DNA from: Geothrix oryzae
GTDB lineage: Bacteria > Acidobacteriota > Holophagae > Holophagales > Holophagaceae
Direction of reading: 5' to 3'
DNA length: 64,000 nucleotides
NCBI RefSeq assembly: GCF_030295385.1
Contig: NZ_AP027079.1
Location: 2,542,001 to 2,606,000 of the forward strand
A program made the position numbers and the translations under genes. The notes under the pieces are model-generated. The model had not been told where the DNA came from, made no database searches, and saw nothing but the letters and a program-made list of their open reading frames with translations. Of this stretch, positions 1-64,000 are shown piece by piece; the first letter of the stretch is position 1, and every line of letters begins with the position of its first letter.

Positions 1-496
1 TGAGGCTGGCGGCGCCCATCCTTCCCTGGATCTCGGGGAAGCTGTGCCCCTGCAGCTTGAGGCGGAACAGCTCCCGGCAGCGCTCCCCCATGCGGCCGAT
101 GCCGCCCATGAGCCGGGCCAGCAGCTCTTTGCGCTCCAGGACCGCCGCGGGATCCGGCGCATCGGAGGCCGGGGGGAAGACCTCCACATCCACGGCGTCG
201 AATTCGCCGCGCCGCGCGGCCTTGCGCCGGGCGGCCGCCAGCTTGAAGCGCAGGATCTGGAAGGCCAGGGGCAGCAGGTCCTCCAGGCGCTCCAGATGGC
301 CGTACTTCGTGTGGATCAGCACCAGCACCTCCTGGGCCAGGTCCTCCGCCTGGGAGCCTGCATACCGGGATGCCGCGAAGGCCACGATCCTTTCACGGAG
401 CCGGACCAGGATCGCCGCCCGGCCGTCGGCGGCGGCCAGGTCCGGCTGCGCGGCCGCCAGGGCGGGGAAGGGGTCGAGGGGGAGGTCGGAATCCAT
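1..496 (-). CDS. ECF-type RNA polymerase sigma factor (partial, runs off left edge)
   Basis: Reading leftward from the ATG at 494-496 the frame stays open to the window edge, giving about 165 residues with no stop, so the C-terminus is missing. Residues about 50-90 contain AEDLAQEVLVLIHTKYGHLE, the sigma-70 region 2 signature (core binding and -10 recognition). The last visible part, CRELFRLKLQGHSFPEIQGR, looks like the region 4 helix-turn-helix that reads the -35 element. Size and the two-domain layout fit an extracytoplasmic-function sigma factor. It is divergent from surE with 54 bp between the starts. No anti-sigma gene is visible because the downstream side lies outside the window. The start choice rests on the coding pattern. 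Confidence 0.75.
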   Translation of the reverse strand, partial: MDSDLPLDPFPALAAAQPDLAAADGRAAILVRLRERIVAFAASRYAGSQAEDLAQEVLVLIHTKYGHLERLEDLLPLAFQILRFKLAAARRKAARRGEFDAVDVEVFPPASDAPDPAAVLERKELLARLMGGIGRMGERCRELFRLKLQGHSFPEIQGRMGAASL

Positions 497-550
497 GGGA
501 ATGGCCCCATCCTCGCATCCTTCTTCCATCCCGGGCGATACACTGATTGC

Positions 551-1300
551 ATGTCCGAACGCCTGATCCTGCTCACCAACGACGATGGCCTCTGGGCCCC
601 CGGCCTGTCGGCGCTCGCCCGGGCGGCCGCCCGCTTCGGCCGCGTGGTCACCGTGGCCCCGGACCGCAACCGCTCGGCCATCTCCTCGGCCCTCAGCCTC
701 CACAACATCCTCCGCCTGCATGAGATCGGCCCCGACCGCCACGCCTGCGACGGCACGCCCGTGGACTGCGTCCTGCTGGGCGTCTGCGAGGTGCTCGACC
801 GCAAGCCGGACTGGGTGCTGTCCGGCATCAACCACGGGTTCAACCTGGGGGAGGATGTCTTCTACTCGGGCACCGTGGGCGCCGCCTTCGAGGGCCGCCT
901 CCAGGGCGCGCGGGCCGCGGCCTTCTCCATCCACCCCTCGGGCTCGCTGGAGCAGGCCGAGCCCTGGATCGGGCGCTTCCTCGAGCGCTGGGAGACCATG
1001 GATCTCCCCAGCAACCGCATCTGGAATGTGAACTTCCCGAAGGGCGAACCCAAGGGCTTCCGCCTCACGAGCCAGGACAGCCGCGCCTACCACGACCTGG
1101 TGGAGCGGCGCACCGACCCCCGCAACACGCCCTATTTCTGGATCGGCGGCGACGCGGGCCCCACCTACGCCAAGGCCCCCGGCAGCGATGCCGGCGCCGT
1201 GTTCGAGGGCTTCGCCAGCGTGACGCCGCTGCGGCTCGACCTCGGCTGCCCGGAAACCCTGGCGCGGCAGGCCGACTTCGATTCGGCGTTCAACGGGTAG
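551..1300 (+). CDS. surE: 5'/3'-nucleotidase SurE
   Basis: SurE is a metal-dependent phosphatase that removes phosphate from nucleoside 5'- and 3'-monophosphates in the cytoplasm and belongs to stationary-phase survival functions. The 249-residue product is of normal family length. It opens with ILLTNDDG (residues 6-13; the two Asp bind the metal). It also has the conserved SGINHGFNLG (about 98-107) and YSGTVGAAFEG (about 112-122). The ATG at 551 was chosen because it places the TNDDG motif at the usual distance from the N-terminus; the same frame is open far upstream but that part is the antisense of the sigma factor. The stop is 2 bp before acyP, so surE, acyP and apt probably form one transcript. 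Confidence 0.95.
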   Translation: MSERLILLTNDDGLWAPGLSALARAAARFGRVVTVAPDRNRSAISSALSLHNILRLHEIGPDRHACDGTPVDCVLLGVCEVLDRKPDWVLSGINHGFNLGEDVFYSGTVGAAFEGRLQGARAAAFSIHPSGSLEQAEPWIGRFLERWETMDLPSNRIWNVNFPKGEPKGFRLTSQDSRAYHDLVERRTDPRNTPYFWIGGDAGPTYAKAPGSDAGAVFEGFASVTPLRLDLGCPETLARQADFDSAFNG

Positions 1301-1302
1301 CG

Positions 1303-1575
1303 ATGCGGATCGCCTTTCGCGTGCACGGGGCGGTCCAGGGCGTGGGCTACCGCCGCTTCGCCGCCCGGGAGGCCCAGGCCCTGGACCTGGCGGGCTGGGT
1401 GCGCAACGAGGCGGACGGCTCGGTGGCCGGGGAGGCCGAAGGTCCGGAGGCCGCCCTGGCCGCCTTCCGGGCGCGCCTGGCCCAGGGTCCGGCCTTCGCC
1501 GCCGTGGGACGGCTGGACTGGGGCGCCCTAGATGTGCGATCCTCCCTTCCCCATCCTTTTGAGATCTACAGGTAG
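1303..1575 (+). CDS. acyP: Acylphosphatase
   Basis: Small cytoplasmic enzyme hydrolysing acyl phosphates such as carbamoyl phosphate and 1,3-bisphosphoglycerate. The 90-residue protein has the two family signatures: VQGVGYRRF (about residues 11-19, with the phosphate-binding loop and catalytic Arg) and GWVRNEADGSV (about 35-45, with the catalytic Asn). The length is exactly that of the family. It starts 2 bp after the surE stop and ends 2 bp before apt, so it is the middle gene of a compact three-gene operon. Assignment is firm; the physiological substrate cannot be read from sequence. Confidence 0.95.
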   Translation: MRIAFRVHGAVQGVGYRRFAAREAQALDLAGWVRNEADGSVAGEAEGPEAALAAFRARLAQGPAFAAVGRLDWGALDVRSSLPHPFEIYR

Positions 1576-1577
1576 CC

Positions 1578-2102
1578 ATGTCCCTTTCCGCCCCCCTTGC
1601 CTCCTATGTCCGCGATGTGCCGGATTTCCCGAAAGCGGGGATCCTCTTCCGCGACATCACGCCCCTGCTGTCCAACGCCGAGGCCTTCGGCGTGGCCGTG
1701 GAGGCCATGGCCCAGCCCGTGCTCACCCTCCAGCCCACCCATGTGCTCGGCCTGGAATCGCGCGGCTTCATCTTCGGCAGCGCCCTGGCCCAGAAGCTGG
1801 GCGTGGGCTTCGTGCCCGCCCGCAAGCCCGGCAAGCTGCCCATGCCCACCCACAAGGAGGGCTACGGCCTGGAGTACGGCACCGATGCCCTGGAGATCCA
1901 CACGGATGCCTTCGGCCCCGGCGACCGCGTGCTCATCGTGGACGATGTCATGGCCACCGGCGGCACGGCGGCGGCGGCCCAGCGCCTGGTGCAGCGCACC
2001 GGCGCCCAGCCCGTGGCCCTCACCGTGTTCATCGAGCTGACCTCCCTGCCCGGCCGCGAAAAGGTCGAAGGGCTGCCCGTCTTCAGCGTGCTGCGGTACT
2101 GA
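1578..2102 (+). CDS. apt: Adenine phosphoribosyltransferase
   Basis: Purine salvage enzyme converting adenine and PRPP to AMP and pyrophosphate in the cytoplasm. The 174-residue product has the usual APT length. It shows an N-terminal DVPDFPKAGILFRDITPLL segment, the ESRGFIFG loop (about 55-62) and the PRPP-binding motif VLIVDDVMATGGT (about 116-128). It lies directly behind acyP with 2 bp spacing. Its last 20 bp overlap the 3' end of the convergent epimerase gene, so the two transcripts run into each other. Confidence 0.95.
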   Translation: MSLSAPLASYVRDVPDFPKAGILFRDITPLLSNAEAFGVAVEAMAQPVLTLQPTHVLGLESRGFIFGSALAQKLGVGFVPARKPGKLPMPTHKEGYGLEYGTDALEIHTDAFGPGDRVLIVDDVMATGGTAAAAQRLVQRTGAQPVALTVFIELTSLPGREKVEGLPVFSVLRY

Positions 2103-3018
2103 TCAGCCCCATCTGCCGCAGGCTTTCGCGCACGCCGGCTTCGGGGTCCGCGTAGCGCAGGGTCACGCCCAGGTTCTCCACCAGGCGCCGGTTGAGCACC
2201 CTCCGGGAAGCCAGGAGGAAGGCCAGCATGCCGGGGCTCAGCTCGCGGCGCGCCTCCTCCAGGGTCACCCGGCGCGGCGCAGGGAGCCCCGCCAGCCGCG
2301 CCACCAGCTCCAGGAAGGCCCCGATGCTGCGGGGGTCCCCGTCCGTCACATTGACCGGCCCGGCGACGGGCCGGTCCAGGGCCGCCAGGCAGGCCGCCAC
2401 CAAATCCTCCACCTGGATCCGGTTGCCGGGCCCCGAATCTTCGGGCCGCAAAACCGGCTCGCCGCTCCGCAGCCGCTCCAGGGGCAGGCGGCCCGGCCCG
2501 TAGATCCCGGCCACGCGCAGCGCCACGGAGCGGACGCCGCGCTCGGCGCCCCAGGCGAAGGCCGCCTGCTCCGCCGCCAGGCGGCGACGGCCGGCCGCAT
2601 CCCCGGGCACCGGCGGCGTGGCCTCGTCCACGGCCCGGCCTTGCGCGTCGCCATAGACCCCGGTGGTGCTCAGGTAGACCAGCACCTTGGGCCGGGCCCC
2701 GCCCAACCCCGCCAGGAAGCGCTGGAACCGGGGATCGCCCTCTCCGTGTCCGGGGGGCGGCGCCAGGTACAGCACGGATTCCAGATCCCGGGGGACCTCG
2801 AAGGCTCCGGGAGCGTCCAGGTCCAGGGCCCGGGCCAGAGCCTGGGCCTGGAGGTCCGCATAGGCCAGCTCGGCCGTCAGGGCGGCGGCGGAAGTCGGCG
2901 ACCGCACCAGGGCCAGCACCGGGCCCCGCGCCACTAGGCGCCGCGCCAGCCGGACCCCGGTGTAGCCGCACCCCGCGATGAGGCAGGTGCCCGTCGATGC
3001 CGGCTGCCGGTTCTCCAT
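2083..3018 (-). CDS. NAD(P)-dependent epimerase/reductase-like protein (YeeZ-type)
   Basis: The 311-residue protein begins with a Rossmann nucleotide-binding glycine motif, LIAGCGYTGVRLARRL (about residues 13-28). It continues as an atypical extended short-chain dehydrogenase: VLYLAPPPG, then LVYLSTTGVYG (about 112-122, with the Ser/Tyr-type catalytic region) and VALRVAGIYGPGR (about 164-176). E. coli YeeZ and related NAD-dependent epimerase-like proteins have this layout. The substrate is unknown. The ATG at 3018 is the only sensible start before the glycine motif. The 3' end overlaps apt by 20 bp in convergent orientation. Confidence 0.85.
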   Translation of the reverse strand: MENRQPASTGTCLIAGCGYTGVRLARRLVARGPVLALVRSPTSAAALTAELAYADLQAQALARALDLDAPGAFEVPRDLESVLYLAPPPGHGEGDPRFQRFLAGLGGARPKVLVYLSTTGVYGDAQGRAVDEATPPVPGDAAGRRRLAAEQAAFAWGAERGVRSVALRVAGIYGPGRLPLERLRSGEPVLRPEDSGPGNRIQVEDLVAACLAALDRPVAGPVNVTDGDPRSIGAFLELVARLAGLPAPRRVTLEEARRELSPGMLAFLLASRRVLNRRLVENLGVTLRYADPEAGVRESLRQMGLISTAAR

Positions 3019-3119
3019 GGGGCCAGCATACCCCGCGATTTGGGATCCCCCGGGGCCACTCCCGGAAGTCGCCCCGTGAGAGGCTGTCCCTCTCCTCGCA
3101 AGCCTCCGCCGGAGTTCCC

Positions 3120-3212
3120 GTGACCCCGCTCGTCAAGATGGTGCTGCTGACCTGGCTGGTGCTGGGGCCCGTGGGACTGTGGCTGCGCCGGCGCTCCCGG
3201 CACGGAAGTTGA
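3120..3212 (+). CDS. Possible 30-residue single-pass membrane peptide
   Basis: A GTG codon at 3120, preceded by GGAG at a workable distance, opens a 30-codon frame with one hydrophobic stretch (MVLLTWLVLGPVGLWL) followed by a basic tail (RRRSRHGS). This positive-inside single-span shape is plausible for a small membrane protein. There is no homology that I recognise, the frame is short, and it lies in the 254 bp between the epimerase gene and the nuclease gene. It may be chance. Confidence 0.25.
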   Translation: MTPLVKMVLLTWLVLGPVGLWLRRRSRHGS

Positions 3213-3272
3213 GGGAATGGGTGACGGCGAGCGGGATCCTGAGGACCCCGCTCGCCGATGAACCCGGTGCGA

Positions 3273-6113
3273 TCAGTACCCCTGGATCCGGAAGTCGTCC
3301 AGATTGAACCGAGTGGTGGTGCCGCCGACTTTCCGGAACTCGAACCGGATGGGGCCCGGCTGGTTCAGGGCGAAGACCGCAGGCGAGAGCGCCGTCGTGC
3401 TGCTCGTGACGGCCGGGCCGGCCAGAGTCCAGGTGCTTCCGCTGTCCACCGAGTAGTACAGCTCCCAGGTGGAATTGGCGTCCGTTCCGTACTTCGCGTG
3501 GTTGACGGACACCGTCTGGGCCCCCTTCGGCCAGTCGAAGGCCATGGTCACGACGCCGTTGCGCACCCGGATGCTCTTGAGGTCGCTCTTCGGATCGCTG
3601 GCGCTGGTGCCGACCAGCGCGTCGGCCAAGGTCCAGACACCGGAGGCAAAGGTCACATTGGCGGCGGCGTAGGCCGTCTTGGTCCCGGCCTCGAAAGTTT
3701 CGACCAGGGTGTTCGTGGCCGCGGCCTTGACCGTGAGGAGAAAGGTCCGTGTCGAGGTCGCGCCATCTCCATCCGTGAGCGTGACGGTGACGGTCGCCGT
3801 CCCCTCCTGGCCCGCCGCGGGGGCGAGCCTCAGGGTGACGGCGCCCGAGGCGTTGGTGGTCTGGATGCCGCTGGTCGGCAGCAGCGTCGCGTTGTCGGAG
3901 ACAGCCGCCACCTTGACCAGGCCAGCCAGGGTGCGGTCGTCGACCACCGTGAAGGCCACTGTGAGAGCCTGCCCCGTGGTGGCGGCCTGATTTTCCAGCA
4001 CGGCCGGCGCCGTGGTGGGCGCCTCATTGCTGGAGGCCGGCGGAATGACGCGGATCACCCGGGTGAGGGTGTTGCTGGTGCCCAGGTCATCGCTGGCGGT
4101 GAAGGTCGCCTGGAAGGAACCCGCGCTCGCGTACTGGTGGGCCGTCGAGAACCCCGTGCTGCTGGGGCTGGCGTCTCCGAAGGTCCAGGACGCCGCGGCG
4201 ATGGCCGTGCCTGCCGAGGCGCCGGGGGTGGCTGCGCCTTCGAAGATCACCGTGCTGCCCACCTCGACGGTGGTGTCATAGCTGGGCTGGATCATGTGGA
4301 CATTGGGCCCGGTGGCCTGCTCAAAGGGGACCTTCCAACCGCGCACATCCACGGTGGCCTTCCAGGTGGGGATGTCCAGGTCCGGAGCGACCGCGGCCAG
4401 CTGGGGGAAGAAATTGAGCCCCGTCAGCGACTCGATCCGAGCCACCGAGGTCACATACCCCGTCAGGGTGGCGGTGCTGTTCGCCAGGCCCCAGGTGTTG
4501 GGCAGCAGGAGGGCGAGTACTTCGGGGTGTCCGGGGGTCTTCTCGTGGAGGACGATCTTGTAGCAGGCCTCGGGGATCGCGATCCGGAGTCCCGGCGTGA
4601 CTTTGGAGTTCCACCAGGTCGGGGTGACCGGAAACACGGACCCCGTGTAGACCCAGACCCGCCCCTTGAAAGAGGTCAGGCCGTTGGTGGCGCCCCCCTG
4701 GGTGCCGCCGATGGCATCCTCCAGCTTCTGCCAGGTCTGCTGGTTGAACTGGGATATCTGGGGGACGAGATTGCTCATGATCGTGGCGTCGTCGCCCGCC
4801 ACCGGGGTGTAGCGGTAGGAGACATCGGCCCGAGGCACCTGATGGCCGCGGTCATAGCTGTCGGGGAACCCCGCGCCGCCCGTGTAGATTCCGGTGTAGT
4901 CATCCTTGCCGACCTGGGGGGCTTCCAGGCGGCCGTCCGCCTTATAGTCCGCCGTCGAATTCGGGTACGGGGACTTCACGGGGAAATTCACATAGGCCGT
5001 CCACACGGGGTTCTTCAGGGTCTCGTCATAGCCCAGCCGGAAGGCCCCGTTGGGGAACTGGACGGGATCCACATGGAGGGAGGGCAGCACCGTCAGGGGT
5101 CGGCTCGGCACCGGAATGGGATCACCGGCGTAAGTGGGCGCGGGGACCGAGGCCAGAGCCTGGACCGGCCCGCTCTCGGTGCCGAGGTTCCCTTCGCTCA
5201 CGGACACGGAATAGGTGTCCGCGTTCAGCGCGAACTCGGTGGAGGGCACGGTGTAGGAAGCCGAGGTCGCCCCGTCGAGAAGCGCACCGTTCTTCTTCCA
5301 GGCGTAGGCCAGGGATCCCCCGTTGTTCGCCCGGGCCGTCACAGTGAAGGTCACGGCGTCGGGGGGCCGGACCGTCTGCGTCTTGGGTTGCACCAGGATG
5401 GTGGGGGGAAGGTTCACCTTGAGGATCGCCGGCAGCGAGGTGATCGAGGCGACCGTGCCGTTCAGAAGGCTGGAGACCACCGCCTCGTAGCTGCCCGCAT
5501 CCGCCGCAGCGGTGGCCGCCAGACTGAAGGTGGCAGCGGTCGCGCCAGGGATCGGAGCCCCGTCCTTCCGCCACTGGTAACCCAGGGCTGCGCCCCCTTC
5601 GGCGCCCGCGGCCACCGTGAAGGTCACACCCATCCCCTGGTCGACGGTCTGGGACACGGGCTGCAGCGTGATCGTCGGCGGAAAGTTGACCGTCAGGACC
5701 GCAGGGTCGCTGGTGACGCTGCCGGTGGGATTGCGCACGGTGACGGCATAGGCCCCGGCGTGCTGGGCTTCGGTCGCCGGAATCAGGTAGTTGGGCGCGT
5801 CCTGGCCGACCCGCCGCCCGTCCTTCCACCACTGATAATGGAGCCGCCGGGGCTTTCCCTCAGCCACGACCGTGAAGACGGCCGGTTCTCCCAACACCTT
5901 CGTCTGGCTGAGGGGCTGGGAGAGAATCTTGATGTGCGAGGCTTTATGGGTCTGATTCCCCCGGGCGGACGGGGGAGCCTGCTCGTCTCCGGCCCCTCGC
6001 TCGGAGCGTTCAGAGGACGGGAGGGGGTGGGCCTGGGCCCAGGGGGTGAGGGCGAGACCGCCCAGCAGGGCCAGGCAGAGCGCCCGGCGCCCGAGGCGCA
6101 AGTGGATCGTCAT
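3273..6113 (-). CDS. Secreted DNA/RNA non-specific endonuclease with Ig-like and PKD domains
   Basis: The start ATG at 6113 has a GGAG six bases upstream and gives a 946-residue protein with a clear signal peptide (LCLALLGGLALTPWAQA). Earlier in-frame codons lack these. In order the mature protein has three Ig-like domains, each opening with a phrase such as ITLQPVSQTVDQG. Next is a NUC1-type nuclease domain with the catalytic DRGHQVPRAD and the metal-site segment NLVPQISQFNQQTWQKLE. A PKD domain follows (ASWTFGDASPSS...HQYASAGSF), then a cadherin/Ig-like region. The C-terminal beta domain ends FNLDDFRIQGY and is often seen on secreted nucleases. It probably degrades extracellular nucleic acid for nutrients. 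The nuclease core looks intact. Confidence 0.9.
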   Translation of the reverse strand: MTIHLRLGRRALCLALLGGLALTPWAQAHPLPSSERSERGAGDEQAPPSARGNQTHKASHIKILSQPLSQTKVLGEPAVFTVVAEGKPRRLHYQWWKDGRRVGQDAPNYLIPATEAQHAGAYAVTVRNPTGSVTSDPAVLTVNFPPTITLQPVSQTVDQGMGVTFTVAAGAEGGAALGYQWRKDGAPIPGATAATFSLAATAAADAGSYEAVVSSLLNGTVASITSLPAILKVNLPPTILVQPKTQTVRPPDAVTFTVTARANNGGSLAYAWKKNGALLDGATSASYTVPSTEFALNADTYSVSVSEGNLGTESGPVQALASVPAPTYAGDPIPVPSRPLTVLPSLHVDPVQFPNGAFRLGYDETLKNPVWTAYVNFPVKSPYPNSTADYKADGRLEAPQVGKDDYTGIYTGGAGFPDSYDRGHQVPRADVSYRYTPVAGDDATIMSNLVPQISQFNQQTWQKLEDAIGGTQGGATNGLTSFKGRVWVYTGSVFPVTPTWWNSKVTPGLRIAIPEACYKIVLHEKTPGHPEVLALLLPNTWGLANSTATLTGYVTSVARIESLTGLNFFPQLAAVAPDLDIPTWKATVDVRGWKVPFEQATGPNVHMIQPSYDTTVEVGSTVIFEGAATPGASAGTAIAAASWTFGDASPSSTGFSTAHQYASAGSFQATFTASDDLGTSNTLTRVIRVIPPASSNEAPTTAPAVLENQAATTGQALTVAFTVVDDRTLAGLVKVAAVSDNATLLPTSGIQTTNASGAVTLRLAPAAGQEGTATVTVTLTDGDGATSTRTFLLTVKAAATNTLVETFEAGTKTAYAAANVTFASGVWTLADALVGTSASDPKSDLKSIRVRNGVVTMAFDWPKGAQTVSVNHAKYGTDANSTWELYYSVDSGSTWTLAGPAVTSSTTALSPAVFALNQPGPIRFEFRKVGGTTTRFNLDDFRIQGY

Positions 6114-6401
6114 GGATTCTCCAGGGTTGGGTTGGACCGCTTCCGCCCGTTCATGCGCATCGGGCTCGGGCGTCGTGAGGGGGCTTGGCGCGGTGTCTGG
6201 TGCGGGGAGGAGCGCGGTCGGATCCCGGTGGCATCCGGCCCGAGGGCCCTCTCTCGATGGAACGGGCCTCCTCCCGGCCGCGGTTGGTTCAGGCAACTGG
6301 AGCCATGCTCAGGGGCGTCGATCACGCCCTGATGTCAGCGCTGTGAATTCTTGTCTCCGGCACGCATGGACAGGCTGTTGCCCCTGGCCGCTTCCCGCCG
6401 C

Positions 6402-8483
6402 TCAGGCTTTCGGGCCCTTCGGCAGCCACAGGTTGAACCGGCTGCCCTGCCCCAGCGGCTGGTAATCCGCGTCGCCGCCGTGATCCTGGGCGATGCGGCG
6501 CACGATGGCCAGGCCCAGGCCCGTGCCCTTCCGCTTGGTGGAGAAGTAGGGCTCGAAGAGGCGCTCGCGGTCGCCTTCCGGCACCCCCGTGCCGTCATCC
6601 TCCACGCTGAAGCGCAGACCTTCGGTTTCGGGGTCCACCGTGAGCGACAGGGCCACCGACCCCTTGCCGTCCACGGCGGCCACCGCGTTGTCCACCAGGT
6701 TGATGAGGGCCCGCTTCACCATGTCGCCATCCCACAGGACGCCCGGCGACTCCGGCGGGCAGTTCAGGGTCCAGCGGATCTCCGGCTGGTTCGGCTCGTA
6801 GAGGGCCAGCACCTGCCGCAGGATCTCGGCGGGATCGCAGGGCGCGAACTGGGGCACGGGCAGGCGGGCGAAGCGGCTGAAACTGTCCACCAGGCGCGAG
6901 AGGCTGGCCACCTCCGCCAGGATCGTTTCGGCGCCCTCCTGCACGGCCTCGGGATCCAGGCGGCCCTCGCGGGAACGGCGAAGCAGGCGCTGGGCCGTGA
7001 GCTGGATGGGCGTGAGCGGGTTCTTCACTTCGTGGGCCATGCGCCGGGCCACTTCCTGCCAGGCGGCGCGCTTCTCCGCCTGGGCCAGCAGGGACAGGTC
7101 CTCCAGCACCGCCAGGACGCCGCCGCCCTGGAGCGGCTCGAAGATCGCGCGCACGGGGCGGCCCTCGCCTTCGCCGCCCAGGCGCAGCTCCTCCTGCGCG
7201 CCGCGCCCGGACAGGCGCACCGCGGCCAGCAGCTCGGGCAGGCGGCCCAGGCGGGGCAGCGATTCCACGGTCGCCCAGCGGGCCTCCGTGGGGTCGAAGG
7301 TCTCCAGGCCCAGCCAGCTGCGGGCCGCGGCATTGAAGGTGCGCAGCTCGCCGTCCGCCCGCCAGCTCATGACGCCCACGGGCAGGGCCGCCAGCAGCTG
7401 GTCCAGGTAGGCCCGCTGCTGCTCCAGCCGGCCGGCCTGCGCCACGATGGCCGCCCGGTTGGCCTTGAGGTCCCGGATCATGGCGTTGAAGGTCCGGGCC
7501 AGGAAGGCCAGCTCGTCCTCGCCCAGCTCGGGCAGCTGCACCTCCAGGTCGCCGCTGCCCACGCGCTGGGCGGCCTTGGCCAGGGCGCGGATGGGCTCGC
7601 TCAGCGACTTCGCCAGGGCGAGGCCCGACCACACGGCGAAGAAGAGCGTCAGCATGGTGAGGAACAGGAAGGTGTTCTGCGGCAGCGTCTCCAGGGTGTC
7701 CTTGGCGGCGCGCATCTGCTGGCTCTCGCGGAAGCGCTGCTCCAGGGCCAGCACCCGGTTCAGGGTCTCCCGCGGCATGAAGACGCCCACCACCCAGACG
7801 CCGTCGCCCCGGGGCACCACCCGCAGCAGCCACAGCCCCTCGGTGGCCTCCTGCGCGGCCTCGGTTCCCGGGACCTGAAGGTTCGGCGGCGGCAGGCCGG
7901 CACCCAGGTCCAGGGCCTTCACGCCCTCCCCGCCGCGGGCGCCGAGGTAGGCCACCAGGTCGAGGCCCGAGGCCGTGCGGATGCTGGCGGCGTCCGCCGA
8001 GGGCGAGGCCAGCAGGCGCTCGGCGCCGAAGTCCACCCGGGCCTTGGCGGCGGCGCGGAGGTCCCCCGCCACCAGCTGGCCGTCCCGGATCGAGATTTCC
8101 GTCTCCGGGCTGAACCAGCGCTCCACATTCTTGTTGATGAAGTTCTGCCCCACGAGGAAGAGGATCAGGCTCGGCACGAGGCACACGCTGAAGATGGTCA
8201 GCACCAGGCGCGTGCGCAGGCGGGCGCCCAGGATGCCGCTGCGGCGCTCGAAGTAGAGCTTGGCCACGCTGCGGGCCACGATGAAGAGCAGCGCCCCGAT
8301 GGCGAGCACATTGGCCAGGCCCAGCGCCAGCAGCGCCCACCGCGAGGGCGCGTCCAGCCCGCCCTCCGCCACCCGGTTGCCCACGGCCTTGTAGGCCAGG
8401 ATGGTCATGATGATCAGGACGGCCAGCCCCACGGCCACATAGAGGCGCGTCAGCTCGGGGTGGCGCTTGGGGGCGGGGTTCAT
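6402..8483 (-). CDS. NtrY-like membrane sensor histidine kinase
   Basis: The 693-residue kinase has two N-terminal transmembrane segments (about 15-35 and 45-70), then LVLTIFSVCLVPSLILFLVG, a periplasmic sensing region (about 110-280) and a further membrane span (about 290-310). A HAMP linker, a PAS domain (about 385-470), HisKA with phosphoacceptor H484 in MAHEVKNPLTP, and HATPase_c with DNAVAAVDG and the G-box GTGLGLAIVRRIAQDHGG follow. This arrangement is that of NtrY, the kinase of NtrYX nitrogen/redox two-component systems. The usual partner ntrX is not next to it: the neighbours are a nuclease and a methyltransferase. The partner must be elsewhere or different. Confidence 0.9.
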   Translation of the reverse strand: MNPAPKRHPELTRLYVAVGLAVLIIMTILAYKAVGNRVAEGGLDAPSRWALLALGLANVLAIGALLFIVARSVAKLYFERRSGILGARLRTRLVLTIFSVCLVPSLILFLVGQNFINKNVERWFSPETEISIRDGQLVAGDLRAAAKARVDFGAERLLASPSADAASIRTASGLDLVAYLGARGGEGVKALDLGAGLPPPNLQVPGTEAAQEATEGLWLLRVVPRGDGVWVVGVFMPRETLNRVLALEQRFRESQQMRAAKDTLETLPQNTFLFLTMLTLFFAVWSGLALAKSLSEPIRALAKAAQRVGSGDLEVQLPELGEDELAFLARTFNAMIRDLKANRAAIVAQAGRLEQQRAYLDQLLAALPVGVMSWRADGELRTFNAAARSWLGLETFDPTEARWATVESLPRLGRLPELLAAVRLSGRGAQEELRLGGEGEGRPVRAIFEPLQGGGVLAVLEDLSLLAQAEKRAAWQEVARRMAHEVKNPLTPIQLTAQRLLRRSREGRLDPEAVQEGAETILAEVASLSRLVDSFSRFARLPVPQFAPCDPAEILRQVLALYEPNQPEIRWTLNCPPESPGVLWDGDMVKRALINLVDNAVAAVDGKGSVALSLTVDPETEGLRFSVEDDGTGVPEGDRERLFEPYFSTKRKGTGLGLAIVRRIAQDHGGDADYQPLGQGSRFNLWLPKGPKA

Positions 8484-8532
8484 CTCCCCAGCAGGCTATC
8501 CTGATTGGCCACTGAAAGGCAGGCGCAAGCGG

Positions 8533-9792
8533 ATGACGGGAGACGGTGAGGAGGCAGTGCGGCGGAGCTTCCTGGCGGGCTTCATCCCCGACAGCGGTCT
8601 GCCTGTCTTTGCCCCCTCCCCGCCCGAAGAGGCCTGGGATTCTGTGCCGGCCGAAGGCCAGGCCTATCCCCGGCTCTCTCTGGAATTCTGGACCTCGAAG
8701 CAGCGCCAGGCCGCCAACCTGCATGAAATTTCTTACCGCGCCTGCTACAAGCCCCAGCTGCCCCGGCACTTCATCGAGCGCCTCACCCAGCCCGGCGACC
8801 GCGTCTATGATCCCTTCAGCGGCCGCGGCACCACGGCCCTGGAGGCCGCCCTGCTGGGACGCCGGGTCGCCGCCAACGATGTGAACCCGCTGTCCCGGAT
8901 GTTGGCGGAACCGCGCCTGACGCCGCCGGATCCCATGGCCGTGGCCAAACGCCTGGAGGCCATCCCACGCACGGGTGCGGAGGATGGGCTGGACCTCGGC
9001 ATGTTCTTCCATCCCGACACCGCCGCCGAGATCCGGGGCCTTCGCCACTGGTGCCTGGATCGCGCGGCCAGCGGCGGGCTGGATGCTCTCGACACCTGGA
9101 TCCGCATGGTGGCCACCAATCGCCTCACAGGCCACAGCCCGGGATTCTTCTCCGTCTACACGCTGCCCCCCAACCAGGCGCTCACGGCAGAGAAGCAGCG
9201 CCAGATCAATCTCCAGCGCGACCAGACCCCGCCCTACCGCGACACCCACGCCCTCATCCTGCGGAAGACCCGGCAGCTGCTCACGCGCCTGGAGCCCGCC
9301 CAGCGGCGGAACCTGGCCGCTGCCGCCCTGGATGCCCGCTTCCTCACCGGGGATGCCCGCCAGACCCGGGAGCTGCCGGAGGCCTCAGTGGCCCTCACCG
9401 TCACCTCCCCACCCTTCCTGGATGTGGTGGACTACGCCGGTGACAACTGGCTGCGCTGCTGGTTCAACGGCCTGGATGCCCAGGCCATCAGCCAGAGCAT
9501 CAGCACCCCCCGCTCGGTGGAGGCCTGGTCCGAGGCCATGGCCGAGGTCTTCATGGAACTGCACCGCCTCACCCGGCCCGGCGGCTTCGTGGCCTTCGAG
9601 GTGGGCGAGATCCGCGGCGGGAAGGTCAAGCTGGACGAGGTCGTGCTGCCCCTGGGCCTGCGGGCGGGCTTCCGCGCCCACGGCGTGCTGGTGAACAGCC
9701 AGGTCTTCACCAAGACCGCGCACATCTGGGGCGTGGGCAACAACGCCAAGGGCACCAACAGCAACCGCATCGTCCTGTTCGAGCGGGCCTGA
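8533..9792 (+). CDS. Solitary DNA methyltransferase (amino-methyltransferase, probably cytosine-N4)
   Basis: The 419-residue protein has the AdoMet-binding motif DPFSGRGTT (residues 93-101) and the catalytic motif TSPPF (291-295). The S-P-P-F/Y form is typical of cytosine-N4 methyltransferases, D-P-P-Y of adenine-N6. Motif I comes before the catalytic motif with about 190 residues between them, which may hold the target-recognition part. The ATG at 8533 was chosen because the preceding frame overlaps the divergent kinase start region. No restriction endonuclease gene adjoins it, so it looks like an orphan methylase. The recognition site cannot be read from sequence. Confidence 0.8.
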   Translation: MTGDGEEAVRRSFLAGFIPDSGLPVFAPSPPEEAWDSVPAEGQAYPRLSLEFWTSKQRQAANLHEISYRACYKPQLPRHFIERLTQPGDRVYDPFSGRGTTALEAALLGRRVAANDVNPLSRMLAEPRLTPPDPMAVAKRLEAIPRTGAEDGLDLGMFFHPDTAAEIRGLRHWCLDRAASGGLDALDTWIRMVATNRLTGHSPGFFSVYTLPPNQALTAEKQRQINLQRDQTPPYRDTHALILRKTRQLLTRLEPAQRRNLAAAALDARFLTGDARQTRELPEASVALTVTSPPFLDVVDYAGDNWLRCWFNGLDAQAISQSISTPRSVEAWSEAMAEVFMELHRLTRPGGFVAFEVGEIRGGKVKLDEVVLPLGLRAGFRAHGVLVNSQVFTKTAHIWGVGNNAKGTNSNRIVLFERA

Positions 9793-9817
9793 CCCCATCC
9801 GCCGGGAAACCGAAGTG

Positions 9818-9846
9818 GCCCGGGTGCGACTTGACCGCGCCCGGGC
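9818..9846. terminator. Possible bidirectional hairpin between convergent genes
   Basis: A GCCCGGG / CCCGGGC inverted repeat (9818-9824 and 9840-9846) with a 15-base loop lies between the convergent methyltransferase and OmpW genes. There is no T-run, so a role as an intrinsic terminator is only suggested by position. Confidence 0.3.
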
Positions 9847-9867
9847 TTGCCCCGTCATCGGGTGGGA

Positions 9868-10494
9868 TCAGAACCGGTAGCCGACTCCCACGCCGAAGAG
9901 GAACGGGTCGACCTTCACCCCGGTGACCTTGGCCCCGGCAGCGGTCTTCACATCGCTGCGAATCTGCGCGTACTTCACATCGACATTGATGAAGCACTGC
10001 CGGGCCACCTTGAAATCCACCCCCACCTGGGCCGCAGGACCCACGCTCGTCTTGTCCAGATCCAGGGCGCCGTCCGCCAGCTTCACATCCGAGATCAGGG
10101 TGAGGTTCAGGCCCAGGCCCACATAGGGATCCACCGTCTGGCCCGGGAGGAAGTGCCACTGGGCCGTGAGGGTGGGAGGCAGCTCCTTGAAGGTGCCGAT
10201 CTTCGCCCCGCCCAGGGTGACATCGTGCTTCTGGGGCACGGTGAGCACCAGCTCCGCGGCGAGGTTCTTCGTGAAGAAGTAGCTGATGTCCACCTCCGGG
10301 ATGGTCTTCGAGCTGACATGGATGGCATCCGCCGGCAGCCCGGCGGCCGCGTCGGACTTGTCGGCGGGCTGGAGGGAGACGGCGCGCAGGCGCACCATCC
10401 ACGGACTTTCCTGGCGCGGGCCCTCCTGGGCCTGGAGCGGGGCAGAGCTCAGCAGTCCGGCGGCCAGGGCCACCGGCAGGACGAAGGACTTCAT
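9868..10494 (-). CDS. OmpW-family outer membrane protein
   Basis: The ATG at 10494 gives 208 residues with a signal peptide (MKSFVLPVALAAGLLSSAPLQAQ). The body is rich in alternating hydrophobic beta strands and ends in GVGVGYRF with a C-terminal Phe, as outer-membrane barrels do. Phrases such as PEVDISYFFTKNLAAELVLT, PPTLTAQWHFLP and DPYVGLGLNLT match OmpW, an eight-stranded barrel for small hydrophobic molecules. It lies downstream of cydB on the same strand with a gap of about 100 bp, so it could be the tail of that operon or separate. Confidence 0.85.
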   Translation of the reverse strand: MKSFVLPVALAAGLLSSAPLQAQEGPRQESPWMVRLRAVSLQPADKSDAAAGLPADAIHVSSKTIPEVDISYFFTKNLAAELVLTVPQKHDVTLGGAKIGTFKELPPTLTAQWHFLPGQTVDPYVGLGLNLTLISDVKLADGALDLDKTSVGPAAQVGVDFKVARQCFINVDVKYAQIRSDVKTAAGAKVTGVKVDPFLFGVGVGYRF

Positions 10495-10595
10495 GGGACA
10501 TCTCCTTGGCATCGCCCCGGAAGCGGGGCATGGGACACAAAGGCCCCCCACCCCACCATGGGGCGGGGAGCCGGTTCACGCGCGATGGATTCAGG

Positions 10596-11621
10596 TCAGT
10601 ACGCGGGTCCGCGAGAGATGCTCTCGGCCGTCACCGTGTCCCGGAAGGTCAGGTACACCCACAGCTGGTAGCCGATCACCACGGGCAGGAAGCAGAGCAC
10701 CACGCCCAGCATGATCTTGAGCGTCAGGGGGCTGGAGGCGGCGTTGAAGGCCGTCACCGAGGCCGCGGGGTCCAGGCTGGAGGGCAGCAGGTTCGGGAAG
10801 AGCCCCGCCACGCCGAAGAGCACCGCGCCCAGGATGAGAGCCGAGGAGGCGAACCAGGCCTTCCACCAAGCGCCCTGCGCCGCGAAGACCCGCGTCAGCA
10901 GTAGGCCCGCCACGGCCAGCAGGGGCAGGACGAGGAGGGCGGGCTTGGCCAGCACATTCTGCCAGAGCCGCGTGCTGAACCAGGTCAGGGCCAGGAAGGC
11001 CACGGCCGCGACGGCCTCGACCAGCCAGAGGGATGTGGCCATGCGGCCGGCCCGGGCCTGAAGCTCGCCCTCGGTGCGGGTGGTCAGCCACAGGGCGCCG
11101 TGGACCGCGAAGATCAGCACGAAGAGCGCGCCGCCCAGCAGGCCGTAGGGGTTGAGCAGCGTGAACAGGTTGCCGTGGAAGAGGCCCGCGGCGTCCAGGG
11201 GCAGGCCCTTGAAGATGTTGGCGAAGGCCACCCCCAGCAGCAGCGCGGGTAGGAAGGAGCCCACGACGAGGCAGGCGTCCCAGGTGGCGCGCCAGCGGGC
11301 GCTGTCCACCTTGCCCCGGAACTCGAAGGCCACGCCCCGCAGGATCAGCGCGAAGAGCAGCAGCATCAGCGGCGTGTAGAGGCCCGAGAACATGATGGCG
11401 TAGGCCCTCGGGAAGGCCGCGAAGGTCACGCCGCCCGCCGTGATGAGCCACACCTCGTTGCCATCCCAGAAAGGCCCCATGGCGTTCACGAGGATGCGCT
11501 TCTCGGTCTCGTCCTTCGCCAGGAAGGGAAACAGCGTGCCCAGGCCCAGGTCGAAGCCGTCGAGCATGAAGTAGACGGCCCAGGCCACGCCCCAGATCAC
11601 GAACCAGATGGATTCCAGCAT
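10596..11621 (-). CDS. cydB: Cytochrome bd ubiquinol oxidase subunit II
   Basis: Subunit II of the cytochrome bd terminal oxidase in the inner membrane. The 341-residue protein has eight to nine hydrophobic segments and the CydB N-terminal signature WFVIWGVAWAVYFMLDGFDLG, followed by GPFWDGNEVWLITAGG. The start ATG at 11621 was chosen because GGGAGG precedes it; an in-frame ATG 15 bases earlier lacks one. It begins 11 bp after the cydA stop. With CydA it makes the high-affinity oxidase used at low oxygen, which fits a facultative or microaerobic organism. Confidence 0.95.
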   Translation of the reverse strand: MLESIWFVIWGVAWAVYFMLDGFDLGLGTLFPFLAKDETEKRILVNAMGPFWDGNEVWLITAGGVTFAAFPRAYAIMFSGLYTPLMLLLFALILRGVAFEFRGKVDSARWRATWDACLVVGSFLPALLLGVAFANIFKGLPLDAAGLFHGNLFTLLNPYGLLGGALFVLIFAVHGALWLTTRTEGELQARAGRMATSLWLVEAVAAVAFLALTWFSTRLWQNVLAKPALLVLPLLAVAGLLLTRVFAAQGAWWKAWFASSALILGAVLFGVAGLFPNLLPSSLDPAASVTAFNAASSPLTLKIMLGVVLCFLPVVIGYQLWVYLTFRDTVTAESISRGPAY

Positions 11622-11632
11622 GGTCGCCTCCC

Positions 11633-12952
11633 TCACTTCGCGGCCGCGGCGGCGGCATCAGGGCCCTTGCGGGCGAATGTGAACAGCAGGTAGAAGTCCA
11701 CGGCGCCCAGCAGCGCATAGACCAGGAAGAAGGCCGCCAGCGAGGTCCCCACCTGCGAGGCCGCCAGGGGCGAGGCCGCGTCCGAGGTCTTCATCAGGCC
11801 GTAGACGATCCAGGGCTGCCGGCCCAGCTCCGCGATGGTCCAGCCCAGCTCGTTGGCCAGGTAGGGCAGCGGGATGAGCCAGGGCAGCACCTTCAGGAAC
11901 CGCGTCTGGTCTTCAATGCGGTCGCGCTTCAGCCAGGCCCAGAAGCCCAGCGCCAGGAAGAGCACGCCCAGGCCCACCATGGCGCGGAAGCTCAGAAACA
12001 CAGGCAGCACCGGGGGCCGCTCCGAGGCGGGGTAGTCCTTCAGGCCCTTCACCTCGCCGCCGGCCGAGTAGGTGGCCAGCAGGCTGAGGCCGCTGGGCAC
12101 GGAGAGCGACTGCACGGCGTTGCGCTCGTTGGCCGCGTCGGGCCAGGCCAGCAGGTGCATGGGTACATTCCGGCCGGTCTCCCAGTGGGCCTCCATGGCC
12201 GCCAGCTTGGTGGGCTGGGTGGTGCTGAGGATCTCGGCGTTCATGTGGCCCTGGGCCATCTCGAAGAGGGCGAAGATCAGCGTCCAGGCCGCCGCCAGGC
12301 GGAAGGACTTCTTGAAGAAGGTGGTCTCGCGCTTGCGGATCAGGTGCCAGGCCGAGATGCCCAGCACGAAGAAGCCCGCGGTGAGGTAGGCGCCGCCCAG
12401 GGTGTGGATGAACTCGAGGATGGCGAAGCGCTGGGTGATGACGGCGAAGAAGTCCGCCAGCTCGGCGCGGCCGTTCCGCAGCACGAAACCCGTGGGGTGC
12501 TGCATCCAGGCGTTGGCCACGAGGATCCAGAAGGCCGACAGGTTCGAGGCGATGGCCACGAGCCAGATGGCGGTGACATGGGCCTTCTTCGACAGCTTCT
12601 CCCAGCCGAAGTGCCACACGGCGATGAAGGTGGACTCCAGGAAGAAGGCCGCCGTGGCCTCGATGGCCAGCAGCGAGCCGAAGATGTCGCCCACATAGGC
12701 CGAGTAGCGCGACCAGTTCGTGCCGAACTGGAACTCCAGCGTCAGGCCCGTCACCACGCCCACGGCGAAGTTGATGAGGAAGAGCTTCCCCCAGAACTTC
12801 GCCATGCGCTTGTAGTCCTCGTCACCCGAGCGCACATACTGCGTCTCCATGAGGGCGACGAGCATGGAGAGGCCCAGGGTCAGGGGCACGAACAGGAAGT
12901 GGAAGTAGGTCGCCACCGCGAATTGCAGGCGCGACAAGGTCAAGGCGTCCAC
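11633..12952 (-). CDS. cydA: Cytochrome bd ubiquinol oxidase subunit I
   Basis: Subunit I carries haems b558, b595 and d and the quinol site. The 439-residue protein opens LSRLQFAVATYFHFLFVPLTLG, in which the first His is a haem ligand. It has the GTNWSRYSAYVGDIFGSLLAIE segment, the second His region FIHTLGGAYLTAGFFVLG and the conserved GWTIAELGRQPW near the C-terminus. Its length and the short loop after GLSLL suggest the short-Q-loop form of the enzyme. It lies between the Rrf2 regulator (43 bp upstream) and cydB, so the three genes read as one operon. Confidence 0.95.
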   Translation of the reverse strand: MDALTLSRLQFAVATYFHFLFVPLTLGLSMLVALMETQYVRSGDEDYKRMAKFWGKLFLINFAVGVVTGLTLEFQFGTNWSRYSAYVGDIFGSLLAIEATAAFFLESTFIAVWHFGWEKLSKKAHVTAIWLVAIASNLSAFWILVANAWMQHPTGFVLRNGRAELADFFAVITQRFAILEFIHTLGGAYLTAGFFVLGISAWHLIRKRETTFFKKSFRLAAAWTLIFALFEMAQGHMNAEILSTTQPTKLAAMEAHWETGRNVPMHLLAWPDAANERNAVQSLSVPSGLSLLATYSAGGEVKGLKDYPASERPPVLPVFLSFRAMVGLGVLFLALGFWAWLKRDRIEDQTRFLKVLPWLIPLPYLANELGWTIAELGRQPWIVYGLMKTSDAASPLAASQVGTSLAAFFLVYALLGAVDFYLLFTFARKGPDAAAAAAK

Positions 12953-12995
12953 GGACTCCTCCTACAGGTCTGGGTTGGGGATGGGGCTTAGGGGA

Positions 12996-13472
12996 TCAGG
13001 AACAGCTCGACGCCGCCTGGGTCCTGAGCGCCGAGTGGCAGCGCAGGTGGGCGGCGAGGTGGGTCTCCGGGGAGCGGGCCAGCGCATCGAAGCGCACGCC
13101 GGCCAGGTGGGTCTCCAGGGTGCGGGCGGCCTCGGCCCAGGCCGCCTGGATGGGGCAGCCGTGGGCCAGCGGGCAGTGGTGATGGCCGTCCAGGCACTGG
13201 TTGAGGACGATGGGGCCTTCCAGGGCGGTCACCACATCCAGGAGGGAGATCTCCGACGCGGGGCGGGCCAGGGCGATGCCGCCTCCCGTGCCCCGGGTCG
13301 TCTGGAGGATGCCCGCCTTGGCCAGGCCGCCGATGAGGCGGCGGACGAAGGGCGCGGGGAGGAGGCGGGCCTCGGCGATCTCCGCGATGGAGGCCCGCGT
13401 CCCCTCCGGCAGCGAGGCCAGGTGGAGCACCAGCCGCGCCGCGTAATCCGTCTGTCTGGAGATGCCGATCAT
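12996..13472 (-). CDS. Rrf2-family regulator with an Fe-S type cysteine cluster
   Basis: The 158-residue protein has an N-terminal winged helix-turn-helix (ISRQTDYAARLVLHLASLPEG ... IAEARLLPAPFVRRLIGGLAKAGIL) followed by GTGGGIALARP, as in Rrf2 proteins. Cys93, Cys100 and Cys106, in CLDGHHHCPLAHGC, have the spacing of the cluster ligands of IscR and NsrR. It therefore probably binds an Fe-S cluster and senses NO, oxygen or cluster status. It is the first gene of a probable Rrf2-cydA-cydB operon, so it likely controls the bd oxidase and its own promoter. The sensed signal is inference. Confidence 0.9.
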   Translation of the reverse strand: MIGISRQTDYAARLVLHLASLPEGTRASIAEIAEARLLPAPFVRRLIGGLAKAGILQTTRGTGGGIALARPASEISLLDVVTALEGPIVLNQCLDGHHHCPLAHGCPIQAAWAEAARTLETHLAGVRFDALARSPETHLAAHLRCHSALRTQAASSCS

Positions 13473-13481
13473 GGGGCCTCG

Positions 13482-13537
13482 AAGGTGACTGCGGAGATAA
13501 CATTACCTCAAGAGTCACCTTGGTCAATACCCTTGAG
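13482..13537 (-). promoter_or_regulatory. Promoter with inverted-repeat operator of the Rrf2-cydAB operon
   Basis: Just upstream of the Rrf2 start there is a perfect 9-bp inverted repeat, AAGGTGACT at 13482-13490 and AGTCACCTT at 13513-13521, with 22 bases between. A second pair, CTCAAG (13507-13512) and CTTGAG (13532-13537), overlaps it. On the minus strand a TTGACC box sits beside the distal arm and a weak TAATGT lies about 16 bases further, so the repeats bracket the core promoter. Autoregulation by the Rrf2 protein is the simplest reading. Confidence 0.55.
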
Positions 13538-13784
13538 TCATCAATTTAAGGGACCTATTTGTAGCCTGAATCCCGGGGATCGGCCCCTCGCCCCCGCGCC
13601 GATCGGGTCGAGACGAAGGGCCGCGGCCGAGGCGGGCGGGATGCGGGTCCGAAAGGCCAGCCAGGCCAAGGCTAATCGCACGGGCCGAGCTGGACGATGG
13701 GGTGTCCTGGGGCCCGCCCCGTGGATGGCATGGCGTCCGTCCAGCGATGAGGATGGGAACTGGCGCTCGGGGAGGACGGCACCG

Positions 13785-14633
13785 ATGGATCGGGACATCG
13801 CGAACAAGATCATTGATTTCATCTACACCGCCACGGGCATGAACTCGATCGTCTGCGATGTGGAGGGGACCATCGTCGCCGCCAAGATCAAGTCCCGGGT
13901 CGGCGACCTGCACGCCGGCGCGCGGAAGATGCTGCAGGAGAACCTGCCCCACATCATCATCACGGCGGCCGAAGAGGAGGCCTCGGGCGGGACCGTCCGG
14001 GCGGGCATCAACCTCCCCATCCGCCACAACGACGAGCTGATCGGCTCCATCGGCATCCCCGGCGACCCCGAGAAGACGCTGCTGGTCACCAAGATGGCCT
14101 CGGGCCTGTTCTCGAAGGAGCTCCGCGAGCGCGAGCTGCTGAGCCTGCTGCTGGGCCACGCGGCGCAGATGGACAGCGCCATCACCACCATCGTGTCCAC
14201 GGTGGAGCAGGTGAACGCCTCCCAGGCGAAGGTCTCCAGCATGGTCGACGAGGTGGAGCAGCTGGTTCAGGCCTCCTTCGAGGACATCAAGACCACCGGC
14301 GAGGTGGTGGAGACCATCCAGTCCATCGCCAGCAACACCCAGATGCTCGGCCTGAACGCGGCCATCGAGGCGGCCCACGCCAAGGAGGCCGGCCGGGGCT
14401 TCGCCATCGTGGCCGAGGCCGTGCGGAAGCTGTCCGACCAGTCCAGCGCCTCCGTCGAGGACATCAAGGTCACCCAGGCGCACCTGAACGAATCCATGGG
14501 CCGCGTGGTGGACTTCTCGAAGGACCTGACCACCCAGACCCACGAGCAGACCAGCGCGACCAATGCCATCGCCGACATGGTGCTGGACCTGAAGAAGATC
14601 AGCGAGGCCCTGATGGCCATGACCCAGTCCTGA
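13785..14633 (+). CDS. Soluble chemoreceptor with sugar-diacid recognition domain
   Basis: The ATG at 13785 (GGAGG about 10 bases upstream) gives 282 residues. Residues 1-110 resemble the sugar-diacid recognition domain of CdaR regulators (IANKIIDFIYTATGMNS ... LIGSIGIPGDPEKT). The rest is a methyl-accepting signalling domain with the hairpin tip GLNAAIEAAHAKEAGRGFA and VAEAVRKLSDQSS. There is no transmembrane segment and no HAMP domain, so it acts in the cytoplasm and would signal to a CheA/CheW complex. No che genes are in the window. The ligand class is an inference from the domain name. Confidence 0.85.
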   Translation: MDRDIANKIIDFIYTATGMNSIVCDVEGTIVAAKIKSRVGDLHAGARKMLQENLPHIIITAAEEEASGGTVRAGINLPIRHNDELIGSIGIPGDPEKTLLVTKMASGLFSKELRERELLSLLLGHAAQMDSAITTIVSTVEQVNASQAKVSSMVDEVEQLVQASFEDIKTTGEVVETIQSIASNTQMLGLNAAIEAAHAKEAGRGFAIVAEAVRKLSDQSSASVEDIKVTQAHLNESMGRVVDFSKDLTTQTHEQTSATNAIADMVLDLKKISEALMAMTQS

Positions 14634-14650
14634 ACCGGGTCTCCGCCGGT

Positions 14651-15076
14651 TCATCCTCGGCGGTAGAGCACCGCGTCCTCCCCGTCGGGGTAGTAGCCGG
14701 GCCGCCGCCCGCAGGGTTCCCAGCCGCAGGCCCGGTAGAGGCGGATGGCCGCGGCATTGGAGGGCCGCACCTCCAGGAACAGGTGGGTCAGCCCCTCCCC
14801 GGCCAGCTGCCGCTGGCAGGCCTCCAGCAGGACCTGGCCCAGGCCCTGGCCCCGGTGGGCCGGATCCACGGCGATGCGCAGCAGCTCCGCCTCCCCGGCC
14901 GCGGGCACCCGCGACCACCGGGCGAAGGCCACCTCCGGCAGCAGCCACAGGGCCTCGTGATCCGCCGGGGCCTTCCAGGCCGAGCCGAAGGCCGTGCGGT
15001 CCAGCCGCGTCACCCAGGCCGGCAGGGGCTCGCCCCCCTCTAGGTACCAGACCCCGGACTCCGGACTCTCCCTCAC
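14651..15076 (-). CDS. rimI: GNAT acetyltransferase, ribosomal-protein-alanine acetyltransferase type
   Basis: The 141-residue GNAT protein has the acetyl-CoA loop IAVDPAHRGQGLGQVLL (about residues 68-84) and the RimI-type phrase LFLEVRPSNAAAIRLYRACGWEPCGRRPGYY. RimI acetylates the N-terminal alanine of ribosomal protein S18. Its start overlaps the end of tsaB by 4 bp (ATGA), and tsaB-rimI is a classic gene pair. The call rests on the motif and this context; acetylation of other proteins is possible. Confidence 0.85.
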   Translation of the reverse strand: MRESPESGVWYLEGGEPLPAWVTRLDRTAFGSAWKAPADHEALWLLPEVAFARWSRVPAAGEAELLRIAVDPAHRGQGLGQVLLEACQRQLAGEGLTHLFLEVRPSNAAAIRLYRACGWEPCGRRPGYYPDGEDAVLYRRG

Positions 15077-15771
15077 CGCGCCACGCCCTTCCGCAGGGCC
15101 TCCGGCAGGTGGGCGGCGGCGTGGGGGAAGTTCACCTCGGCGTCGGTCTCCCGCAGGTAGAAGGGCACGAGGGGCGCTTCCGGCGGCCCCTGGGCGACGC
15201 GCCGCGCCAGGGCCACCAGGCCCGCCAGGGTGGCTTCGCCCTCATCGGCCAAGCGCATCCGCTGCGGCGCGGGCAGCACGGCCTCCACCTTGGCCGCGAA
15301 GGCCTCCGGGGCCCACCAGGGCTCGGCCCCCACGCGCTCGGGGAGGTCCGCCAGCGGGTGCTTGGCGGCGGGCTCCGTGGGGCCCTCCGCCCAGCGCTGG
15401 TGGAAGGCCTCGCTGCGCTGGCCGTCCAGCAGGATCCAGAGCGGGCCCGCCACGCCAGCCTGACGCAGCGCCTCGGCCCGCAGGGCGAAGGCGGAGAAGC
15501 CCCAGGTGGGCAGCCCCGTGAGGCCCAGGCCCTCGGCCGTGGCCACGCCGATCCGCAGGCTCGTGAAGCCGCCGGGCCCCAGGCAGGCCGCCACGCCCGA
15601 CAGGTCCATCGGCGTGCCGCCGGCCTCGGCCATCAACGATTCCAGCGCGGGGAGCAGCCGCTCGCTGTGCCCCCGCCCCACGCCCGACGCCACCCGCCGC
15701 GTCCACGCGCGATCCCCCTGGATCAGCGCCAGGTGCAGGATCTCCGTGGTGGTGTCGAGGGCGAGCAGCAT
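15073..15771 (-). CDS. tsaB: tRNA threonylcarbamoyladenosine biosynthesis protein TsaB
   Basis: TsaB is the inactive paralogue that partners TsaD in making t6A37 in tRNAs that read ANN codons. The 232-residue protein begins MLLALDTTTEILHLAL and has GHSERLLPALESLM and GVAACLGPGGFTSLRIGVATAEGL, the ASKHA-fold signatures of the family. It is translationally coupled to rimI by a 4-bp overlap. Length and motifs are normal. Confidence 0.93.
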   Translation of the reverse strand: MLLALDTTTEILHLALIQGDRAWTRRVASGVGRGHSERLLPALESLMAEAGGTPMDLSGVAACLGPGGFTSLRIGVATAEGLGLTGLPTWGFSAFALRAEALRQAGVAGPLWILLDGQRSEAFHQRWAEGPTEPAAKHPLADLPERVGAEPWWAPEAFAAKVEAVLPAPQRMRLADEGEATLAGLVALARRVAQGPPEAPLVPFYLRETDAEVNFPHAAAHLPEALRKGVAR

Positions 15772-15826
15772 GAGGCCAGTGTATCGGGCCGATGGCGTCC
15801 ACGGCTTCTGGCGACCTCCGGCCCTG

Positions 15827-16228
15827 CTAGGCCTCCAGGCCCCGCTGCCGCATGAAGGCGCCCAGGTCCTGATCCTGACGCAGGATGTGCTCCACCAGCC
15901 AGGTCTCGAGGAAGGCCAGCACGGCCTCCGTCACCCGGGCGCGGCCGGCGCGGAAGTCCGCCAGCAGGTCGCTCAGCTGCAGGGTCAGCTCCGCGTGGGC
16001 CGCGAAGTGGGCCGAGGCCCGGGGATAGCCCGCCCGGATCATCAGGGCCTCCTCGGAACTGAAGTGGGTGACCGCGTAGTCCCGCAGGAAGGCCAGGATC
16101 TTCCCGATCTCCTCCCGGTCCTTCCCCTGATCCAGCGCGGCGTGCAGCCGGTTCACCGCGTCCACCAGCGAGCGGTGCTCCGCGTCGATCTGATCCTGGC
16201 CGGTGACCAGTTCGGGTTGCCATTCCAT
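15827..16228 (-). CDS. Bacteriohemerythrin
   Basis: The 133-residue protein is a stand-alone hemerythrin domain, a four-helix bundle with a non-haem di-iron site that binds oxygen. The iron ligand motifs are visible in order: DAEHRSLVDAVNRLH, HFSSEEALM, HAELTLQL and HILRQDQDLG. The ATG at 16228 gives the typical start MEWQPELVTGQDQID. An upstream in-frame ATG adds an uncharacteristic 25 residues. It may store or deliver oxygen or sense it. It is monocistronic, between tsaB and rpmB on the same strand. Confidence 0.9.
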   Translation of the reverse strand: MEWQPELVTGQDQIDAEHRSLVDAVNRLHAALDQGKDREEIGKILAFLRDYAVTHFSSEEALMIRAGYPRASAHFAAHAELTLQLSDLLADFRAGRARVTEAVLAFLETWLVEHILRQDQDLGAFMRQRGLEA

Positions 16229-16327
16229 GTAGCCCAAGGACTGCTCCGGGAGATCCTGCGAACCGAGGGGTCCCGCGGCTTCACGGGCGTCAGACCGGCC
16301 CACCCGCTCCCAGCGGGCTGGCCACAG

Positions 16328-16355
16328 AAAAAGGCGGCCGCTGGGGCCGCCTTTT
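16328..16355 (-). terminator. Intrinsic terminator of rpmB
   Basis: On the minus strand a GC-rich stem (AAAAGGCGGCC / GGCCGCCTTTT, arms 16329-16339 and 16345-16355) with a 5-base loop is followed by a run of T. It sits about 20 bp after the rpmB stop. Confidence 0.8.
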
Positions 16356-16372
16356 CGATTTGGAGCTCCGGC

Positions 16373-16564
16373 CTAGCAGGCCTTGAGGACCTTGCCCGCC
16401 TGGATGCAGGAGGTGCAGACGCGCAGGCGCTTGGGGGCGCCGCCCACCAGGGCGCGGACGCGCTGGATGTTCGGGTTCCAGCGACGCTTGGTCACATTGT
16501 TGGAGTGGGAGACATTGTTCCCGAACTGGGGCTTCTTACCGCAGATTTCGCACTGACGAGACAT
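16373..16564 (-). CDS. rpmB: 50S ribosomal protein L28
   Basis: The 63-residue product starting at the ATG at 16564 is a zinc-type L28: [20 protein letters not shown], then [15 protein letters not shown] and a second cysteine pair [10 protein letters not shown]. The two CxxC pairs bind zinc. The protein is part of the large ribosomal subunit. It stands alone, ends in a good terminator, and is divergent from dprA. Confidence 0.97.
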
Positions 16565-16698
16565 GGGAACCTCACGAACCAAAGGTGAAAACAGCCAAGA
16601 GAACCAGTGTAGCCAAGCGGTTCCATAACGCAAGGGGAAAGCCCTTGCGCGGGACCAGTCTCCTTGCCCAGGATAGCCACACTCCCCCCGGAATCCCC

Positions 16699-17577
16699 AT
16701 GGAACTGCCCCTCTGGGCCCTCGCCTTCACCGTGCTGGATTGGCCCGAGCGCCACAAGGCCGAGGCCTGGGCCGCGCTCCAGGCCGGCGTGGCACCCGCC
16801 CTCTCCGCCGAGCAGGCCGGGGCCCTGGCCCGCCTGGAGGCCGACCTCCCCCGGCGCCGCCAGGAGGCCCGGGACCGGGAGGCCCGCCTGCTGCTGCCCG
16901 GCGACCGGGAAACCGACCCCCGGGAAGCCGCCGCCGTGGAGGCCCTGCTGGCGCCCCTGCCCTACCCCGTGGCCCTGTGGGTGCGCGGCACGCTGCCGCC
17001 CCCCGGCCCCCGCCTGGCCATGGTGGGCAGCCGTCAGGCCAGCAGCCGCGGCAAGGCCCGCACCCGGGCCTGGGCGAAGGCCTTCACCGAGGCCGGCCTG
17101 GCCGTGGTGTCGGGCCTGGCCCGGGGCATCGACGGCGCGGCCCACCTGGGAGCCATCGAGGCCGTCCCCGGCCCCTCCGGCCTGGCGGGCACCTGGGGCA
17201 TCCTGGGCTCGGGCTTCGACCACCCCTACCCGCCCGAGCACGCCCCCCTCATGGCCCGCATGGTGGCCGCCGGGGGCGGGGTGATCACCCCCTTCCCGCC
17301 CGAGGCCCCGCCCCGGGCCTGGCACTTCCCCCGGCGGAACTGGCTGCTGGCGGCCTGGACGAACGGGGTGCTGGTCACCGAGGCCCGGCTCAAGTCCGGC
17401 TCCCTGGTCACGGCCCGCCTCGCCCTGGACCTCGGCAAGGAGCTCTGGGTGTGCCCCGGGTCACCGGAAGATCCTTCGGCCGAGGGGCCCAACTCTTTGC
17501 TAAGAGAGGGTGCCGCAAGGGTTTGCCTATCCCCCGCCGACCTCCTGGAGGACCTGGCCGGGGCCTGGGTCCCTTGA
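16699..17577 (+). CDS. dprA: DNA-processing protein DprA (Smf)
   Basis: DprA binds incoming single-stranded DNA during natural transformation and loads RecA. The 292-residue product has the Rossmann-like core: [20 protein letters not shown] (about residues 110-130), [19 protein letters not shown] (about 135-155), [15 protein letters not shown] and the end motif [20 protein letters not shown]. The start ATG at 16699 was chosen because the frame upstream is the rpmB leader. It is shorter than typical DprA (about 360 residues): the C-terminal winged-helix DML1 domain seems to be missing. Confidence 0.9.
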
Positions 17578-17728
17578 CAAACCTCTGCCCTTAGGATCCA
17601 TCCTTAGGGGCCGTTCAGGGCTGACAGCGTTTTTCTGGCAGGCCTGTTGCGGCGCCTCATGCCGCCCCACCCGTTGTGGCGAAATCGTGGTTCCGAGTAA
17701 GGCGGCGTAGCCCCCAAGGGAGTGTCCA

Positions 17729-20200
17729 GTGACTAAGCTCGTGATCGTCGAAAGCCCATCGAAGGCGAAGACCATCACCAAGTACCTCGGCAAGGGGTAC
17801 AAGGTCATGGCCTCCGTGGGGCACATCCGGGACCTGCCCCGCAAGCTGGGCGTGGACATCGAGAACGGGTTCCAGGAGGAATACGAGATCAGCCCGGCCA
17901 AGGAGAAGGTGGTCAAGGAGCTGAAGGCCGCCGCCAAGACCGCCACCGAGCTGGTGCTCGCCACCGACCCCGACCGCGAGGGGGAGGCCATCAGCTGGCA
18001 CCTGCTGGAGGCCATCAAGCCCCCCAAGACCCTGCCCGTGAGCCGGGTCCTCTTCAACGAGATCACCCCGGCGGGCATCGCCAAGGCCATGGCCGCGCCC
18101 ACCATCATTAATAAGAAGCTGGTGGACGCCCAGCGGGCCCGCCGCGTGCTGGACCGCCTGGTGGGCTACAAGGTCAGCCAGGTGCTCTGGGACAAGGTGC
18201 GCCGCGGCCTCAGCGCGGGCCGCGTGCAGAGCGTGGCCGCCCGCATCATCGTCGACCGCGAGCGGGAGATCCTGGCCTTCAACCCCGTGGAGTACTGGGT
18301 GCTGAAGGGCCGGTTCGCCGCCAAGCTGCCGCCCTCCTTCTGGATGAAGCTCGTGAAGCTGGGCGGCCAGCCGCTGCAGCTGGGCAACAAGGAGACCAAG
18401 CGCCGCGTGGCCGACGCCGTCCAAGCCAAGGATCTGAAGGCCCAGCTCGAGAAGGCCGCCTACACGGTCACGGGCCTGGAGACCAAAGAGAAGAAGCGCA
18501 ACCCCGCCGCCCCCTTCACCACCGCCAAGCTGCAGCAGGAATCGGCCCAGAAGCTGAAGATGAGCGTGAGCCGCACCATGCAGAACGCCCAGCGGCTGTA
18601 CGAGGGCGTGGACTTCGGCGAAGGCCCCGTGGGCCTCATCACCTACATGCGCACGGATTCGCCCCGCTTGGCCCCCGAGGCCGTGGAGGCCACCCGCACC
18701 TTCATCGGCGAGAAATACGGCCAGGAGTACCTGCCCGCCAAGGCCCGCATCTTCACCGGCAAGGCCGGGGCGCAGGATGCCCACGAGGCCATCCGCCCCA
18801 CCGACATCACCCGCACGCCCGAGAGCCTGCGGGGCCACCTGGAGCCCGATCAGTTCCGCCTCTACGCCCTCATCTGGCGGCGCACCATGGCCTGCCAGAT
18901 GGAGGCCGCCCGCTTCGACGAGACGGTGGTGCAGACCGAGGCCCCCGTGGGCAAGGACACGGCCCTGTTCGAGGCCAAGGGCGAAATCGAGCGCTTCCCC
19001 GGCTGGCTGGCGGTCTACCGGGCCGACAAGACCGAGGAGGATGCCGAGGGCATCGCCGACGCCACCAAGGGCGACGAGGAGGACGAGGACGAGGCCCTGC
19101 TGCCGGCCCTGAAGCTGGGCGAGGCCCTGAAGCTCGAGCAGCTCGACGCCGACCAGCAGTTCACCAAGCCCCCCGCGCGCTTCAACGAGGCCACGCTGGT
19201 GAAGGAGCTGGAAGAGGATGGCATCGGCCGCCCGTCCACCTACGCCAGCATCATCAGCACCATCCAGGACCGCGACTATGTGAAGAAGCACGAGGGCCGC
19301 TTCAAGCCCACGGAGCTGGGCATGGTGGTCACCGACCTGCTCATCCAGGGCTTCCCCCGCCTGCTGGACACGAAATACACCTCGGGCATGGAGGGCAACC
19401 TCGACCTCATCGAGGTGGGCAAGCTCACCTTCAAGAAGGCCATGACGGACTTCTACGGCCCCTTCGAGCAGGCCCTGGCCGCCGCCGGGCAGGACATGCA
19501 GAACCTGAAGGCCGGCGTGCCCACGGGCGAGAAGTGCCCCAAGTGCGGTGACCGCAAGAAGCACCCCGGCACGCTGCTCAAGCGCATCGGCCGCAACGGG
19601 CTCTTCGTGGGCTGCACCAACTACAGCGCCGAGCTTGAAAAGGACAAGTGCGACTACACCGCGGACCTCGAGAAGATGGAGGAGCCCGAGGACGCGCCCG
19701 AGTGCCCGCTCTGCGGCACCACGCCCATGAACCTGCGCAAGGGCCAGTGGGGCCCCTTCTGGGCCTGCCCCAACTACCCCAAGTGCAAGGGCATCGTGAA
19801 GGCCGATCCGAAAGGCATTCCGGTTCCCCCCGACGAGCCCACCGGCGAGACCTGTCCCAACTGCGGCAAGGGCTTCGTGAAGCGCCACGGCCGCTACGGC
19901 GAGTTCGTCTGCTGCATCGACTACCCCACCTGCAAGACCGTGAAGAAGGAGATCCTGGCCGTGCCCTGCCCCAAGTGCGGCGGCGGCCTCAGCCCCCGGA
20001 AGACCCGCTTCGGCAAGGTCTTCTACGGCTGCACCAACTACCCCAAGTGCGACTTCACCGCCTGGGACAAGCCCGTCCCCGTCACCTGCCCCGCCTGCAA
20101 GAATCCCAGCATGGGCGAGAAGACCCGCAAGCCGAGGGGCAAGGACCCCATCCAGGTGCTGCTCTGCCCCAAGTGCGGGCATGAAGAGCCGATGGGATGA
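17729..20200 (+). CDS. topA: DNA topoisomerase I (type IA)
   Basis: Relaxes negative supercoils through a 5'-phosphotyrosine intermediate. The 823-residue protein starts at a GTG preceded by AAGGGA. It has the TOPRIM domain (LVIVESPSKAKTITKYLG, then ATDPDREGEAISWHL), the core with VGLITYMRTDSPRL containing the active-site Tyr, and GIGRPSTYASII. From about residue 600 the C-terminus carries five Cys4 zinc ribbons, for example CPNCGKGFVKRHGRYGEFVCC and CPKCGGGLSPRKTRFG. Both dprA and topA are on the plus strand with 150 bp between them. Confidence 0.97.
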   Translation: MTKLVIVESPSKAKTITKYLGKGYKVMASVGHIRDLPRKLGVDIENGFQEEYEISPAKEKVVKELKAAAKTATELVLATDPDREGEAISWHLLEAIKPPKTLPVSRVLFNEITPAGIAKAMAAPTIINKKLVDAQRARRVLDRLVGYKVSQVLWDKVRRGLSAGRVQSVAARIIVDREREILAFNPVEYWVLKGRFAAKLPPSFWMKLVKLGGQPLQLGNKETKRRVADAVQAKDLKAQLEKAAYTVTGLETKEKKRNPAAPFTTAKLQQESAQKLKMSVSRTMQNAQRLYEGVDFGEGPVGLITYMRTDSPRLAPEAVEATRTFIGEKYGQEYLPAKARIFTGKAGAQDAHEAIRPTDITRTPESLRGHLEPDQFRLYALIWRRTMACQMEAARFDETVVQTEAPVGKDTALFEAKGEIERFPGWLAVYRADKTEEDAEGIADATKGDEEDEDEALLPALKLGEALKLEQLDADQQFTKPPARFNEATLVKELEEDGIGRPSTYASIISTIQDRDYVKKHEGRFKPTELGMVVTDLLIQGFPRLLDTKYTSGMEGNLDLIEVGKLTFKKAMTDFYGPFEQALAAAGQDMQNLKAGVPTGEKCPKCGDRKKHPGTLLKRIGRNGLFVGCTNYSAELEKDKCDYTADLEKMEEPEDAPECPLCGTTPMNLRKGQWGPFWACPNYPKCKGIVKADPKGIPVPPDEPTGETCPNCGKGFVKRHGRYGEFVCCIDYPTCKTVKKEILAVPCPKCGGGLSPRKTRFGKVFYGCTNYPKCDFTAWDKPVPVTCPACKNPSMGEKTRKPRGKDPIQVLLCPKCGHEEPMG

Positions 20201-20398
20201 CCTGCCAAAAGGAGTTTGAACTATGCCTGGGAGAGGTGGAATTTCCTCTCAGGTAATACTCCTGAACAACGCCCCCAATCTCTGTTCATTGGCTTGAATT
20301 GGCCGAGAGTTGCCGCATAGCGGCCCCGATGACTACGCCGAGGGGATCGTCCTGACCTCCACCACCTAGCATCCATTTTGAGGTTGGCCTGGAGATAC

Positions 20399-20428
20399 TG
20401 GATATGTATTGAGAGAGCAGAATATAAT
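20399..20428 (+). promoter_or_regulatory. Promoter of the DUF262-HEPN operon
   Basis: A perfect TATAAT lies at 20423-20428, 30 bases before the DUF262 start. TGGATA (20399-20404) is 18 bases further upstream and matches 4 of 6 positions of a -35 box. The 198 bp between topA and this promoter hold nothing else that I can recognise. Confidence 0.55.
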
Positions 20429-20457
20429 TAGCAAACCTTCCAGCGAGTGACTCCTAG

Positions 20458-21675
20458 ATGAACCCTGCAGATTCCGATGATGCCCTTATCAACTTCGCTG
20501 ATGATGCGGATGATGAAATTGAGGTGCAAGCAAGTGTGGATAGATATCGTGATGCCGTCCTGTACGGCACCGATTGGACAGTGAGAACCCTCCTTGAGCA
20601 GATCGAGCAAGGCAACATTGATCTATCCCCGACCTTTCAGAGGCGGGATGCTTGGAGCCGAAAAAACAAGAGCAGATTTATTGAGTCGGTTGCGCTTCAA
20701 CTTCCGATTCCTCAGATTGTGTTGGCTGAGAGAAAAGAGCAGCGTGGAACCTACATTGTACTGGATGGGAAACAAAGGTTGCTTACTCTCGCACAGTTTG
20801 CCGGGGAACTTGCTGATGATCACCCACTTTGGGAAGACTCAGCAAAGGCTGGACCACTCCGCCTATCTGGGCTGACAGTACTAACAGGACTCAACGGAAA
20901 GACTTACAAAGACATTGTTAGTTTCCCCGCCCTTGGTCAGGTTAGAACGCAGTTTGACAATCACACTATCCGTAGCGCCCTGATTCGTAACTGGCCGGAT
21001 GAAGACTACCTCTATGAAGTCTTCATTCGATTGAACACAGGCAGTGCGCGCTTGTCCCCGCAGGAACTTAGGCAAGCAATGAAGCCTGGTCAATTCACCG
21101 AGTTTTTGGGTGTAAGATCTGCGAATAGTTCCGTTCTACAAAAAATTCTCGGACTGAATGCGCCAGATTTTCGGATGCGGGATGTTGATCTACTATTGAG
21201 ATTGATAGCATTTCTGACTCGGCTTCCAGCTTACAAGGGCAATTTGAAGCCCTTCCTGGATGAAACGCACGATCACTACAATGCTCGGTGGAGCAGTGAG
21301 CAAAATGCAGTGGATAATCTTGTTAGCCGAATTGAGGATGGACTGGAGTTCCTCGTGAGGTGCTTTGGAGACGCACGTGAGGTTGGTAGACGCTGGGCCG
21401 CCGATCAGTTCGATGGGCCTATCAATCGGGCTGTTCTGGACGTTCAGTTGGCTTCAGCGCTCGATGTAGAAGTCCGGAAGGCAGTCCAAGCCGGTAAATT
21501 GGATCTAAAGGCCACATTCATCGAGATGTCTCTGCACAATTCTGAATTCACTGAGGCAATTGCCGGCACTACGAAGTCCATTGCATCCATTAGGACGAGA
21601 TACAAATGCTGGAAGAAGGCGCTTGAAGACAAGATCGGCGCTGAGATCCATATGCCCTCCCTACCAAATGGCTAG
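20458..21675 (+). CDS. DUF262 (GmrS/ParB-like fold) protein
   Basis: The 405-residue protein has the DUF262 core in residues about 38-220: TVRTLLEQIEQGNIDLSP, QRRDAWSRKNKSRFIESVAL, and the signature VLDGKQRLLTL (D103-G-K-Q-R107). DUF262 is the ParB/sulfiredoxin-fold part of GmrSD type IV restriction enzymes, thought to use NTP. The C-terminal half is helical and shows no DUF1524 HNH nuclease motif, so the usual nuclease partner is missing. The HEPN gene begins 8 bp before this stop, so the two are translationally coupled. A DUF262 sensor/regulator acting with a HEPN effector is inference. No homologous housekeeping role is known to me. Confidence 0.85.
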   Translation: MNPADSDDALINFADDADDEIEVQASVDRYRDAVLYGTDWTVRTLLEQIEQGNIDLSPTFQRRDAWSRKNKSRFIESVALQLPIPQIVLAERKEQRGTYIVLDGKQRLLTLAQFAGELADDHPLWEDSAKAGPLRLSGLTVLTGLNGKTYKDIVSFPALGQVRTQFDNHTIRSALIRNWPDEDYLYEVFIRLNTGSARLSPQELRQAMKPGQFTEFLGVRSANSSVLQKILGLNAPDFRMRDVDLLLRLIAFLTRLPAYKGNLKPFLDETHDHYNARWSSEQNAVDNLVSRIEDGLEFLVRCFGDAREVGRRWAADQFDGPINRAVLDVQLASALDVEVRKAVQAGKLDLKATFIEMSLHNSEFTEAIAGTTKSIASIRTRYKCWKKALEDKIGAEIHMPSLPNG

Positions 21676-22441
21676 TACTCATTTCACCAATCTGGAGCAG
21701 TCAATCCGGGAGCTCAAGCGCGTTTATCTTGACGACGCGCTGGCTAGCGGCTCACCGAATACTGACCACCAAGAACTAGCGCGTGCCTTTTTGACTTTGG
21801 CTCATGCCGAACTTGAGTTTTATGTAGAGGAGGCGCTGCGCGAGCTTGCAATCCAGTCCTTTGCTGGCGTATGTGCTGGAACCTTCGGACGTCCCTCAAT
21901 AGCGCTCGTGGCTTTCAGTGGCCTTGAGCCAAAAAATGGTGGTACAGCGCTCAGCACAGGTAAGAAGAAGACCCCACGTCAGCTGGCAATGCGATTTGGA
22001 GAAGCCCATGCTGTCTTGTTGCAGAGACTGGACAGGAATACTGGGGTTCGTGAGAAACATATCGCCTCGATGGCAATTCCACTTGGATTAGATTCATCTT
22101 CGATTGACAGTACATGGCTTAACGACCTGGATGCCTTCTGTACCGCACGAGGTGCGTTCGCTCACATGTCACGGACAACTTCGCGAGGTAGTCATCTAGC
22201 AGTTAACCCTCACGATGTATGGACTAAGTGCGAAAGACTGATCTGGACAAATCCTACCCTTGCCACTCCAGGGTTGCTCAGCTCGTTCGAGAGTTTTGAT
22301 GCATGGATTGAGGCCGAGAAATTAGCACTGGGACCACAAGTTATTGCCAATTCATGGCGGCTTAGACTTTCTCATTTTGTTTTAACCCTAGTGAGCCGTC
22401 TAATTAAAAAGTTGAAATTGGACGAAGATAATGATGAATAA
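21668..22441 (+). CDS. RiboL-PSP-HEPN-like protein, putative RNase effector
   Basis: The ATG at 21668 overlaps the DUF262 stop by 8 bp and gives 257 residues. The N-terminal helix region, FTNLEQSIRELKRVYLD, and LTLAHAELEFYVEEALRELA resemble RiboL-PSP-HEPN domains. RGAFAH at 161-166 fits the Rx4H catalytic motif of HEPN ribonucleases, although Gly rather than a polar residue follows the Arg. HEPN proteins often act as RNases in defence and toxin-antitoxin systems. The C-terminal segment, LRLSHFVLTLVSRLIKKLKL, is amphipathic and could touch membrane. The call is from motif and fold pattern only. Confidence 0.7.
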   Translation: MASTHFTNLEQSIRELKRVYLDDALASGSPNTDHQELARAFLTLAHAELEFYVEEALRELAIQSFAGVCAGTFGRPSIALVAFSGLEPKNGGTALSTGKKKTPRQLAMRFGEAHAVLLQRLDRNTGVREKHIASMAIPLGLDSSSIDSTWLNDLDAFCTARGAFAHMSRTTSRGSHLAVNPHDVWTKCERLIWTNPTLATPGLLSSFESFDAWIEAEKLALGPQVIANSWRLRLSHFVLTLVSRLIKKLKLDEDNDE

Positions 22442-22568
22442 AGATCACCAGATTGGCCCCTATCATTCATTTAGGTTCTTTTGCTTAAATTGACATTGAT
22501 CCGGGCACAGTCATTGATCATGTCCAAAACCACATACGGATTTCGTCCACAGATACTGACGCAACGCC

Positions 22569-22790
22569 CGGTCCCGCACGGTGCGGGTGCGGTCGGCGCC
22601 GACGCCCGAGGACCTGGAATGGGCGCCGACGCCGGGGGCCTTCACCTTTGGCGACCTGTTCCGCCACCGGTTGGGGCTGGAGCGATTCATGTTCGCGGAG
22701 AACGTGCAGGGCGGTCCCAGCATCTACCCGGGCCACGGGGCTGAAACTCTCAGGAGGCCTGGCCTCGGGCTTGGACGGCGTGCGCGTCTA
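22569..22790 (+). pseudogene. Truncated, frameshifted DinB-family gene
   Basis: From 22569 the frame reads RSRTVRVRSAPTPEDLEWAP, then TPGAFTFGDLFRH, LGLERFMFAENVQGG and PSIYPGHG. This is the N-terminal part of DinB-family proteins, including the first metal-site His. After about 22740 the match continues in another frame as GLASGLDGVRV and then hits a stop. The natural start is missing because the low-G+C island DNA abuts it on the left, and the C-terminal two thirds are gone. It is a dead fragment. Confidence 0.75.
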
Positions 22791-22859
22791 AACAGCTCGC
22801 CGCTGGATCCAAACCCCGGGAAAGCACCGGCCAAGCGCCAGGCCACGCGTCCCGGCTTT

Positions 22860-22932
22860 CATCCTGTTCATCTTGTTCATCCTGGTTTCAAAGGCTTTTT
22901 CTTTCGCCAGGATGAAAAGGATGCAGAGGATG
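22860..22932. repeat. Intergenic palindromic element (26-bp arms)
   Basis: The arms 22860-22885 and 22907-22932 are inverted copies matching at 22 of 26 positions, around a 21-base loop. Each arm is itself built of a short CATCCTG/TTCATC-type unit. This looks like the small palindromic intergenic repeats that are dispersed in many genomes. It lies in the non-coding stretch between the DinB remnant and the lipoprotein gene. Confidence 0.7.
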
Positions 22933-22998
22933 GCCGAGATTCGGGCCCCGGTCCCCGTCTTTCAAGTTGACCCGTAAGTCATTTGAATGAATCATTTA

Positions 22999-23026
22999 TT
23001 GACATGTGCAACATGAAATTTATTGG
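22999..23026 (+). promoter_or_regulatory. Candidate promoter of the lipoprotein gene
   Basis: A consensus TTGACA (22999-23004) and TATTGG (23021-23026) are 16 bases apart in an A+T-rich patch about 50 bp before the start at 23078. The -10 match is weak. Confidence 0.4.
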
Positions 23027-23077
23027 TAAAAAAGGGGCAATGATGCCTTAGGATAATTCTTTCCTTCGAAAGCACCC

Positions 23078-23683
23078 ATGCCGAACCCCCTGCGAACCAA
23101 GAACCTTCTGGGCTCAAGCCTTGTGGCCAGCCTGGTTATCCCCCTGCTGGCCTGTCTGGGCGGGGGCGGGGGGAGCGCGTCCGCCCAGCGGTCCGGCCCC
23201 GTGCCGCTGCAGATGAGCGTCGCGAGTCTGAGCATCCCGGCGGGGGGCGGGGGCTTCGTTGCCGTGACGGCCACCCGGCCGCTGGCCCACTACCTGAACT
23301 ACCAGGGCCCCCTGACCCTCTCGCTGGACCACCCCCCCGCCGGGGTGCGGGGCAGCGGCAGCATCCCCGCCGACCAGTCCACGGGCACCCTGTCGCTCTG
23401 GGTGGACCCCTCGGTGGCCCCCCGGACGATCCAGGGCCTCCAAGTGCTGGCCACGGGCGGGAGCACGGTCTCCGTGGCCACCTTCGACCTGACCATCGCG
23501 CCGCCCCTGCCCCCGGGCCGCATCCGCTCCGACCTGGTGCAGGCCAGCGGGCGCGTGCAGCAGGCGGGAACCCTGACGAACGCCCCCCTGGTCCAGGAGC
23601 CCGTCGCCGCCACCACCGCCACGGATGCCGCCAAGGTGGACGCCGTGCGCCATGGCTTCGACCCTTCGACCCAGGCCCCCTGA
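23078..23683 (+). CDS. Hypothetical secreted lipoprotein
   Basis: The 201-residue protein starts with a basic N-terminus, a hydrophobic core and LLAC ([14 protein letters not shown]), a lipobox, so it is probably a lipoprotein anchored by Cys at about residue 26. A flexible Gly-rich linker follows, then beta-rich sequence such as [20 protein letters not shown] and [20 protein letters not shown] that could be an Ig-like fold. The family is not recognised. It ends about 70 bp before the collagen-like gene on the same strand, so the two may be co-transcribed and work together at the cell surface. Confidence 0.65.
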
Positions 23684-23756
23684 TTCAGGCCCAGCCCAGC
23701 CTTCAAGGCCCCGTCCACGGGCCTCGTCCTTCCTCCACCCTTCTTCGAGAGAACCC

Positions 23757-25508
23757 ATGCGCTTTCGCCCCACCCTCCTGACCTTGACCCTGATCAGCCT
23801 GTCCCCCGGCCTGAGCGCGCAGGTGGCGCCCGCGGCCCCGGTGGTCGAGGCCGCGCCCAACCCCCAGGTGGCCTACCAGGGCCGCCTGAGCGAGGCCGGG
23901 CTGCCGGTGACCGGCACGCGGAGCTTCACCTTTTCGATCCTGGATGCCCAGGGGACTGAACTCTGGACCTCGGGCCCCCAGGATGTCTCGGTGAACAACG
24001 GCCTCTACGCGGTGGCGCTGGGCGGCTCGGGCATGCCCGCCATTCCCCCGGCCGTGCTGGCCAAGGCGAACCTGCGGCTGCGCCTGTCCATCAACGGGGC
24101 GCCGCTGACGCCGGACACGGACCTGGTGCCGGCCCTGCAGGCGCGCAGCGCCTTCGACTTCTCCGGCGCCCTCGCCGGGGATGTGGGCGGTACCCAGAAC
24201 GCGACGGTGGTGCTCCGCCTCCACGGGGTGCCCCTGGATCCGACGGCCACCCCCACGGCGGGCCAGGCCCTGGTCTTCAACGGCTCGAGCTGGGCCCCCT
24301 CGACGGTGGTCGGGGTGCCCGGTCCCGTGGGCCCCCAGGGCGCCACCGGACCCGCCGGCCCTCTCGGGGCCACGGGTCCGCAGGGCCCCATGGGCCTGCC
24401 CGGCGCCACGGGCCCCCAGGGCACCCCGGGTGCCACCGGTGCCACCGGGGCCCAGGGCCTCCCCGGCACCGCCGGCAGGACCGTCCTCAGCGGCATCACC
24501 CTGCCCGCGGCCAATCAGGGCGTGGACGGCGACTTCTACCTCAATACCGCCACCAGCGTGCTCTACGGCCCCAAGGGGGCCCTCACGGCCGGAGCCTGGC
24601 CCGCCGCCGGCACCAGCCTGGTGGGCCCGGCCGGAGCCCCCGGCCCCCAGGGACCCACGGGTCTGACCGGCGCCACCGGGGCCACGGGACTGACCGGGCC
24701 CGCCGGACCGCAGGGGCCCATGGGCCTGATGGGCGCCACCGGCGCCACGGGCGCGACGGGGCCCCAAGGCGCCACCGGCCCCCAGGGCGCGACGGGGCCG
24801 CAGGGCCTCGCCGGGCCCCAGGGTCTGACCGGCGCCACCGGGGCGACGGGACCGCAAGGCGCCACGGGCCCGCAGGGCCTCGCCGGGCCCCAGGGCCTGA
24901 CCGGCGCCACCGGCGCGACCGGGGCGGCGGCCACCATCAGCGTGGGGACCACCACCACGGGCGCGGCGGGCTCGTCCGCCTCGGTCACCAATTCGGGTAC
25001 CGCCAGCGCCGCGGTGCTGAACTTCACCATCCCCCAGGGCGCGGCGGGCTCCGGGGCCGCGGGCCTGCAGGTGCTGGACAACACCAATGCCGTGCTGGGC
25101 AAGGTGACCCGCGCCGACAGCTACGGGTACACCGTCCTGACCTCCACCGGCTACCTGCTGGACCTGTCCTGGGATGGCACCGCCTATCCCGCCCAGGCCT
25201 GGTTCACGACCTTCTCCGGCGGCGTGTGCAGCGGCACGGTCTACCTGAATGACGGCGGCGGCGGCGCGGGCGGCCTCAAGATCTGGGGCAAGACGGCCTA
25301 CTGGGTGGGGTCCAAGAACAGCTTCATGGTCCCGCAGGATGTCAACGGCTCGGGCATGAGCATCTCGGTCTCCTTCACCAGCCAGGGCATCGACAATCCC
25401 ACCTGCGGCGCCGGCGGCGGCACCAACAGCGGCTGGCGCCTGACCACCATCACCAACGCGGCCCTGGGCCTGCCGGCGACCATCGCGGCCCCCCTGAAGC
25501 TGCAGTAG
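23757..25508 (+). CDS. Secreted collagen-like (Gly-X-Y) protein
   Basis: The ATG at 23757 gives 583 residues with a signal peptide ([13 protein letters not shown]). Residues 30-180 form a beta domain starting [20 protein letters not shown]. This type of domain is often seen on bacterial surface proteins with tail-fibre-like repeats. Two collagen tracts follow: about 186-240 and 290-390, with triplets such as [10 protein letters not shown] and [10 protein letters not shown]. Between them is a 50-residue insert ([17 protein letters not shown]). A C-terminal globular beta domain of about 180 residues ([15 protein letters not shown] ...) follows. It should form a trimeric triple-helical rod at the surface. 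Binding partner unknown. Confidence 0.85.
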
Positions 25509-25539
25509 GCCAGTCCCGGGGCCCTGCGAGGAAAACCCG

Positions 25540-25586
25540 TTGACAGGAATCCAATCCGAAACCACCATGGTTACGGATTGGATTCC
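25540..25586 (+). promoter_or_regulatory. Perfect 13-bp inverted repeat operator in front of Rrf2 gene
   Basis: GGAATCCAATCCG (25546-25558) and CGGATTGGATTCC (25574-25586) are perfect inverted copies 15 bases apart. The spacer adds AACCA/TGGTT, so about 41 bp is nearly symmetrical. A TTGACA (25540-25545) sits at the left edge. The right arm ends two bases before the start codon and covers the place of the ribosome binding site. Autorepression by the Rrf2 protein is likely; an RNA hairpin effect is the alternative. Confidence 0.75.
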
Positions 25587-25588
25587 CC

Positions 25589-26011
25589 ATGAGCAACACC
25601 CGCTACACCGTCGCCATCCATGTGCTCACCCTGCTGGCCTACGCCGGTCCCGAGGCGCTCACCTCCGACTACATCGCCGGCAGCGTGAACACCAACCCCG
25701 TGGTCATCCGCCGCATCCTGGCCCGCCTGCGGGCGGCCCGGCTGGTGCGGTCCCAGGGTGGCCCCGGGGGCGGCTGGCAGCTGCTCCAGGCGCCGGAAGC
25801 CATCCACCTCCAGCAGGTGCTGGCGGCCATGGGGGTGGATGCCGCCTTCCCCCTGCACGCGGCGGCCCCCAATGTGCAGTGTCCCGTGGGCCGCTCCATC
25901 CAGGGGCTGCTCACCCACCACTTCCGCCTCGCCCAGGAAGCCCTGGAGCGGCAGCTGGCGGGCGTCACCCTCGCCGATCTGGTGGCGGGCGTGAAGGCCC
26001 AGCCCGCCTGA
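25589..26011 (+). CDS. Rrf2-family transcriptional regulator (single-Cys, YwnA-like)
   Basis: The 140-residue protein has the Rrf2 winged helix: TRYTVAIHVLTLLAY, TSDYIAGSVNTNPVVIRRILARLRAARLV and the wing GGPGGGWQLL. It lacks the three-cysteine cluster of Fe-S Rrf2 proteins and has one cysteine, C98 in NVQCPVG. This suggests thiol-based sensing of disulfide, quinone or electrophile stress, as in YwnA/HypR-like members. It is followed 54 bp later by an NmrA/QorB-type oxidoreductase, which it probably controls. The ligand is inference. Confidence 0.9.
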   Translation: MSNTRYTVAIHVLTLLAYAGPEALTSDYIAGSVNTNPVVIRRILARLRAARLVRSQGGPGGGWQLLQAPEAIHLQQVLAAMGVDAAFPLHAAAPNVQCPVGRSIQGLLTHHFRLAQEALERQLAGVTLADLVAGVKAQPA

Positions 26012-26029
26012 CTTTTTTTGCCCTTATCC

Positions 26030-26046
26030 GCAACCATTCCGGTTGC
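26030..26046 (+). promoter_or_regulatory. Small palindrome upstream of the NmrA-type oxidoreductase
   Basis: GCAACC / GGTTGC (26030-26035 and 26041-26046) with a 5-base centre lies 20 bp before the start codon at 26066. Preceded by ATCCG, it resembles half of the Rrf2 palindrome upstream (ATCCGnAACCA...GGTT), which suggests the same regulator binds both sites. Confidence 0.45.
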
Positions 26047-26065
26047 ACTTTCTCCAGGAGATCCC

Positions 26066-26956
26066 ATGACCCCCCACCCCCTCACCAGCCCTCTCACCGG
26101 CCCCATCGTCGTCACTGGCGCCACCGGCCAGCTGGGCCGCCTCGTGCTGGCCTCCCTCCTGAAGCAGGTGCCCGCCGCCCAGCTGGTGGCCGCCGTGCGC
26201 AGCCCCGAGAAGGCCCAGGATCTGGCCGCCCAGGGCATCCAGGTGCGCAAGGCCGACTATGACCGACCGGACACGCTGGTCGAGGCCTTCCGCGGCGCCG
26301 GGAAGGTGCTGCTCATCTCCTCGAACGAGATCGGCCAGAGGTTCGCCCAGCACCGCGCCGCCGTGGACGCGGCCCGGAAGGCCGGGGTGCCGCTCCTGGC
26401 CTACACGAGCCTGCTCCGCGCCGACACCTCGCCCCTGCCCCTGGCGCTCGAACACCGGGAGACGGAAGCCTACCTGAAGGCCTCGGGTCTGCCCTTCGTG
26501 CTGCTGCGGAACGGCTGGTACACGGAGAACTATGCGGCCAGCATCCCATCGGCCCTGCAGCACGGGGCGTTCCTGGGCAGCGCGGGCGAAGGGAAGATCG
26601 CCTCGGCCGCCCGCGCCGACTACGCCGAGGCCGCCGCCGCCGTGCTGCTGCGCGACGGCCAGGCGGGCCAGGTCCACGAGCTGGCGGGCGACACGGCCTA
26701 CACCCTGCGCGAGCTGACCGCGGAGCTCAGCCGCCAGTCGGGCAAGGCCGTGGCCTACCAGAACCTGCCCGAAGCGGAGTTCAAGGCCATCCTCCTGGGC
26801 GCCGGGCTGCCCGAAGCCATCGCCAGCCTGCTGGCGGAATCCGACACCGGCGCCGCGAAGGGTGGCCTCTTCGACGATTCCCGCACCCTGCGCCGCCTCA
26901 TCGGCCGTCCCACCACGCCCATGGCGGACACCGTCGGCGCCGCGCTGCGGGGCTGA
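26066..26956 (+). CDS. NAD(P)H-binding NmrA/QorB-type oxidoreductase
   Basis: The 296-residue protein opens with the Rossmann motif VVTGATGQLGRLVLASLL (about residues 15-32). It continues like quinone oxidoreductase 2 (QorB/YtfG): DYDRPDTLVEAFRGAGKVLLIS, LLAYTSLLRADTSPLPLALEHRETE and LLRNGWYTENYA. These proteins reduce quinones with NADPH. The ATG at 26066 has CAGGAG eight bases upstream. Together with the Rrf2 regulator it forms a likely quinone/electrophile stress unit, a pairing inferred from position. Confidence 0.88.
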   Translation: MTPHPLTSPLTGPIVVTGATGQLGRLVLASLLKQVPAAQLVAAVRSPEKAQDLAAQGIQVRKADYDRPDTLVEAFRGAGKVLLISSNEIGQRFAQHRAAVDAARKAGVPLLAYTSLLRADTSPLPLALEHRETEAYLKASGLPFVLLRNGWYTENYAASIPSALQHGAFLGSAGEGKIASAARADYAEAAAAVLLRDGQAGQVHELAGDTAYTLRELTAELSRQSGKAVAYQNLPEAEFKAILLGAGLPEAIASLLAESDTGAAKGGLFDDSRTLRRLIGRPTTPMADTVGAALRG

Positions 26957-27070
26957 GTGCCCTCACCTTCATGGCGCCCCCCCTCCCGGGACCGATCCTT
27001 GTGCTGCGCCCGCCCGGCCTTGTGCCGCGCCCCTCCGGCGCCCATCCGGGTTCGGTCCCAGGAGGCTGCC

Positions 27071-27526
27071 ATGCCCACGACCTTGCTGAAGGATTTCCTC
27101 TCCCAGAACCGGGTGGCCCACCAGGTCATCCAACATCCGGTGGCCTTCACGGCCACTTCGGTCGCCGGGGCCGCGCACATTTCCGGCAAGGAGATGGCCA
27201 AGACGGTGGTGGTGAACCTGGACGGGCGCCTGGTCCTGGCCGTGGTGCCGGCCAACCGGAAGGTGGACCTGGAGCGCCTGCGCCAGGCCGCCGGGGCCAT
27301 CCGCGCCGAGCTGGCCGACGAGCGCGAGTTCATCGCCGACTTCCCGGAATGCGAACCCGGGGCCATGCCGCCCTTCGGGAACCTCTACGGCATGCCGGTC
27401 TTCGTGGAGCCGCACCTGGCGGCCGACAAGGAGATCGCCTTCAACGCCGGGACGCACACCGAGCTGATCCGCATGTCCTACCAGGACTTCGAGCGCCTGA
27501 CGCACCCGAAGCTCGTGGACATGTAG
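27071..27526 (+). CDS. YbaK/ProX-type aminoacyl-tRNA deacylase
   Basis: The 151-residue protein is a single YbaK domain: VIQHPVAFTATSVAGAAHI, KTVVVNLDGRLVLAVVPANRKVD with the conserved Lys, and FGNLYGMPVFVEPHLA. Such enzymes hydrolyse mischarged tRNAs such as Cys- or Ala-tRNA(Pro). The ATG at 27071 follows GGAGG. It is a single gene 114 bp after the oxidoreductase and ends in a hairpin. Precise tRNA specificity cannot be inferred. Confidence 0.85.
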   Translation: MPTTLLKDFLSQNRVAHQVIQHPVAFTATSVAGAAHISGKEMAKTVVVNLDGRLVLAVVPANRKVDLERLRQAAGAIRAELADEREFIADFPECEPGAMPPFGNLYGMPVFVEPHLAADKEIAFNAGTHTELIRMSYQDFERLTHPKLVDM

Positions 27527-27548
27527 GGTCTGTTTTGAAAACAGACCC
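27526..27548. terminator. Bidirectional terminator-like palindrome
   Basis: A perfect 23-base palindrome (11-bp arms GGGTCTGTTTT and AAAACAGACCC around one base) sits immediately after the ybaK-type stop and before the convergent hybrid kinase. The T/A runs next to the loop suit termination on both strands. Confidence 0.65.
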
Positions 27549-27581
27549 TGGCCACCCCGAGCGGTGCCCCTTCACCCGGTG

Positions 27582-30401
27582 TCATCGCCGGGTGAAGGGC
27601 TCCAGGTGGCGCTGCAGGTCGCCCATGCTGAAGGGTTTGGCGAGCAGGGTGACGCCTGCGTGGGCCTGGGTCAGGTCCCGGGCCGTCTGATCGGCCCGGC
27701 CCGTGGCCAGCAGCACGGGCAGATCGGGCAGCAGGGCCCGCAGGCGCGGCAGGGTCCCCGCCCCGCCCAGGCCCGGCATGTTCATGTCGAGGATGACCAC
27801 GGCGGGCCTCAGGCCCGCCTCGAGTTTGGCCAGGGCCTCCTCGCCGCTGGGGGCGAGGGTGACGCGATGCCCGAGCAGCTCGAGGATCGCCTGTATGGAG
27901 CTCTGGATCAGCTCGTCGTCGTCCACCAGGAGGACCTTCAGCGAGGGGAGGCCGCCCACGATCTTCTGGGGCCCGGAGGATTCCCGGGGCTCCCCGGAAA
28001 CGCCGGAGGCGGGGAAGCGCAGGATCACGCAGGTGCCCCGGCCGGGCTCGCTCTGGAGCTCCATCTTCCCGCCGTGGGCCTTCACGGTGCTGTAGACGAG
28101 GGAGAGCCCCAGGCCCGTACCCTTGCCCACCTCCTTGGTGGTGAAGAAGGGATCCAGGGCCTTCTCCAGCACCTCCGGGGCCATGCCCGTCCCCGTGTCC
28201 TCCACCCGGGCCTCGACCCAACCCCCCTCCAGGTTCCGGGTTCCCAAGGTGAGGGTGCCGTTCTCCGGCATGGCATCCACGGCGTTGACGCAGAGGTTCA
28301 TGAAGGCGTGGGCCAGGTCGGCGGCGTCCCCCCGGACGGGGCGCAGGTCCGGGGCCAGATCGAGTTGCAGCCTCACCTTCGCGAGGGTGGTGCGCTCCAG
28401 CAGGTGCACCTCCTCCCGGAGGATGGCGTTCAGATCCAGTTCCCGCTGCTCGGCGGGGTTCTGCCGCGCCAGGTTCAGCAGGCTCTTCACCATCTCCCCG
28501 CCCCGCCGGGCGGCCTTGAGGATGGTGCTGAAGGCGCCGTGGGCGGGGCTGCCGACCGGGTGGTTCTCGAGGTGGGCCGAGGCCAGCCCCAGGATGGCCC
28601 CCAGCACATTGTTCATGTCGTGGGCCACGCCGCCCGCCAGGCTGCCCAGGCTTTCCATCTTCTGGGACTGCTGGATCTTCTGCTCGATGAGCAGCTGCTC
28701 CCGCTCCATGCGCTTGCGCTCGGTGATGTCCGTGATCACCCCCACCAGGGCATCCAGGCTGCCGTCCGGGTGTTCCAGCCGCCGCCCGGACAGGTGGCCC
28801 CAGAACTCGCTGCCGTCCTGGCGGAGGTAGCGCCGCTCCACGGAGACCGAGTGGACCTGCCCCTGGATCAGCTGGCGCATGCGCTCGTCGCCCACCTGCT
28901 TTTCGGAAGGGTGCAGGTGGTTCGTGTAGGGGGTGCCGATGAGGTCCTGGAGGCTGACGCCGAACATCTCCGCCATGCGCCGGTTCGCGAAGGCGACACT
29001 CCCGTCCGACGCCACCAGGATGATGCCCGCCTCGGAGGTCTCGAAGATGACCCGCAGCTGCTCCTCGCGCTCCCGCAGGGTCTTCTCGGCCCGCTTGCGC
29101 TCGGTGATGTCGTGGACGATCGAGTGCAGGACCTCGCGGTTCCCCAGCTGGATGCGGCTGGAGGAGCTCTGCACCTCGCGGATGGACCCGTCCGCCAGCC
29201 GGTGCTGGAACTCGAAGCGGCCTCCGGTCTCCCTGCGGACCGAGGCCATGGCCTCTGCGAGCCTCTCGGCCGGCAGGGCGTTGATCTCCGAGATGGACAT
29301 GCCGACCAGCCGCTCCCTCGGGTAGCCGTAGAAGGCGACCGCCGCCGCGTTCGCGTCGAGGATCTGTCCCCCGTCCGCATCGATCATCAGCATGATGGCG
29401 CTGCTGTCCGTGAACTGGCGCCGGTAGGAGGCCTCGCTCTCCTTCAGGGCCGCCTCCGCCTGGCGGCGCTCCAGCTCCCCGGCCGCGCGCCCCGCCACCA
29501 GCTTCAGCACGGATTCCGCCAGGGCCGGATCGGCCAGGGGGCGCCGCCCGATCACCGCGATCAGGCCCGCGGGGTGGCCCCGGTGATCCCAGAGGGTGAC
29601 GCCGACATAGCTCTCCGCCCGCAGGTCCCGGAGCATGGCGTCGTCCGGAAAGGAGCCCGCCACCCCGGCGGGGAAGCAGCAGACGGTCTCCCCCACCACG
29701 GAGCCGCAGGGGGTGCCCTTCAGGGCATAGGCCACATTGTCCTCGAAGCGGCCATCGCTCCACACGGTCAGCGTCTGGGCCCTCAAGCCGTCCCCTTCGA
29801 GCTGGTCGATGCAGACGAAGTCCATGCCCAGCTTCCCGGCGAGGAAGCGCGCCAGGGACTGGAAGAAGTCCTCGCCGGGCGCGCTGCCGCAGGTGGCGAG
29901 GAAGCTGTTCACCTCCCGGAAGGCCAGATCCTGCTTCTGCAGGGCCTCCTGGGCCTGCCTGGCCTCGGCCAGCACGGCCTTGGACCGGTGGTGGTCCGAC
30001 ACATCGCTGAAGGTGATGAGCACCCGGCCCCGCTCCAGGGGCGCCGCGGTGACGCTGAGCCAGATGATCTCCCCATCGGGCCGCCGCACCCCCAGCTCCG
30101 GCTCCACGACCCGGCGCCCCTCCCGGAGCGCCCGCAGGCCCGGCAGATCCTCGGCCGCCATCGGGGCGCCGTCGGCATGGAAGAGATCCCAGAGGGGGCT
30201 CTCAAGCGTGCGGAGCTCGAGCTCGGCCCGGGAGAGCCCCAGCAGGCGGCTGGCCTCCGCGTTGGCCTGGAGGACCCGGCCCGCCCCATCCACGAGGGTG
30301 ATCCCCAGGGGGAACGCGTCCAGCGGCAGCTCCGCCAGCCCGCCGGGGCCGGCGGCGCCGGCGGGATCGGGCAGGGCGTCTTGGGCATCGGGAGAAGGCA
30401 T
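27582..30401 (-). CDS. Hybrid sensor histidine kinase (PAS-GAF-PAS-PAS-HisKA-HATPase-REC)
   Basis: The 939-residue protein has no membrane span, so it is cytoplasmic. In order: PAS (about 20-135), a GAF-like region (about 150-310), PAS (about 325-445) and PAS (about 450-570). HisKA follows with phosphoacceptor H594 in GGVAHDMNNVLGA, then HATPase_c with GKGTGLGLSLVYSTVKAHGG, and a C-terminal receiver with D872 in VVILDMNMPG. The receiver suggests a phosphorelay or self-control. An upstream ATG at 30449 is also possible and would add 16 residues; neither has a strong ribosome site. No dedicated response regulator is adjacent. Signal unknown. Confidence 0.88.
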   Translation of the reverse strand: MPSPDAQDALPDPAGAAGPGGLAELPLDAFPLGITLVDGAGRVLQANAEASRLLGLSRAELELRTLESPLWDLFHADGAPMAAEDLPGLRALREGRRVVEPELGVRRPDGEIIWLSVTAAPLERGRVLITFSDVSDHHRSKAVLAEARQAQEALQKQDLAFREVNSFLATCGSAPGEDFFQSLARFLAGKLGMDFVCIDQLEGDGLRAQTLTVWSDGRFEDNVAYALKGTPCGSVVGETVCCFPAGVAGSFPDDAMLRDLRAESYVGVTLWDHRGHPAGLIAVIGRRPLADPALAESVLKLVAGRAAGELERRQAEAALKESEASYRRQFTDSSAIMLMIDADGGQILDANAAAVAFYGYPRERLVGMSISEINALPAERLAEAMASVRRETGGRFEFQHRLADGSIREVQSSSSRIQLGNREVLHSIVHDITERKRAEKTLREREEQLRVIFETSEAGIILVASDGSVAFANRRMAEMFGVSLQDLIGTPYTNHLHPSEKQVGDERMRQLIQGQVHSVSVERRYLRQDGSEFWGHLSGRRLEHPDGSLDALVGVITDITERKRMEREQLLIEQKIQQSQKMESLGSLAGGVAHDMNNVLGAILGLASAHLENHPVGSPAHGAFSTILKAARRGGEMVKSLLNLARQNPAEQRELDLNAILREEVHLLERTTLAKVRLQLDLAPDLRPVRGDAADLAHAFMNLCVNAVDAMPENGTLTLGTRNLEGGWVEARVEDTGTGMAPEVLEKALDPFFTTKEVGKGTGLGLSLVYSTVKAHGGKMELQSEPGRGTCVILRFPASGVSGEPRESSGPQKIVGGLPSLKVLLVDDDELIQSSIQAILELLGHRVTLAPSGEEALAKLEAGLRPAVVILDMNMPGLGGAGTLPRLRALLPDLPVLLATGRADQTARDLTQAHAGVTLLAKPFSMGDLQRHLEPFTRR

Positions 30402-30493
30402 GGGAGAACCAGAATGGGGGCAACAGAATCTTTTCGACAGCGGGGTCATAAACCTGCGAATTGGCCCGGGCCGGAATCAGCGATACTCGGCTG

Positions 30494-31045
30494 ATGCCGC
30501 CCCTCTCGCGCCCCGCCCTCCGCTGGACCGCCCTCATCGGCCTCTGGGCCCTGGTGGGCGCCGTGGCGTGGATCCTGGCGGTGCAGGTGTTCCTCATCGC
30601 CCTGAACCCCTTCTGCCATGTGCAGCGGCCCGGGGTCGCCTGGATGACGGTGCGCAGCGTGGATCGCGATCCCGACAGCCAGCTCACGGACTTCGTCACG
30701 GCCCGGCAGGGCGACGCGGACCAGGTGCTCCGCATGGCCAAGGCCGAGGCGGCGGAGCTGCGCGTGGACGACGAGGTGTGGATCCTCGACGCCTGGTACG
30801 CCGACGGCCTGCGCCCCACGCAGTTCCGCCTCACGCCCCTGCGCCTCCTGCTGGAGTATCCGGCCCTGCTGCTGCTCCCCACCGCCTGGGCGCTCTGGCG
30901 CGTGCGGCGGGCCCGCCAGGTGGCCGAGGCCGCCCCGCCGCCGCCCGTGCGCCGCACCTTCACCGACGACTTCCACCTGCGGGCCCAGCGCTTCGCCAAG
31001 CCGGAATCCGTGGACAAGGATCCCGGCGGGGCCCCGCCGGACTGA
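30494..31045 (+). CDS. Hypothetical membrane protein
   Basis: The 183-residue protein has an N-terminal transmembrane segment (about 10-38, LIGLWALVGAVAWILAVQVF), an outside domain of about 75 residues (HVQRPGVAWMTVRSVDRDPD ...) and a second span (about 113-135, LLLEYPALLLLPTAWALWRV). A charged cytoplasmic tail follows. The family is not recognised. It is divergent from the hybrid kinase, 93 bp away, and could share control with it. The ATG at 30494 matches the coding start. Confidence 0.6.
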   Translation: MPPLSRPALRWTALIGLWALVGAVAWILAVQVFLIALNPFCHVQRPGVAWMTVRSVDRDPDSQLTDFVTARQGDADQVLRMAKAEAAELRVDDEVWILDAWYADGLRPTQFRLTPLRLLLEYPALLLLPTAWALWRVRRARQVAEAAPPPPVRRTFTDDFHLRAQRFAKPESVDKDPGGAPPD

Positions 31046-31067
31046 TCCGGCCGGGAGAGGCTTGCCT

Positions 31068-31589
31068 TCAGCCCTTCTTGTCGCCGGGCTCGGCCTTCAG
31101 TTCCTCGGCCTTGGGGGCCTCAGGCTTCGGGGCCTCGGCGGGTTTCGCCTTGGGCGCCTCGGCGACCTTGGGCTTGGGCGCCTCGACGGCCTTGGGCTTG
31201 GCGACCTCGGCGGGCTTGGTGGCGGCCTGGTAGGCCTTCCAGGATTCCTCGGCCTTGCGGTGGAGTTCCTCGGCCCGCTTCTTGTGGGCATCGGCCCGCT
31301 TCTGGAGCCCCTCCGCCTGCCGCCGCGCCGCGTCGGCCTTCTTCAGGGCCTCGGCTTCGGCCCGCTTGTAGGCCGCCTGGCGGGTCTTCTCCTGGGTCGC
31401 CCGCAGCTTCTGCTGGCGCGCCTCTCTGGCGAGGCGGTCGGCCTGGACCTGGCGCTTCTCCAGTTCCTGGTCCCGGCGGGCGGGCGGGGCCACCTTGACC
31501 TTCTCGGGGACCTTGGCCGGAGCGGCGGGTTTCGGTTCCTGGGCGGACAAGAAGAGGGGCAGGAGCAGCAGGCTGGCGAGGCGCTTCAT
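31068..31589 (-). CDS. Ala/Lys-rich secreted coiled-coil protein
   Basis: The ATG at 31589 yields 173 residues: a signal peptide (RLASLLLLPLFLSAQ), a long charged helix of heptad-like sequence (KRAEAEALKKADAARRQAEG) over about residues 40-120, and a repeat tail of PK/AE-rich units (PKAVEAPKPKVAEAPKAKP). It resembles periplasmic TolA-like linkers in composition only. Low-complexity sequence prevents family assignment. Possibly structural in the periplasm. Confidence 0.6.
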   Translation of the reverse strand: MKRLASLLLLPLFLSAQEPKPAAPAKVPEKVKVAPPARRDQELEKRQVQADRLAREARQQKLRATQEKTRQAAYKRAEAEALKKADAARRQAEGLQKRADAHKKRAEELHRKAEESWKAYQAATKPAEVAKPKAVEAPKPKVAEAPKAKPAEAPKPEAPKAEELKAEPGDKKG

Positions 31590-31737
31590 GGGAACTCCGG
31601 GGGGTGGGGACCTCCATTCTGATCCCTCGACGCCGGAAGCCTGAAGCCAAAGCTGCGGAGGGCGGTCCTCCCGCCCTCCGCGCCGGGTCGCGCCGTGTCG
31701 CACCGGGCCGCCCGGGGCCATCCAAGGGCCGGGCGGG

Positions 31738-32580
31738 CTACTTCGCGCCTTCCTTCGGCGGCTTGACCGTCCAGAAGCCGGGGTCGCTGGCGACGACGCC
31801 GGGGCCGGGGTAGCTCAACTTGGGGTTGAAGGCGAAGAGCTGGTTCTCCACGGCGTTCACCGTCTCGGCGAAGACCTTCTGCATGCCCTTGCGGCCCTCT
31901 TCGCCCAGGGCCCCCTGGAAGGCCTTCTCCGCGTCCGCCATGCCGTCCAGCTCGGCCAGGGACTTCAGGGGCCGCAGCACGACGAAGGTGGGCGAGCCGG
32001 TGCCGGCGGCCACCTCGTAGAAGGCGAAGGAGGCCGCGTAGTGGCTCTTCTCATAGGCGGCCAGGGCCGTCTTGACGCCCTCCTCGAAGGCCCCGCCCTG
32101 CCCCTGCTTGATCCGGAAGGTCCGCACCCGCATGTAGCGCATCTTGCCGATCTCCACGGGCGGGCCGTAGCTCAGGTCCTTGCGGAGGGCGCCCAGGAAG
32201 GTGCGCGTGCCGGTGAGGTGGTCGCCGTCCTGCTGGGAGATCTTCTCGATCTCGTGCTTCAGCGCCGGGTTCTTGTCGAACTCGTTCTGCTTGGCCTCCC
32301 AGTCCGCGAAGCTGGCGTAGCCCATGATGAACCAGGCCTCGCTGGCCCCGGTGAGGGCGTTCATGCCCAGGTAGTGATCCGTGGACTTGCCCTTGATGAG
32401 CGTCCGCGTCCAGGCGGACTCCGTGACCGAGTGGGCGGCCCCATGGCCGGGCTTGACCTCCTCGCGGACGAAGAGCATCAACGGCGGCGGCGGCATGGGA
32501 CCGCTCTGGGCGAGCAGGGCCGGCGCCACGAGGAAGGCCAGCCGGAAGCAGAGGGAAGAGGAGAAGAGGGACTGCTGCAT
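31738..32580 (-). CDS. Hypothetical secreted protein with ABM-like repeats
   Basis: The 280-residue protein has a signal peptide (SSSLCFRLAFLVAPALLAQ). The body consists of two similar halves starting LMLFVREEVKPGHGAAH and MRYMRVRTFRIKQGQGGAFEE. Each half resembles a dimeric alpha-beta barrel (antibiotic biosynthesis monooxygenase/NIPSNAP fold). The first half has YLGMNALTGASEAWFIMGYAS and the second FAFYEVAAGTGSPTFVVLRP. No catalytic residues can be identified. The A+T-rich 130 bp upstream (32581-32710) probably holds its promoter. Confidence 0.6.
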   Translation of the reverse strand: MQQSLFSSSLCFRLAFLVAPALLAQSGPMPPPPLMLFVREEVKPGHGAAHSVTESAWTRTLIKGKSTDHYLGMNALTGASEAWFIMGYASFADWEAKQNEFDKNPALKHEIEKISQQDGDHLTGTRTFLGALRKDLSYGPPVEIGKMRYMRVRTFRIKQGQGGAFEEGVKTALAAYEKSHYAASFAFYEVAAGTGSPTFVVLRPLKSLAELDGMADAEKAFQGALGEEGRKGMQKVFAETVNAVENQLFAFNPKLSYPGPGVVASDPGFWTVKPPKEGAK

Positions 32581-32710
32581 GGAAGCCCACCTCCAGAGGG
32601 CGGTCCCGAGCGTGGTCCCCATTCATTGTTTGTGTCTAGTATTTTTTATGTTGTAACATGATTGCTTAAGCGTTTTAATCCAATAACAAACCTTATGGTG
32701 CCTTACCTGT

Positions 32711-33979
32711 TCATGCCTCTCCCGACTTGCCGACTTCCGACGCCTGGAAGCTGCGGTACAGCAGCAGGTCGTACAGGAGCTTGAGGCCCCCCGCGATGAG
32801 GAAGGGCGTCCCGGCCAGGGCCGGAATGGCCAGGAGGGGCGTGGCCAGCACCGGGGAGATGGCGGCCCCGGTGGTGCGGGCGATGCCGGTGACGCCGGCG
32901 GCGGCGGACCGCTCATCCGGGGCCACCACGGCCATGGTGTAGGCCTGGCGCGTGGGCACATCCATCTGGGAGATGCTGAAGCGCAGCAACAGCACCGCGA
33001 TGGCCAGCGGCAGGTTCGGCATCAGCGGCACCAGGATCAGCAGCACATTCGAGGGGACATGGGTGAAGACCATGGTGCGGATGAGCCCGATCCTCCCCGC
33101 CAGCTTCACGGCGTAGAGGCTGGAGAGCCCGGCCAGGATGTTGGCCGCGAAGAAGATGGAGCCCAGCGTTCCCGGTGCCACGCCGAACTTCACATGGAAC
33201 CAGTAGGCCACGATGCTCTGGATGACGAAGCCGCCGGCGAAGGCGTCCAGCGAGAACAAGGCCGACAGCCGCAGCACCACGCCCCTGGAGGCATGCAGGC
33301 CGAAACGGTTGGCGGGGGCGCCGACCGCAGCGGGGAACGCAGGCGGCGGCGCCTCCACCGCCCCGGACATCTTGGCGAAGAGCAGGGCGAGGATCAGCCC
33401 CACGGCGGCGTAGGCGAACACCAGCACGCGGTAGCTGGCCACCGGCGCCAGGCCCGAGGCCTGGAGGGCCTGGGCGGCCCAGCCCCCGGCCAGCGCGCCG
33501 GTGGCGGTGGCGAAGGAGCCGGTGAGGTTGTACCAGGCGAAGACGCCGGTGCGGCGGTCCTCGGGCAGCAGCTGGGAGAGGGCCGCCTGCTCGATGGCCA
33601 GGAAGGGCCCCACCTCGTTGCCCGAGGGGCTGATGACGCCGAAGGTGGCCGCCAGCACCAGCACCGTGAAATCGCCGCTGAGGGCGAAGGGCACCCCCGC
33701 CGCCACCATGAGCGCCGCGCCCAGGACCAGCATCTTCTTGCGGCCGATGCGGTCGGCATGGAGCGTGATCCAGAGCGAGATGAGCGTGTCGCCCACCAGG
33801 GTCAGCGTCAGCAGCAGGCCGATGCGCCCCTCGCCGAAGCCCAGGCCCGCCAGGTAGAGCACCAGCACCACCGACAGGAACCCGTACGAGAACATCCGCG
33901 CCGCCCGGCTGAGGAAGAGCAGCCGGCCGTCAGGACCGAGGGTCTGGCCGAGCGTCGGGCTGGGTTGGGTGGGCGGCAT
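32711..33979 (-). CDS. MFS transporter
   Basis: The 422-residue protein has about twelve hydrophobic segments and the MFS motif A between helices 2 and 3 (HADRIGRKKMLVLGAALM, about residues 73-90). GVFAWYNLTGSFATATGALAGGWAA and FSISQMDVPTRQAYTMAVVAPDERSAAAG are further typical stretches. These suggest a drug or metabolite efflux protein of the Bcr/TetA-like type. Substrate unknown. It is divergent from the DUF2164 gene. The gene downstream on the same strand is the secreted protein at 31.7-32.6 kb. Confidence 0.85.
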   Translation of the reverse strand: MPPTQPSPTLGQTLGPDGRLLFLSRAARMFSYGFLSVVLVLYLAGLGFGEGRIGLLLTLTLVGDTLISLWITLHADRIGRKKMLVLGAALMVAAGVPFALSGDFTVLVLAATFGVISPSGNEVGPFLAIEQAALSQLLPEDRRTGVFAWYNLTGSFATATGALAGGWAAQALQASGLAPVASYRVLVFAYAAVGLILALLFAKMSGAVEAPPPAFPAAVGAPANRFGLHASRGVVLRLSALFSLDAFAGGFVIQSIVAYWFHVKFGVAPGTLGSIFFAANILAGLSSLYAVKLAGRIGLIRTMVFTHVPSNVLLILVPLMPNLPLAIAVLLLRFSISQMDVPTRQAYTMAVVAPDERSAAAGVTGIARTTGAAISPVLATPLLAIPALAGTPFLIAGGLKLLYDLLLYRSFQASEVGKSGEA

Positions 33980-34128
33980 GGTGTCTCCCGGGCAGCGGCC
34001 ACCGGCCGATCCACCGACAAGATAGAGCCATCACGGAGGCATCGGGCATCCAAGTGACCTCTGTCCACCGTTTCCTCCCCCCGTCAACCGCAGCCACACT
34101 GGAATCCGAGGCGATCCGCGAGGCTCCC

Positions 34129-34419
34129 ATGGACATCAAACTCTCCCCCGACACCGAGAAGCGCCTGCACGGGGCCATCCAGCGCTTCGTGGCCGAGGAG
34201 TACGGCGAGAGCGTGGGCGACCTGGGGGCGGGGACCTTCCTCTCCTTCTGCCTGAAGGAGCTCGGCCCGGCCATCTACAACCAGGCCATCGCCGACGCCC
34301 AGGCCTGCCTGCAGGAGCGGGTCACGGACCTGGAGAACATCTGCTTCGCGGAGGAGACCAGCTACTGGGACCAGGGCGGCCGCAAGGGCGTCACGCGGAA
34401 ACCCGGCCTCCGGCGCTAG
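34129..34419 (+). CDS. DUF2164 family protein
   Basis: The 96-residue protein has the DUF2164 pattern: an N-terminal helix (LSPDTEKRLHGAIQRFVAEEYGE), GDLGAGTFLSFCLKELGPAIYNQ and DAQACLQERVTDLENICF. Function is not known for this family. The ATG at 34129 is preceded by a GAGG-like site. The next gene starts 8 bp after its stop, so it begins a small run of plus-strand genes. Confidence 0.75.
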   Translation: MDIKLSPDTEKRLHGAIQRFVAEEYGESVGDLGAGTFLSFCLKELGPAIYNQAIADAQACLQERVTDLENICFAEETSYWDQGGRKGVTRKPGLRR

Positions 34420-34427
34420 ACTGGCCC

Positions 34428-34793
34428 GTGCCCCACTGCCTCCTCGAACACTCCGCCAACCTCCTCGACGCGCCCGACTGGACGGGCCTGTTGCGGGAGG
34501 TCAACCGGACCCTGGCGGACACGGGCCTGTTCACGCTGGCCGACATCAAGAGCCGCGTGATCCGGCACGAGACTTTCGTCATCGGCGACGGCGCGCCGGA
34601 CCAAGCCTTCGTCACCCTGAACCTGCAGATCCTCGGCGGCCGCCCGGACGAGGTGAAGGCCGGACTCAGCGAGGCCCTGCTGGCGGTGCTGAAGCCCGCC
34701 TTCCCCCTCACCGCCGGGAAGATGCGGCTCAGCCTCACGGTCCAGATCTCGGACCTCCACCGTCCCAGCTACCGCCGACAGACCAGCCCCTAG
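34428..34793 (+). CDS. 5-carboxymethyl-2-hydroxymuconate isomerase family protein
   Basis: The GTG start at 34428 gives 121 residues that begin (M)PHCLLEHSANL, with Pro2 as in the tautomerase superfamily. FTLADIKSRVIRHETFVIGDG and FVTLNLQILGGRPDEVK follow, the pattern of CHMI (HpaF). That enzyme isomerises a ring-cleavage product of homoprotocatechuate. No other hpa genes are in the window, so the protein may have a different role. Confidence 0.8.
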   Translation: MPHCLLEHSANLLDAPDWTGLLREVNRTLADTGLFTLADIKSRVIRHETFVIGDGAPDQAFVTLNLQILGGRPDEVKAGLSEALLAVLKPAFPLTAGKMRLSLTVQISDLHRPSYRRQTSP

Positions 34794-34801
34794 GAGCCCC
34801 C

Positions 34802-35008
34802 GTGGCCGATGCCATCACTCCCCGCCAACTCACCCTGCTCCAGGTGGTGGCCAAGCACCCGGATGTGCCGCGGGACCACCTGGTGAAGGCCGGGGCCACG
34901 GATGCCGACCTGGCCTACCTGGAGCGCCATGACCTCATCCGGGAGCGGGCCATCGGCCGCTACCGCGTCTCCCACATGGGCCTGGAAGTGCTGAAGCGGA
35001 GCCTCTGA
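34802..35008 (+). CDS. Small hypothetical protein, winged-helix-like
   Basis: The GTG at 34802, with TAGGAG upstream, gives 68 residues with predicted helices (TPRQLTLLQVVAKHP, RDHLVKAGATDADLAYLERH) and a small wing (LIRERAIGRYRVSHMGL). This resembles a short DNA-binding winged helix, which is only a pattern impression. It is 9 bp after the preceding gene and 22 bp before the next. Confidence 0.5.
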   Translation: MADAITPRQLTLLQVVAKHPDVPRDHLVKAGATDADLAYLERHDLIRERAIGRYRVSHMGLEVLKRSL

Positions 35009-35029
35009 GACCGCCCCAGGAGGCAGCGC

Positions 35030-35776
35030 GTGACCCGGCCCCTGTCCCTCGACGACCTCTGGCGCTCGGTCCCACCGGGCACCGAGACCTATGATCCCTC
35101 CTCGCGGCGGACCCTGCCCTCCGGGGCGCAGCGCTTCCTGAACCATGCGGTGGCACCCGGCACCCGGCTGCCCGAGGCCGTGCGCCTCGTCATGACGGGC
35201 ACGATCCGCCTGAAGGGCTGGCATCCCTTCGAGGCCGAACAGGTCATCGTGCGGAGCCGGGGCATGATCTGGGCCGCGAAGGTGCGGATGAAGGGCCTGA
35301 CCATCCGCGGCTCGGACCGCCTGCTGGAAGGTCGGGGGGCCATGCACTGGGCCCTCTTCGGCCTGATCCCCTTCCTCAGGGCCGAGGGCCCGGACATCAC
35401 CCGCTCGGCCCGGGGCCGCCTGCGGGCAGAATCCATCTGGCTGCCCTCCCTGCTGGCGGATCCGGCCGTGACCTGGACCCAGGAAGGCGAGGACCGCCTC
35501 CGCGCCGAGGTGCCGGTGGACGGCGAGCCCGGGGACCTGCACCTCCACACCGACGAAGCGGGGCGCCTGCGCGAAGTGCGCCTGCTCCGCTGGGGGAATC
35601 CCGGGGGCGGGGGCTTCCGCGAGGAGCCCTTCGGCGGCCTCGTGGAGGCCGAAGAGACCTTCCAGGGCCTGACCATCCCCACCCGCCTCCGCGTGGGCTG
35701 GCACCCGGGCACGCCGCGCTTCGATGCGGAGGGCGAGTTCTTCCGCGCGGAGCTCCGGCAGGTGGCGTTCCGCTAG
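35030..35776 (+). CDS. DUF6544-like hypothetical protein
   Basis: The GTG start at 35030 has AGGAGG upstream and gives 248 residues. The sequence FLNHAVAPGTRLPEAVRLVMTG, followed by GWHPFEAEQVI, GMIWAAKVRMKGLTIRG, and RLRVGWHPGTP near the end, resembles the DUF6544 (DUF6920) family of beta-rich proteins of unknown function. There is no signal peptide. It is part of the same plus-strand gene run as its neighbours. Confidence 0.6.
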   Translation: MTRPLSLDDLWRSVPPGTETYDPSSRRTLPSGAQRFLNHAVAPGTRLPEAVRLVMTGTIRLKGWHPFEAEQVIVRSRGMIWAAKVRMKGLTIRGSDRLLEGRGAMHWALFGLIPFLRAEGPDITRSARGRLRAESIWLPSLLADPAVTWTQEGEDRLRAEVPVDGEPGDLHLHTDEAGRLREVRLLRWGNPGGGGFREEPFGGLVEAEETFQGLTIPTRLRVGWHPGTPRFDAEGEFFRAELRQVAFR

Positions 35777-35815
35777 CCTGAAGCACGCCCCCCGAAGGCC
35801 CGAGCAGGAGATCCC

Positions 35816-36208
35816 ATGGCTCCCACCCCGATCCGCATCCCCGTCGCCGCCCCCGGCTCGCCCGCGCCCATCGGGCCCTACTCCCGGGCCGTGTGGGCGG
35901 GCGACCTGCTCTACCTCTCGGGCCAGACGCCCATCGACCCGGCCACGGGCCGCCTGGTGCCGGGCGACATCGGGGCCCAGACGCACCGGGCCTTCGACAA
36001 CCTCGAAGCCGTGCTGGGCGACGCCGGGCTGACGATGGACCAGGTCATCAAGGTCAATGTCTACCTCACGACCATGGCCCACTTCCAGGCCATGAACGCC
36101 GCCTACGAATCCAGGTTCCGGGCGCCCTACCCCGCGCGCACCACCGTCGCCGTGGCCGAGCTTCCCCTGGGCGCCGCGGTGGAGATCGAGCTCGTGGCGA
36201 AACGCTAG
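35816..36208 (+). CDS. RidA family protein (enamine/imine deaminase)
   Basis: The 130-residue protein has the RidA fold motifs: GPYSRAVWAGDLLYLSGQTPID, VIKVNVYLTTMAHFQAMNAAY and PARTTVAVAELPLGAAVEIE. The Arg in PARTTV is the catalytic carboxylate-binding residue. RidA hydrolyses reactive 2-aminoacrylate and related enamines formed by PLP enzymes. ATG at 35816 follows AGGAG. Length is typical. Confidence 0.92.
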   Translation: MAPTPIRIPVAAPGSPAPIGPYSRAVWAGDLLYLSGQTPIDPATGRLVPGDIGAQTHRAFDNLEAVLGDAGLTMDQVIKVNVYLTTMAHFQAMNAAYESRFRAPYPARTTVAVAELPLGAAVEIELVAKR

Positions 36209-36268
36209 GGGTGCACTAGCAGCCGGGCCCCTCCGGCGAGAGAATGCCCAACCCCTTCCGGAGCCTCC

Positions 36269-37801
36269 ATGTCCCTGCTCACCCGCGCCGAAGCCACCCG
36301 CTACGAGGAGACCAGCCGCCACGCGGATGTGATGGCCTTCATCGCCGGGTTGGAGGCCAAGGGCGACAAGCGCCTGCATGTCACCTCCTTCGGCGTGAGC
36401 CCCCAGGGCCGGGAGCTGCCCCTGCTGGTGCTGTCGGCCCACGGCGTGACGACCCCCGGGGAGGCCCGGAGCCTGGGCCGGCCCGTGGTCCTGGTCATCA
36501 GCGGCATCCACGCCGGCGAGGTGGAAGGCAAGGAAGGCTGCCTGATGCTGGTGCGCGACCTCCTGGACGGCAAGCCTGGCCTGGATGCGGGGCAGATCCT
36601 CTCCGACCTCACCCTGGTGGTGGTGCCCCTCTTCAACCCCGACGGCAACGACGCCATCGACCCCGGCAACCGCAAGCTGCACCTGCCCAAGCTCACGGGC
36701 CAGCTGGGGCCCGACAGCGGCGTGGGCACCCGCGTGAACGCCGCCAAGATCAACCTGAACCGCGACTACCTGCGGCAGGAGGGCGTCGAGATGCGCCTGC
36801 TGCAGACCCGGGTCTGCCAGCCCTGGGCGCCGGACCTCACCATCGACAACCACGCCACCAACGGCTCGGTGCACCGCTTCTCCATGACCTACGACATCCC
36901 CCACACCGTGGAGAGCGGCCGGGGCGAGCCCATCGAGTACATGCGGAACCGCCTGCTGCCGCCCGTCACCGCCGCGCTCAAGGCGAATCACGGCCTGGAC
37001 GCGGGCTGGTACGGCAACTTCGTGGAGGACGAGCGGGCCCTGGACGCGGACCGCGACGCCGAGCCCGGCGCGCCCGTGCGCGAAGGCTGGATGACCTACC
37101 CCCACCACCCCCGCTTCGGCAGCAACTACCGGGGCCTCACCAGCCGCATGGACCTGCTGTTGGAGTGCTACTCGTACATCCCGTTCTCGGAGCGGGTCCG
37201 GACCGCCTACGCCTTCATGCTGGAGACGCTCAAGCATGTGGCCGCGCACCGGGACGAAGTCCTGCAGACCGTGACGGAGAGCCAGACGCCCCGGGAGCGC
37301 ATCGCCGTGCGCTACGGCCTGGAGCGCTTCGACCGGCCCGTGGAGATCCTCACGCGCACGCCCCGCACCCTGGAGGGCGCGCCCTCGACCGTGACGATCC
37401 CGCACCTCGGCCGCTTCGTGGGCACCACCGTGGTGGACCGTCCGGCGGCCTACCTGGTGCCCCCCTCCGTGGCGGCCCACCTGCGCCAGCACGGCCTCTC
37501 CCTCCAGGAGGCCCTGGGCGCCTTCGAGGTGGAAGTGCCCCTGGTCGAAGCCCTGGGCTCGGAAGAGGGCCGGGCCATCCTGGAGGCGGCCGCCGTGGGC
37601 GAGCTGTCGGTCTCCTGGCGGCGGGGCCCCCGGAAGGCCCCCGCGGGGTGGTCGCTGGTGCCCACGGATCAGCCCCTGGGCGCCGTCGCCGCCTACCTCT
37701 GCGAGGCCGAGAGCGATGACGGGGCCGTGGAGAACGGCCTGCTGCCCGTGCCCGCCCTGGGCGAGGAGCTGGCCCTCTGGCGCGTGCCGAACCTCGGCTG
37801 A
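36269..37801 (+). CDS. M14 family zinc metallopeptidase (cytoplasmic)
   Basis: The 510-residue protein has the M14 zinc site HAGEVEGKE (H81 and E84), the NPDGND and NLNRDYLRQEG segments, and DNHATNGS supplying the third ligand region. There is no signal peptide, so it works in the cytoplasm, unlike the secreted M14 enzyme at 55-56.6 kb. A large C-terminal region (about residues 340-510) is of unknown fold. It may be a carboxypeptidase or an amide hydrolase. The ATG at 36269 is near the first conserved block. Confidence 0.85.
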   Translation: MSLLTRAEATRYEETSRHADVMAFIAGLEAKGDKRLHVTSFGVSPQGRELPLLVLSAHGVTTPGEARSLGRPVVLVISGIHAGEVEGKEGCLMLVRDLLDGKPGLDAGQILSDLTLVVVPLFNPDGNDAIDPGNRKLHLPKLTGQLGPDSGVGTRVNAAKINLNRDYLRQEGVEMRLLQTRVCQPWAPDLTIDNHATNGSVHRFSMTYDIPHTVESGRGEPIEYMRNRLLPPVTAALKANHGLDAGWYGNFVEDERALDADRDAEPGAPVREGWMTYPHHPRFGSNYRGLTSRMDLLLECYSYIPFSERVRTAYAFMLETLKHVAAHRDEVLQTVTESQTPRERIAVRYGLERFDRPVEILTRTPRTLEGAPSTVTIPHLGRFVGTTVVDRPAAYLVPPSVAAHLRQHGLSLQEALGAFEVEVPLVEALGSEEGRAILEAAAVGELSVSWRRGPRKAPAGWSLVPTDQPLGAVAAYLCEAESDDGAVENGLLPVPALGEELALWRVPNLG

Positions 37802-38017
37802 ACCCCGGCCATTCCCCCTTCCCAGGAGGTGCAATGAAGGCCCCCGGCGTCATCCGGCCGGAAGACCCATGAATCGATTTACACCAAACAAAAAACTTAA
37901 CAATTAATCATAAAAAAAGATTCAACGCCTGTCGATTCCGCCGCCGCCCATTCGACGCATGAGTAGAATCCGGGGCCTGCCGCCATCCCGTGCGGAAGCC
38001 ACCCCGCGGAGGCCCTC

Positions 38018-38485
38018 ATGCCCACGAGCACCCCACCCGTCTCCACCCCGGCCCGCACCCCGGGCCCCACCCCGGGCCGATGGCTCTGGGTGGGGCGCAT
38101 CCTCAGCGCCCTGCCGATCCTGTTCCTGGCCTTCGACGGCGCCGCCAAAGTGATGCGGCTGCCGCCGGTCCTCGAGGCCTTCGCCAAGCTCGGCTACTCG
38201 GAGCATGTCGCGGGCCCCCTCGGAATCACCCTGCTCGTCTGCGTCGTGCTCTACGCGGTTCCCAGGACCTCCATGCTCGGGGCCATCCTGCTCACGGGCT
38301 ACCTGGGCGGCGCGGTCGCCACCCATGTGCGGATCGGTGATCCCCTGTTCTCGCACATCCTCTTCCCCACCTATGTGGCCGCGCTGATATGGGGAGGGCT
38401 GTACCTGCGCGAGGCGCGGTTGGGGGCGCTCCTCCCCCTCCGGACCTTAAACCTTTCCAACCCCAATTTTTCCAAGGAGGAATGA
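38018..38485 (+). CDS. DoxX family membrane protein
   Basis: The 155-residue protein has four hydrophobic segments and the DoxX pattern: LFLAFDGAAKVMRLPPVLEAFAKLGY (first loop), GITLLVCVVLYAVPRT and GAILLTGYLGGAVATHVRIGDP. DoxX-like proteins often accompany stress or redox functions. Its stop overlaps the next start by 4 bp (ATGA), so it is coupled to the DGPF gene. The A+T-rich upstream stretch (37865-37930) likely holds the promoter. Confidence 0.85.
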   Translation: MPTSTPPVSTPARTPGPTPGRWLWVGRILSALPILFLAFDGAAKVMRLPPVLEAFAKLGYSEHVAGPLGITLLVCVVLYAVPRTSMLGAILLTGYLGGAVATHVRIGDPLFSHILFPTYVAALIWGGLYLREARLGALLPLRTLNLSNPNFSKEE

Positions 38486-38913
38486 CCATGCGCGTCATGG
38501 TTCTGATCAAGGCGACCCAGCACACGGAGGCGGGCGTTCTCCCCGACGAGAAACTGCTGACCGACATGGGCCGCTACAACGATGAGCTGGTGAAGGCCGG
38601 CGTGATGCTGGCGGGGGAAGGGCTCCACCCCAGCTCGAAGGGCGTGCGGGTGCGGTTCTCCGGCACGACGCGGACCGTGATCGACGGGCCCTTCACCGAA
38701 ACGAAGGAGCTGATCGCCGGCTTCTGGCTCTGGCAGGTCCGGTCGATGGCCGAGGCCGTCGAATGGATCAAGCGCTGCCCCAATCCCACAGGCGAAGCAG
38801 CCGAGATCGAGCTCCGCCAAGTCTTCGAAGCCGAGGATTTCGGCCCTCAGTTCACACCCGAGCTGCGGGAGCAGGAAGAACGCCTGCGGGCCCAGATCGC
38901 CCAGAAGGCCTAA
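38482..38913 (+). CDS. YCII/DGPF-domain protein
   Basis: The 143-residue protein starts with the ATG at 38482 that overlaps the DoxX stop and has AAGGAGG upstream. It has the DGPF motif (VIDGPFTETKELIAGFWLWQV, about residues 72-92) of the YCII-like family, small ferredoxin-fold proteins often linked to ECF42 sigma factors. Biochemical function is not established. It is in a probable operon of small enzymes followed by such a sigma factor. Confidence 0.88.
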   Translation: MTMRVMVLIKATQHTEAGVLPDEKLLTDMGRYNDELVKAGVMLAGEGLHPSSKGVRVRFSGTTRTVIDGPFTETKELIAGFWLWQVRSMAEAVEWIKRCPNPTGEAAEIELRQVFEAEDFGPQFTPELREQEERLRAQIAQKA

Positions 38914-38957
38914 ACGCAACGGCCCCGCCCCAGCCCCACCGACAAGGAGAGCACTCG

Positions 38958-39377
38958 ATGCAAAAAATGATTTTCGTGAACCTGCCCGTCACCCATCTCA
39001 AGAAGTCGATGGCGTTCTACACATCCCTCGGCTTCACCAACAATCCCGTGTTCTCCGACGAAACCGCGGCCTGCATGGTATGGAGTGAGGCCATCTATGT
39101 GATGCTCTTGACCCATGCCAAGTGGCGCACCTTCACGACACGGGCCATTCCCCAGCCAACCTCCAGCGAGGTGATGCTCGCCGTCTCCTGCGAGAACCGC
39201 GAGGCGGTAGATGCGATGAACACCGCGGCAGCCGAAAATGGCGGGGTGTCTGACATCAACCCCATCCAGGATCTTGGTTTCATGTACGCCCGCGAGTTCA
39301 CCGACCCTGACGGCCATGTCTGGGAGGCTGTGTGGATGGATCCGTCCGCGGTTCCCCCGGGCAACCAGCCAGATTGA
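38958..39377 (+). CDS. VOC family protein (glyoxalase/bleomycin-resistance fold)
   Basis: The ATG at 38958 gives 139 residues starting MQKMIFVNLPVTHLKKSMAFY, the first beta-alpha unit of a VOC protein. Then come LGFTNNPVFSDETAACMVW and the second half ending GFMYAREFTDPDGHVWEAVWMD, with the C-terminal metal Glu region. Enzymatic role unknown. It is the third gene of the DoxX-DGPF-VOC-DHFR run with a 44-bp gap. Confidence 0.88.
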   Translation: MQKMIFVNLPVTHLKKSMAFYTSLGFTNNPVFSDETAACMVWSEAIYVMLLTHAKWRTFTTRAIPQPTSSEVMLAVSCENREAVDAMNTAAAENGGVSDINPIQDLGFMYAREFTDPDGHVWEAVWMDPSAVPPGNQPD

Positions 39378-39381
39378 AACG

Positions 39382-39975
39382 ATGCCGGTGATCCAGATGA
39401 GAAAGCTCAAAATCATCGAACACATGTCGCTGGACGGCGTGATCCAGCATTCCGCGGACGGCGATGATTTCCCCTACAGCGACTGGACCGCGCCCTATCG
39501 GACGCCCGCTGGCCGGGATGCCATGCTGGCGGCGTACGGCGGGAGCTTCGGCCTGTTGTTTGGCCGCCGCACCTACGATATCTGGTCGGGCTTCTGGCCG
39601 AAGGCGCCGAGCAGTCCGATGGCCGATGCCCTCAACGCGGCGACAAAATACATCGCGACCCATCACCCGGAAAGCCTTGCGTGGGGACCGTTCGAGGGCC
39701 TTGGACCGGACATCTTGGAAGGCATCCGCCGCATCAAGTCGCAAGACGGCCCGGACCTCATCCTCTCGGGCAGCTCGACGCTGACTTCCCCGCTCCTCGA
39801 GCATGGGCTCGCGGATGAAGTCCTGCTGGCCGTCTATCCGGTCTTGTTGGGCACGGGGAAACGCGTCTTTGCGAAGGGAACCCCGCCCATATCGTTCGAG
39901 CTTGTCAGCACGAAGGCATTTCCGTCCGGCATCATCTTCAATTCGTACAAGGCCGCTGGGCCTTTGAAGCCGTGA
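39382..39975 (+). CDS. Dihydrofolate-reductase-like (RibD C-terminal) protein
   Basis: The 197-residue protein resembles the RibD C-terminal/DHFR-fold family: MRKLKIIEHMSLDGVIQ, LLFGRRTYDIWSGFWP, DLILSGSSTLTSPLLEHGLADE and LLGTGKRVFA. Members reduce pterin-like or flavin precursor substrates; here the substrate is unknown. The start could be 39382 or the ATG at 39397, the latter matching the usual family N-terminus. It lies 4 bp after the VOC gene stop, so the two are coupled. Confidence 0.87.
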   Translation: MPVIQMRKLKIIEHMSLDGVIQHSADGDDFPYSDWTAPYRTPAGRDAMLAAYGGSFGLLFGRRTYDIWSGFWPKAPSSPMADALNAATKYIATHHPESLAWGPFEGLGPDILEGIRRIKSQDGPDLILSGSSTLTSPLLEHGLADEVLLAVYPVLLGTGKRVFAKGTPPISFELVSTKAFPSGIIFNSYKAAGPLKP

Positions 39976-40060
39976 CGCCGCGGGACGCCCCACCCGGCTT
40001 TCTCCCTCCGGGCGAGGGCCGGCGGGCGTCGCGCGGCCCCGTGGGGGTTTCGTTAGGCAC

Positions 40061-40210
40061 TCTAAGTGGGGCATCAGCTGGCAGATCACGCCTCGCGTTC
40101 TGACCGAGGCGATGGCCAGGGGCGGCCAAGCTGCGAAGCGTGCCTTCGAGGCCATGATGCCCATGAGGGAAATCGACATCGCTTCCCTTGAAGAGGCCAT
40201 GCGAGGTTGA
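40061..40210 (+). pseudogene. C-terminal fragment of a VOC (PhnB-like) gene
   Basis: In the 307 bp between the DHFR-like gene and the sigma factor a frame ends at the TGA at 40208-40210. It reads KWGISWQITPRVLTEAM, then RAFEAMMPMREIDIASLEEA, the typical end of PhnB-like VOC proteins. No start or N-terminal part is present upstream. It looks like a decayed gene or the scar of a deletion. I see nothing else in the rest of this gap. Confidence 0.65.
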
Positions 40211-40282
40211 CGGCCACCCTCCGGAAAGGCCGGGGCGTCCCGGGAGGTTGCGGCCCGTCGGCGAAGCTGGTCTGATTCCCAT

Positions 40283-41560
40283 GTGACGACATCCGACGCC
40301 CATCGAGCCATCGACGCCGTCTGGCGGATGGAATCCGCCCGGCTCATCGCGGGGCTCCTGCGGATGGTGCGCGACCTGGACCTGGCGGAGGAGCTCGCCC
40401 AGGATGCCCTCGTCGCCGCCCTCGAGCAGTGGCCCGGAACGGGGGTCCCGGAGAATCCCGGGGCCTGGCTCATGGCCACGGCCAAGCGCCGGGCCATCGA
40501 CCGGCTGCGGCGACTCAAGCTGGCTGAGCGGAAGCACGAGGAGCTGGGCCGGGAACTCGAGGCCCAGCAGGAGACGGCCATGGAGGCCTTCCACGCCGAA
40601 CTGGACGATCCCATCGGGGACGACCTGCTGCGGCTCATGTTCATCGCCTGCCACCCGCGGCTCTCGCCCGAGGCCAGGACCGCGCTCACCCTGCGGCTGC
40701 TGGGGGGCCTGACGACCGGGGAGATCGCCCGCGCCTTCCTCGTGCCGGAGTCCACCGTCGCGCAGCGCATCGTCCGGGCCAAGCGGACCCTGGCCGAGGC
40801 GCAGGTTCCCTTCGAAGGGCCCCGCGGGACCGAGCTCCACGACCGCCTGGCCTCGGTGCTGGAAGTGATCTACCTCATCTTCAACGAGGGCTATTCGGCC
40901 ACCGCCGGCGAGGACTGGATCCGGCCCGGGCTCTGCGAGGAGGCCCTGCGGCTCGGCCGCATCCTGGCCGGGCTGGTCCCGCAGGAGCCGGAGGTCCACG
41001 GCCTGGTCGCCCTCCTGGAGATCCAGGCCTCCCGGCTGCGGGCGCGCGTGGGGCCCGACGGCGAACCCATCCTCCTGCTCGACCAGGATCGCGGACGGTG
41101 GGATCAGCTCCTCATCCGGCGCGGCCTGGCCGGCCTTGAGCGGGCCCTGGCGCAGGGCCAGGCGCTGGGAGGGCCCCCGGGCCCCTACACGCTGCAGGCG
41201 GCCATCGCCGGCTGCCACGCGCGCGCCCGTACGGCCGACGACACCGACTGGGCGCGCATCGCCGCCCTCTATGAGGCGCTGGCCCGCCTCACGCCCTCGC
41301 CCATCGTGGAGCTGAACCGGGCCGTGGCGCTGGGCATGGCCTCCGGCCCCGCGGCGGGTCTCGAGATCGTCGATGCGCTGACCTCCGAGCCGGCACTCCG
41401 GGACTACCACCTGCTCCCGAGCATCCGCGGCGACTTCCTCGCGAAGCTGGGCCGCGCCGGAGAGGCCCGGGCCGAGTTCCAGCGGGCGGCCGGTCTCGTG
41501 CGGAACGCCCGGGAGCGGAAGCTGCTCCTCGACCGGGTCGCCGCCTGCGGCGATGCCTAA
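40283..41560 (+). CDS. ECF42-type sigma factor with DUF6596/TPR-like C-terminus
   Basis: The GTG start at 40283 gives 425 residues. Residues 1-80 have sigma region 2 (MVRDLDLAEELAQDALVAALEQWP, AWLMATAKRRAIDRLRR). Region 4 follows (LTLRLLGGLTTGEIARAFLVPESTVAQRIVRAKR). A 220-residue C-terminal helical domain, with VIYLIFNEGYSATAGEDW and FNEG-type motifs, is the ECF42 signature. These sigma factors lack an anti-sigma factor and pair with DGPF proteins. One such gene follows at 41602 and another lies at 38482, so it probably drives this cluster. Confidence 0.9.
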   Translation: MTTSDAHRAIDAVWRMESARLIAGLLRMVRDLDLAEELAQDALVAALEQWPGTGVPENPGAWLMATAKRRAIDRLRRLKLAERKHEELGRELEAQQETAMEAFHAELDDPIGDDLLRLMFIACHPRLSPEARTALTLRLLGGLTTGEIARAFLVPESTVAQRIVRAKRTLAEAQVPFEGPRGTELHDRLASVLEVIYLIFNEGYSATAGEDWIRPGLCEEALRLGRILAGLVPQEPEVHGLVALLEIQASRLRARVGPDGEPILLLDQDRGRWDQLLIRRGLAGLERALAQGQALGGPPGPYTLQAAIAGCHARARTADDTDWARIAALYEALARLTPSPIVELNRAVALGMASGPAAGLEIVDALTSEPALRDYHLLPSIRGDFLAKLGRAGEARAEFQRAAGLVRNARERKLLLDRVAACGDA

Positions 41561-41601
41561 GCACGCCCAAGCCTCTCAACCCCACCCGGAAGGAGATCCC
41601 C

Positions 41602-41958
41602 ATGCCCTACATGCTGCTGATCCTGGAATCGCGGGCGCAGCGCCCGAGCCGGACCCCGGAAGAGGGACACGCCGTCTACGACCGGATGGTGCGCTTTGCG
41701 GAGGACCTGCAGGCCCGCGGCCTGCTCGTGGCCACCAACTCGCTCCGATCCGACCGGGAGGGCGTCCGGGTGCAGGTGCGGGAAGGCCAGCGCACCCTCC
41801 TGGATGGCCCCTTCTCCGAGTCCAAAGAAATGGTCGGAGGCTTCTTCTACCTGGATTGCCAGACTCGGGACGAGGCTGTCGCCATCGCAACGGCCTGCCC
41901 CGCCGCGGAATGGGCCACCGTCGAGGTCCGGGAGGTCGGCCCCTGCTACGACAACTAA
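41602..41958 (+). CDS. YCII/DGPF-domain protein
   Basis: A second DGPF protein of 118 residues: YMLLILESRAQRPSRTPEEG, AEDLQARGLLVATNSLRSDREG and LLDGPFSESKEMVGGFFYLD with the DGPF motif. The start ATG at 41602 is preceded by AAGGAG. It follows the ECF42 gene by 41 bp, so it is most likely co-transcribed and is the closest partner of the sigma factor. Confidence 0.9.
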   Translation: MPYMLLILESRAQRPSRTPEEGHAVYDRMVRFAEDLQARGLLVATNSLRSDREGVRVQVREGQRTLLDGPFSESKEMVGGFFYLDCQTRDEAVAIATACPAAEWATVEVREVGPCYDN

Positions 41959-42096
41959 GACAACTGCGAGGGTTGAGGACCTGACCCTGGATCGTCTGCG
42001 GTCGGCCGTGCTTTCGCCGATGCCCGCCTTCCGTTCGCCGGTTCGCACCCCCAGGGCCGTCCCCACCTCCTAGATTGGGGGAGTCACGGAGAATCC

Positions 42097-42738
42097 ATGT
42101 CCCTGCCACCCCCACCCCATCCCGGTTTCTTCGAGGTCCTAAGCTCGCGCCGCGCCTACACCACCCTGCTCTACCTGCTGCTCTCCCTGGCCACGGGCAT
42201 CCTCGCCTTCACCTACGCGGTGACGGGGCTCTCCCTGAGCCTGGGCCTGGCCATCCTGATCATCGGCCTTCCCGTGGCGCTGCTCTTCCTGTCCGGCACC
42301 CGCCTCCTGGCCGTGGCCGAGATGCACTGGCTGAAGGCCCTGGTGGGTGGCGAGGAGGCCGAGGCCCCGCCCCTGCTGCCCGTCGGCGAGGGCTGGGCCG
42401 CGCGGCTGGGGGCCCTGGTCCGCGATCGCCGCACCTGGACCAGTCTGCTCTACTTCGTGCTGCTCATGCCCCTGGGCGTCGTCTACTTCACGACGCTGGT
42501 CAGCCTCCTCACCACGGGGCTGGCGCTCGTGGCGGTTCCCGTCCTGAGCCTGCTCCATGCCACCGGCACCTCCAGCGTGGACCTCGGCGGCCCCGCCTGG
42601 CTGGCCGCCCATCCGAGCCTGACGGCGGTCCTCTGCGGCCTGGCGGGCCTGACCCTCGTCCCCCTCACCCTGCACCTGGCCCTGCTGCTGGGCCGCTTTC
42701 AAACCTGGCTGGCCCGGCATCTGCTGGTCCGCGCCTGA
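42097..42738 (+). CDS. Membrane protein with putative sensor domain (PF13796-like)
   Basis: The 213-residue protein has four to five hydrophobic segments in two similar halves, starting SSRRAYTTLLYLLLSLATG and RDRRTWTSLLYFVLLMPLGV. This duplicated arrangement of two amphipathic halves is that of the putative sensor domain PF13796. No kinase module follows, so it is a stand-alone membrane protein. It is probably co-transcribed with the DUF4342 gene 14 bp downstream. Confidence 0.75.
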   Translation: MSLPPPPHPGFFEVLSSRRAYTTLLYLLLSLATGILAFTYAVTGLSLSLGLAILIIGLPVALLFLSGTRLLAVAEMHWLKALVGGEEAEAPPLLPVGEGWAARLGALVRDRRTWTSLLYFVLLMPLGVVYFTTLVSLLTTGLALVAVPVLSLLHATGTSSVDLGGPAWLAAHPSLTAVLCGLAGLTLVPLTLHLALLLGRFQTWLARHLLVRA

Positions 42739-42752
42739 CCTCGGAGATCCCC

Positions 42753-43022
42753 ATGCCCACCGACACCGCATCCGGCCGCACCCGCACCGAAGAATTCAAG
42801 CTCGAGGGCGGCAAGGTCCTCGACAAGATCAAGGAGCTCATCCATCAGGGCAACATCCGGCGGATCATCCTGAAGAACGAAGAGGGCAAGACCCTCATCG
42901 AAATCCCGCTGACCTTGGGCCTGGTGGGCGCGGCCCTGCTGCCGATCTTCGCCGCCGTGGGGGCCCTGGCCGCGGTGCTCACGCGCATGGTGATCGTGGT
43001 GGAGAAGACCGAAGAGCCCTGA
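42753..43022 (+). CDS. DUF4342 family protein
   Basis: The ATG at 42753 gives 89 residues. KVLDKIKELIHQGNIRRIILKN, followed by GKTLIEIPLTLGLVGAALLP and a hydrophobic C-terminal region, is the DUF4342 pattern. One membrane-touching segment is predicted in LGLVGAALLPIFAAVGALAAVL. Function unknown. It follows the putative sensor protein by 14 bp. Confidence 0.8.
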   Translation: MPTDTASGRTRTEEFKLEGGKVLDKIKELIHQGNIRRIILKNEEGKTLIEIPLTLGLVGAALLPIFAAVGALAAVLTRMVIVVEKTEEP

Positions 43023-43163
43023 GGCAATCCCAGGTCAAAGGCTGGGCCGGACCGACCCCGTGCAGGGGTTGGTCCGGCCCACCGTTGCAGTGTCGAGTTT
43101 TAAATACAAGTAAATATTTATTAACAATTACAACAAGCAATCCAAGATTTGGATAAAAGGGGG

Positions 43164-43226
43164 TTGACGAGAAGTGGACTCAGAATGAATATGTGTCATC
43201 TAGATGAATTAATCATCTAGATGACA
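43164..43226 (+). promoter_or_regulatory. Promoter with two tandem 12-bp palindromes (PadR operator)
   Basis: TTGACG (43164-43169) and GAATAT (43187-43192), 17 bases apart, form a good promoter. Just after it are two identical palindromes TCATCTAGATGA at 43196-43207 and 43213-43224, centred 17 bp apart. Together they make a 33-bp perfect inverted repeat (43194-43226). It lies directly before the start at 43242. The PadR-type regulator encoded as the third gene is the likely binder. Confidence 0.75.
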
Positions 43227-43241
43227 CTGAAAGGATGACTC

Positions 43242-43721
43242 ATGAGCCTCTTCCCCCTCGTGCTCCTGGTGGCGGCTGTGGCTGGCGTGACCCTGTCGGC
43301 GCTCCGCGATGGCGCCCGAACCCGCGCGGCCCTTCGCGCCTCGGTCCGGTCCGGCCAGGGTCTGCTCCCGGGACTCCTGGCCGTGCTGGCGGGCGTGGGC
43401 CTGACCATGGCCGCGATCCCGCCCGCCGGGGTGGCCGCGCTTTTCCAGAGCCGCGGCACCGCCGGGTTTTTCCTCCTCGCCGCCCTGGGGGCCTTGATGA
43501 CCATCCCGGGCCCGGTGGCCTATCCCCTGGCGGGCTCGCTGCACCGCATGGGCGCCAGCCTGCCCGCCCTGGCGAGCTTTCTCACGACCCTGACCATGGT
43601 GGGCGCCCTCACAGCCCCCATGGAGATCGCGGCCTTCGGGCGCCGGTTCACCCTCCTCCGCCAGTCCCTGAGCCTGATCCTGGCCCTCCTGGTCGGGGCC
43701 CTCATGGGAGGCCTCCTGTGA
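43242..43721 (+). CDS. Half-permease of the DUF318/ArsP type (N-terminal half)
   Basis: The 159-residue membrane protein has about four to five spans: LVLLVAAVAGVTLSAL, GLLPGLLAVLAGVGLTMA, FFLLAALGALMTIPGPVAYPL and LSLILALLVGALMGGLL. The segment MTIPGPVAYPLAGSL with MVGALTAPMEIAAFG is typical of YraQ/ArsP-like permeases, which otherwise are one long protein. The stop overlaps the next gene by 4 bp (GTGA). It probably works as a heterodimer with the next product. The substrate is unknown; some relatives export methylarsenicals. Confidence 0.75.
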   Translation: MSLFPLVLLVAAVAGVTLSALRDGARTRAALRASVRSGQGLLPGLLAVLAGVGLTMAAIPPAGVAALFQSRGTAGFFLLAALGALMTIPGPVAYPLAGSLHRMGASLPALASFLTTLTMVGALTAPMEIAAFGRRFTLLRQSLSLILALLVGALMGGLL

Positions 43722-44260
43722 AGCCCAGCCTCAAGAACCCCCTCTGGGTGGCCCTCCTGGTCCTGGCGGCCCACCTCCTCCTCTGGATGTCCTGGCCGGA
43801 CCTGGCGGCCCACTCCCTGCGGAACTGGGGCCGGGGCCTGGTCGATGTGGCGCTCGTCGTCCCGTCGGTGCTCGTCCTCATGGGCCTTTTCGACGCCTGG
43901 GTTCCGAAGGAAGCGGTGGCCCGCAGCCTCGGACCAGCCTCAGGGGTCCGCGGGGTCCTGCTGGCCCTGCTCCTGGGAACCGGGGCCGCAGGACCCATCT
44001 ATGCGGCCTTTCCCATCGGCGTGACCCTCCGGGAAAAAGGGGCGCGTCCGGCCAACCTCGTCATCTTCCTGGGCGCCTGGGCGACCATCAAACTTCCGAT
44101 GCTTATGATGGAAAGCGCCTTCCTCGGCCTTCGGTTCGCCTTGCTGAGGCTCGCGTTGACGCTTCCGGGCATCCTGGCCTGCGGGTTCCTGATGGAAGCG
44201 CTCCTGTCCGGAAAGCCTTCCGCTTCCCAGGCCCACGCCAACACCCACCCCGGTGAATAG
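43718..44260 (+). CDS. Half-permease of the DUF318/ArsP type (C-terminal half)
   Basis: The 180-residue protein starts at the GTG at 43718. It has about five spans, with VDVALVVPSVLVLMGLFDAWVP, GTGAAGPIYAAFPIGVTLREKG and LVIFLGAWATIKLPMLMMESA. GPIYAAFPI and the KLPML segment correspond to the conserved core of the DUF318 permease family. It complements the first half gene, with which it overlaps 4 bp. The next gene, a PadR regulator, follows 4 bp after its stop, giving a three-gene autoregulated operon. Confidence 0.75.
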   Translation: MKPSLKNPLWVALLVLAAHLLLWMSWPDLAAHSLRNWGRGLVDVALVVPSVLVLMGLFDAWVPKEAVARSLGPASGVRGVLLALLLGTGAAGPIYAAFPIGVTLREKGARPANLVIFLGAWATIKLPMLMMESAFLGLRFALLRLALTLPGILACGFLMEALLSGKPSASQAHANTHPGE

Positions 44261-44264
44261 TCCG

Positions 44265-44621
44265 ATGCCCGCCTCCAGCCGACAGTCCCGCCACCTCCCC
44301 GCCTTCATCCTGCTGGCCCTGGCGGAGGGCCCCCTGCATGGGCACGCCATCCGCTCCGAGCTCCAGGAGACCCTCCCTGGCTACAAGGCGGACCCTGGCG
44401 CCACCTACCGGACCCTGCAAGCCCTGGAGGAGGCCGGCGATGTGACCTTCCACTGGGACACGAACTCCCGGGGTCCGGCCCGGAAGGTCTACACCCTCGC
44501 CCCCTCGGGCTGGGATCGGCTCGAGCAGTGGAAAGCGGACATCGAGACGCGGCTGACCTTCCTCCAGGCCTTCCTGGACCGCTACGACCACTCGAAAGGG
44601 AATCGCGTCTCCCCGAAGTGA
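44265..44621 (+). CDS. PadR-family transcriptional regulator
   Basis: The 118-residue protein has the PadR winged helix: HLPAFILLALAEGPLHGHAIRSEL, ADPGATYRTLQALEEAGDV and the wing SRGPARKVYTLAPSG. PadR proteins repress efflux or stress genes and respond to small molecules such as phenolics. The start could be the ATG at 44265 or the GTG at 44253 that overlaps the permease stop. It is the last gene of the operon whose promoter carries two palindromes, so autorepression is expected. Confidence 0.88.
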   Translation: MPASSRQSRHLPAFILLALAEGPLHGHAIRSELQETLPGYKADPGATYRTLQALEEAGDVTFHWDTNSRGPARKVYTLAPSGWDRLEQWKADIETRLTFLQAFLDRYDHSKGNRVSPK

Positions 44622-44682
44622 CGGAGCCACCACCCGGCGGAAGCCCCGGGCGGCACCTCCAGGCAGGGCGGGAAACCGCCCT

Positions 44683-45663
44683 TCAGGCGGCCTGGCGCCG
44701 CAGGGCCACCAGGGTGAGATCGTCGCCGCAGGGCGTTCCGGCCAGGTACCGCTCGAGGTCCGCCCGGCAGGCGGCCAGCAGGTCGGGAAAGGGAAGCCCG
44801 GCGCTCCGGCGCAGGGCGGCGGCGGCCCGGCCGATGCCGAACTCGCGGTCATCCCGGGAGCCCTCCGTCCAGCCGTCCGTATAGAGCAGCAGGGTCTGGC
44901 CCGGGCGTAGCGTCAGCTCCCGTTCGGCGTAGACGGAATCGCAGAACAGGCCCAGCGGAAGACCGCCACCCTCGATGGGCCGCACGCCCCGGCCATCGGC
45001 GAGGAGTGGCCGGGGGTGGCCCGCATTGGCGATCGAGAAGCGGCCCTCGGAGGCCAGCCGCAGGGCCACCAGGGTCGCGTAGCTCACCGAGGAAGTGGCG
45101 TCCGCGAAGAGCTCGTTGGCCCGCCCGAACAGGTCCGGAAGCGGCTGCCCGGTGGGCACCAGCGCCCGGAACAGGGCATGCAGATGGGCCTGCAGCAGGG
45201 AAGCGGCCACCCCCTTCCCCGACACATCGCCCAGCAGCAGGTGAAGGGGCTCTCCGGGCGAGGCGGCTGGGATCAAGTCCACATGGTCCCCGGACACCAC
45301 GCCCCGGGGCTCCCAGTGGTAGGCCACCTCCCAGCCGTTCTGCACAAGGTGGGGTGGCGGCAGCAGGCTGCGCTGCACCTTGCCGGCGGATTGGAGGTCC
45401 CGCTCCAGGCCCCGGCGCTCGGCCTCGGACAGGCATTCCAGGCAGACCGTCAGCAGCGGGTCCTGGGCCATGCGATCCGCATTCATGGGGTCGTGGCACA
45501 CCGCACAGGTGCCCCAGGTGCCGATCTCGATGGCGCCGATGGCCGCATCCACCCGCCGCATGAGATCCACCCACTGGCCTTCCCTCCGCGAGGAGGTCAG
45601 GTCGGCCAGGTGATCCCGGCGCGCGATGAGCCGTTCGAGGGTCCGGGTTTCCAGGGGGGTCAC
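44683..45663 (-). CDS. PP2C/SpoIIE-type phosphatase with N-terminal zinc-finger domain
   Basis: The GTG start (45663-45661) overlaps the DinB stop by 4 bp and yields 326 residues. Residues 1-85 resemble a DksA/TraR-type zinc finger: C53-AVC-56 and C74-LEC-77. From residue 90 is the SpoIIE domain, AGKVQRSLLPPP, GVVSGDHVDLI, LLGDVSGKGVAASL, YTDGWTEG and CGDDLTLVALR, with metal-binding Asp residues. Such phosphatases act on anti-sigma-factor antagonists or on response circuits. Fusion with a DksA-like finger hints at a link to transcription or ppGpp. No partner switch genes are adjacent. Confidence 0.85.
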   Translation of the reverse strand: MTPLETRTLERLIARRDHLADLTSSRREGQWVDLMRRVDAAIGAIEIGTWGTCAVCHDPMNADRMAQDPLLTVCLECLSEAERRGLERDLQSAGKVQRSLLPPPHLVQNGWEVAYHWEPRGVVSGDHVDLIPAASPGEPLHLLLGDVSGKGVAASLLQAHLHALFRALVPTGQPLPDLFGRANELFADATSSVSYATLVALRLASEGRFSIANAGHPRPLLADGRGVRPIEGGGLPLGLFCDSVYAERELTLRPGQTLLLYTDGWTEGSRDDREFGIGRAAAALRRSAGLPFPDLLAACRADLERYLAGTPCGDDLTLVALRRQAA

Positions 45664-46160
45664 GAAGGCCTCCCGCCGGCCGCCTCCGCCAGCTTGCGCA
45701 GCAGGGCGATCTGGCCCGCATGGTAGGCGTTGTGCTGCAGCGTGCCCATCAGAAGGCCGCGAATCGTGGTGTCGGAGCCCGATCTGGCCTCGTCGAAGCG
45801 GCTTTCCTCCACCTGGAGGACGGCGGTTCTCAAGCGGCCATGGGCCTCCTCCAGGGCCGCGCAGACCGCCTGCCAGGCGGCTTCGGAGTCCATCACGGCG
45901 GGGCCCCAATCGGAACCTGGTCCGCCCTGCAGGTGGGGGGCGCCGACGATCTGCCGCTCCGCGTCCCGGAGCCAGTAGGCCAGATGGCCCGCAAGCTCCG
46001 CCATGGAGTGGCTGGTGGGGTACGGCCGCCACTGTGCGAGGGGCCCATCGACGCCCGTCAGCAGCTCCATCACGGCCGGCCCATGCCAGGCGCCGCCCCG
46101 GAAGCCGCGCTCGAGCTGGTCCGCCAGGCAGGTGGAGGTCAGGGTCTGGGTCTCGGGCAT
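45660..46160 (-). CDS. DinB-family protein
   Basis: The 166-residue protein is a complete DinB/YfiT-like four-helix bundle with candidate metal ligands: SMAELAGHLAYWLRDAER and GTLQHNAYHAGQIALLR (H-x3-H). DinB proteins are often thiol-transferases or metal-dependent hydrolases. It is the first gene of a pair with the phosphatase (4-bp overlap). Its leader can fold to cover the ribosome-binding site. Compare the broken DinB gene at 22.57 kb. Confidence 0.85.
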   Translation of the reverse strand: MPETQTLTSTCLADQLERGFRGGAWHGPAVMELLTGVDGPLAQWRPYPTSHSMAELAGHLAYWLRDAERQIVGAPHLQGGPGSDWGPAVMDSEAAWQAVCAALEEAHGRLRTAVLQVEESRFDEARSGSDTTIRGLLMGTLQHNAYHAGQIALLRKLAEAAGGRPS

Positions 46161-46163
46161 GAA

Positions 46164-46191
46164 TAACCTCCTTGATGATGAATGGAGGTTA
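46164..46191 (-). promoter_or_regulatory. Hairpin covering the DinB ribosome-binding site
   Basis: A perfect 8-bp inverted repeat (GGAGGTTA 46184-46191 and TAACCTCC 46164-46171, 12-base loop) lies directly before the DinB start on the minus strand. The AAGGAGG Shine-Dalgarno element is inside one arm. It could block translation or serve as an operator for the divergent CGNR regulator. Confidence 0.5.
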
Positions 46192-46246
46192 AATATGAGG
46201 TCCGTTTATAACCTGTCAAGGTGGATTTTTGGGTTATCATTTAGGT

Positions 46247-46885
46247 GTGGACGAAACCCCTGCACTGCCTGCCCAAGGCCCCTTCGAGCTGTCGGGGGGC
46301 GATCTCTGCCTGGATTTCGTGAACACCTGGGGTGACCGCGGCCGGCCGGAGACGGATGGGCTGCGGACCTATCCGCAGCTGGTGGCCTTCGCCCGGCAGA
46401 CCGGCCTGATCGACCCCGCGGGCGAGGCCGCACTGATCGCCCGGGCCGCCGCCAAGGCCCCGGCGGCCTCGACTGCGATCGAGGCCGCCCGGAGCCTGCG
46501 CGAGGCCCTGTACGGCGTCTTCTCGGCCCGGGCCCAGGACCGGGAGATCCCGGGCCGGGACCTGGCCCGGCTCAATGCGGCCCTCCGGGAAGCCCTGCCG
46601 AACCTGCGCCTCAGCCTCCAGGGGAAAGCGCTGGTCTGGCACTGGCGGCCCGATGCCGCCGCCCTGACCTCGCTCCTCTGGCCCATCGCCCGGGCCGCGG
46701 CGGACCTGCTCACCCAGGCCACGGCGCCCGTCCGGGAATGTGGGGGGGCCCAGTGCACCTGGCTGTTCCTCGACCAGAGCCGCGGCCGGTCCCGGCGCTG
46801 GTGTTCCATGGCCAGCTGCGGCAACCGCGCCAAGGCCCGCCGCCACTATCGCCGGACCCGATCCGACTCCCCGGAGGGAAGCTAG
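46247..46885 (+). CDS. CGNR zinc-finger (ABATE domain) regulator
   Basis: The GTG start at 46247 gives 212 residues. The N-terminal part, FELSGGDLCLDFVNTWGDRGRPETD, is the ABATE stress-inducible domain. The C-terminus has a zinc-finger region ECGGAQCTWLFLDQSRGRSRRWC followed by CGNR, the family hallmark, and a basic tail. Such proteins are putative DNA-binding regulators. It is divergent from the DinB-phosphatase pair with 86 bp between. A role in controlling that pair is suggested by position only. Confidence 0.85.
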   Translation: MDETPALPAQGPFELSGGDLCLDFVNTWGDRGRPETDGLRTYPQLVAFARQTGLIDPAGEAALIARAAAKAPAASTAIEAARSLREALYGVFSARAQDREIPGRDLARLNAALREALPNLRLSLQGKALVWHWRPDAAALTSLLWPIARAAADLLTQATAPVRECGGAQCTWLFLDQSRGRSRRWCSMASCGNRAKARRHYRRTRSDSPEGS

Positions 46886-46949
46886 ACCCTCCCGGGTCCT
46901 CTCCCTGGCTCCGGGTAGGCCCGGCCAGGCCCTACACTGGCTCCACTGA

Positions 46950-48977
<2,028 letters not shown>

Positions 48978-48984
48978 ACAGAAA

Positions 48985-49177
48985 AGCATTCACCGCAAGA
49001 AGGCAAAGGAAGGTTTTCCTTTGTGCTCTTTGTGGCCAGTTTTTTCTTTGACCACAAAGAACACAAAGGGCACAAAAACGGACCGATCCTTTTGCGGTTC
49101 TCCGCGTCCGGGCATCCTGGAATCGGTTTCCTTCCTCCGCGTTCTCTGCGGTTGGCGTTTTTCCTCTGTGGTGATCC
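48985..49177. repeat. Intergenic composite palindromic repeat
   Basis: The 200 bp between fadH and the glycosylase gene are built of inverted short words. The main hairpin has 18-bp arms, 49018-49035 and 49052-49069, matching at 17 of 18 positions (CCTTTGTG... / ...CACAAAGG). Around it are more copies of CACAAAG, GCGGTT and TCTCTGCGG words. It resembles the CACAAAG-type intergenic palindromes known from many bacteria. It runs to the GTG start of the next gene. Confidence 0.75.
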
Positions 49178-50365
49178 GTGCTCCCTCTCGTCCCCGCTTC
49201 CGCCGCCCAACGCCTCTTTCTCGGAGCCCAGGGCCTGCTGGACGATCCCAGCCGCCGGGCCACCGTGCCCTCGCTCCAGGCCCTCGTCGAGCGGCTGGGC
49301 TTCGTGCAGGTGGACACCATCAACATCCTGGCGCGGGCCCATGATCTGACGCTCTTCAGCCGTCTGGACGGCTACAGGCCCGAGCAGCTGAAGAAGCTGT
49401 TGGAGGACAAGCGGAGCCTCTTCGAGGGCTTCACCCACGATGCCTCCGCCATCCCCACGGCCTGGTTCCCCCACTGGAAGCCCCGGTTCGAGCGGGATCG
49501 GGCGCGCATCCATGCCCACGCCTGGTGGCAGCACCACTTCCGCGGTACGGACGGCGGGCGCGTGGTGGCCGATGTGAAAGCCCGCATTACGCAGGAGGGT
49601 CCCCTGAAATCCTCGGACTTCGAGCATCCGGAGAAGCGCGGTCCCTGGTGGGGATGGAAACCCCAGAAGGCCGCCCTGGACTTCCTCTGGCGCACCGGCG
49701 AGCTGGCGATTCCGCGGCGCGAGGGCTTCCAGAAGCTCTACGACCTCACGGAGCGCGTGCTCCCGGATCACCACGGCCGGCCCTGCCCCGGACCGGCTGA
49801 ACACCTGGAATGGGCCTGCGCCACGGCCGCCGAACGGCTCTGGCTCTTCACGCCGAAGGAGCTGGCGGATTTCTGGGCGGTGGTCGAGGCGCCGGAGGCC
49901 CGAGCCTGGTGCCGGGCCGCCGAGGCCGGGGGGCGCATCGTGCCCGTGGCGGTGGAAGGGGCCGATGGCGAGGTCCGCCCCGCCTTCGCGCTGGCGGACT
50001 GGGAGACCCGGCTGGCCCGGCTGCCGGAGCCCCCGGACCGCACCCGCCTGCTCTGCCCCTTCGACCCCATCCTGCGCGACCGGACGAGGGCGCTGCGCCG
50101 CTTCGGGTTCGACTACCGCTTCGAGGCCTTCGTGCCCGAGCCCAAGCGCCAGTACGGCTACTTCGTGCTGCCCATCCTCGAGGGCGGTCGCCTGGTGGGC
50201 CGCCTCGATCCCAAGCTGCACCGCGACCGCGGCGTCCTGGAGATCAAGGGCCTCTGGTGGGAGCCCGGGATCAAGGCCACCAAGGCCCGCCGGCGCGGCC
50301 TGGATGAGGCCCTGGAGCGGCTGGCGGTCTTCGTGGGGGCCGGGGAGATCGAGCTTCCCGCTTGA
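49178..50365 (+). CDS. Interstrand-crosslink repair DNA glycosylase, AlkX/YcaQ family
   Basis: The GTG start at 49178 gives 395 residues of the HTH_42 family (AlkZ/YcaQ). The catalytic-type motif QVD in LGFVQVDTINILARAHDLTLFSR fits the QxD subgroup (E. coli YcaQ/AlkX), rather than QxQ of AlkZ. Other conserved parts are FEGFTHDASAIPTAWFP, GPWWGWKPQKAALDFLWR and LLCPFDPILRDRTRALRRFGFDY. These enzymes remove crosslinked or bulky alkylated bases. The upstream repeat ends at its start codon. Confidence 0.88.
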   Translation: MLPLVPASAAQRLFLGAQGLLDDPSRRATVPSLQALVERLGFVQVDTINILARAHDLTLFSRLDGYRPEQLKKLLEDKRSLFEGFTHDASAIPTAWFPHWKPRFERDRARIHAHAWWQHHFRGTDGGRVVADVKARITQEGPLKSSDFEHPEKRGPWWGWKPQKAALDFLWRTGELAIPRREGFQKLYDLTERVLPDHHGRPCPGPAEHLEWACATAAERLWLFTPKELADFWAVVEAPEARAWCRAAEAGGRIVPVAVEGADGEVRPAFALADWETRLARLPEPPDRTRLLCPFDPILRDRTRALRRFGFDYRFEAFVPEPKRQYGYFVLPILEGGRLVGRLDPKLHRDRGVLEIKGLWWEPGIKATKARRRGLDEALERLAVFVGAGEIELPA

Positions 50366-50384
50366 CCACGCTATTCTTGGCCCC

Positions 50385-51227
50385 ATGTCCGCCTCGAAGA
50401 CCCCCCTGCTGAACCGCCTACATGGTGCCCAGGGGTTGTCCCCCAGCCAACGCCAGATCGCCGACTGCCTCATCGCCCACATGAACGAGGCGGCCCTCTG
50501 GGGCGTGGAGGAGCTGGCCGCCAAGTCGCAGACCTGCGTGGCCACCGTGGTGCGGTTCGCGAAGAAGCTGGATTACTCCGGCTATCTGGAGATGCGGAAG
50601 GCCCTCGTCAGCGTCGCCAAGAAGCACTACGGCCGCGGCGAGCAGCTTCTGCAGGCCCCCCGGCAGGCTTCCGCCACCCTCCTGGAGGTCGCCCGGCGCG
50701 ATGTGCGGAACATCGAAACCCTCGTCCAGGCCGTGAACGAGGACCTCCTCCAGCGCGTGGTGAAGCAGCTGAAGGGCAGCCGCATCCGCGTGGCCATCGG
50801 GGATGGCGTCTCGGCCCTCATGGCCCGGCAGCTGGCCTACCTCCTGATCAACACCGGGCTGCCGGTGGTGGAGGGCAACCCCGCCGATTTCGCCACCCAG
50901 GTGGGGATGCTCGATGCCAGGGATCTGCTCATCGCCATCAGCATCACCCCCTACACGCAGGAGACCCTCGACGCCGCCGCCTATGCCCGCAAGCGGGGCA
51001 TTCCGGTCCTGGTGTTCACGGACAGCCTCAACTCGCCCCTGGCCAAGTCGGCCACCCTGGCCCTGCCCATTCCCGGCGAGAACCTCCTGTTCTCCCACAG
51101 CGTGACGGCCTTCGGCGTCCTGGCCCACGCCATCGCCACCTCCATCGCCAGCCAGGCCCCGCAGAAGGCCCTGAGCAAGCTGCGCGAGGTCGAACGGGTC
51201 GCCCAGCGGAAGTTCGCCAAGACCTGA
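50385..51227 (+). CDS. RpiR/MurR-family transcriptional regulator
   Basis: The ATG at 50385 gives 280 residues: an N-terminal HTH_6 (LSPSQRQIADCLIAHMNEAAL, AAKSQTCVATVVRFAKKLDYSGYLEM) and a C-terminal SIS domain (about 125-260, with RIRVAIGDGVSALMARQLAYLL and LLIAISITPYTQETLDAA). SIS domains bind phosphosugars or related ligands. It is 146 bp upstream of the TonB-receptor operon on the same strand and is the obvious candidate regulator for it. The ligand is not known. Confidence 0.9.
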   Translation: MSASKTPLLNRLHGAQGLSPSQRQIADCLIAHMNEAALWGVEELAAKSQTCVATVVRFAKKLDYSGYLEMRKALVSVAKKHYGRGEQLLQAPRQASATLLEVARRDVRNIETLVQAVNEDLLQRVVKQLKGSRIRVAIGDGVSALMARQLAYLLINTGLPVVEGNPADFATQVGMLDARDLLIAISITPYTQETLDAAAYARKRGIPVLVFTDSLNSPLAKSATLALPIPGENLLFSHSVTAFGVLAHAIATSIASQAPQKALSKLREVERVAQRKFAKT

Positions 51228-51309
51228 GGCCCCCTCGGTCGCTTGAACCCTCCCGGATCCTCGTCTGGCGGCGGGAGGTCAGCGGCCTGCAGGGTCGATG
51301 AAAAAAAAC

Positions 51310-51338
51310 TTGACTCGCATTTAGCAAAAGCATTACTT
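51310..51338 (+). promoter_or_regulatory. Promoter of the TonB receptor/cyanophycinase operon
   Basis: TTGACT (51310-51315) and TTACTT (51333-51338), 17 bases apart, lie in an A+T-rich stretch about 35 bp before the receptor start. The A-run 51301-51308 just upstream may act as an UP-like element. Confidence 0.55.
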
Positions 51339-51373
51339 TTTCGTCACCAATCCAAAACTTTTCGGGAGGCGTG

Positions 51374-54142
51374 ATGGCTAGAGGCTCTGGCAATTCCAGA
51401 TTCAGTGCGCTCGTCCTGGCACTGGTGGCGTGTCCCGCGGCCCTGATCGGCCAGAGCACCACCAGTTCGGCCCTCACGGGCACGATCCTGGATCAGAACG
51501 GCAAGCCCATCCAGGGGGCCGTGGTGCGCGTGACTTCCGAGTCGCTGATCGGCGGCAGCCGGACGGCGGTCAGCTCCGAGAACGGACGCTACCGCATCCC
51601 GATCCTCCCTCCGGGGCGCTACGCGATGACGGTGGAGGCCAAGGGCTTCCCCACCCGGAAGGCCGAGGAGGTCGCCGAGCTCGGCAAGACCACCGTGGTG
51701 GACTTCAGGCTGTCCCCCGAGGCTTCGGCGGTGGTCGAGGTGGTGGGGCGGTCCGGCGCCGAGGAGATGGTTTCCACGACGACCCGGAACTTCAAGGCCG
51801 AGGACATCGAGAACCTGCCCATCAAGCGCGACATCGCCGCCATCGCCGCCCTCACGCCGGGCGTCAACCTGACCGTCAGCTCCGGCGCGCGGGTGTCCGC
51901 CTCCGGGTTCGGCGGTGATCGCGACAACGCCAACGCCTACCTGATCAACGGCATCAATGTGGGCGATTCCTCCGCCGGCCAGGCCTGGGTGCAGGTCAAC
52001 CCGGACTGGTTCGAGGAGGTCCAGATCGGCGGCGTCGGCGCCGGCGCGGAGTTCGGCGGATTCTCCGGCGCCTACTTCAACGGCATGATCAAGAAGGGCG
52101 GCAACCAGTTCTCCGGGTCCCTGGCGGGCTACTACCAGAAGGACAGCTGGAGCGCGAACCGCAATGTGGCGGATCCCTCCTTGCCCGACATCATCGTCCG
52201 GAAGGTGGGCGACACGGCCTCCGACCTCGCCCTGAACATCGGCGGTCCCATCATCAAGGACAAGCTCTGGTACTTCTTCTCCATCGAGGCGATCTCCATC
52301 GAGCGCACGCCCGTGGGAAGCCCCGTCTCCGAGAAGCGCTCCACGCCCCGGGCCATGGCCAATGTGACCCTGCAGGCGACGCCCACGGCGACCCTCTCCC
52401 TGTTCCTGGACTACGACACGGTGCAGACCGACCACCGCGGCGCCAGCCGCACCCTGGCGGCCGAGGCCACCCGCAAGCAGGACGGCCCGAACTTCACCTT
52501 CGGCCTCGAGTGGCTGCAGGCCCTGAACAGCAACATGGTGCTGACCCTCCGGGCCAGCGGCTACGACGGCATCGACGACCACAAGGCCTACAACGGCGAA
52601 TCGTACTCGCTCTATGTCGACGGAGGCGTGCCCGCGAACGCCGCCATCCCGGGCTACGCGAAATACTTCGGCTTCGACCAGATGAACAACGCCTACCAGT
52701 CCTTCGAGAACTCCCGCAGCCGCCTGGGTCTGCTGGCCTCCCTCGACTGGTACATTCCCGCCGGCAACGGATCCCACGCCCTGAAGTTCGGCCTCGACAT
52801 CGACCGCGCCAAGGACAAGGAAAAGGCCTGGTATCCCGGCGGCATCTCCCTGAATGCCATCGCGGATGGGGACACGGTCTACACCGACTATGTCCAGGTG
52901 GGTGGCGGCTACGACTTCGACACCAAGCTGGAGCGCAACACCTTCTATGTGCAGGATGTGTGGACCGTCAACGACCAGCTGATCCTGCGCCCCGGCCTCC
53001 GCTTCGAGGAATTCAAGGGCGGGGACCTGTGGAAGACCACCACACTGGCGCCCCGCTTCGGATTCACCTGGACGCCCAACGCCTCCAAGACCCTGGCCCT
53101 CAAGGGCCACATCGGCCGCTACTACGACGGGCTCTCCGGCGCCAACTACGACCGCGCGATCCCCGGTGCCTACCCCCTGGAGAAGCGTTACTGGTGGCCG
53201 AACTACGATGACGCCCAGGTGCTCAGCCTGACCAACCTCGGCAATCCGCTCGCCGATGTGCCGCTGCCCACCTTCACGCCGGACAACTACCGCAACGGCG
53301 TCTCGGAGCAGAGCACCCTCGATCCGAACATCAAGCACCCCTACTTCGACGAGATCCAGTTCGCCGTGGAGCAGCGCCTCGGCAAGAACTGGACGGCGGC
53401 GGCCAGCTATGTGCGCCGGAACGGAAAGGATCTGCTGGCCCGCTACGACCGGCTGCCCCTGTCCGCCTCCACCACCTCGGTGATCAATCCCCTGACCAGC
53501 CAGACCCTGACCTTCCAGCGGCCCGGCGTCAACGCGGACGGCACCCACGACTACTACATCACCAACGATCCAGACGCCAAGCGCACCTACTCGGCCACCA
53601 CCTTCTCCCTGGACGGGCGCTTCACGCCGAACTGGGACATGTCCTTCAGCGTCACCAAGGCCAGCAACAAGGGCAACCTCCTGAAGTCGAACGGGTACTC
53701 CTCGGGCCGGGAGTGGGTCGGCACGATGTACAACAGCGACGGCTACCTGCCCGGGTTCAACGACGACGAGCTCAAGCTGCGGACCTCGTACAAGGCCCCC
53801 TGGGGAACGCGGTTCAACGCCAGCTTCGTCTACCTCAGCGGCCTCCACTACACCCGGTACATGCAGACCTCCCGCCTGGGCAACCGCGAGCGCTACTACA
53901 TCAACATCGAGCCGCTCGGGGCCAGCACCTACGACGCCCGGCGCCTGCTCGACCTCCGCGTGTCCCACAAGTTCAGCCTCGGCGGCAAGCGTGCGCTCGA
54001 GCTGTTCGGCGATGTGTTCAATGTGCTGAACGACGCGGCCGTGACCTCCCGCGGCGAGCGCTACGGCAGCGCCTACTACGGCATGGTCCTCGACCAGGAG
54101 CCGCCCCGGACCTTCCGTCTGGGCGCCAAGCTCCTATTCTGA
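51374..54142 (+). CDS. TonB-dependent receptor with carboxypeptidase-regulatory domain (Oar-like)
   Basis: The 922-residue outer-membrane receptor has a signal peptide (LVLALVACPAALIGQ) and an N-terminal carboxypeptidase-regulatory-like beta domain (about 32-115, SSALTGTILDQNGKPIQGAV). A plug domain (ENLPIKRDIAAIAALTPGVN, about 150-280) and a long barrel ending in FRLGAKLLF follow. Such Oar-like receptors are typical of Acidobacteriota and take up peptides or other large nutrients with TonB energy. The ATG at 51374 follows GGGAGG. It is the first gene of a six-gene operon with peptidases, so it likely imports the peptides they make. Confidence 0.88.
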   Translation: MARGSGNSRFSALVLALVACPAALIGQSTTSSALTGTILDQNGKPIQGAVVRVTSESLIGGSRTAVSSENGRYRIPILPPGRYAMTVEAKGFPTRKAEEVAELGKTTVVDFRLSPEASAVVEVVGRSGAEEMVSTTTRNFKAEDIENLPIKRDIAAIAALTPGVNLTVSSGARVSASGFGGDRDNANAYLINGINVGDSSAGQAWVQVNPDWFEEVQIGGVGAGAEFGGFSGAYFNGMIKKGGNQFSGSLAGYYQKDSWSANRNVADPSLPDIIVRKVGDTASDLALNIGGPIIKDKLWYFFSIEAISIERTPVGSPVSEKRSTPRAMANVTLQATPTATLSLFLDYDTVQTDHRGASRTLAAEATRKQDGPNFTFGLEWLQALNSNMVLTLRASGYDGIDDHKAYNGESYSLYVDGGVPANAAIPGYAKYFGFDQMNNAYQSFENSRSRLGLLASLDWYIPAGNGSHALKFGLDIDRAKDKEKAWYPGGISLNAIADGDTVYTDYVQVGGGYDFDTKLERNTFYVQDVWTVNDQLILRPGLRFEEFKGGDLWKTTTLAPRFGFTWTPNASKTLALKGHIGRYYDGLSGANYDRAIPGAYPLEKRYWWPNYDDAQVLSLTNLGNPLADVPLPTFTPDNYRNGVSEQSTLDPNIKHPYFDEIQFAVEQRLGKNWTAAASYVRRNGKDLLARYDRLPLSASTTSVINPLTSQTLTFQRPGVNADGTHDYYITNDPDAKRTYSATTFSLDGRFTPNWDMSFSVTKASNKGNLLKSNGYSSGREWVGTMYNSDGYLPGFNDDELKLRTSYKAPWGTRFNASFVYLSGLHYTRYMQTSRLGNRERYYINIEPLGASTYDARRLLDLRVSHKFSLGGKRALELFGDVFNVLNDAAVTSRGERYGSAYYGMVLDQEPPRTFRLGAKLLF

Positions 54143-54221
54143 TCCTTCGGACGGCCAGCACGGGATTCAAGCGGCGGGGCGCGTGGACAACCGCCCCGCC
54201 GCTGTGTGATGGGATGGAACC

Positions 54222-55082
54222 ATGAACCGACTTCTTCTCGCCCTCGCCTTCGCCCTGTCCAGCTCGATCCTGGCGGCCGGGGGCCCGGTCCCGGCTCCCC
54301 CGGCCCCAGCTCCCAAGGGCACCCTCGTCATCGTCGGCGGCGGCGGCATGCCCGCGGTGATCCTCGAGGCCTTCCTGCAGGCCTCCGGGGGAAGGGGTGG
54401 GGTGGTGGGCATCGTGCCGACCTCCACCAGCGATCCCGACGGCGCCCTCCGGGAGTGGAAGGCCGACCTGGAGCAGGCGGGGCTCACCATGGTCCCCCTC
54501 GACATCCGCACGCGGGAGGATGCCTCGGATCCGGCCCTCCTCGACCGCGCCCGGCGCTGCACCGGCTTCTGGTTCTCAGGGGGGGACCAGAACCTCGTGG
54601 GCGACAAGATCGTGGGCACCCCGTTCCAGCAGCTCGTGCTCGCCCGCTATGCGGCCGGGGCCGGCGTGGGCGGCACCAGCGCCGGCGCCGCCATCATGTC
54701 GAAGGTGATGCTCACGGGCGAGGACCGGAACGGCAAAGAGGCCCTCACGGAATTCGGCCCCGGGGCCTACCGCACCCGGGAGGGCATGGGGTTCCTGCCG
54801 GAGCGGGTGGTCGTGGATCAGCACTTCCTGCGCCGGGGTCGGGAGAACCGCCTCTTCAGCCTCATCATGGAGCGCCGCGACCACCTGGGCCTCGGCATCG
54901 ACGAGGCCACGGCCCTGGTGGTGAAGGCCGGAAAGGCCGTGGTCCTGGGCGAGCGGGCAGTGATGGTCTTCGACCCTTCGGACATGACCGCCGATGGATC
55001 CTCCTTCTGGGACCTCCGCATCCACCTCCTCCGCCCGGGACAGGCCATCGACCTGGCCACGCGCAAGGTCTACCAGCGATGA
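54222..55082 (+). CDS. Secreted cyanophycinase (S51 peptidase family)
   Basis: The 286-residue protein has a signal peptide (LLLALAFALSSSILAAGG) and the S51 fold. GTSAGA at 151-156 has the catalytic Ser153. GFWFSGGDQ (115-123) and DQHFLRRGRENRL (199-211) are the other conserved blocks of cyanophycinase. This serine enzyme cuts cyanophycin (poly-Asp with Arg side chains) into beta-Asp-Arg dipeptides. A signal peptide suggests extracytoplasmic action on external polymer, as in CphE-type enzymes. It precedes the M14 gene with a 4-bp overlap. Confidence 0.88.
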   Translation: MNRLLLALAFALSSSILAAGGPVPAPPAPAPKGTLVIVGGGGMPAVILEAFLQASGGRGGVVGIVPTSTSDPDGALREWKADLEQAGLTMVPLDIRTREDASDPALLDRARRCTGFWFSGGDQNLVGDKIVGTPFQQLVLARYAAGAGVGGTSAGAAIMSKVMLTGEDRNGKEALTEFGPGAYRTREGMGFLPERVVVDQHFLRRGRENRLFSLIMERRDHLGLGIDEATALVVKAGKAVVLGERAVMVFDPSDMTADGSSFWDLRIHLLRPGQAIDLATRKVYQR

Positions 55083-56572
55083 CCGGCGCGGGCTTCTTGC
55101 GTTCCGTTCCGGTTCTCCTGCTGCTCGCGCTGCCGGGGCTCGCCGGGTCCCTTCAGGCGCCCTTCCCGAAAGACCACCGGACCCTGCGCCGGACGGTGAC
55201 CTATGGGGAGATGGTGGCGTTTCTCGAACGCGCGGCCAAGCCGGGCTTCATCACCGTCAGCGAGGAGGGCCAGAGCACCCAGGGCCGCAAGCTCCTGCTG
55301 GTCCGGCTCAACCGGGGCGGCGCCAAGGCCCGCTTCCGGGTGTTCTTCTACGCCCAGCAGCATGGGGACGAGGTGGCGGGCAAGGACGCCCTGCTCACCC
55401 TGGTGCGCGACCTGGCCGAGCGCCCCGACCTCCTCCCGGAGGATGTGGACCTCTACCTGATGCCCATGCTCAACCCCGACGGGGCCGAAGCCCACCAGCG
55501 GGTCAACGGGGCGGGGGCAGACCTGAACCGCGACCACCTTCTCCTGGCCCAGCCCGAAACCCGCACCCTCCACCGGGTGGCGCGCCGCATCCGGCCGCAC
55601 CTCGCCGTGGACGGCCACGAGTTCGGCCGGGACGGCGAAAGCTACACCGCCAAGGGCTGGGAGGCCTGGCCCATCATCACCATGGATGCGGCGAACCATC
55701 CCCTGATCCCGCCGTACCTCAAGACCTCTGGGCTGGCGGCCGTGGCCTCCGCCGCGCCCCTCCAGGAAAAGGCCGGACACCCCTACGCCCGCTACAGCGT
55801 GGGCGGGCCGCCTCCCGACGAGGAGATCCGGCCCTCCACCCCGGAGGTGGACGACGGCCGCAACGGCATGGGCACGCTGGGGGCCCTCTCCTTCATCATC
55901 GAAGCCGGCGTCCGCCACCGCGCCGCCGATCCCCAGGCCGACCTGGGCGAGCGGGTGGACGGCTACCGCATCCTCTACCGCCACCTGCTCGGCGACCGGG
56001 CCTGGCGCGACCGGGTGCGGGCGCTTTCGGAGCGGGCCCGCCGGGAGCCCCTGCCCCCCTTCATCGCCACCAATGTCTTCTGGGCCAACCTCGGCGGCCA
56101 GACCCGGTCCCTGCCGGTCCGGGAAGTGGCCACCGGCCGCACGGTGGAGGTGCCCACCGCCAACGCCATGACCGATCTCGTGGTGAAGGGCAGCGTGCCC
56201 ACCCCCAGGGCCTACGCCATCGAGCCCGCGGCCGCCGCGCGCTTCATCCCGGTGCTGGAGGCCCAGGGCCTGCGCTGGGAGACCCTGGCCGCGCCCCGCC
56301 GGGCGCCGGGGGAACGGGTCCGCCTGCTCCGTCTCGAAGCACCCTACGACGACCTGTACCAGCGGTACAAGGACCGCCAGATCGTCCAGCGCCAGTCCCT
56401 TTCGGAGCTCGATCTGCCCGCGGGAACGCTCATCGTCCCCCTCGACCAGGACCTGGCCCGGCGGGCCATCCAGGTGCTCGAGCCCTGCCTGCTCTATGGC
56501 CTCTACGGCTATCCCGGCTTCCGCGACCTGGCGGTCCCCGGTGCCGACCTGCCCGTCTCCCGTCTCTTCTGA
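55079..56572 (+). CDS. Secreted M14 family zinc carboxypeptidase
   Basis: The ATG at 55079 overlaps the cyanophycinase stop (ATGA). The 497-residue protein has a signal peptide (VPVLLLLALPGLAGSLQ). The zinc site is H95/E98 in QQHGDEVAGKD, with NPDGAEAHQRVNGAGADLNRDH and DGHEFGRDGES supplying the third ligand, and FIIEAGVRH with the catalytic Glu. It may trim peptides or dipeptides in the periplasm. Differences from the cytoplasmic M14 at 36.3 kb, such as the signal peptide, suggest another role. Substrate not certain. Confidence 0.87.
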   Translation: MTGAGFLRSVPVLLLLALPGLAGSLQAPFPKDHRTLRRTVTYGEMVAFLERAAKPGFITVSEEGQSTQGRKLLLVRLNRGGAKARFRVFFYAQQHGDEVAGKDALLTLVRDLAERPDLLPEDVDLYLMPMLNPDGAEAHQRVNGAGADLNRDHLLLAQPETRTLHRVARRIRPHLAVDGHEFGRDGESYTAKGWEAWPIITMDAANHPLIPPYLKTSGLAAVASAAPLQEKAGHPYARYSVGGPPPDEEIRPSTPEVDDGRNGMGTLGALSFIIEAGVRHRAADPQADLGERVDGYRILYRHLLGDRAWRDRVRALSERARREPLPPFIATNVFWANLGGQTRSLPVREVATGRTVEVPTANAMTDLVVKGSVPTPRAYAIEPAAAARFIPVLEAQGLRWETLAAPRRAPGERVRLLRLEAPYDDLYQRYKDRQIVQRQSLSELDLPAGTLIVPLDQDLARRAIQVLEPCLLYGLYGYPGFRDLAVPGADLPVSRLF

Positions 56573-56608
56573 ACCCGCTGCCGGCCGCGCGGCCCGGTTG
56601 GAGTCCCC

Positions 56609-57775
56609 ATGCTGCTCCTGATCAAGAATGCCGATGTCTACGCTCCGGAACCCGGAGGGCGCTGCGACCTGCTCATCGGAGGCGGGAAGATCCTGCTCAT
56701 GGAGCCGGACATCCGCATCCCCAGGAAGCACTGCGAGGTGGTGGACGCCCGGAACTTCAAGGCGGTGCCGGGCTTCATCGACGGCCATGTGCACATCATG
56801 GGCGGAGGGGGCGAAGGGGGGTTCGCCACCCGGACGCCGGACCTGCCCCTCACCGACGCCATCTTTGGCGGCGTCACCACCGTGGTGGGCTGCCTGGGCA
56901 CGGACGGCTACACGCGGAACATGGCGGGCCTGCTGGCCAAGGCCAAGGGGCTGGAAGAGGAGGGCCTCAGCACCTTCGTCTATTCGGGATCCTACGGCCT
57001 GCCCCTGCGCACCCTCATGCCCTCCCTCGAGGAGGATCTCCTCTTCATCGACAAGGTCATCGGCGCCGGTGAGGTGGCCCTCTCCGACCACCGCTCTAGC
57101 CAACCCACCTTCGAGGCCTTCGCCCAGGTGGTGGCCATGGCGCGACGGGGCGGCATGCTCTCCGGCAAGGCGGGCATCGTCAATGTCCACCTGGGCGACG
57201 GGGCCCGGGGCCTCGACTTCCTGCGGCGCATCCTCGCCGAGACCGAGCTGGCCGCCACCCAGATGTGGCCCACCCACATCAACCGCAACCCTCGTCTCTT
57301 CGAGGAGGGCATCGCCTACGCCAAGGGCGGCGGGTTCGTGGACTTCACCACCTCCACCCTGCCCTCGTACCTCGAGGACGGCGAGATCCCCTGCGCCAAG
57401 GCCCTGCGCCGCATGCTGGAGGCCGGCGTGGATCCCGGCCAGATCACTTTCACCTCCGACGGCCAGGGCAGCCTGCCGGACTGGGACCCCAGCGGCCGCC
57501 TGCAGGAGATCTCCGTAGGCCGGGTCACCTCCCTGTTCCCCGCCGTGCGGCAGGCCGTGATGGAGGAGGGCATCGCCCTCGAGACCGCCCTCCGCATGGT
57601 CACCGCCAATCCGGCCCGCATCCTCAAGCTCCGGGCCAAGGGGAGGCTCGCGGTCGGCATGGACGCGGACCTGGTCCTGCTCGACCCCAGGGACCTGGAG
57701 ATCCGCACCGTGGTGGCCAAGGGCCGGCTCCTCATGAAGGGCGGGCGCCTCCTGGCCAAGGGGATGTTCCAGTGA
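56609..57775 (+). CDS. iadA: Isoaspartyl dipeptidase (beta-aspartyl-peptidase)
   Basis: The 388-residue amidohydrolase has the metal site GFIDGHVHIMGG (H60 and H62), VVGCLGTDGYTRNM, SGSYGLPLRTLMP, SDHRSSQPTFE, VHLGDG, WPTHINRN and TSDGQGSLPDWD, which together are the IadA signature. IadA cleaves beta-Asp dipeptides. It has no signal peptide, so it acts in the cytoplasm on imported dipeptides such as beta-Asp-Arg from cyanophycin. Its stop overlaps the transporter start by 4 bp (GTGA). The start ATG at 56609 is preceded by GGAG. Confidence 0.93.
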   Translation: MLLLIKNADVYAPEPGGRCDLLIGGGKILLMEPDIRIPRKHCEVVDARNFKAVPGFIDGHVHIMGGGGEGGFATRTPDLPLTDAIFGGVTTVVGCLGTDGYTRNMAGLLAKAKGLEEEGLSTFVYSGSYGLPLRTLMPSLEEDLLFIDKVIGAGEVALSDHRSSQPTFEAFAQVVAMARRGGMLSGKAGIVNVHLGDGARGLDFLRRILAETELAATQMWPTHINRNPRLFEEGIAYAKGGGFVDFTTSTLPSYLEDGEIPCAKALRRMLEAGVDPGQITFTSDGQGSLPDWDPSGRLQEISVGRVTSLFPAVRQAVMEEGIALETALRMVTANPARILKLRAKGRLAVGMDADLVLLDPRDLEIRTVVAKGRLLMKGGRLLAKGMFQ

Positions 57776-59235
57776 ACGCCCGGGAACGCGGCGCCCGCCC
57801 GAAGCCTTCGGCGCCGACGCCAGCGCCTTCCGCGGGGCTGAAGATGCCCCACACCCTCGTGATCGTGGGGGCCCTCATCGTGCTGGTGCTGATCCTCTCC
57901 TGGATCGTGCCCTCGGGCGAATTCCAGCGCATCGAGAAGGTGCTGCCGGACGGCGGCCGCCTGAAGGTGCCCGTGGATGGCACCTTCCAGCGGCTCCCCA
58001 AGACCTACCTGGGCCTGCAGACCCTCTTCCTCGCCCCCATCAAGGGCTTCCTGGACGGCGCGGGGCTGATCTCCTTCCTGCTCATCATCGGGGGCAGCTT
58101 CGCCATCTTCCAGGAGACCGGCGCCGTGGAGCAGGGCATCAAGCGGCTCATGGTCCATGTGCGGCGCCACCCGGTGCTCGAGATGTTCTTCATCCCGGTG
58201 CTGATGACCGTGTTCTCGCTGGCTGGGGCCGTGTTCGGCATGGCGGAGGAGCTGATCCCCTTCATCGTCATCTTCATCGCGCTCTCCCGCGCGCTGGGCT
58301 ACGACTCCATCGTCGGCACCGCCATCCCCTTCCTGGGGGCCGCGGCGGGCTTCGCCTGCGCCTTCTTCAACCCCTTCACCGTGGGGGTGGCCCAGGGCAT
58401 CGCGGGGGTTCCCATCTACTCGGGCCTGGCCTACCGGGTGGGGGCCTGGGTGGTGGCGACCGGCGTGGTCATCGCCTATGTGATGATCTACGCCACCAAG
58501 ATCAAGCGGAACCCGGAGCTGAGCCCGGTGCGCGACATCGACCTGGCCCGCGTCTCCACCGCCCCCGCGGGAAGTGGGGACGCCTGGAACGCCACCCACA
58601 TCCTCGCCCTCCTCACCTTCCTCGGCGCCCTGGTCCTGCTGGTCTGGGGTGTCTTGAAATACCAGTGGTACCTGGAGGCCATCGCGGCCCTGTTCCTGGG
58701 CATGGGCATCCTCATCGGGCTCATCAGCCGCATGGGACCCAGCGACATCGCGAAGCACTTCGTGGCCGGGGCCAAGGACATGGTGGGCGTGGTGTTCATC
58801 GTGGCCTGCGCCCGGGCCCTGCTGGTCATCGCCAACGACGCGCGGATCATGGACACCCTGCTGCTCTACGGCTCCACTGCCATCCGCGTGCTGCCCGCCG
58901 CCCTCACCGCCCAGGTGATGTTCCTGGTGCAGTGCGTCATCAACTTCTTCATCCACTCCGGCACCTCGCAGGCCGCCCTCACCATGCCCGTGCTGGCCCC
59001 CCTGTCGGACCTCGTGGGCATCACGCGCCAGACCTGCGTGTACAGCTTCGCCCTGTCCGAGCTCATCAACCCGATCCTGCCCACCAGCGCCGTGACCATG
59101 GGGGTGCTGGGCGCCGCGAAGATCCCCTGGGAACGGTGGGCCCGCTGGTTCCTGCCCCTCATGCTCATCCTCGTGGTGCTCGCCTTCCTGCTGCTGGTGC
59201 CGCCCACCCTGCTGTTCCACTGGGGCCCCGTGTGA
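57772..59235 (+). CDS. YfcC-family (DcuC-like) transporter
   Basis: The GTG start at 57772 gives 487 residues with about twelve hydrophobic segments. LILSWIVPSGEFQRIEK, GGSFAIFQETGAVEQGIKRLM, GMAEELIPFIVIFIALSRALGYD and FFNPFTVGVAQGIAGVPIYSG are typical of the YfcC family, related to DcuC and AbgT carriers. E. coli YfcC is a putative basic amino acid carrier. Here it may import beta-Asp-Arg or exchange arginine or aspartate. It overlaps iadA upstream and the M28 gene downstream by 4 bp each, showing one polycistron. Confidence 0.87.
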   Translation: MNARERGARPKPSAPTPAPSAGLKMPHTLVIVGALIVLVLILSWIVPSGEFQRIEKVLPDGGRLKVPVDGTFQRLPKTYLGLQTLFLAPIKGFLDGAGLISFLLIIGGSFAIFQETGAVEQGIKRLMVHVRRHPVLEMFFIPVLMTVFSLAGAVFGMAEELIPFIVIFIALSRALGYDSIVGTAIPFLGAAAGFACAFFNPFTVGVAQGIAGVPIYSGLAYRVGAWVVATGVVIAYVMIYATKIKRNPELSPVRDIDLARVSTAPAGSGDAWNATHILALLTFLGALVLLVWGVLKYQWYLEAIAALFLGMGILIGLISRMGPSDIAKHFVAGAKDMVGVVFIVACARALLVIANDARIMDTLLLYGSTAIRVLPAALTAQVMFLVQCVINFFIHSGTSQAALTMPVLAPLSDLVGITRQTCVYSFALSELINPILPTSAVTMGVLGAAKIPWERWARWFLPLMLILVVLAFLLLVPPTLLFHWGPV

Positions 59236-60794
59236 GGCGTTCCCTCGCCCTTCTCGCCCTGCTGGGGAGTGCCCTCCTCGCCCAGGGCCCGGAGGGGGAC
59301 TTCGTCCGCGCCCGGCGTCCCGAGCCCCTGCCCCCCGGCCTTCAAGCCGCGGTGGACGATCTGGATGCGTCCCGCCTCACCCGGCACATGGCCTTCCTCA
59401 CAGATCCCCGGCGGGAGGGCCGCGGCCTCGGCACCCGGGGCCTGGAGGCCACCGCCCGCTACCTCGCGAGCCAGCTGAAGGCGGCGGGCATCCCTCCCGC
59501 AGGGGCCTCCTACTTCCAGACCGTGCCCCTGCGCGAGGTGCGGCCGGAACCCGGCGCCGTGCACCTGGTCCTTCATTCCCCGGCGGCTTCCAGAACCTTG
59601 GTCTTCCAGGGCGGCCAGGCGGCCGTGCTGCCGCCTACGGAGCCCGGCACGCTCGAGGGCTCCCTGGTCTTCGCCGGCTACGGCATCCAGGAACCCGCCC
59701 TGGGTCATGACGACTTCCGGGGCCTCGAGGTGCGGGGCAAGGTGGTGGTCTTCCGGGCCGGCTGCCCGCCCGGCGCGGCCTGGCAGAAGCCGGAGCTCAC
59801 GGCGAAGTACGCCTCCGAGCGGCCGGCGGATCGCTACGACAGCCGGCTGGCCCTGCTGGAGAAGCTGGGCGCCCGGGCCGCCATCGCCCTGGAGGAAGAT
59901 CTGGAGCGCCGGCTGGCCGAAGGCCAGGAACCCGCCCGGCCCTACTTCCTCGCGGAGCCTGGTGCCCCGGCTCCCGGCGAACCGCCCCTGGCGCGGGTGG
60001 CGCTGACGGCGGAGCTCCGCGCCCTCCTCGCCCCCGGCCTCCAAGGCACGGCCACCCTCGTCACGCGCGGCCGGGTCCGGACCTTCCGATCCTTCAATGT
60101 GCTCGGGAAGCTCCCCGGATCGGACCCGGCGCTGCGCCCGGAGGCCGTCGTCCTGGGTGCCCACATGGACCACCTCGGCCTGCAGGACGGCCGGCTGCAT
60201 CCCGGCGCGGACGACAATGCCTCGGGCGTGGCGGCCCTGCTGGAGCTGGCCCGGTCCATCGCCGCGCGGCCGGTGCGGCCCCGGCGCACCCTCCTGTTCG
60301 CCTTCTGGACCGGCGAGGAGGAGGGCAAGTTCGGGTCGGGCCACTACACCCGCCACCCCGCGTGGCCGCTGGCCCGGACGAAGGCCTACCTGAACCTGGA
60401 CATGATCGCCCACCCCTGGACGCCGGCGGAGCTCGACGCCCTGGCTGCCGGGTCGGGACTGAAGGATCCCAGGGCCTTCTTCGATGGGCTCGATCCCGCC
60501 CACTTCGCGGAGCCGGGCCTCTCCCCGGGACCTGGGGACCTGGGCCCGGTGCTCGCCCGGGCCGGCCGCGGCATGGGCATGTCGCTGCACCTGGACTGGA
60601 CGGACGGCCGCAGCGGCGGCAGCGACTACCGCGACTTCGCCCGCCTCGGCGTGCCCTTCGTCCGTTTCTTCGGGAGCTACTTTCCCGGCTACCACCAGCC
60701 CTCGGACACCCTGGATCGCCTGGATCCCGGGCAGGTGCGCCGCATGGGCCGGCTGGTCCTGGCCACGGCCTGGCTGCTGGCGGACCGTCCGTGA
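59232..60794 (+). CDS. Secreted M28 family zinc aminopeptidase
   Basis: The GTG start at 59232 overlaps the transporter stop (GTGA). The 520-residue protein has a signal peptide (SLALLALLGSALLAQ). A PA-domain-like insertion lies about 130-260. The M28 core has LGAHMDHLG, HPGADDNASGVAALLELA, FWTGEEEGKFGSGHY, YLNLDMIAH and YHQPSDTLD, with the five zinc ligands and the catalytic Glu. It would cut N-terminal residues from peptides in the periplasm. It is the last gene of the operon. Confidence 0.9.
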   Translation: MRRSLALLALLGSALLAQGPEGDFVRARRPEPLPPGLQAAVDDLDASRLTRHMAFLTDPRREGRGLGTRGLEATARYLASQLKAAGIPPAGASYFQTVPLREVRPEPGAVHLVLHSPAASRTLVFQGGQAAVLPPTEPGTLEGSLVFAGYGIQEPALGHDDFRGLEVRGKVVVFRAGCPPGAAWQKPELTAKYASERPADRYDSRLALLEKLGARAAIALEEDLERRLAEGQEPARPYFLAEPGAPAPGEPPLARVALTAELRALLAPGLQGTATLVTRGRVRTFRSFNVLGKLPGSDPALRPEAVVLGAHMDHLGLQDGRLHPGADDNASGVAALLELARSIAARPVRPRRTLLFAFWTGEEEGKFGSGHYTRHPAWPLARTKAYLNLDMIAHPWTPAELDALAAGSGLKDPRAFFDGLDPAHFAEPGLSPGPGDLGPVLARAGRGMGMSLHLDWTDGRSGGSDYRDFARLGVPFVRFFGSYFPGYHQPSDTLDRLDPGQVRRMGRLVLATAWLLADRP

Positions 60795-60840
60795 TTTTTA
60801 TCCGGATTTTATTGACGCATCTTTAAACCCGGATAAAAAT
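60794..60840. promoter_or_regulatory. 12-bp inverted repeat flanking a promoter before the DUF2239 gene
   Basis: ATTTTTATCCGG (60794-60805) and CCGGATAAAAAT (60829-60840) are perfect inverted copies with 23 bases between. TTGACG (60812-60817) and TAAAAA (60834-60839) give a promoter for the gene at 60864 and lie within and between the arms. It may be an operator, and the M28 gene's terminator may overlap it. Confidence 0.6.
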
Positions 60841-60863
60841 AGGGTTCTCTTGAACGGAACCCC

Positions 60864-61460
60864 ATGGACGATCGGCTCCTGACCCCTTGCACTGCCTTCG
60901 ACGGCCCCCGCCGGATAACCGCCGGGCCTTTGCGGAGCGTGGCCTTGCGGGTGAAGACGCACCTGGAGACCCATGCCACGGGATCGGTCCTGGTGTTCGA
61001 TGACGAGACCGGCCGCGTGGTGGACCTGGATACCCGGGGAACGCCCGAGGAGGTGGTGGCGCGCCTGTCCCCGGTCGCACCGCCCCAGCCCGGCGAACCG
61101 CGTGGACGGGGACGGCCGAAGCTCGGTGTCGTGGCCCGCGAGGTCACCCTGCTCCCCCGGCACTGGGACTGGCTGAACGCCCAGCCCGGAGGCGCTTCGG
61201 TCACCTTGCGGAAGCTGGTGGAAGAGGCGCGCCGGATCGGCGGTGCCGGCGAAGGCAAACGCCAGGCCCAGGACCGCGCCTACCGGTTCATGTCGGCGCT
61301 GGGAGGGGACGAACCGGGCTATGAAGAGGCGCTCCGCGCCCTGTACGCCGCGGACCGGGCCGCCTTCCTGGCGCACACGCAGGCCTGGCCGGTGGATGTG
61401 CGGGACCACGCACGCGCGCTGGCCCAGCCGGCATTCCCTGAGGGCACCTCCAACCCATGA
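60864..61460 (+). CDS. DUF2239 family protein
   Basis: The 198-residue protein starts MDDRLLTPCTAFDGPRRI, has VLVFDDETGRVVDLDTRGTPEEVV, and then RGRGRPKLGVVAREVTLLPRHWDWLNAQPG in short repeats typical of DUF2239. The segment after GRPKLGVV resembles a ribbon-helix-helix-type DNA-binding motif. Function unknown, but with a palindrome at its promoter it may be a self-regulator. It overlaps the GIY-YIG gene by 4 bp. Confidence 0.82.
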   Translation: MDDRLLTPCTAFDGPRRITAGPLRSVALRVKTHLETHATGSVLVFDDETGRVVDLDTRGTPEEVVARLSPVAPPQPGEPRGRGRPKLGVVAREVTLLPRHWDWLNAQPGGASVTLRKLVEEARRIGGAGEGKRQAQDRAYRFMSALGGDEPGYEEALRALYAADRAAFLAHTQAWPVDVRDHARALAQPAFPEGTSNP

Positions 61461-61837
61461 GCGAAACCTTCGATCGGAAAGCGGCGCTCCGCGCCTACAA
61501 GGCCCGCAGGCCCCGCCCGGGCATCTACGCGGTGCGCCACCTGGAGACGGGCCGGGCCTGGGCCGACGCGAGCCCGAACCTCGACACCACCCGGAACGGC
61601 CTGTGGCTCCGGCTCCAGCAGGGGCGCCACCTGGACCGGGACCTGCAGGCGGCGTGGAACCGATGGGGCGAGGCCGCCTTCGACTATGTGATCCTCGAGG
61701 CCCTCGAAGAGGAGATGAGCCCCCTGGTGCTCAAGGAGACCCTCAAGGCCAAGCGGGCTGAATGGATCGCCCTCCTGGCCGCGACTGGCGAAGAACCCCT
61801 CAGGGAAGGTCGACCTCCGCATACCACCCCTTGCTGA
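61457..61837 (+). CDS. GIY-YIG nuclease-like small protein
   Basis: The 126-residue protein shows the GIY-YIG start (RPGIYAVRHLETGRAWADAS) and a helical middle (NGLWLRLQQGRHLDRDLQAAWNRWG), with the FDYVILEALEE end of the fold. The second Tyr of the classical motif is not clear, so activity is uncertain. It overlaps the DUF2239 stop by 4 bp and the convergent CapA gene by 38 bp at its 3' end. A role with the DUF2239 protein is inference. Confidence 0.7.
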   Translation: MSETFDRKAALRAYKARRPRPGIYAVRHLETGRAWADASPNLDTTRNGLWLRLQQGRHLDRDLQAAWNRWGEAAFDYVILEALEEEMSPLVLKETLKAKRAEWIALLAATGEEPLREGRPPHTTPC

Positions 61838-63155
61838 CGATCTTCGTCCCGTAGGGTTCGGACAGTCTCTGCATCAGGGCGATGATCTCGCCGCCCCGCC
61901 TGGTGCCCGCCAGCTTCGGCACGCCGTAGAGGGGGCCCTCGTCGTCGATGGTGATGGGCAGGAGCTGGATCCGCTTCAGCTTGCCCAGGCTCAGGGTCAG
62001 GCGGACCATCACGGTCTCCATGACCTCGCGGGAGTCGCGCCGGTCCCACACGGAGCCGTTGGGCACCTTGGGCATCTCGATGTCGCGCTGGTGGATGAGG
62101 TCCACGGGGATCCGGTCCGGGGTGCGGTACTGGTAGATGAAGTCGCCGAGGCTGTAGAAGATGGGCCTCCCCTTGTGGATCTCGATGCCCCGGAGCACAT
62201 GGGGGCCCGTACCGATCACGAAGTCCGCCCCGGCCTCGATGGCGCGGCGGAACATGATCTCCTCGTTGGGCGGCGTCCGGTCCTGGATGCCGTAGGCGCG
62301 ATGGTGGGTCACATCGTGGTTGTGGAGGGACACCAGCAGGACATCCGACCGGCGCTTGGCCAGGAGCACATCGTCCTCCATGGCCTTCACATCCGATTCC
62401 AGCGGGCCTTCCGCCTTCTCCACCTTGCCGTCCTTCGCCACCAGGATCACGGCCGGATCGATGGTCGCCAGGGAGGGACCGCTGGGGTCCTTGGTCCGGT
62501 ACTTGGCGGTCCAGTACCGCATGTAGGAGAGCAGGGCGACGGAGGTCTTGTGCCCGGCCACTTCCGTCCGGCCCGGCGCGCGGGCCTCCGCCAGCGTGGT
62601 GCCCGCGCCGGCGTGCGTGATGTTGGCGTGATCCAGGGCCTGCAGGCATTCCCTCAACCCTTCGGGGCCGAAATCCAGCGCGTGGTTGTTGGCCATGCTC
62701 ACGAGGTTGATGCCCGTGCGCGCCAGCTCCCAGCGGAAGTCCCGCCCCGCCCTGAAGTTGTAGAAGGGACGCTGGAGATCCGGCCGGTCGTTGAGCGAGA
62801 ACTCCATGTTCCCGTAGGCGAGGTCGGCCTCCTGCATGAGGCGGAAGAGGCCCGCGCGATCGGGATCGGCGAGGTGGCTGATGGGCTGGTTGAAGATCAT
62901 GTCGCCCACCGCCGTGATGACCAGGTCACCCGGTTCCTCCTTCAGGAGCTCCCCGATCCGCCCCGGCCAGTCGATCCGCTCGGCGGGTTCCCTCGGCTGG
63001 ATGCGGCGCTGATACACGGAGCGGGGATCGTCCTTGGCCACCGCCGGGGGCGGAGCCGTCTGCGCCAACCCCTCACGGGCGCCCGCACCGGCAGCCAGCG
63101 CCAGCAGCGCGGCGGCCAGGGGCCGGTTCCGATGGGAGATGCCCGTCCTGGCCAT
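61800..63155 (-). CDS. CapA family (PgsA-like) metallophosphatase-fold protein
   Basis: The ATG at 63155 with AGGAGG upstream gives 451 residues and a signal peptide (PLAAALLALAAGAGAREGLA). Family motifs: TAVGDMIFNQPISHL, GNMEFSLNDRPDL, LVSMANNHALDFGPEGL, VSLHNHDVTHH, GTGPHVLRGIEIHKGRP and YSLGDFIYQYRTPD. CapA/PgsA proteins are needed for poly-gamma-glutamate or capsule synthesis, but no pgs genes are present here. Role uncertain. Confidence 0.87.
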   Translation of the reverse strand: MARTGISHRNRPLAAALLALAAGAGAREGLAQTAPPPAVAKDDPRSVYQRRIQPREPAERIDWPGRIGELLKEEPGDLVITAVGDMIFNQPISHLADPDRAGLFRLMQEADLAYGNMEFSLNDRPDLQRPFYNFRAGRDFRWELARTGINLVSMANNHALDFGPEGLRECLQALDHANITHAGAGTTLAEARAPGRTEVAGHKTSVALLSYMRYWTAKYRTKDPSGPSLATIDPAVILVAKDGKVEKAEGPLESDVKAMEDDVLLAKRRSDVLLVSLHNHDVTHHRAYGIQDRTPPNEEIMFRRAIEAGADFVIGTGPHVLRGIEIHKGRPIFYSLGDFIYQYRTPDRIPVDLIHQRDIEMPKVPNGSVWDRRDSREVMETVMVRLTLSLGKLKRIQLLPITIDDEGPLYGVPKLAGTRRGGEIIALMQRLSEPYGTKIVSKGWYAEVDLP

Positions 63156-63264
63156 GGTGCCTCCTGAGGTTGGGTGATATGCGCAATTTTGTTTCATTTG
63201 GTGAATATTTGCAAAGTATTCCGAGCATATTTGGGGCCCTGGCGGAGCGGCTTATCCTGGTGCG

Positions 63265-63861
63265 ATGACCACCCACCCGGACGACTGGAACCGCCTCTAC
63301 CAGGACGAGGGACGCCCCGGCTGGGACATGGATGGGGCCACGCCCCTGGTGGCGGAGCTGCTGGACCTGGCTCTCCCCCGGGGCCTGAAGGCGGGTGGAG
63401 AGATCGTGGTGCCCGGGTGCGGCTACGGCCACGATGCGGCCGAGCTGGAGGCCCGCGGCTTCGCCGTCACGGGACTCGATTTCGCCCCCTTGGCCATCCA
63501 GGGCGCCAGGCAGCGCTACGGCGACCGCGTGGCCTGGTCCCTGGCGGACTGGTTCACGACCCATCTCGGCCCCTGGCACGCGATCTTCGACCACACCTGC
63601 TTCGTGGCCATGGATCCCGCGCGGCGGCCCGCCTATGTGGATGCCTGCGCGGCGCACCTGAACCCGAACGGCCTGTGGCTGGCCGTGCTTTTCCACGATG
63701 TGAAGGGTCGGCCGGGCCCGCCTCACGCCATCGCCATGGAGGACATGCGGCGCCTCGCCGAAGCCCGCTTCGAGGTGCTGCACCTGGCGGAGGCCGCTTC
63801 CAGCCACCCGCGCCGGGCGGGCCGGGAGTTCTTGCTGGTGGCAAGACGCCGGTCGGAATGA
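63265..63861 (+). CDS. Thiopurine-methyltransferase-like SAM methyltransferase
   Basis: The 198-residue protein has the SAM motif VVPGCGYGHDAAELEARGF (about residues 47-66) and the TPMT-like phrases WNRLYQDEGRPGWDMDGATPLV and FDHTCFVAMDPARRPAYVD. TPMT-like enzymes methylate thiols or oxyanions such as selenite and tellurite. It starts at 63265, about 110 bp from the divergent CapA start; the A+T-rich interval likely holds both promoters. Confidence 0.85.
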   Translation: MTTHPDDWNRLYQDEGRPGWDMDGATPLVAELLDLALPRGLKAGGEIVVPGCGYGHDAAELEARGFAVTGLDFAPLAIQGARQRYGDRVAWSLADWFTTHLGPWHAIFDHTCFVAMDPARRPAYVDACAAHLNPNGLWLAVLFHDVKGRPGPPHAIAMEDMRRLAEARFEVLHLAEAASSHPRRAGREFLLVARRRSE

Positions 63862-63918
63862 GCCCTGCCCCCAGCCGGGACCATGACCTAGAATGGGTCC
63901 ATACCCCCCGGAGTGACC

Positions 63919-64000
63919 ATGCGTGCGAAAGCCCTCCTTTCCCTGCTATGCCTCTCTTCCGTGGCGCTGACGGCCCAGGATGTCGTGCGCCTCGGCAACC
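63919..64000 (+). CDS. Start of a secreted protein (partial, runs off right edge)
   Basis: The ATG at 63919, preceded by GGAG, begins a signal peptide (MRAKALLSLLCLSSVALTAQ) followed by DVVRLGN. Only 27 residues are in the window and the product cannot be named. It is on the same strand as the methyltransferase, 57 bp downstream. Confidence 0.6.
   Translation, partial: MRAKALLSLLCLSSVALTAQDVVRLGN

Follow-up and report, generated by a model that had tools for sequence, protein, structure and literature searches.

An Rrf2-type regulator gene (rrf2) and a quinone oxidoreductase gene (qorB) adjoin each other on the + strand within a 64-kb stretch of the Geothrix oryzae genome (64,000 nt, hereafter the window), and a palindrome stands in front of each gene. 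The locus raises the question of how one regulator would use two such sites, the first at the start of the presumed operon and the second inside it, between the genes of the regulator and the enzyme.

A single-cysteine Rrf2 regulator beside qorB

The rrf2 gene (nt 25589–26011, + strand) encoded a protein of 140 aa, predicted to be a SifR/YwnA-type regulator. A preliminary description of this DNA had named it a single-Cys Rrf2 protein, and this was confirmed by a match to the Rrf2 domain (PF02082, 9e-30) and by the presence of only one cysteine, C98, located in QCPVG, the CPV position at the start of helix 5. Its nearest solved relatives were 1ylf (3.3e-21) and Bacillus subtilis YwnA (1xd7, 8e-21); C98 aligned with the Cys of CPVG in YwnA, and the Cys triad that holds an Fe-S cluster was lacking. 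A single Cys was found in 57 of 130 homologues and the motif C[PA][VIL]G in 104 of them. The score against HypR (NCBIfam NF041852) was 49.8 bits, below the curated equivalog cut-off of 180, and that against IscR was 31.9 bits, below the cut-off of 207.55, with one Cys versus the three cluster-binding Cys of IscR. Assignment of the protein as a monothiol Rrf2 regulator of the SifR/YwnA kind is thus largely supported by sequence comparison. The closest rrf2 locus among the matches listed was that of the metagenome-assembled genome Geothrix sp. BP11 (95% rrf2 identity), and distribution within the genus was patchy, the regulator being carried by 9 of 47 genomes at an E value of 1e-15 or better.

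The qorB gene (nt 26066–26956, + strand) encoded a predicted NmrA/QorB-type NAD(P)H quinone oxidoreductase of 296 aa (PF05368/PF13460), which over residues 14–291, nearly its full length, matched E. coli YtfG, also named QorB (2zcu, E 2.7e-105); the QorB-like reductase reported beside the regulator was therefore correctly recognised. Both the gene order rrf2-qorB and the two operators were conserved in relatives, the order rrf2-operator-qorB being shared by 38 loci (duplicate locus copies left out) that range from Geothrix and Holophagaceae to Myxococcota and Paenibacillus. The flanking genes were a collagen-like gene with GXX repeats (nt 23625–25508), on the same strand just 5′ of the rrf2 locus and likewise present in four other Geothrix loci, and an aminoacyl-tRNA editing-domain gene (YbaK-like, PF04073; nt 27071–27526) 3′ of qorB.

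SifR of S. pneumoniae is the founding Rrf2 monothiol quinone sensor. Quinones are reported to react with its C102, the residue aligned to the CPV Cys of YwnA, and the adduct frees the protein from DNA (PMC9218516). The operator of SifR is TGTAA-N9-TTACA and its target the YwnB quinone reductase; ywnA and ywnB are neighbours in many genomes, although S. pneumoniae is an exception (PMC9218516). The thiol- or quinone-responsive switch that had been suggested thus has a close precedent.

The O1 and O2 dyads

O1 is a full palindrome of 41 bp (nt 25546–25586, + strand), whose arms (nt 25546–25564 and 25568–25586) are complementary at 18 out of 19 positions and enclose a loop of 3 nt. The 13-bp perfect outer arms (nt 25546–25558 and 25574–25586) and the inner AACCA/TGGTT were as first noted, and its earlier ranking as one of the strongest palindromes was, if anything, cautious: O1 was the top dyad of its shape (19 + 19, loop 0–8) in the 64-kb window, and when the window was dinucleotide-shuffled 100 times, 18/19 pairing was never attained, the maximum being 17, in 4 shuffles. 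The runner-up of the window was a dyad at nt 43041–43083 with 17 of 19 arm positions paired and a 5-nt loop.

The operator core of O1, CGAAACC-ACCAT-GGTTACG (nt 25557–25575, + strand), has the register of TGTAA-N9-TTACA and overlaps promoter P1. The -35 hexamer of P1, TTGACA (nt 25540–25545, + strand), as read from the sequence, abuts the palindrome, and the -10 hexamer, CACCAT (nt 25563–25568, + strand), lies inside it after a 17-bp spacer. A weighted logo of 116 O1 sites placed TTGACA at -17 to -12 from the operator core, with a 6/6 match within one base of this place in 78 sites, and a TATAAT-like hexamer at +7 to +12, 73 of the 116 O1 centres matching TATAAT at 5 or 6 positions. The window CACCAT aligned with the TATAAT of relatives, its own match being weak (3/6), and a consensus promoter scan of the window reported no promoter, so that P1 was missed as well. 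Homologues carried at the O1 slot sequences resembling TGTAAC-TATAAT-GGTTACA with TTGACA at the equal position, and the O1 core was conserved in homologues from several phyla. Given these hexamer positions in the homologues, O1 is most likely an autorepressor operator that overlies P1 and covers its -10 hexamer.

The second site, O2 (CGCAACCATTCCGGTTGCA, nt 26029–26047, + strand), lies between rrf2 and qorB. Its presence before the next gene had been noticed; it had been called half of the same pattern, a reading that has to be amended, since O2 is a full dyad, GCAACC-N5-GGTTGC, and lacks only the outer arms. Searched with no mismatch, TCCGNAACC-N5-GGTTNC occurred exactly at O1 and O2 in the genome of 3,265,981 bases (O1 being listed on both strands). 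The shorter AACC-N5-GGTT was rejected as an operator pattern, since its 28 sites per strand compared with 19 in the control and it is therefore not specific; the genomic context of 19 of the 28 sites, besides O1 and O2, revealed no regulon. When up to 2 mismatches were allowed, TCCGNAACC-N5-GGTTNC gave 57 + 51 matches versus 74 + 69 in the control, so matches beyond the exact sites were taken as noise. Three Rfam candidates in nt 25400–26200 were also rejected, all being below the gathering score and implausible. By hand count, the half-sites of the window, CGAAA..TTACG and CGCAA..TTGCA, agreed with 7 of the 10 bases of SifR TGTAA/TTACA in the same register, and operators of relatives graded into exact TGTAA-N9-TTACA.

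The outer arms behaved differently from the cores. The left arm of O1 lies in the promoter spacer and the right arm in the leader just before rrf2, and among the acidobacterial relatives compared the arms were a feature of Geothrix; two loci from other Holophagaceae (L042 and L109) matched at only 3 and 6 of 13 positions. Long arms of other sequence, unlike those of Geothrix, occurred in the near-perfect O1 dyads of L099 (Anaerocolumna; 37 bp) and L102 (Paenibacillus; 35 bp). Thus, of the proposal that the 41-bp pattern is a common operator, the core dyads were borne out, both being kept in relatives, and the outer arms were not, being absent from O2 and from most homologues. Since O2 in these Geothrix genomes has no arms, Rrf2 probably does not need those of O1. 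A second operator dimer on the arms was considered and set aside, as they are species-variable and, by eye, unlike TGTAA.

Across 8 Geothrix loci the arms differed between species yet stayed complementary within most of them: within a locus the left arm matched the right at 10.9 of 13 positions, versus 8.3 of 13 for pairs taken across loci, with a permutation P of 2.5e-4 (8 loci), or 0.003 with one locus per clade (n = 6), in a permutation that ignores descent. This co-variation may reflect template-switch (quasipalindrome) copying during replication, by which the arms would be kept complementary and would not be read by Rrf2. Template switching is able to create and keep such stems (PMC8794818); apart from the higher pairing within loci, the lack of such arms at O2 in these genomes speaks for it, as does the position of the left arm, which, lying within the promoter spacer, should not be transcribed from P1. 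Two of the loci fit it less well, L011 and L013 pairing at only 4 and 9 of 13 positions in the common register, with L011 better at a 1-nt offset by eye. Moreover, same-strand genes end just 5′ of O1 in at least five loci, so a role in RNA is possible, and selection for an RNA hairpin, masking the ribosome site of rrf2 when transcription reads through, is a candidate alternative. Copying by template switch seems to us an even bet.

The T-tract before O2

A run of seven T residues (T7, nt 26013–26019, + strand), which is proposed here as a stall or release element, precedes O2 at a distance of 9 bp that is nearly fixed across phyla. To count such arrangements, rrf2 loci were gathered by protein search alone, identical rrf2 genes were counted once, two paralogues from the genome itself (L006 and L007) were left out, and one locus with less than 200 nt downstream was dropped. 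Among the matches listed there were 129 distinct genes, and in 91 of them an operator scoring ≥17 followed no more than 240 nt past the rrf2 stop, versus 7 of 385 background windows. An unbroken run of at least six T lay within 30 bp upstream of O2 in 48 of the 91, and in all 48 the gap was 8 to 11 bp (8 bp once, 9 bp in 37 loci, 10 bp in 6, 11 bp in 4). Assigned by record title or searched group, the 48 loci fell into four phyla: Acidobacteriota (17 loci, 10 of them Geothrix/Holophagaceae and 7 from elsewhere in the phylum), Bacillota (17), Myxococcota (9) and Bacteroidota (5). Other runs near the 91 O2 sites were rare (A upstream in 3, T downstream in 1, A downstream in 3).

With a looser definition, at least 6 T among the 8 positions -17 to -10, the tract was present at 71/91 O2 sites versus 3/116 O1 sites; a mirror A-tract was seen at 6/91 O2 sites, and 20/91 had no T-tract so defined. 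The gene following the 71 tract-bearing sites was qorB-like in 41 loci and not in the other 30. Since O2 starts anywhere from 17 to 236 nt after the rrf2 stop, the tract keeps its place relative to O2 rather than to the end of rrf2; being one-sided and rare at O1, it is probably related to the direction of transcription. Its polarity fits that direction and is probably not explained by a symmetric dimer. A general contact of Rrf2 with the tract was set aside on the same low counts for O1 and for the mirror A-tract. No operator above threshold (score ≥17, 240 nt) followed rrf2 in 38/129 loci, with at least one near miss, L095, in which T7 and a 9-bp gap were present. A conserved element of T-tract, 9 bp and operator is well supported by these counts.

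Some loci departed from this layout. In five Acidobacteriota (L015, L020, L049, L051 and L052), A5-7T3-5 took the place of T7 before O2, a sequence compatible with a weak hybrid and equally with a role in DNA structure. Two further acidobacterial homologues (L031 and L035) had a different O1 half-site, GTGTAT/ATACAC-like, and after rrf2 a T5-6 run separated by 9–11 bp from a stretch with TGTAC, which would suit a composite retained with altered specificity. L045/L154 carried two tandem operator-like dyads between rrf2 and qorB and no T-tract, and at L280 in one genome (G189) T7, 9 bp and TGTAACATTGATTGTTAC were found on a contig other than that of its rrf2 homologue.

On the model suggested by the preliminary description, a single Rrf2 switch responding to thiols or quinones would act through two plain promoter operators, and no further feature would be involved. 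This agrees with the SifR precedent (PMC9218516), with the identity of QorB and with the occurrence of only two exact sites in the genome; however, it leaves the conserved T-tract composite unexplained and is, in our judgement, very improbable. O2 does not look like a promoter operator, TTGACA being matched at ≥4 positions in 3/91 O2 sites and TATAAT at ≥5 positions in 5/91 and at 4 positions in a further 18; rather, it appears to be part of a T-tract composite inside the transcription unit.

The composite was not confined to sites beside rrf2. When 104 genomes from the family of Paenibacillus cremeus were scanned, the pattern TTTTTTTN{0,30}TGTAACN7GTTACA gave 27 listed matches, reduced by hand to 21 sites, and the reversed control gave none. 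The gap was 8–10 in 17 of the 21 sites; of the other four, one had a gap of 18, and in three a -35 of the TTGA type stood within the gap. Twelve of the 17 were directly behind an rrf2 match, and each of the five that were not had an O1-type promoter 91–196 nt upstream. Considering all loci with no rrf2 in between (L213, L215, L216, L198, L214, L172 and L228), the T-tract started 78–196 nt after the O1-type -35 and O2 followed it by 8–10 bp. In L213, L215 and L216 a DsbA-like and a YwnB-like gene, named by eye from translations, came next; the leaders of L213 and L215 held, by eye, a six-codon ORF, MAAEVN/MAAEVS. In L228, from a genome of the phylum of Anaeromyxobacter, T8, 9 bp and O2 were intact, and the stretch from O1 to T8 looks like the start of an rrf2 gene joined to the end of one. 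DNA looping between O1 and O2 was set aside, as the two sites are 472 bp apart here, but only 78–196 nt separate promoter and T-tract at the loci lacking an intervening rrf2.

The gaps were also compared over a pooled set of loci that included 30 from 261 genomes of the order of Kurthia zopfii (a scan with 45 matches, many of them O1 promoters), 13 sites with TTGAC between T-run and operator being dropped. In this set a gap of 7–11 was seen at every one of the 57 T6+/operator sites located downstream of an O1 promoter or of rrf2. The other 31 were scattered except for nine at gap 7, eight of these being promoters with a TATAAT centre. Looser patterns gave no overall excess, with 17 matches listed versus 22 in the reversed control for the phylum of Anaeromyxobacter (195 genomes) and 47 versus 47 for Acidobacteriota (297 genomes, read by eye), the controls being counted by hand; in these two scans only the gap, 9, or 11 in two Geothrix, marked the sites beside rrf2.

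These data bear on the possibility that O2 is the operator of a weak second promoter, P2, for qorB, with the T-tract standing in for a -35 or acting like an UP element, and the hairpin described below being an unrelated rrf2 terminator. It is common for a regulator and its enzyme to have promoters that are repressed individually, the T-tract at -17 to -10 occupies the slot that TTGACA has at O1, and the right half of O2 in Paenibacillus is often TTATAAC, which could serve as a -10. However, the -35 and -10 consensus is mostly missing at O2, the promoter scan found nothing in the window (P1 included), and the right half in Geothrix and Myxococcota is TTGCA/TTACG-like and not TTATAAC; P2 would also seem redundant where T-tract and O2 stand 78–196 nt behind a good O1 promoter even with no rrf2 between. 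We consider P2 unlikely.

A possible RNA hairpin, GGCGGGC..GCCCGCC (nt 25984–26008, + strand), with a 7-bp stem and an 11-nt loop, was located at the end of rrf2, 4 nt before T7. Anchored at the tract, it had a predicted -17.2 kcal/mol, a value reached by 1 of 12 shuffles; a strict terminator scan of the window reported no terminator at T7. In a survey of 47 of the 57 sites, kept for their distinct upstream 14-mers, an anchored hairpin of -5 kcal/mol or better was predicted at 30 and none better than -3 at 11, so the hairpin is common and not universal; the mean, -6.8 kcal/mol, was little better than that of shuffled sequences (-5.3). The hairpins at these 30 sites would suit a plain roadblock, in which Rrf2 at O2 blocks elongation, Mfd or Rho releases the polymerase, and the T-run is the tail of an ordinary rrf2 intrinsic terminator. 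Repressor roadblocking is established (PMC10310618), and for LacI about 90% of release is attributed to Mfd (PMC4132739). Left unexplained would be the hairpin-less sites and a T-run that stays about 9 bp from O2 although the interval between stop codon and O2 ranges from 17 to 236 nt, and a plain roadblock likewise appears unlikely to us.

A possible repressor-gated terminator and comparison with known systems

By sequence, an O1-type promoter or rrf2 lies upstream of the T-tract and O2, and the operator is thus inside the predicted transcribed region. The site 15 bp before the O2 core is nt 26014, within T7. Yeast Reb1 stops RNA polymerase I 15 bp before its own site (PMC12366685); by analogy, a polymerase from P1 stopped about 15 bp before O2 would have its RNA 3′ end in T7. 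We propose that Rrf2 at O2, together with T7, may form a repressor-gated terminator within a two-gate quinone/thiol-stress switch, a proposal that we hold with about half confidence. Its general form, that in at least four phyla T7-8 stands about 9 bp before an in-operon operator at which bound repressor stalls polymerase over the weakest RNA-DNA hybrid possible and ejects it until an inducer opens the terminator, has a slightly less than even prospect of being correct. The sequence itself shows the gene identities, both operators, the overlap of O1 with a promoter and the conserved composite within the transcription unit; DNA binding, inducer, stalling and release at T7–O2 are what we infer.

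At the first gate, a reduced Rrf2 dimer on O1 would cover the P1 -10 hexamer and limit initiation of rrf2-qorB. Polymerases that escape would transcribe rrf2, so some repressor would always be made. At the second gate, another Rrf2 dimer on O2 would halt the polymerase with the RNA 3′ end within T7, where the weak rU:dA hybrid, aided by the hairpin where one is present, would let it fall off before qorB. An electrophile would modify C98 and cause Rrf2 to leave both O1 and O2; with Rrf2 gone, initiation would rise, the terminator would open and QorB would be made. A gate behind rrf2 and before qorB would preserve basal synthesis of the repressor and silence the enzyme.

Several observations weigh against reading T7 and O2 as a terminator. 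In yeast, a roadblock and T-rich tract gave no RNA release by Pol I in the absence of a hairpin (PMC12366685), and here 11 of 47 sites had no predicted hairpin better than -3 kcal/mol. The T-tract was lacking at 20/91 O2 sites and an operator above threshold at 38/129 rrf2 loci, and the two phylum-wide loose scans showed no overall excess over the reversed control. Furthermore, the tract fills the slot of the -35 at O1, so a -35-like role is possible, and the half-sites of the window share only 7 of 10 bases with SifR TGTAA/TTACA.

In the usual view of roadblock repression, the blocked polymerase has to be released by Mfd or Rho; a precisely spaced, conserved T-tract would make the repressor itself part of the terminator, with one ligand controlling both initiation and termination. 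If so, the arrangement would allow an autorepressor to be made at a basal level while its enzyme stays off. It would also define a pattern by which similar sites of other repressors could be sought, and a compact element from which tight synthetic switches could be built. The open-licence literature searched, covered in part, yielded neither a T-tract/operator composite for Rrf2 nor a repressor-gated terminator in bacteria, which is weak evidence of absence.

Among known systems, SifR/YwnA is similar in having the Rrf2 fold, one CPV Cys, a dyad with the register TGTAA-N9-TTACA, and an NAD(P)H quinone reductase as neighbour or target. It differs in that the window locus is acidobacterial, has CGNAA half-sites and has QorB in place of YwnB as partner; nor do the available sections on SifR mention a T-tract/O2 gate (PMC9218516). 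The class was described there for Firmicutes and a few Actinobacteria, and the present loci would extend it as quinone sensors to Acidobacteriota, Myxococcota and Bacteroidota. RsrR-NmrA of Streptomyces venezuelae likewise has an Rrf2 gene beside an NmrA-type gene, both controlled through full-dyad sites, whereas RsrR carries a [2Fe-2S] cluster, has divergent genes and binds 11-3-11 sites (PMC5015018), compared with one Cys and a co-directional operon here. Unlike E. coli QorB (YtfG), the window qorB adjoins an Rrf2 regulator gene.

With regard to the second gate, the roadblocks of CcpA, CodY, PurR and LacI resemble it in that a repressor within the transcribed region stops elongation, but LacI release is chiefly by Mfd and no positioned T-tract is described in the accessible portions of these reports (PMC10310618, PMC4132739). 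The yeast RNA polymerase I terminator (Reb1/Nsi1) is similar in combining a DNA-bound protein, a T-rich tract before it and a hairpin upstream; roadblock, tract and RNA hairpin act together and RNA is not released without the hairpin (PMC12366685). That system is eukaryotic and constitutive, uses an unrelated protein and requires the hairpin, which is not universal here, so the likeness is one of analogy only. If the proposal is correct, T7 and O2 would represent a bacterial counterpart of the RNA polymerase I Reb1/T-rich terminator.
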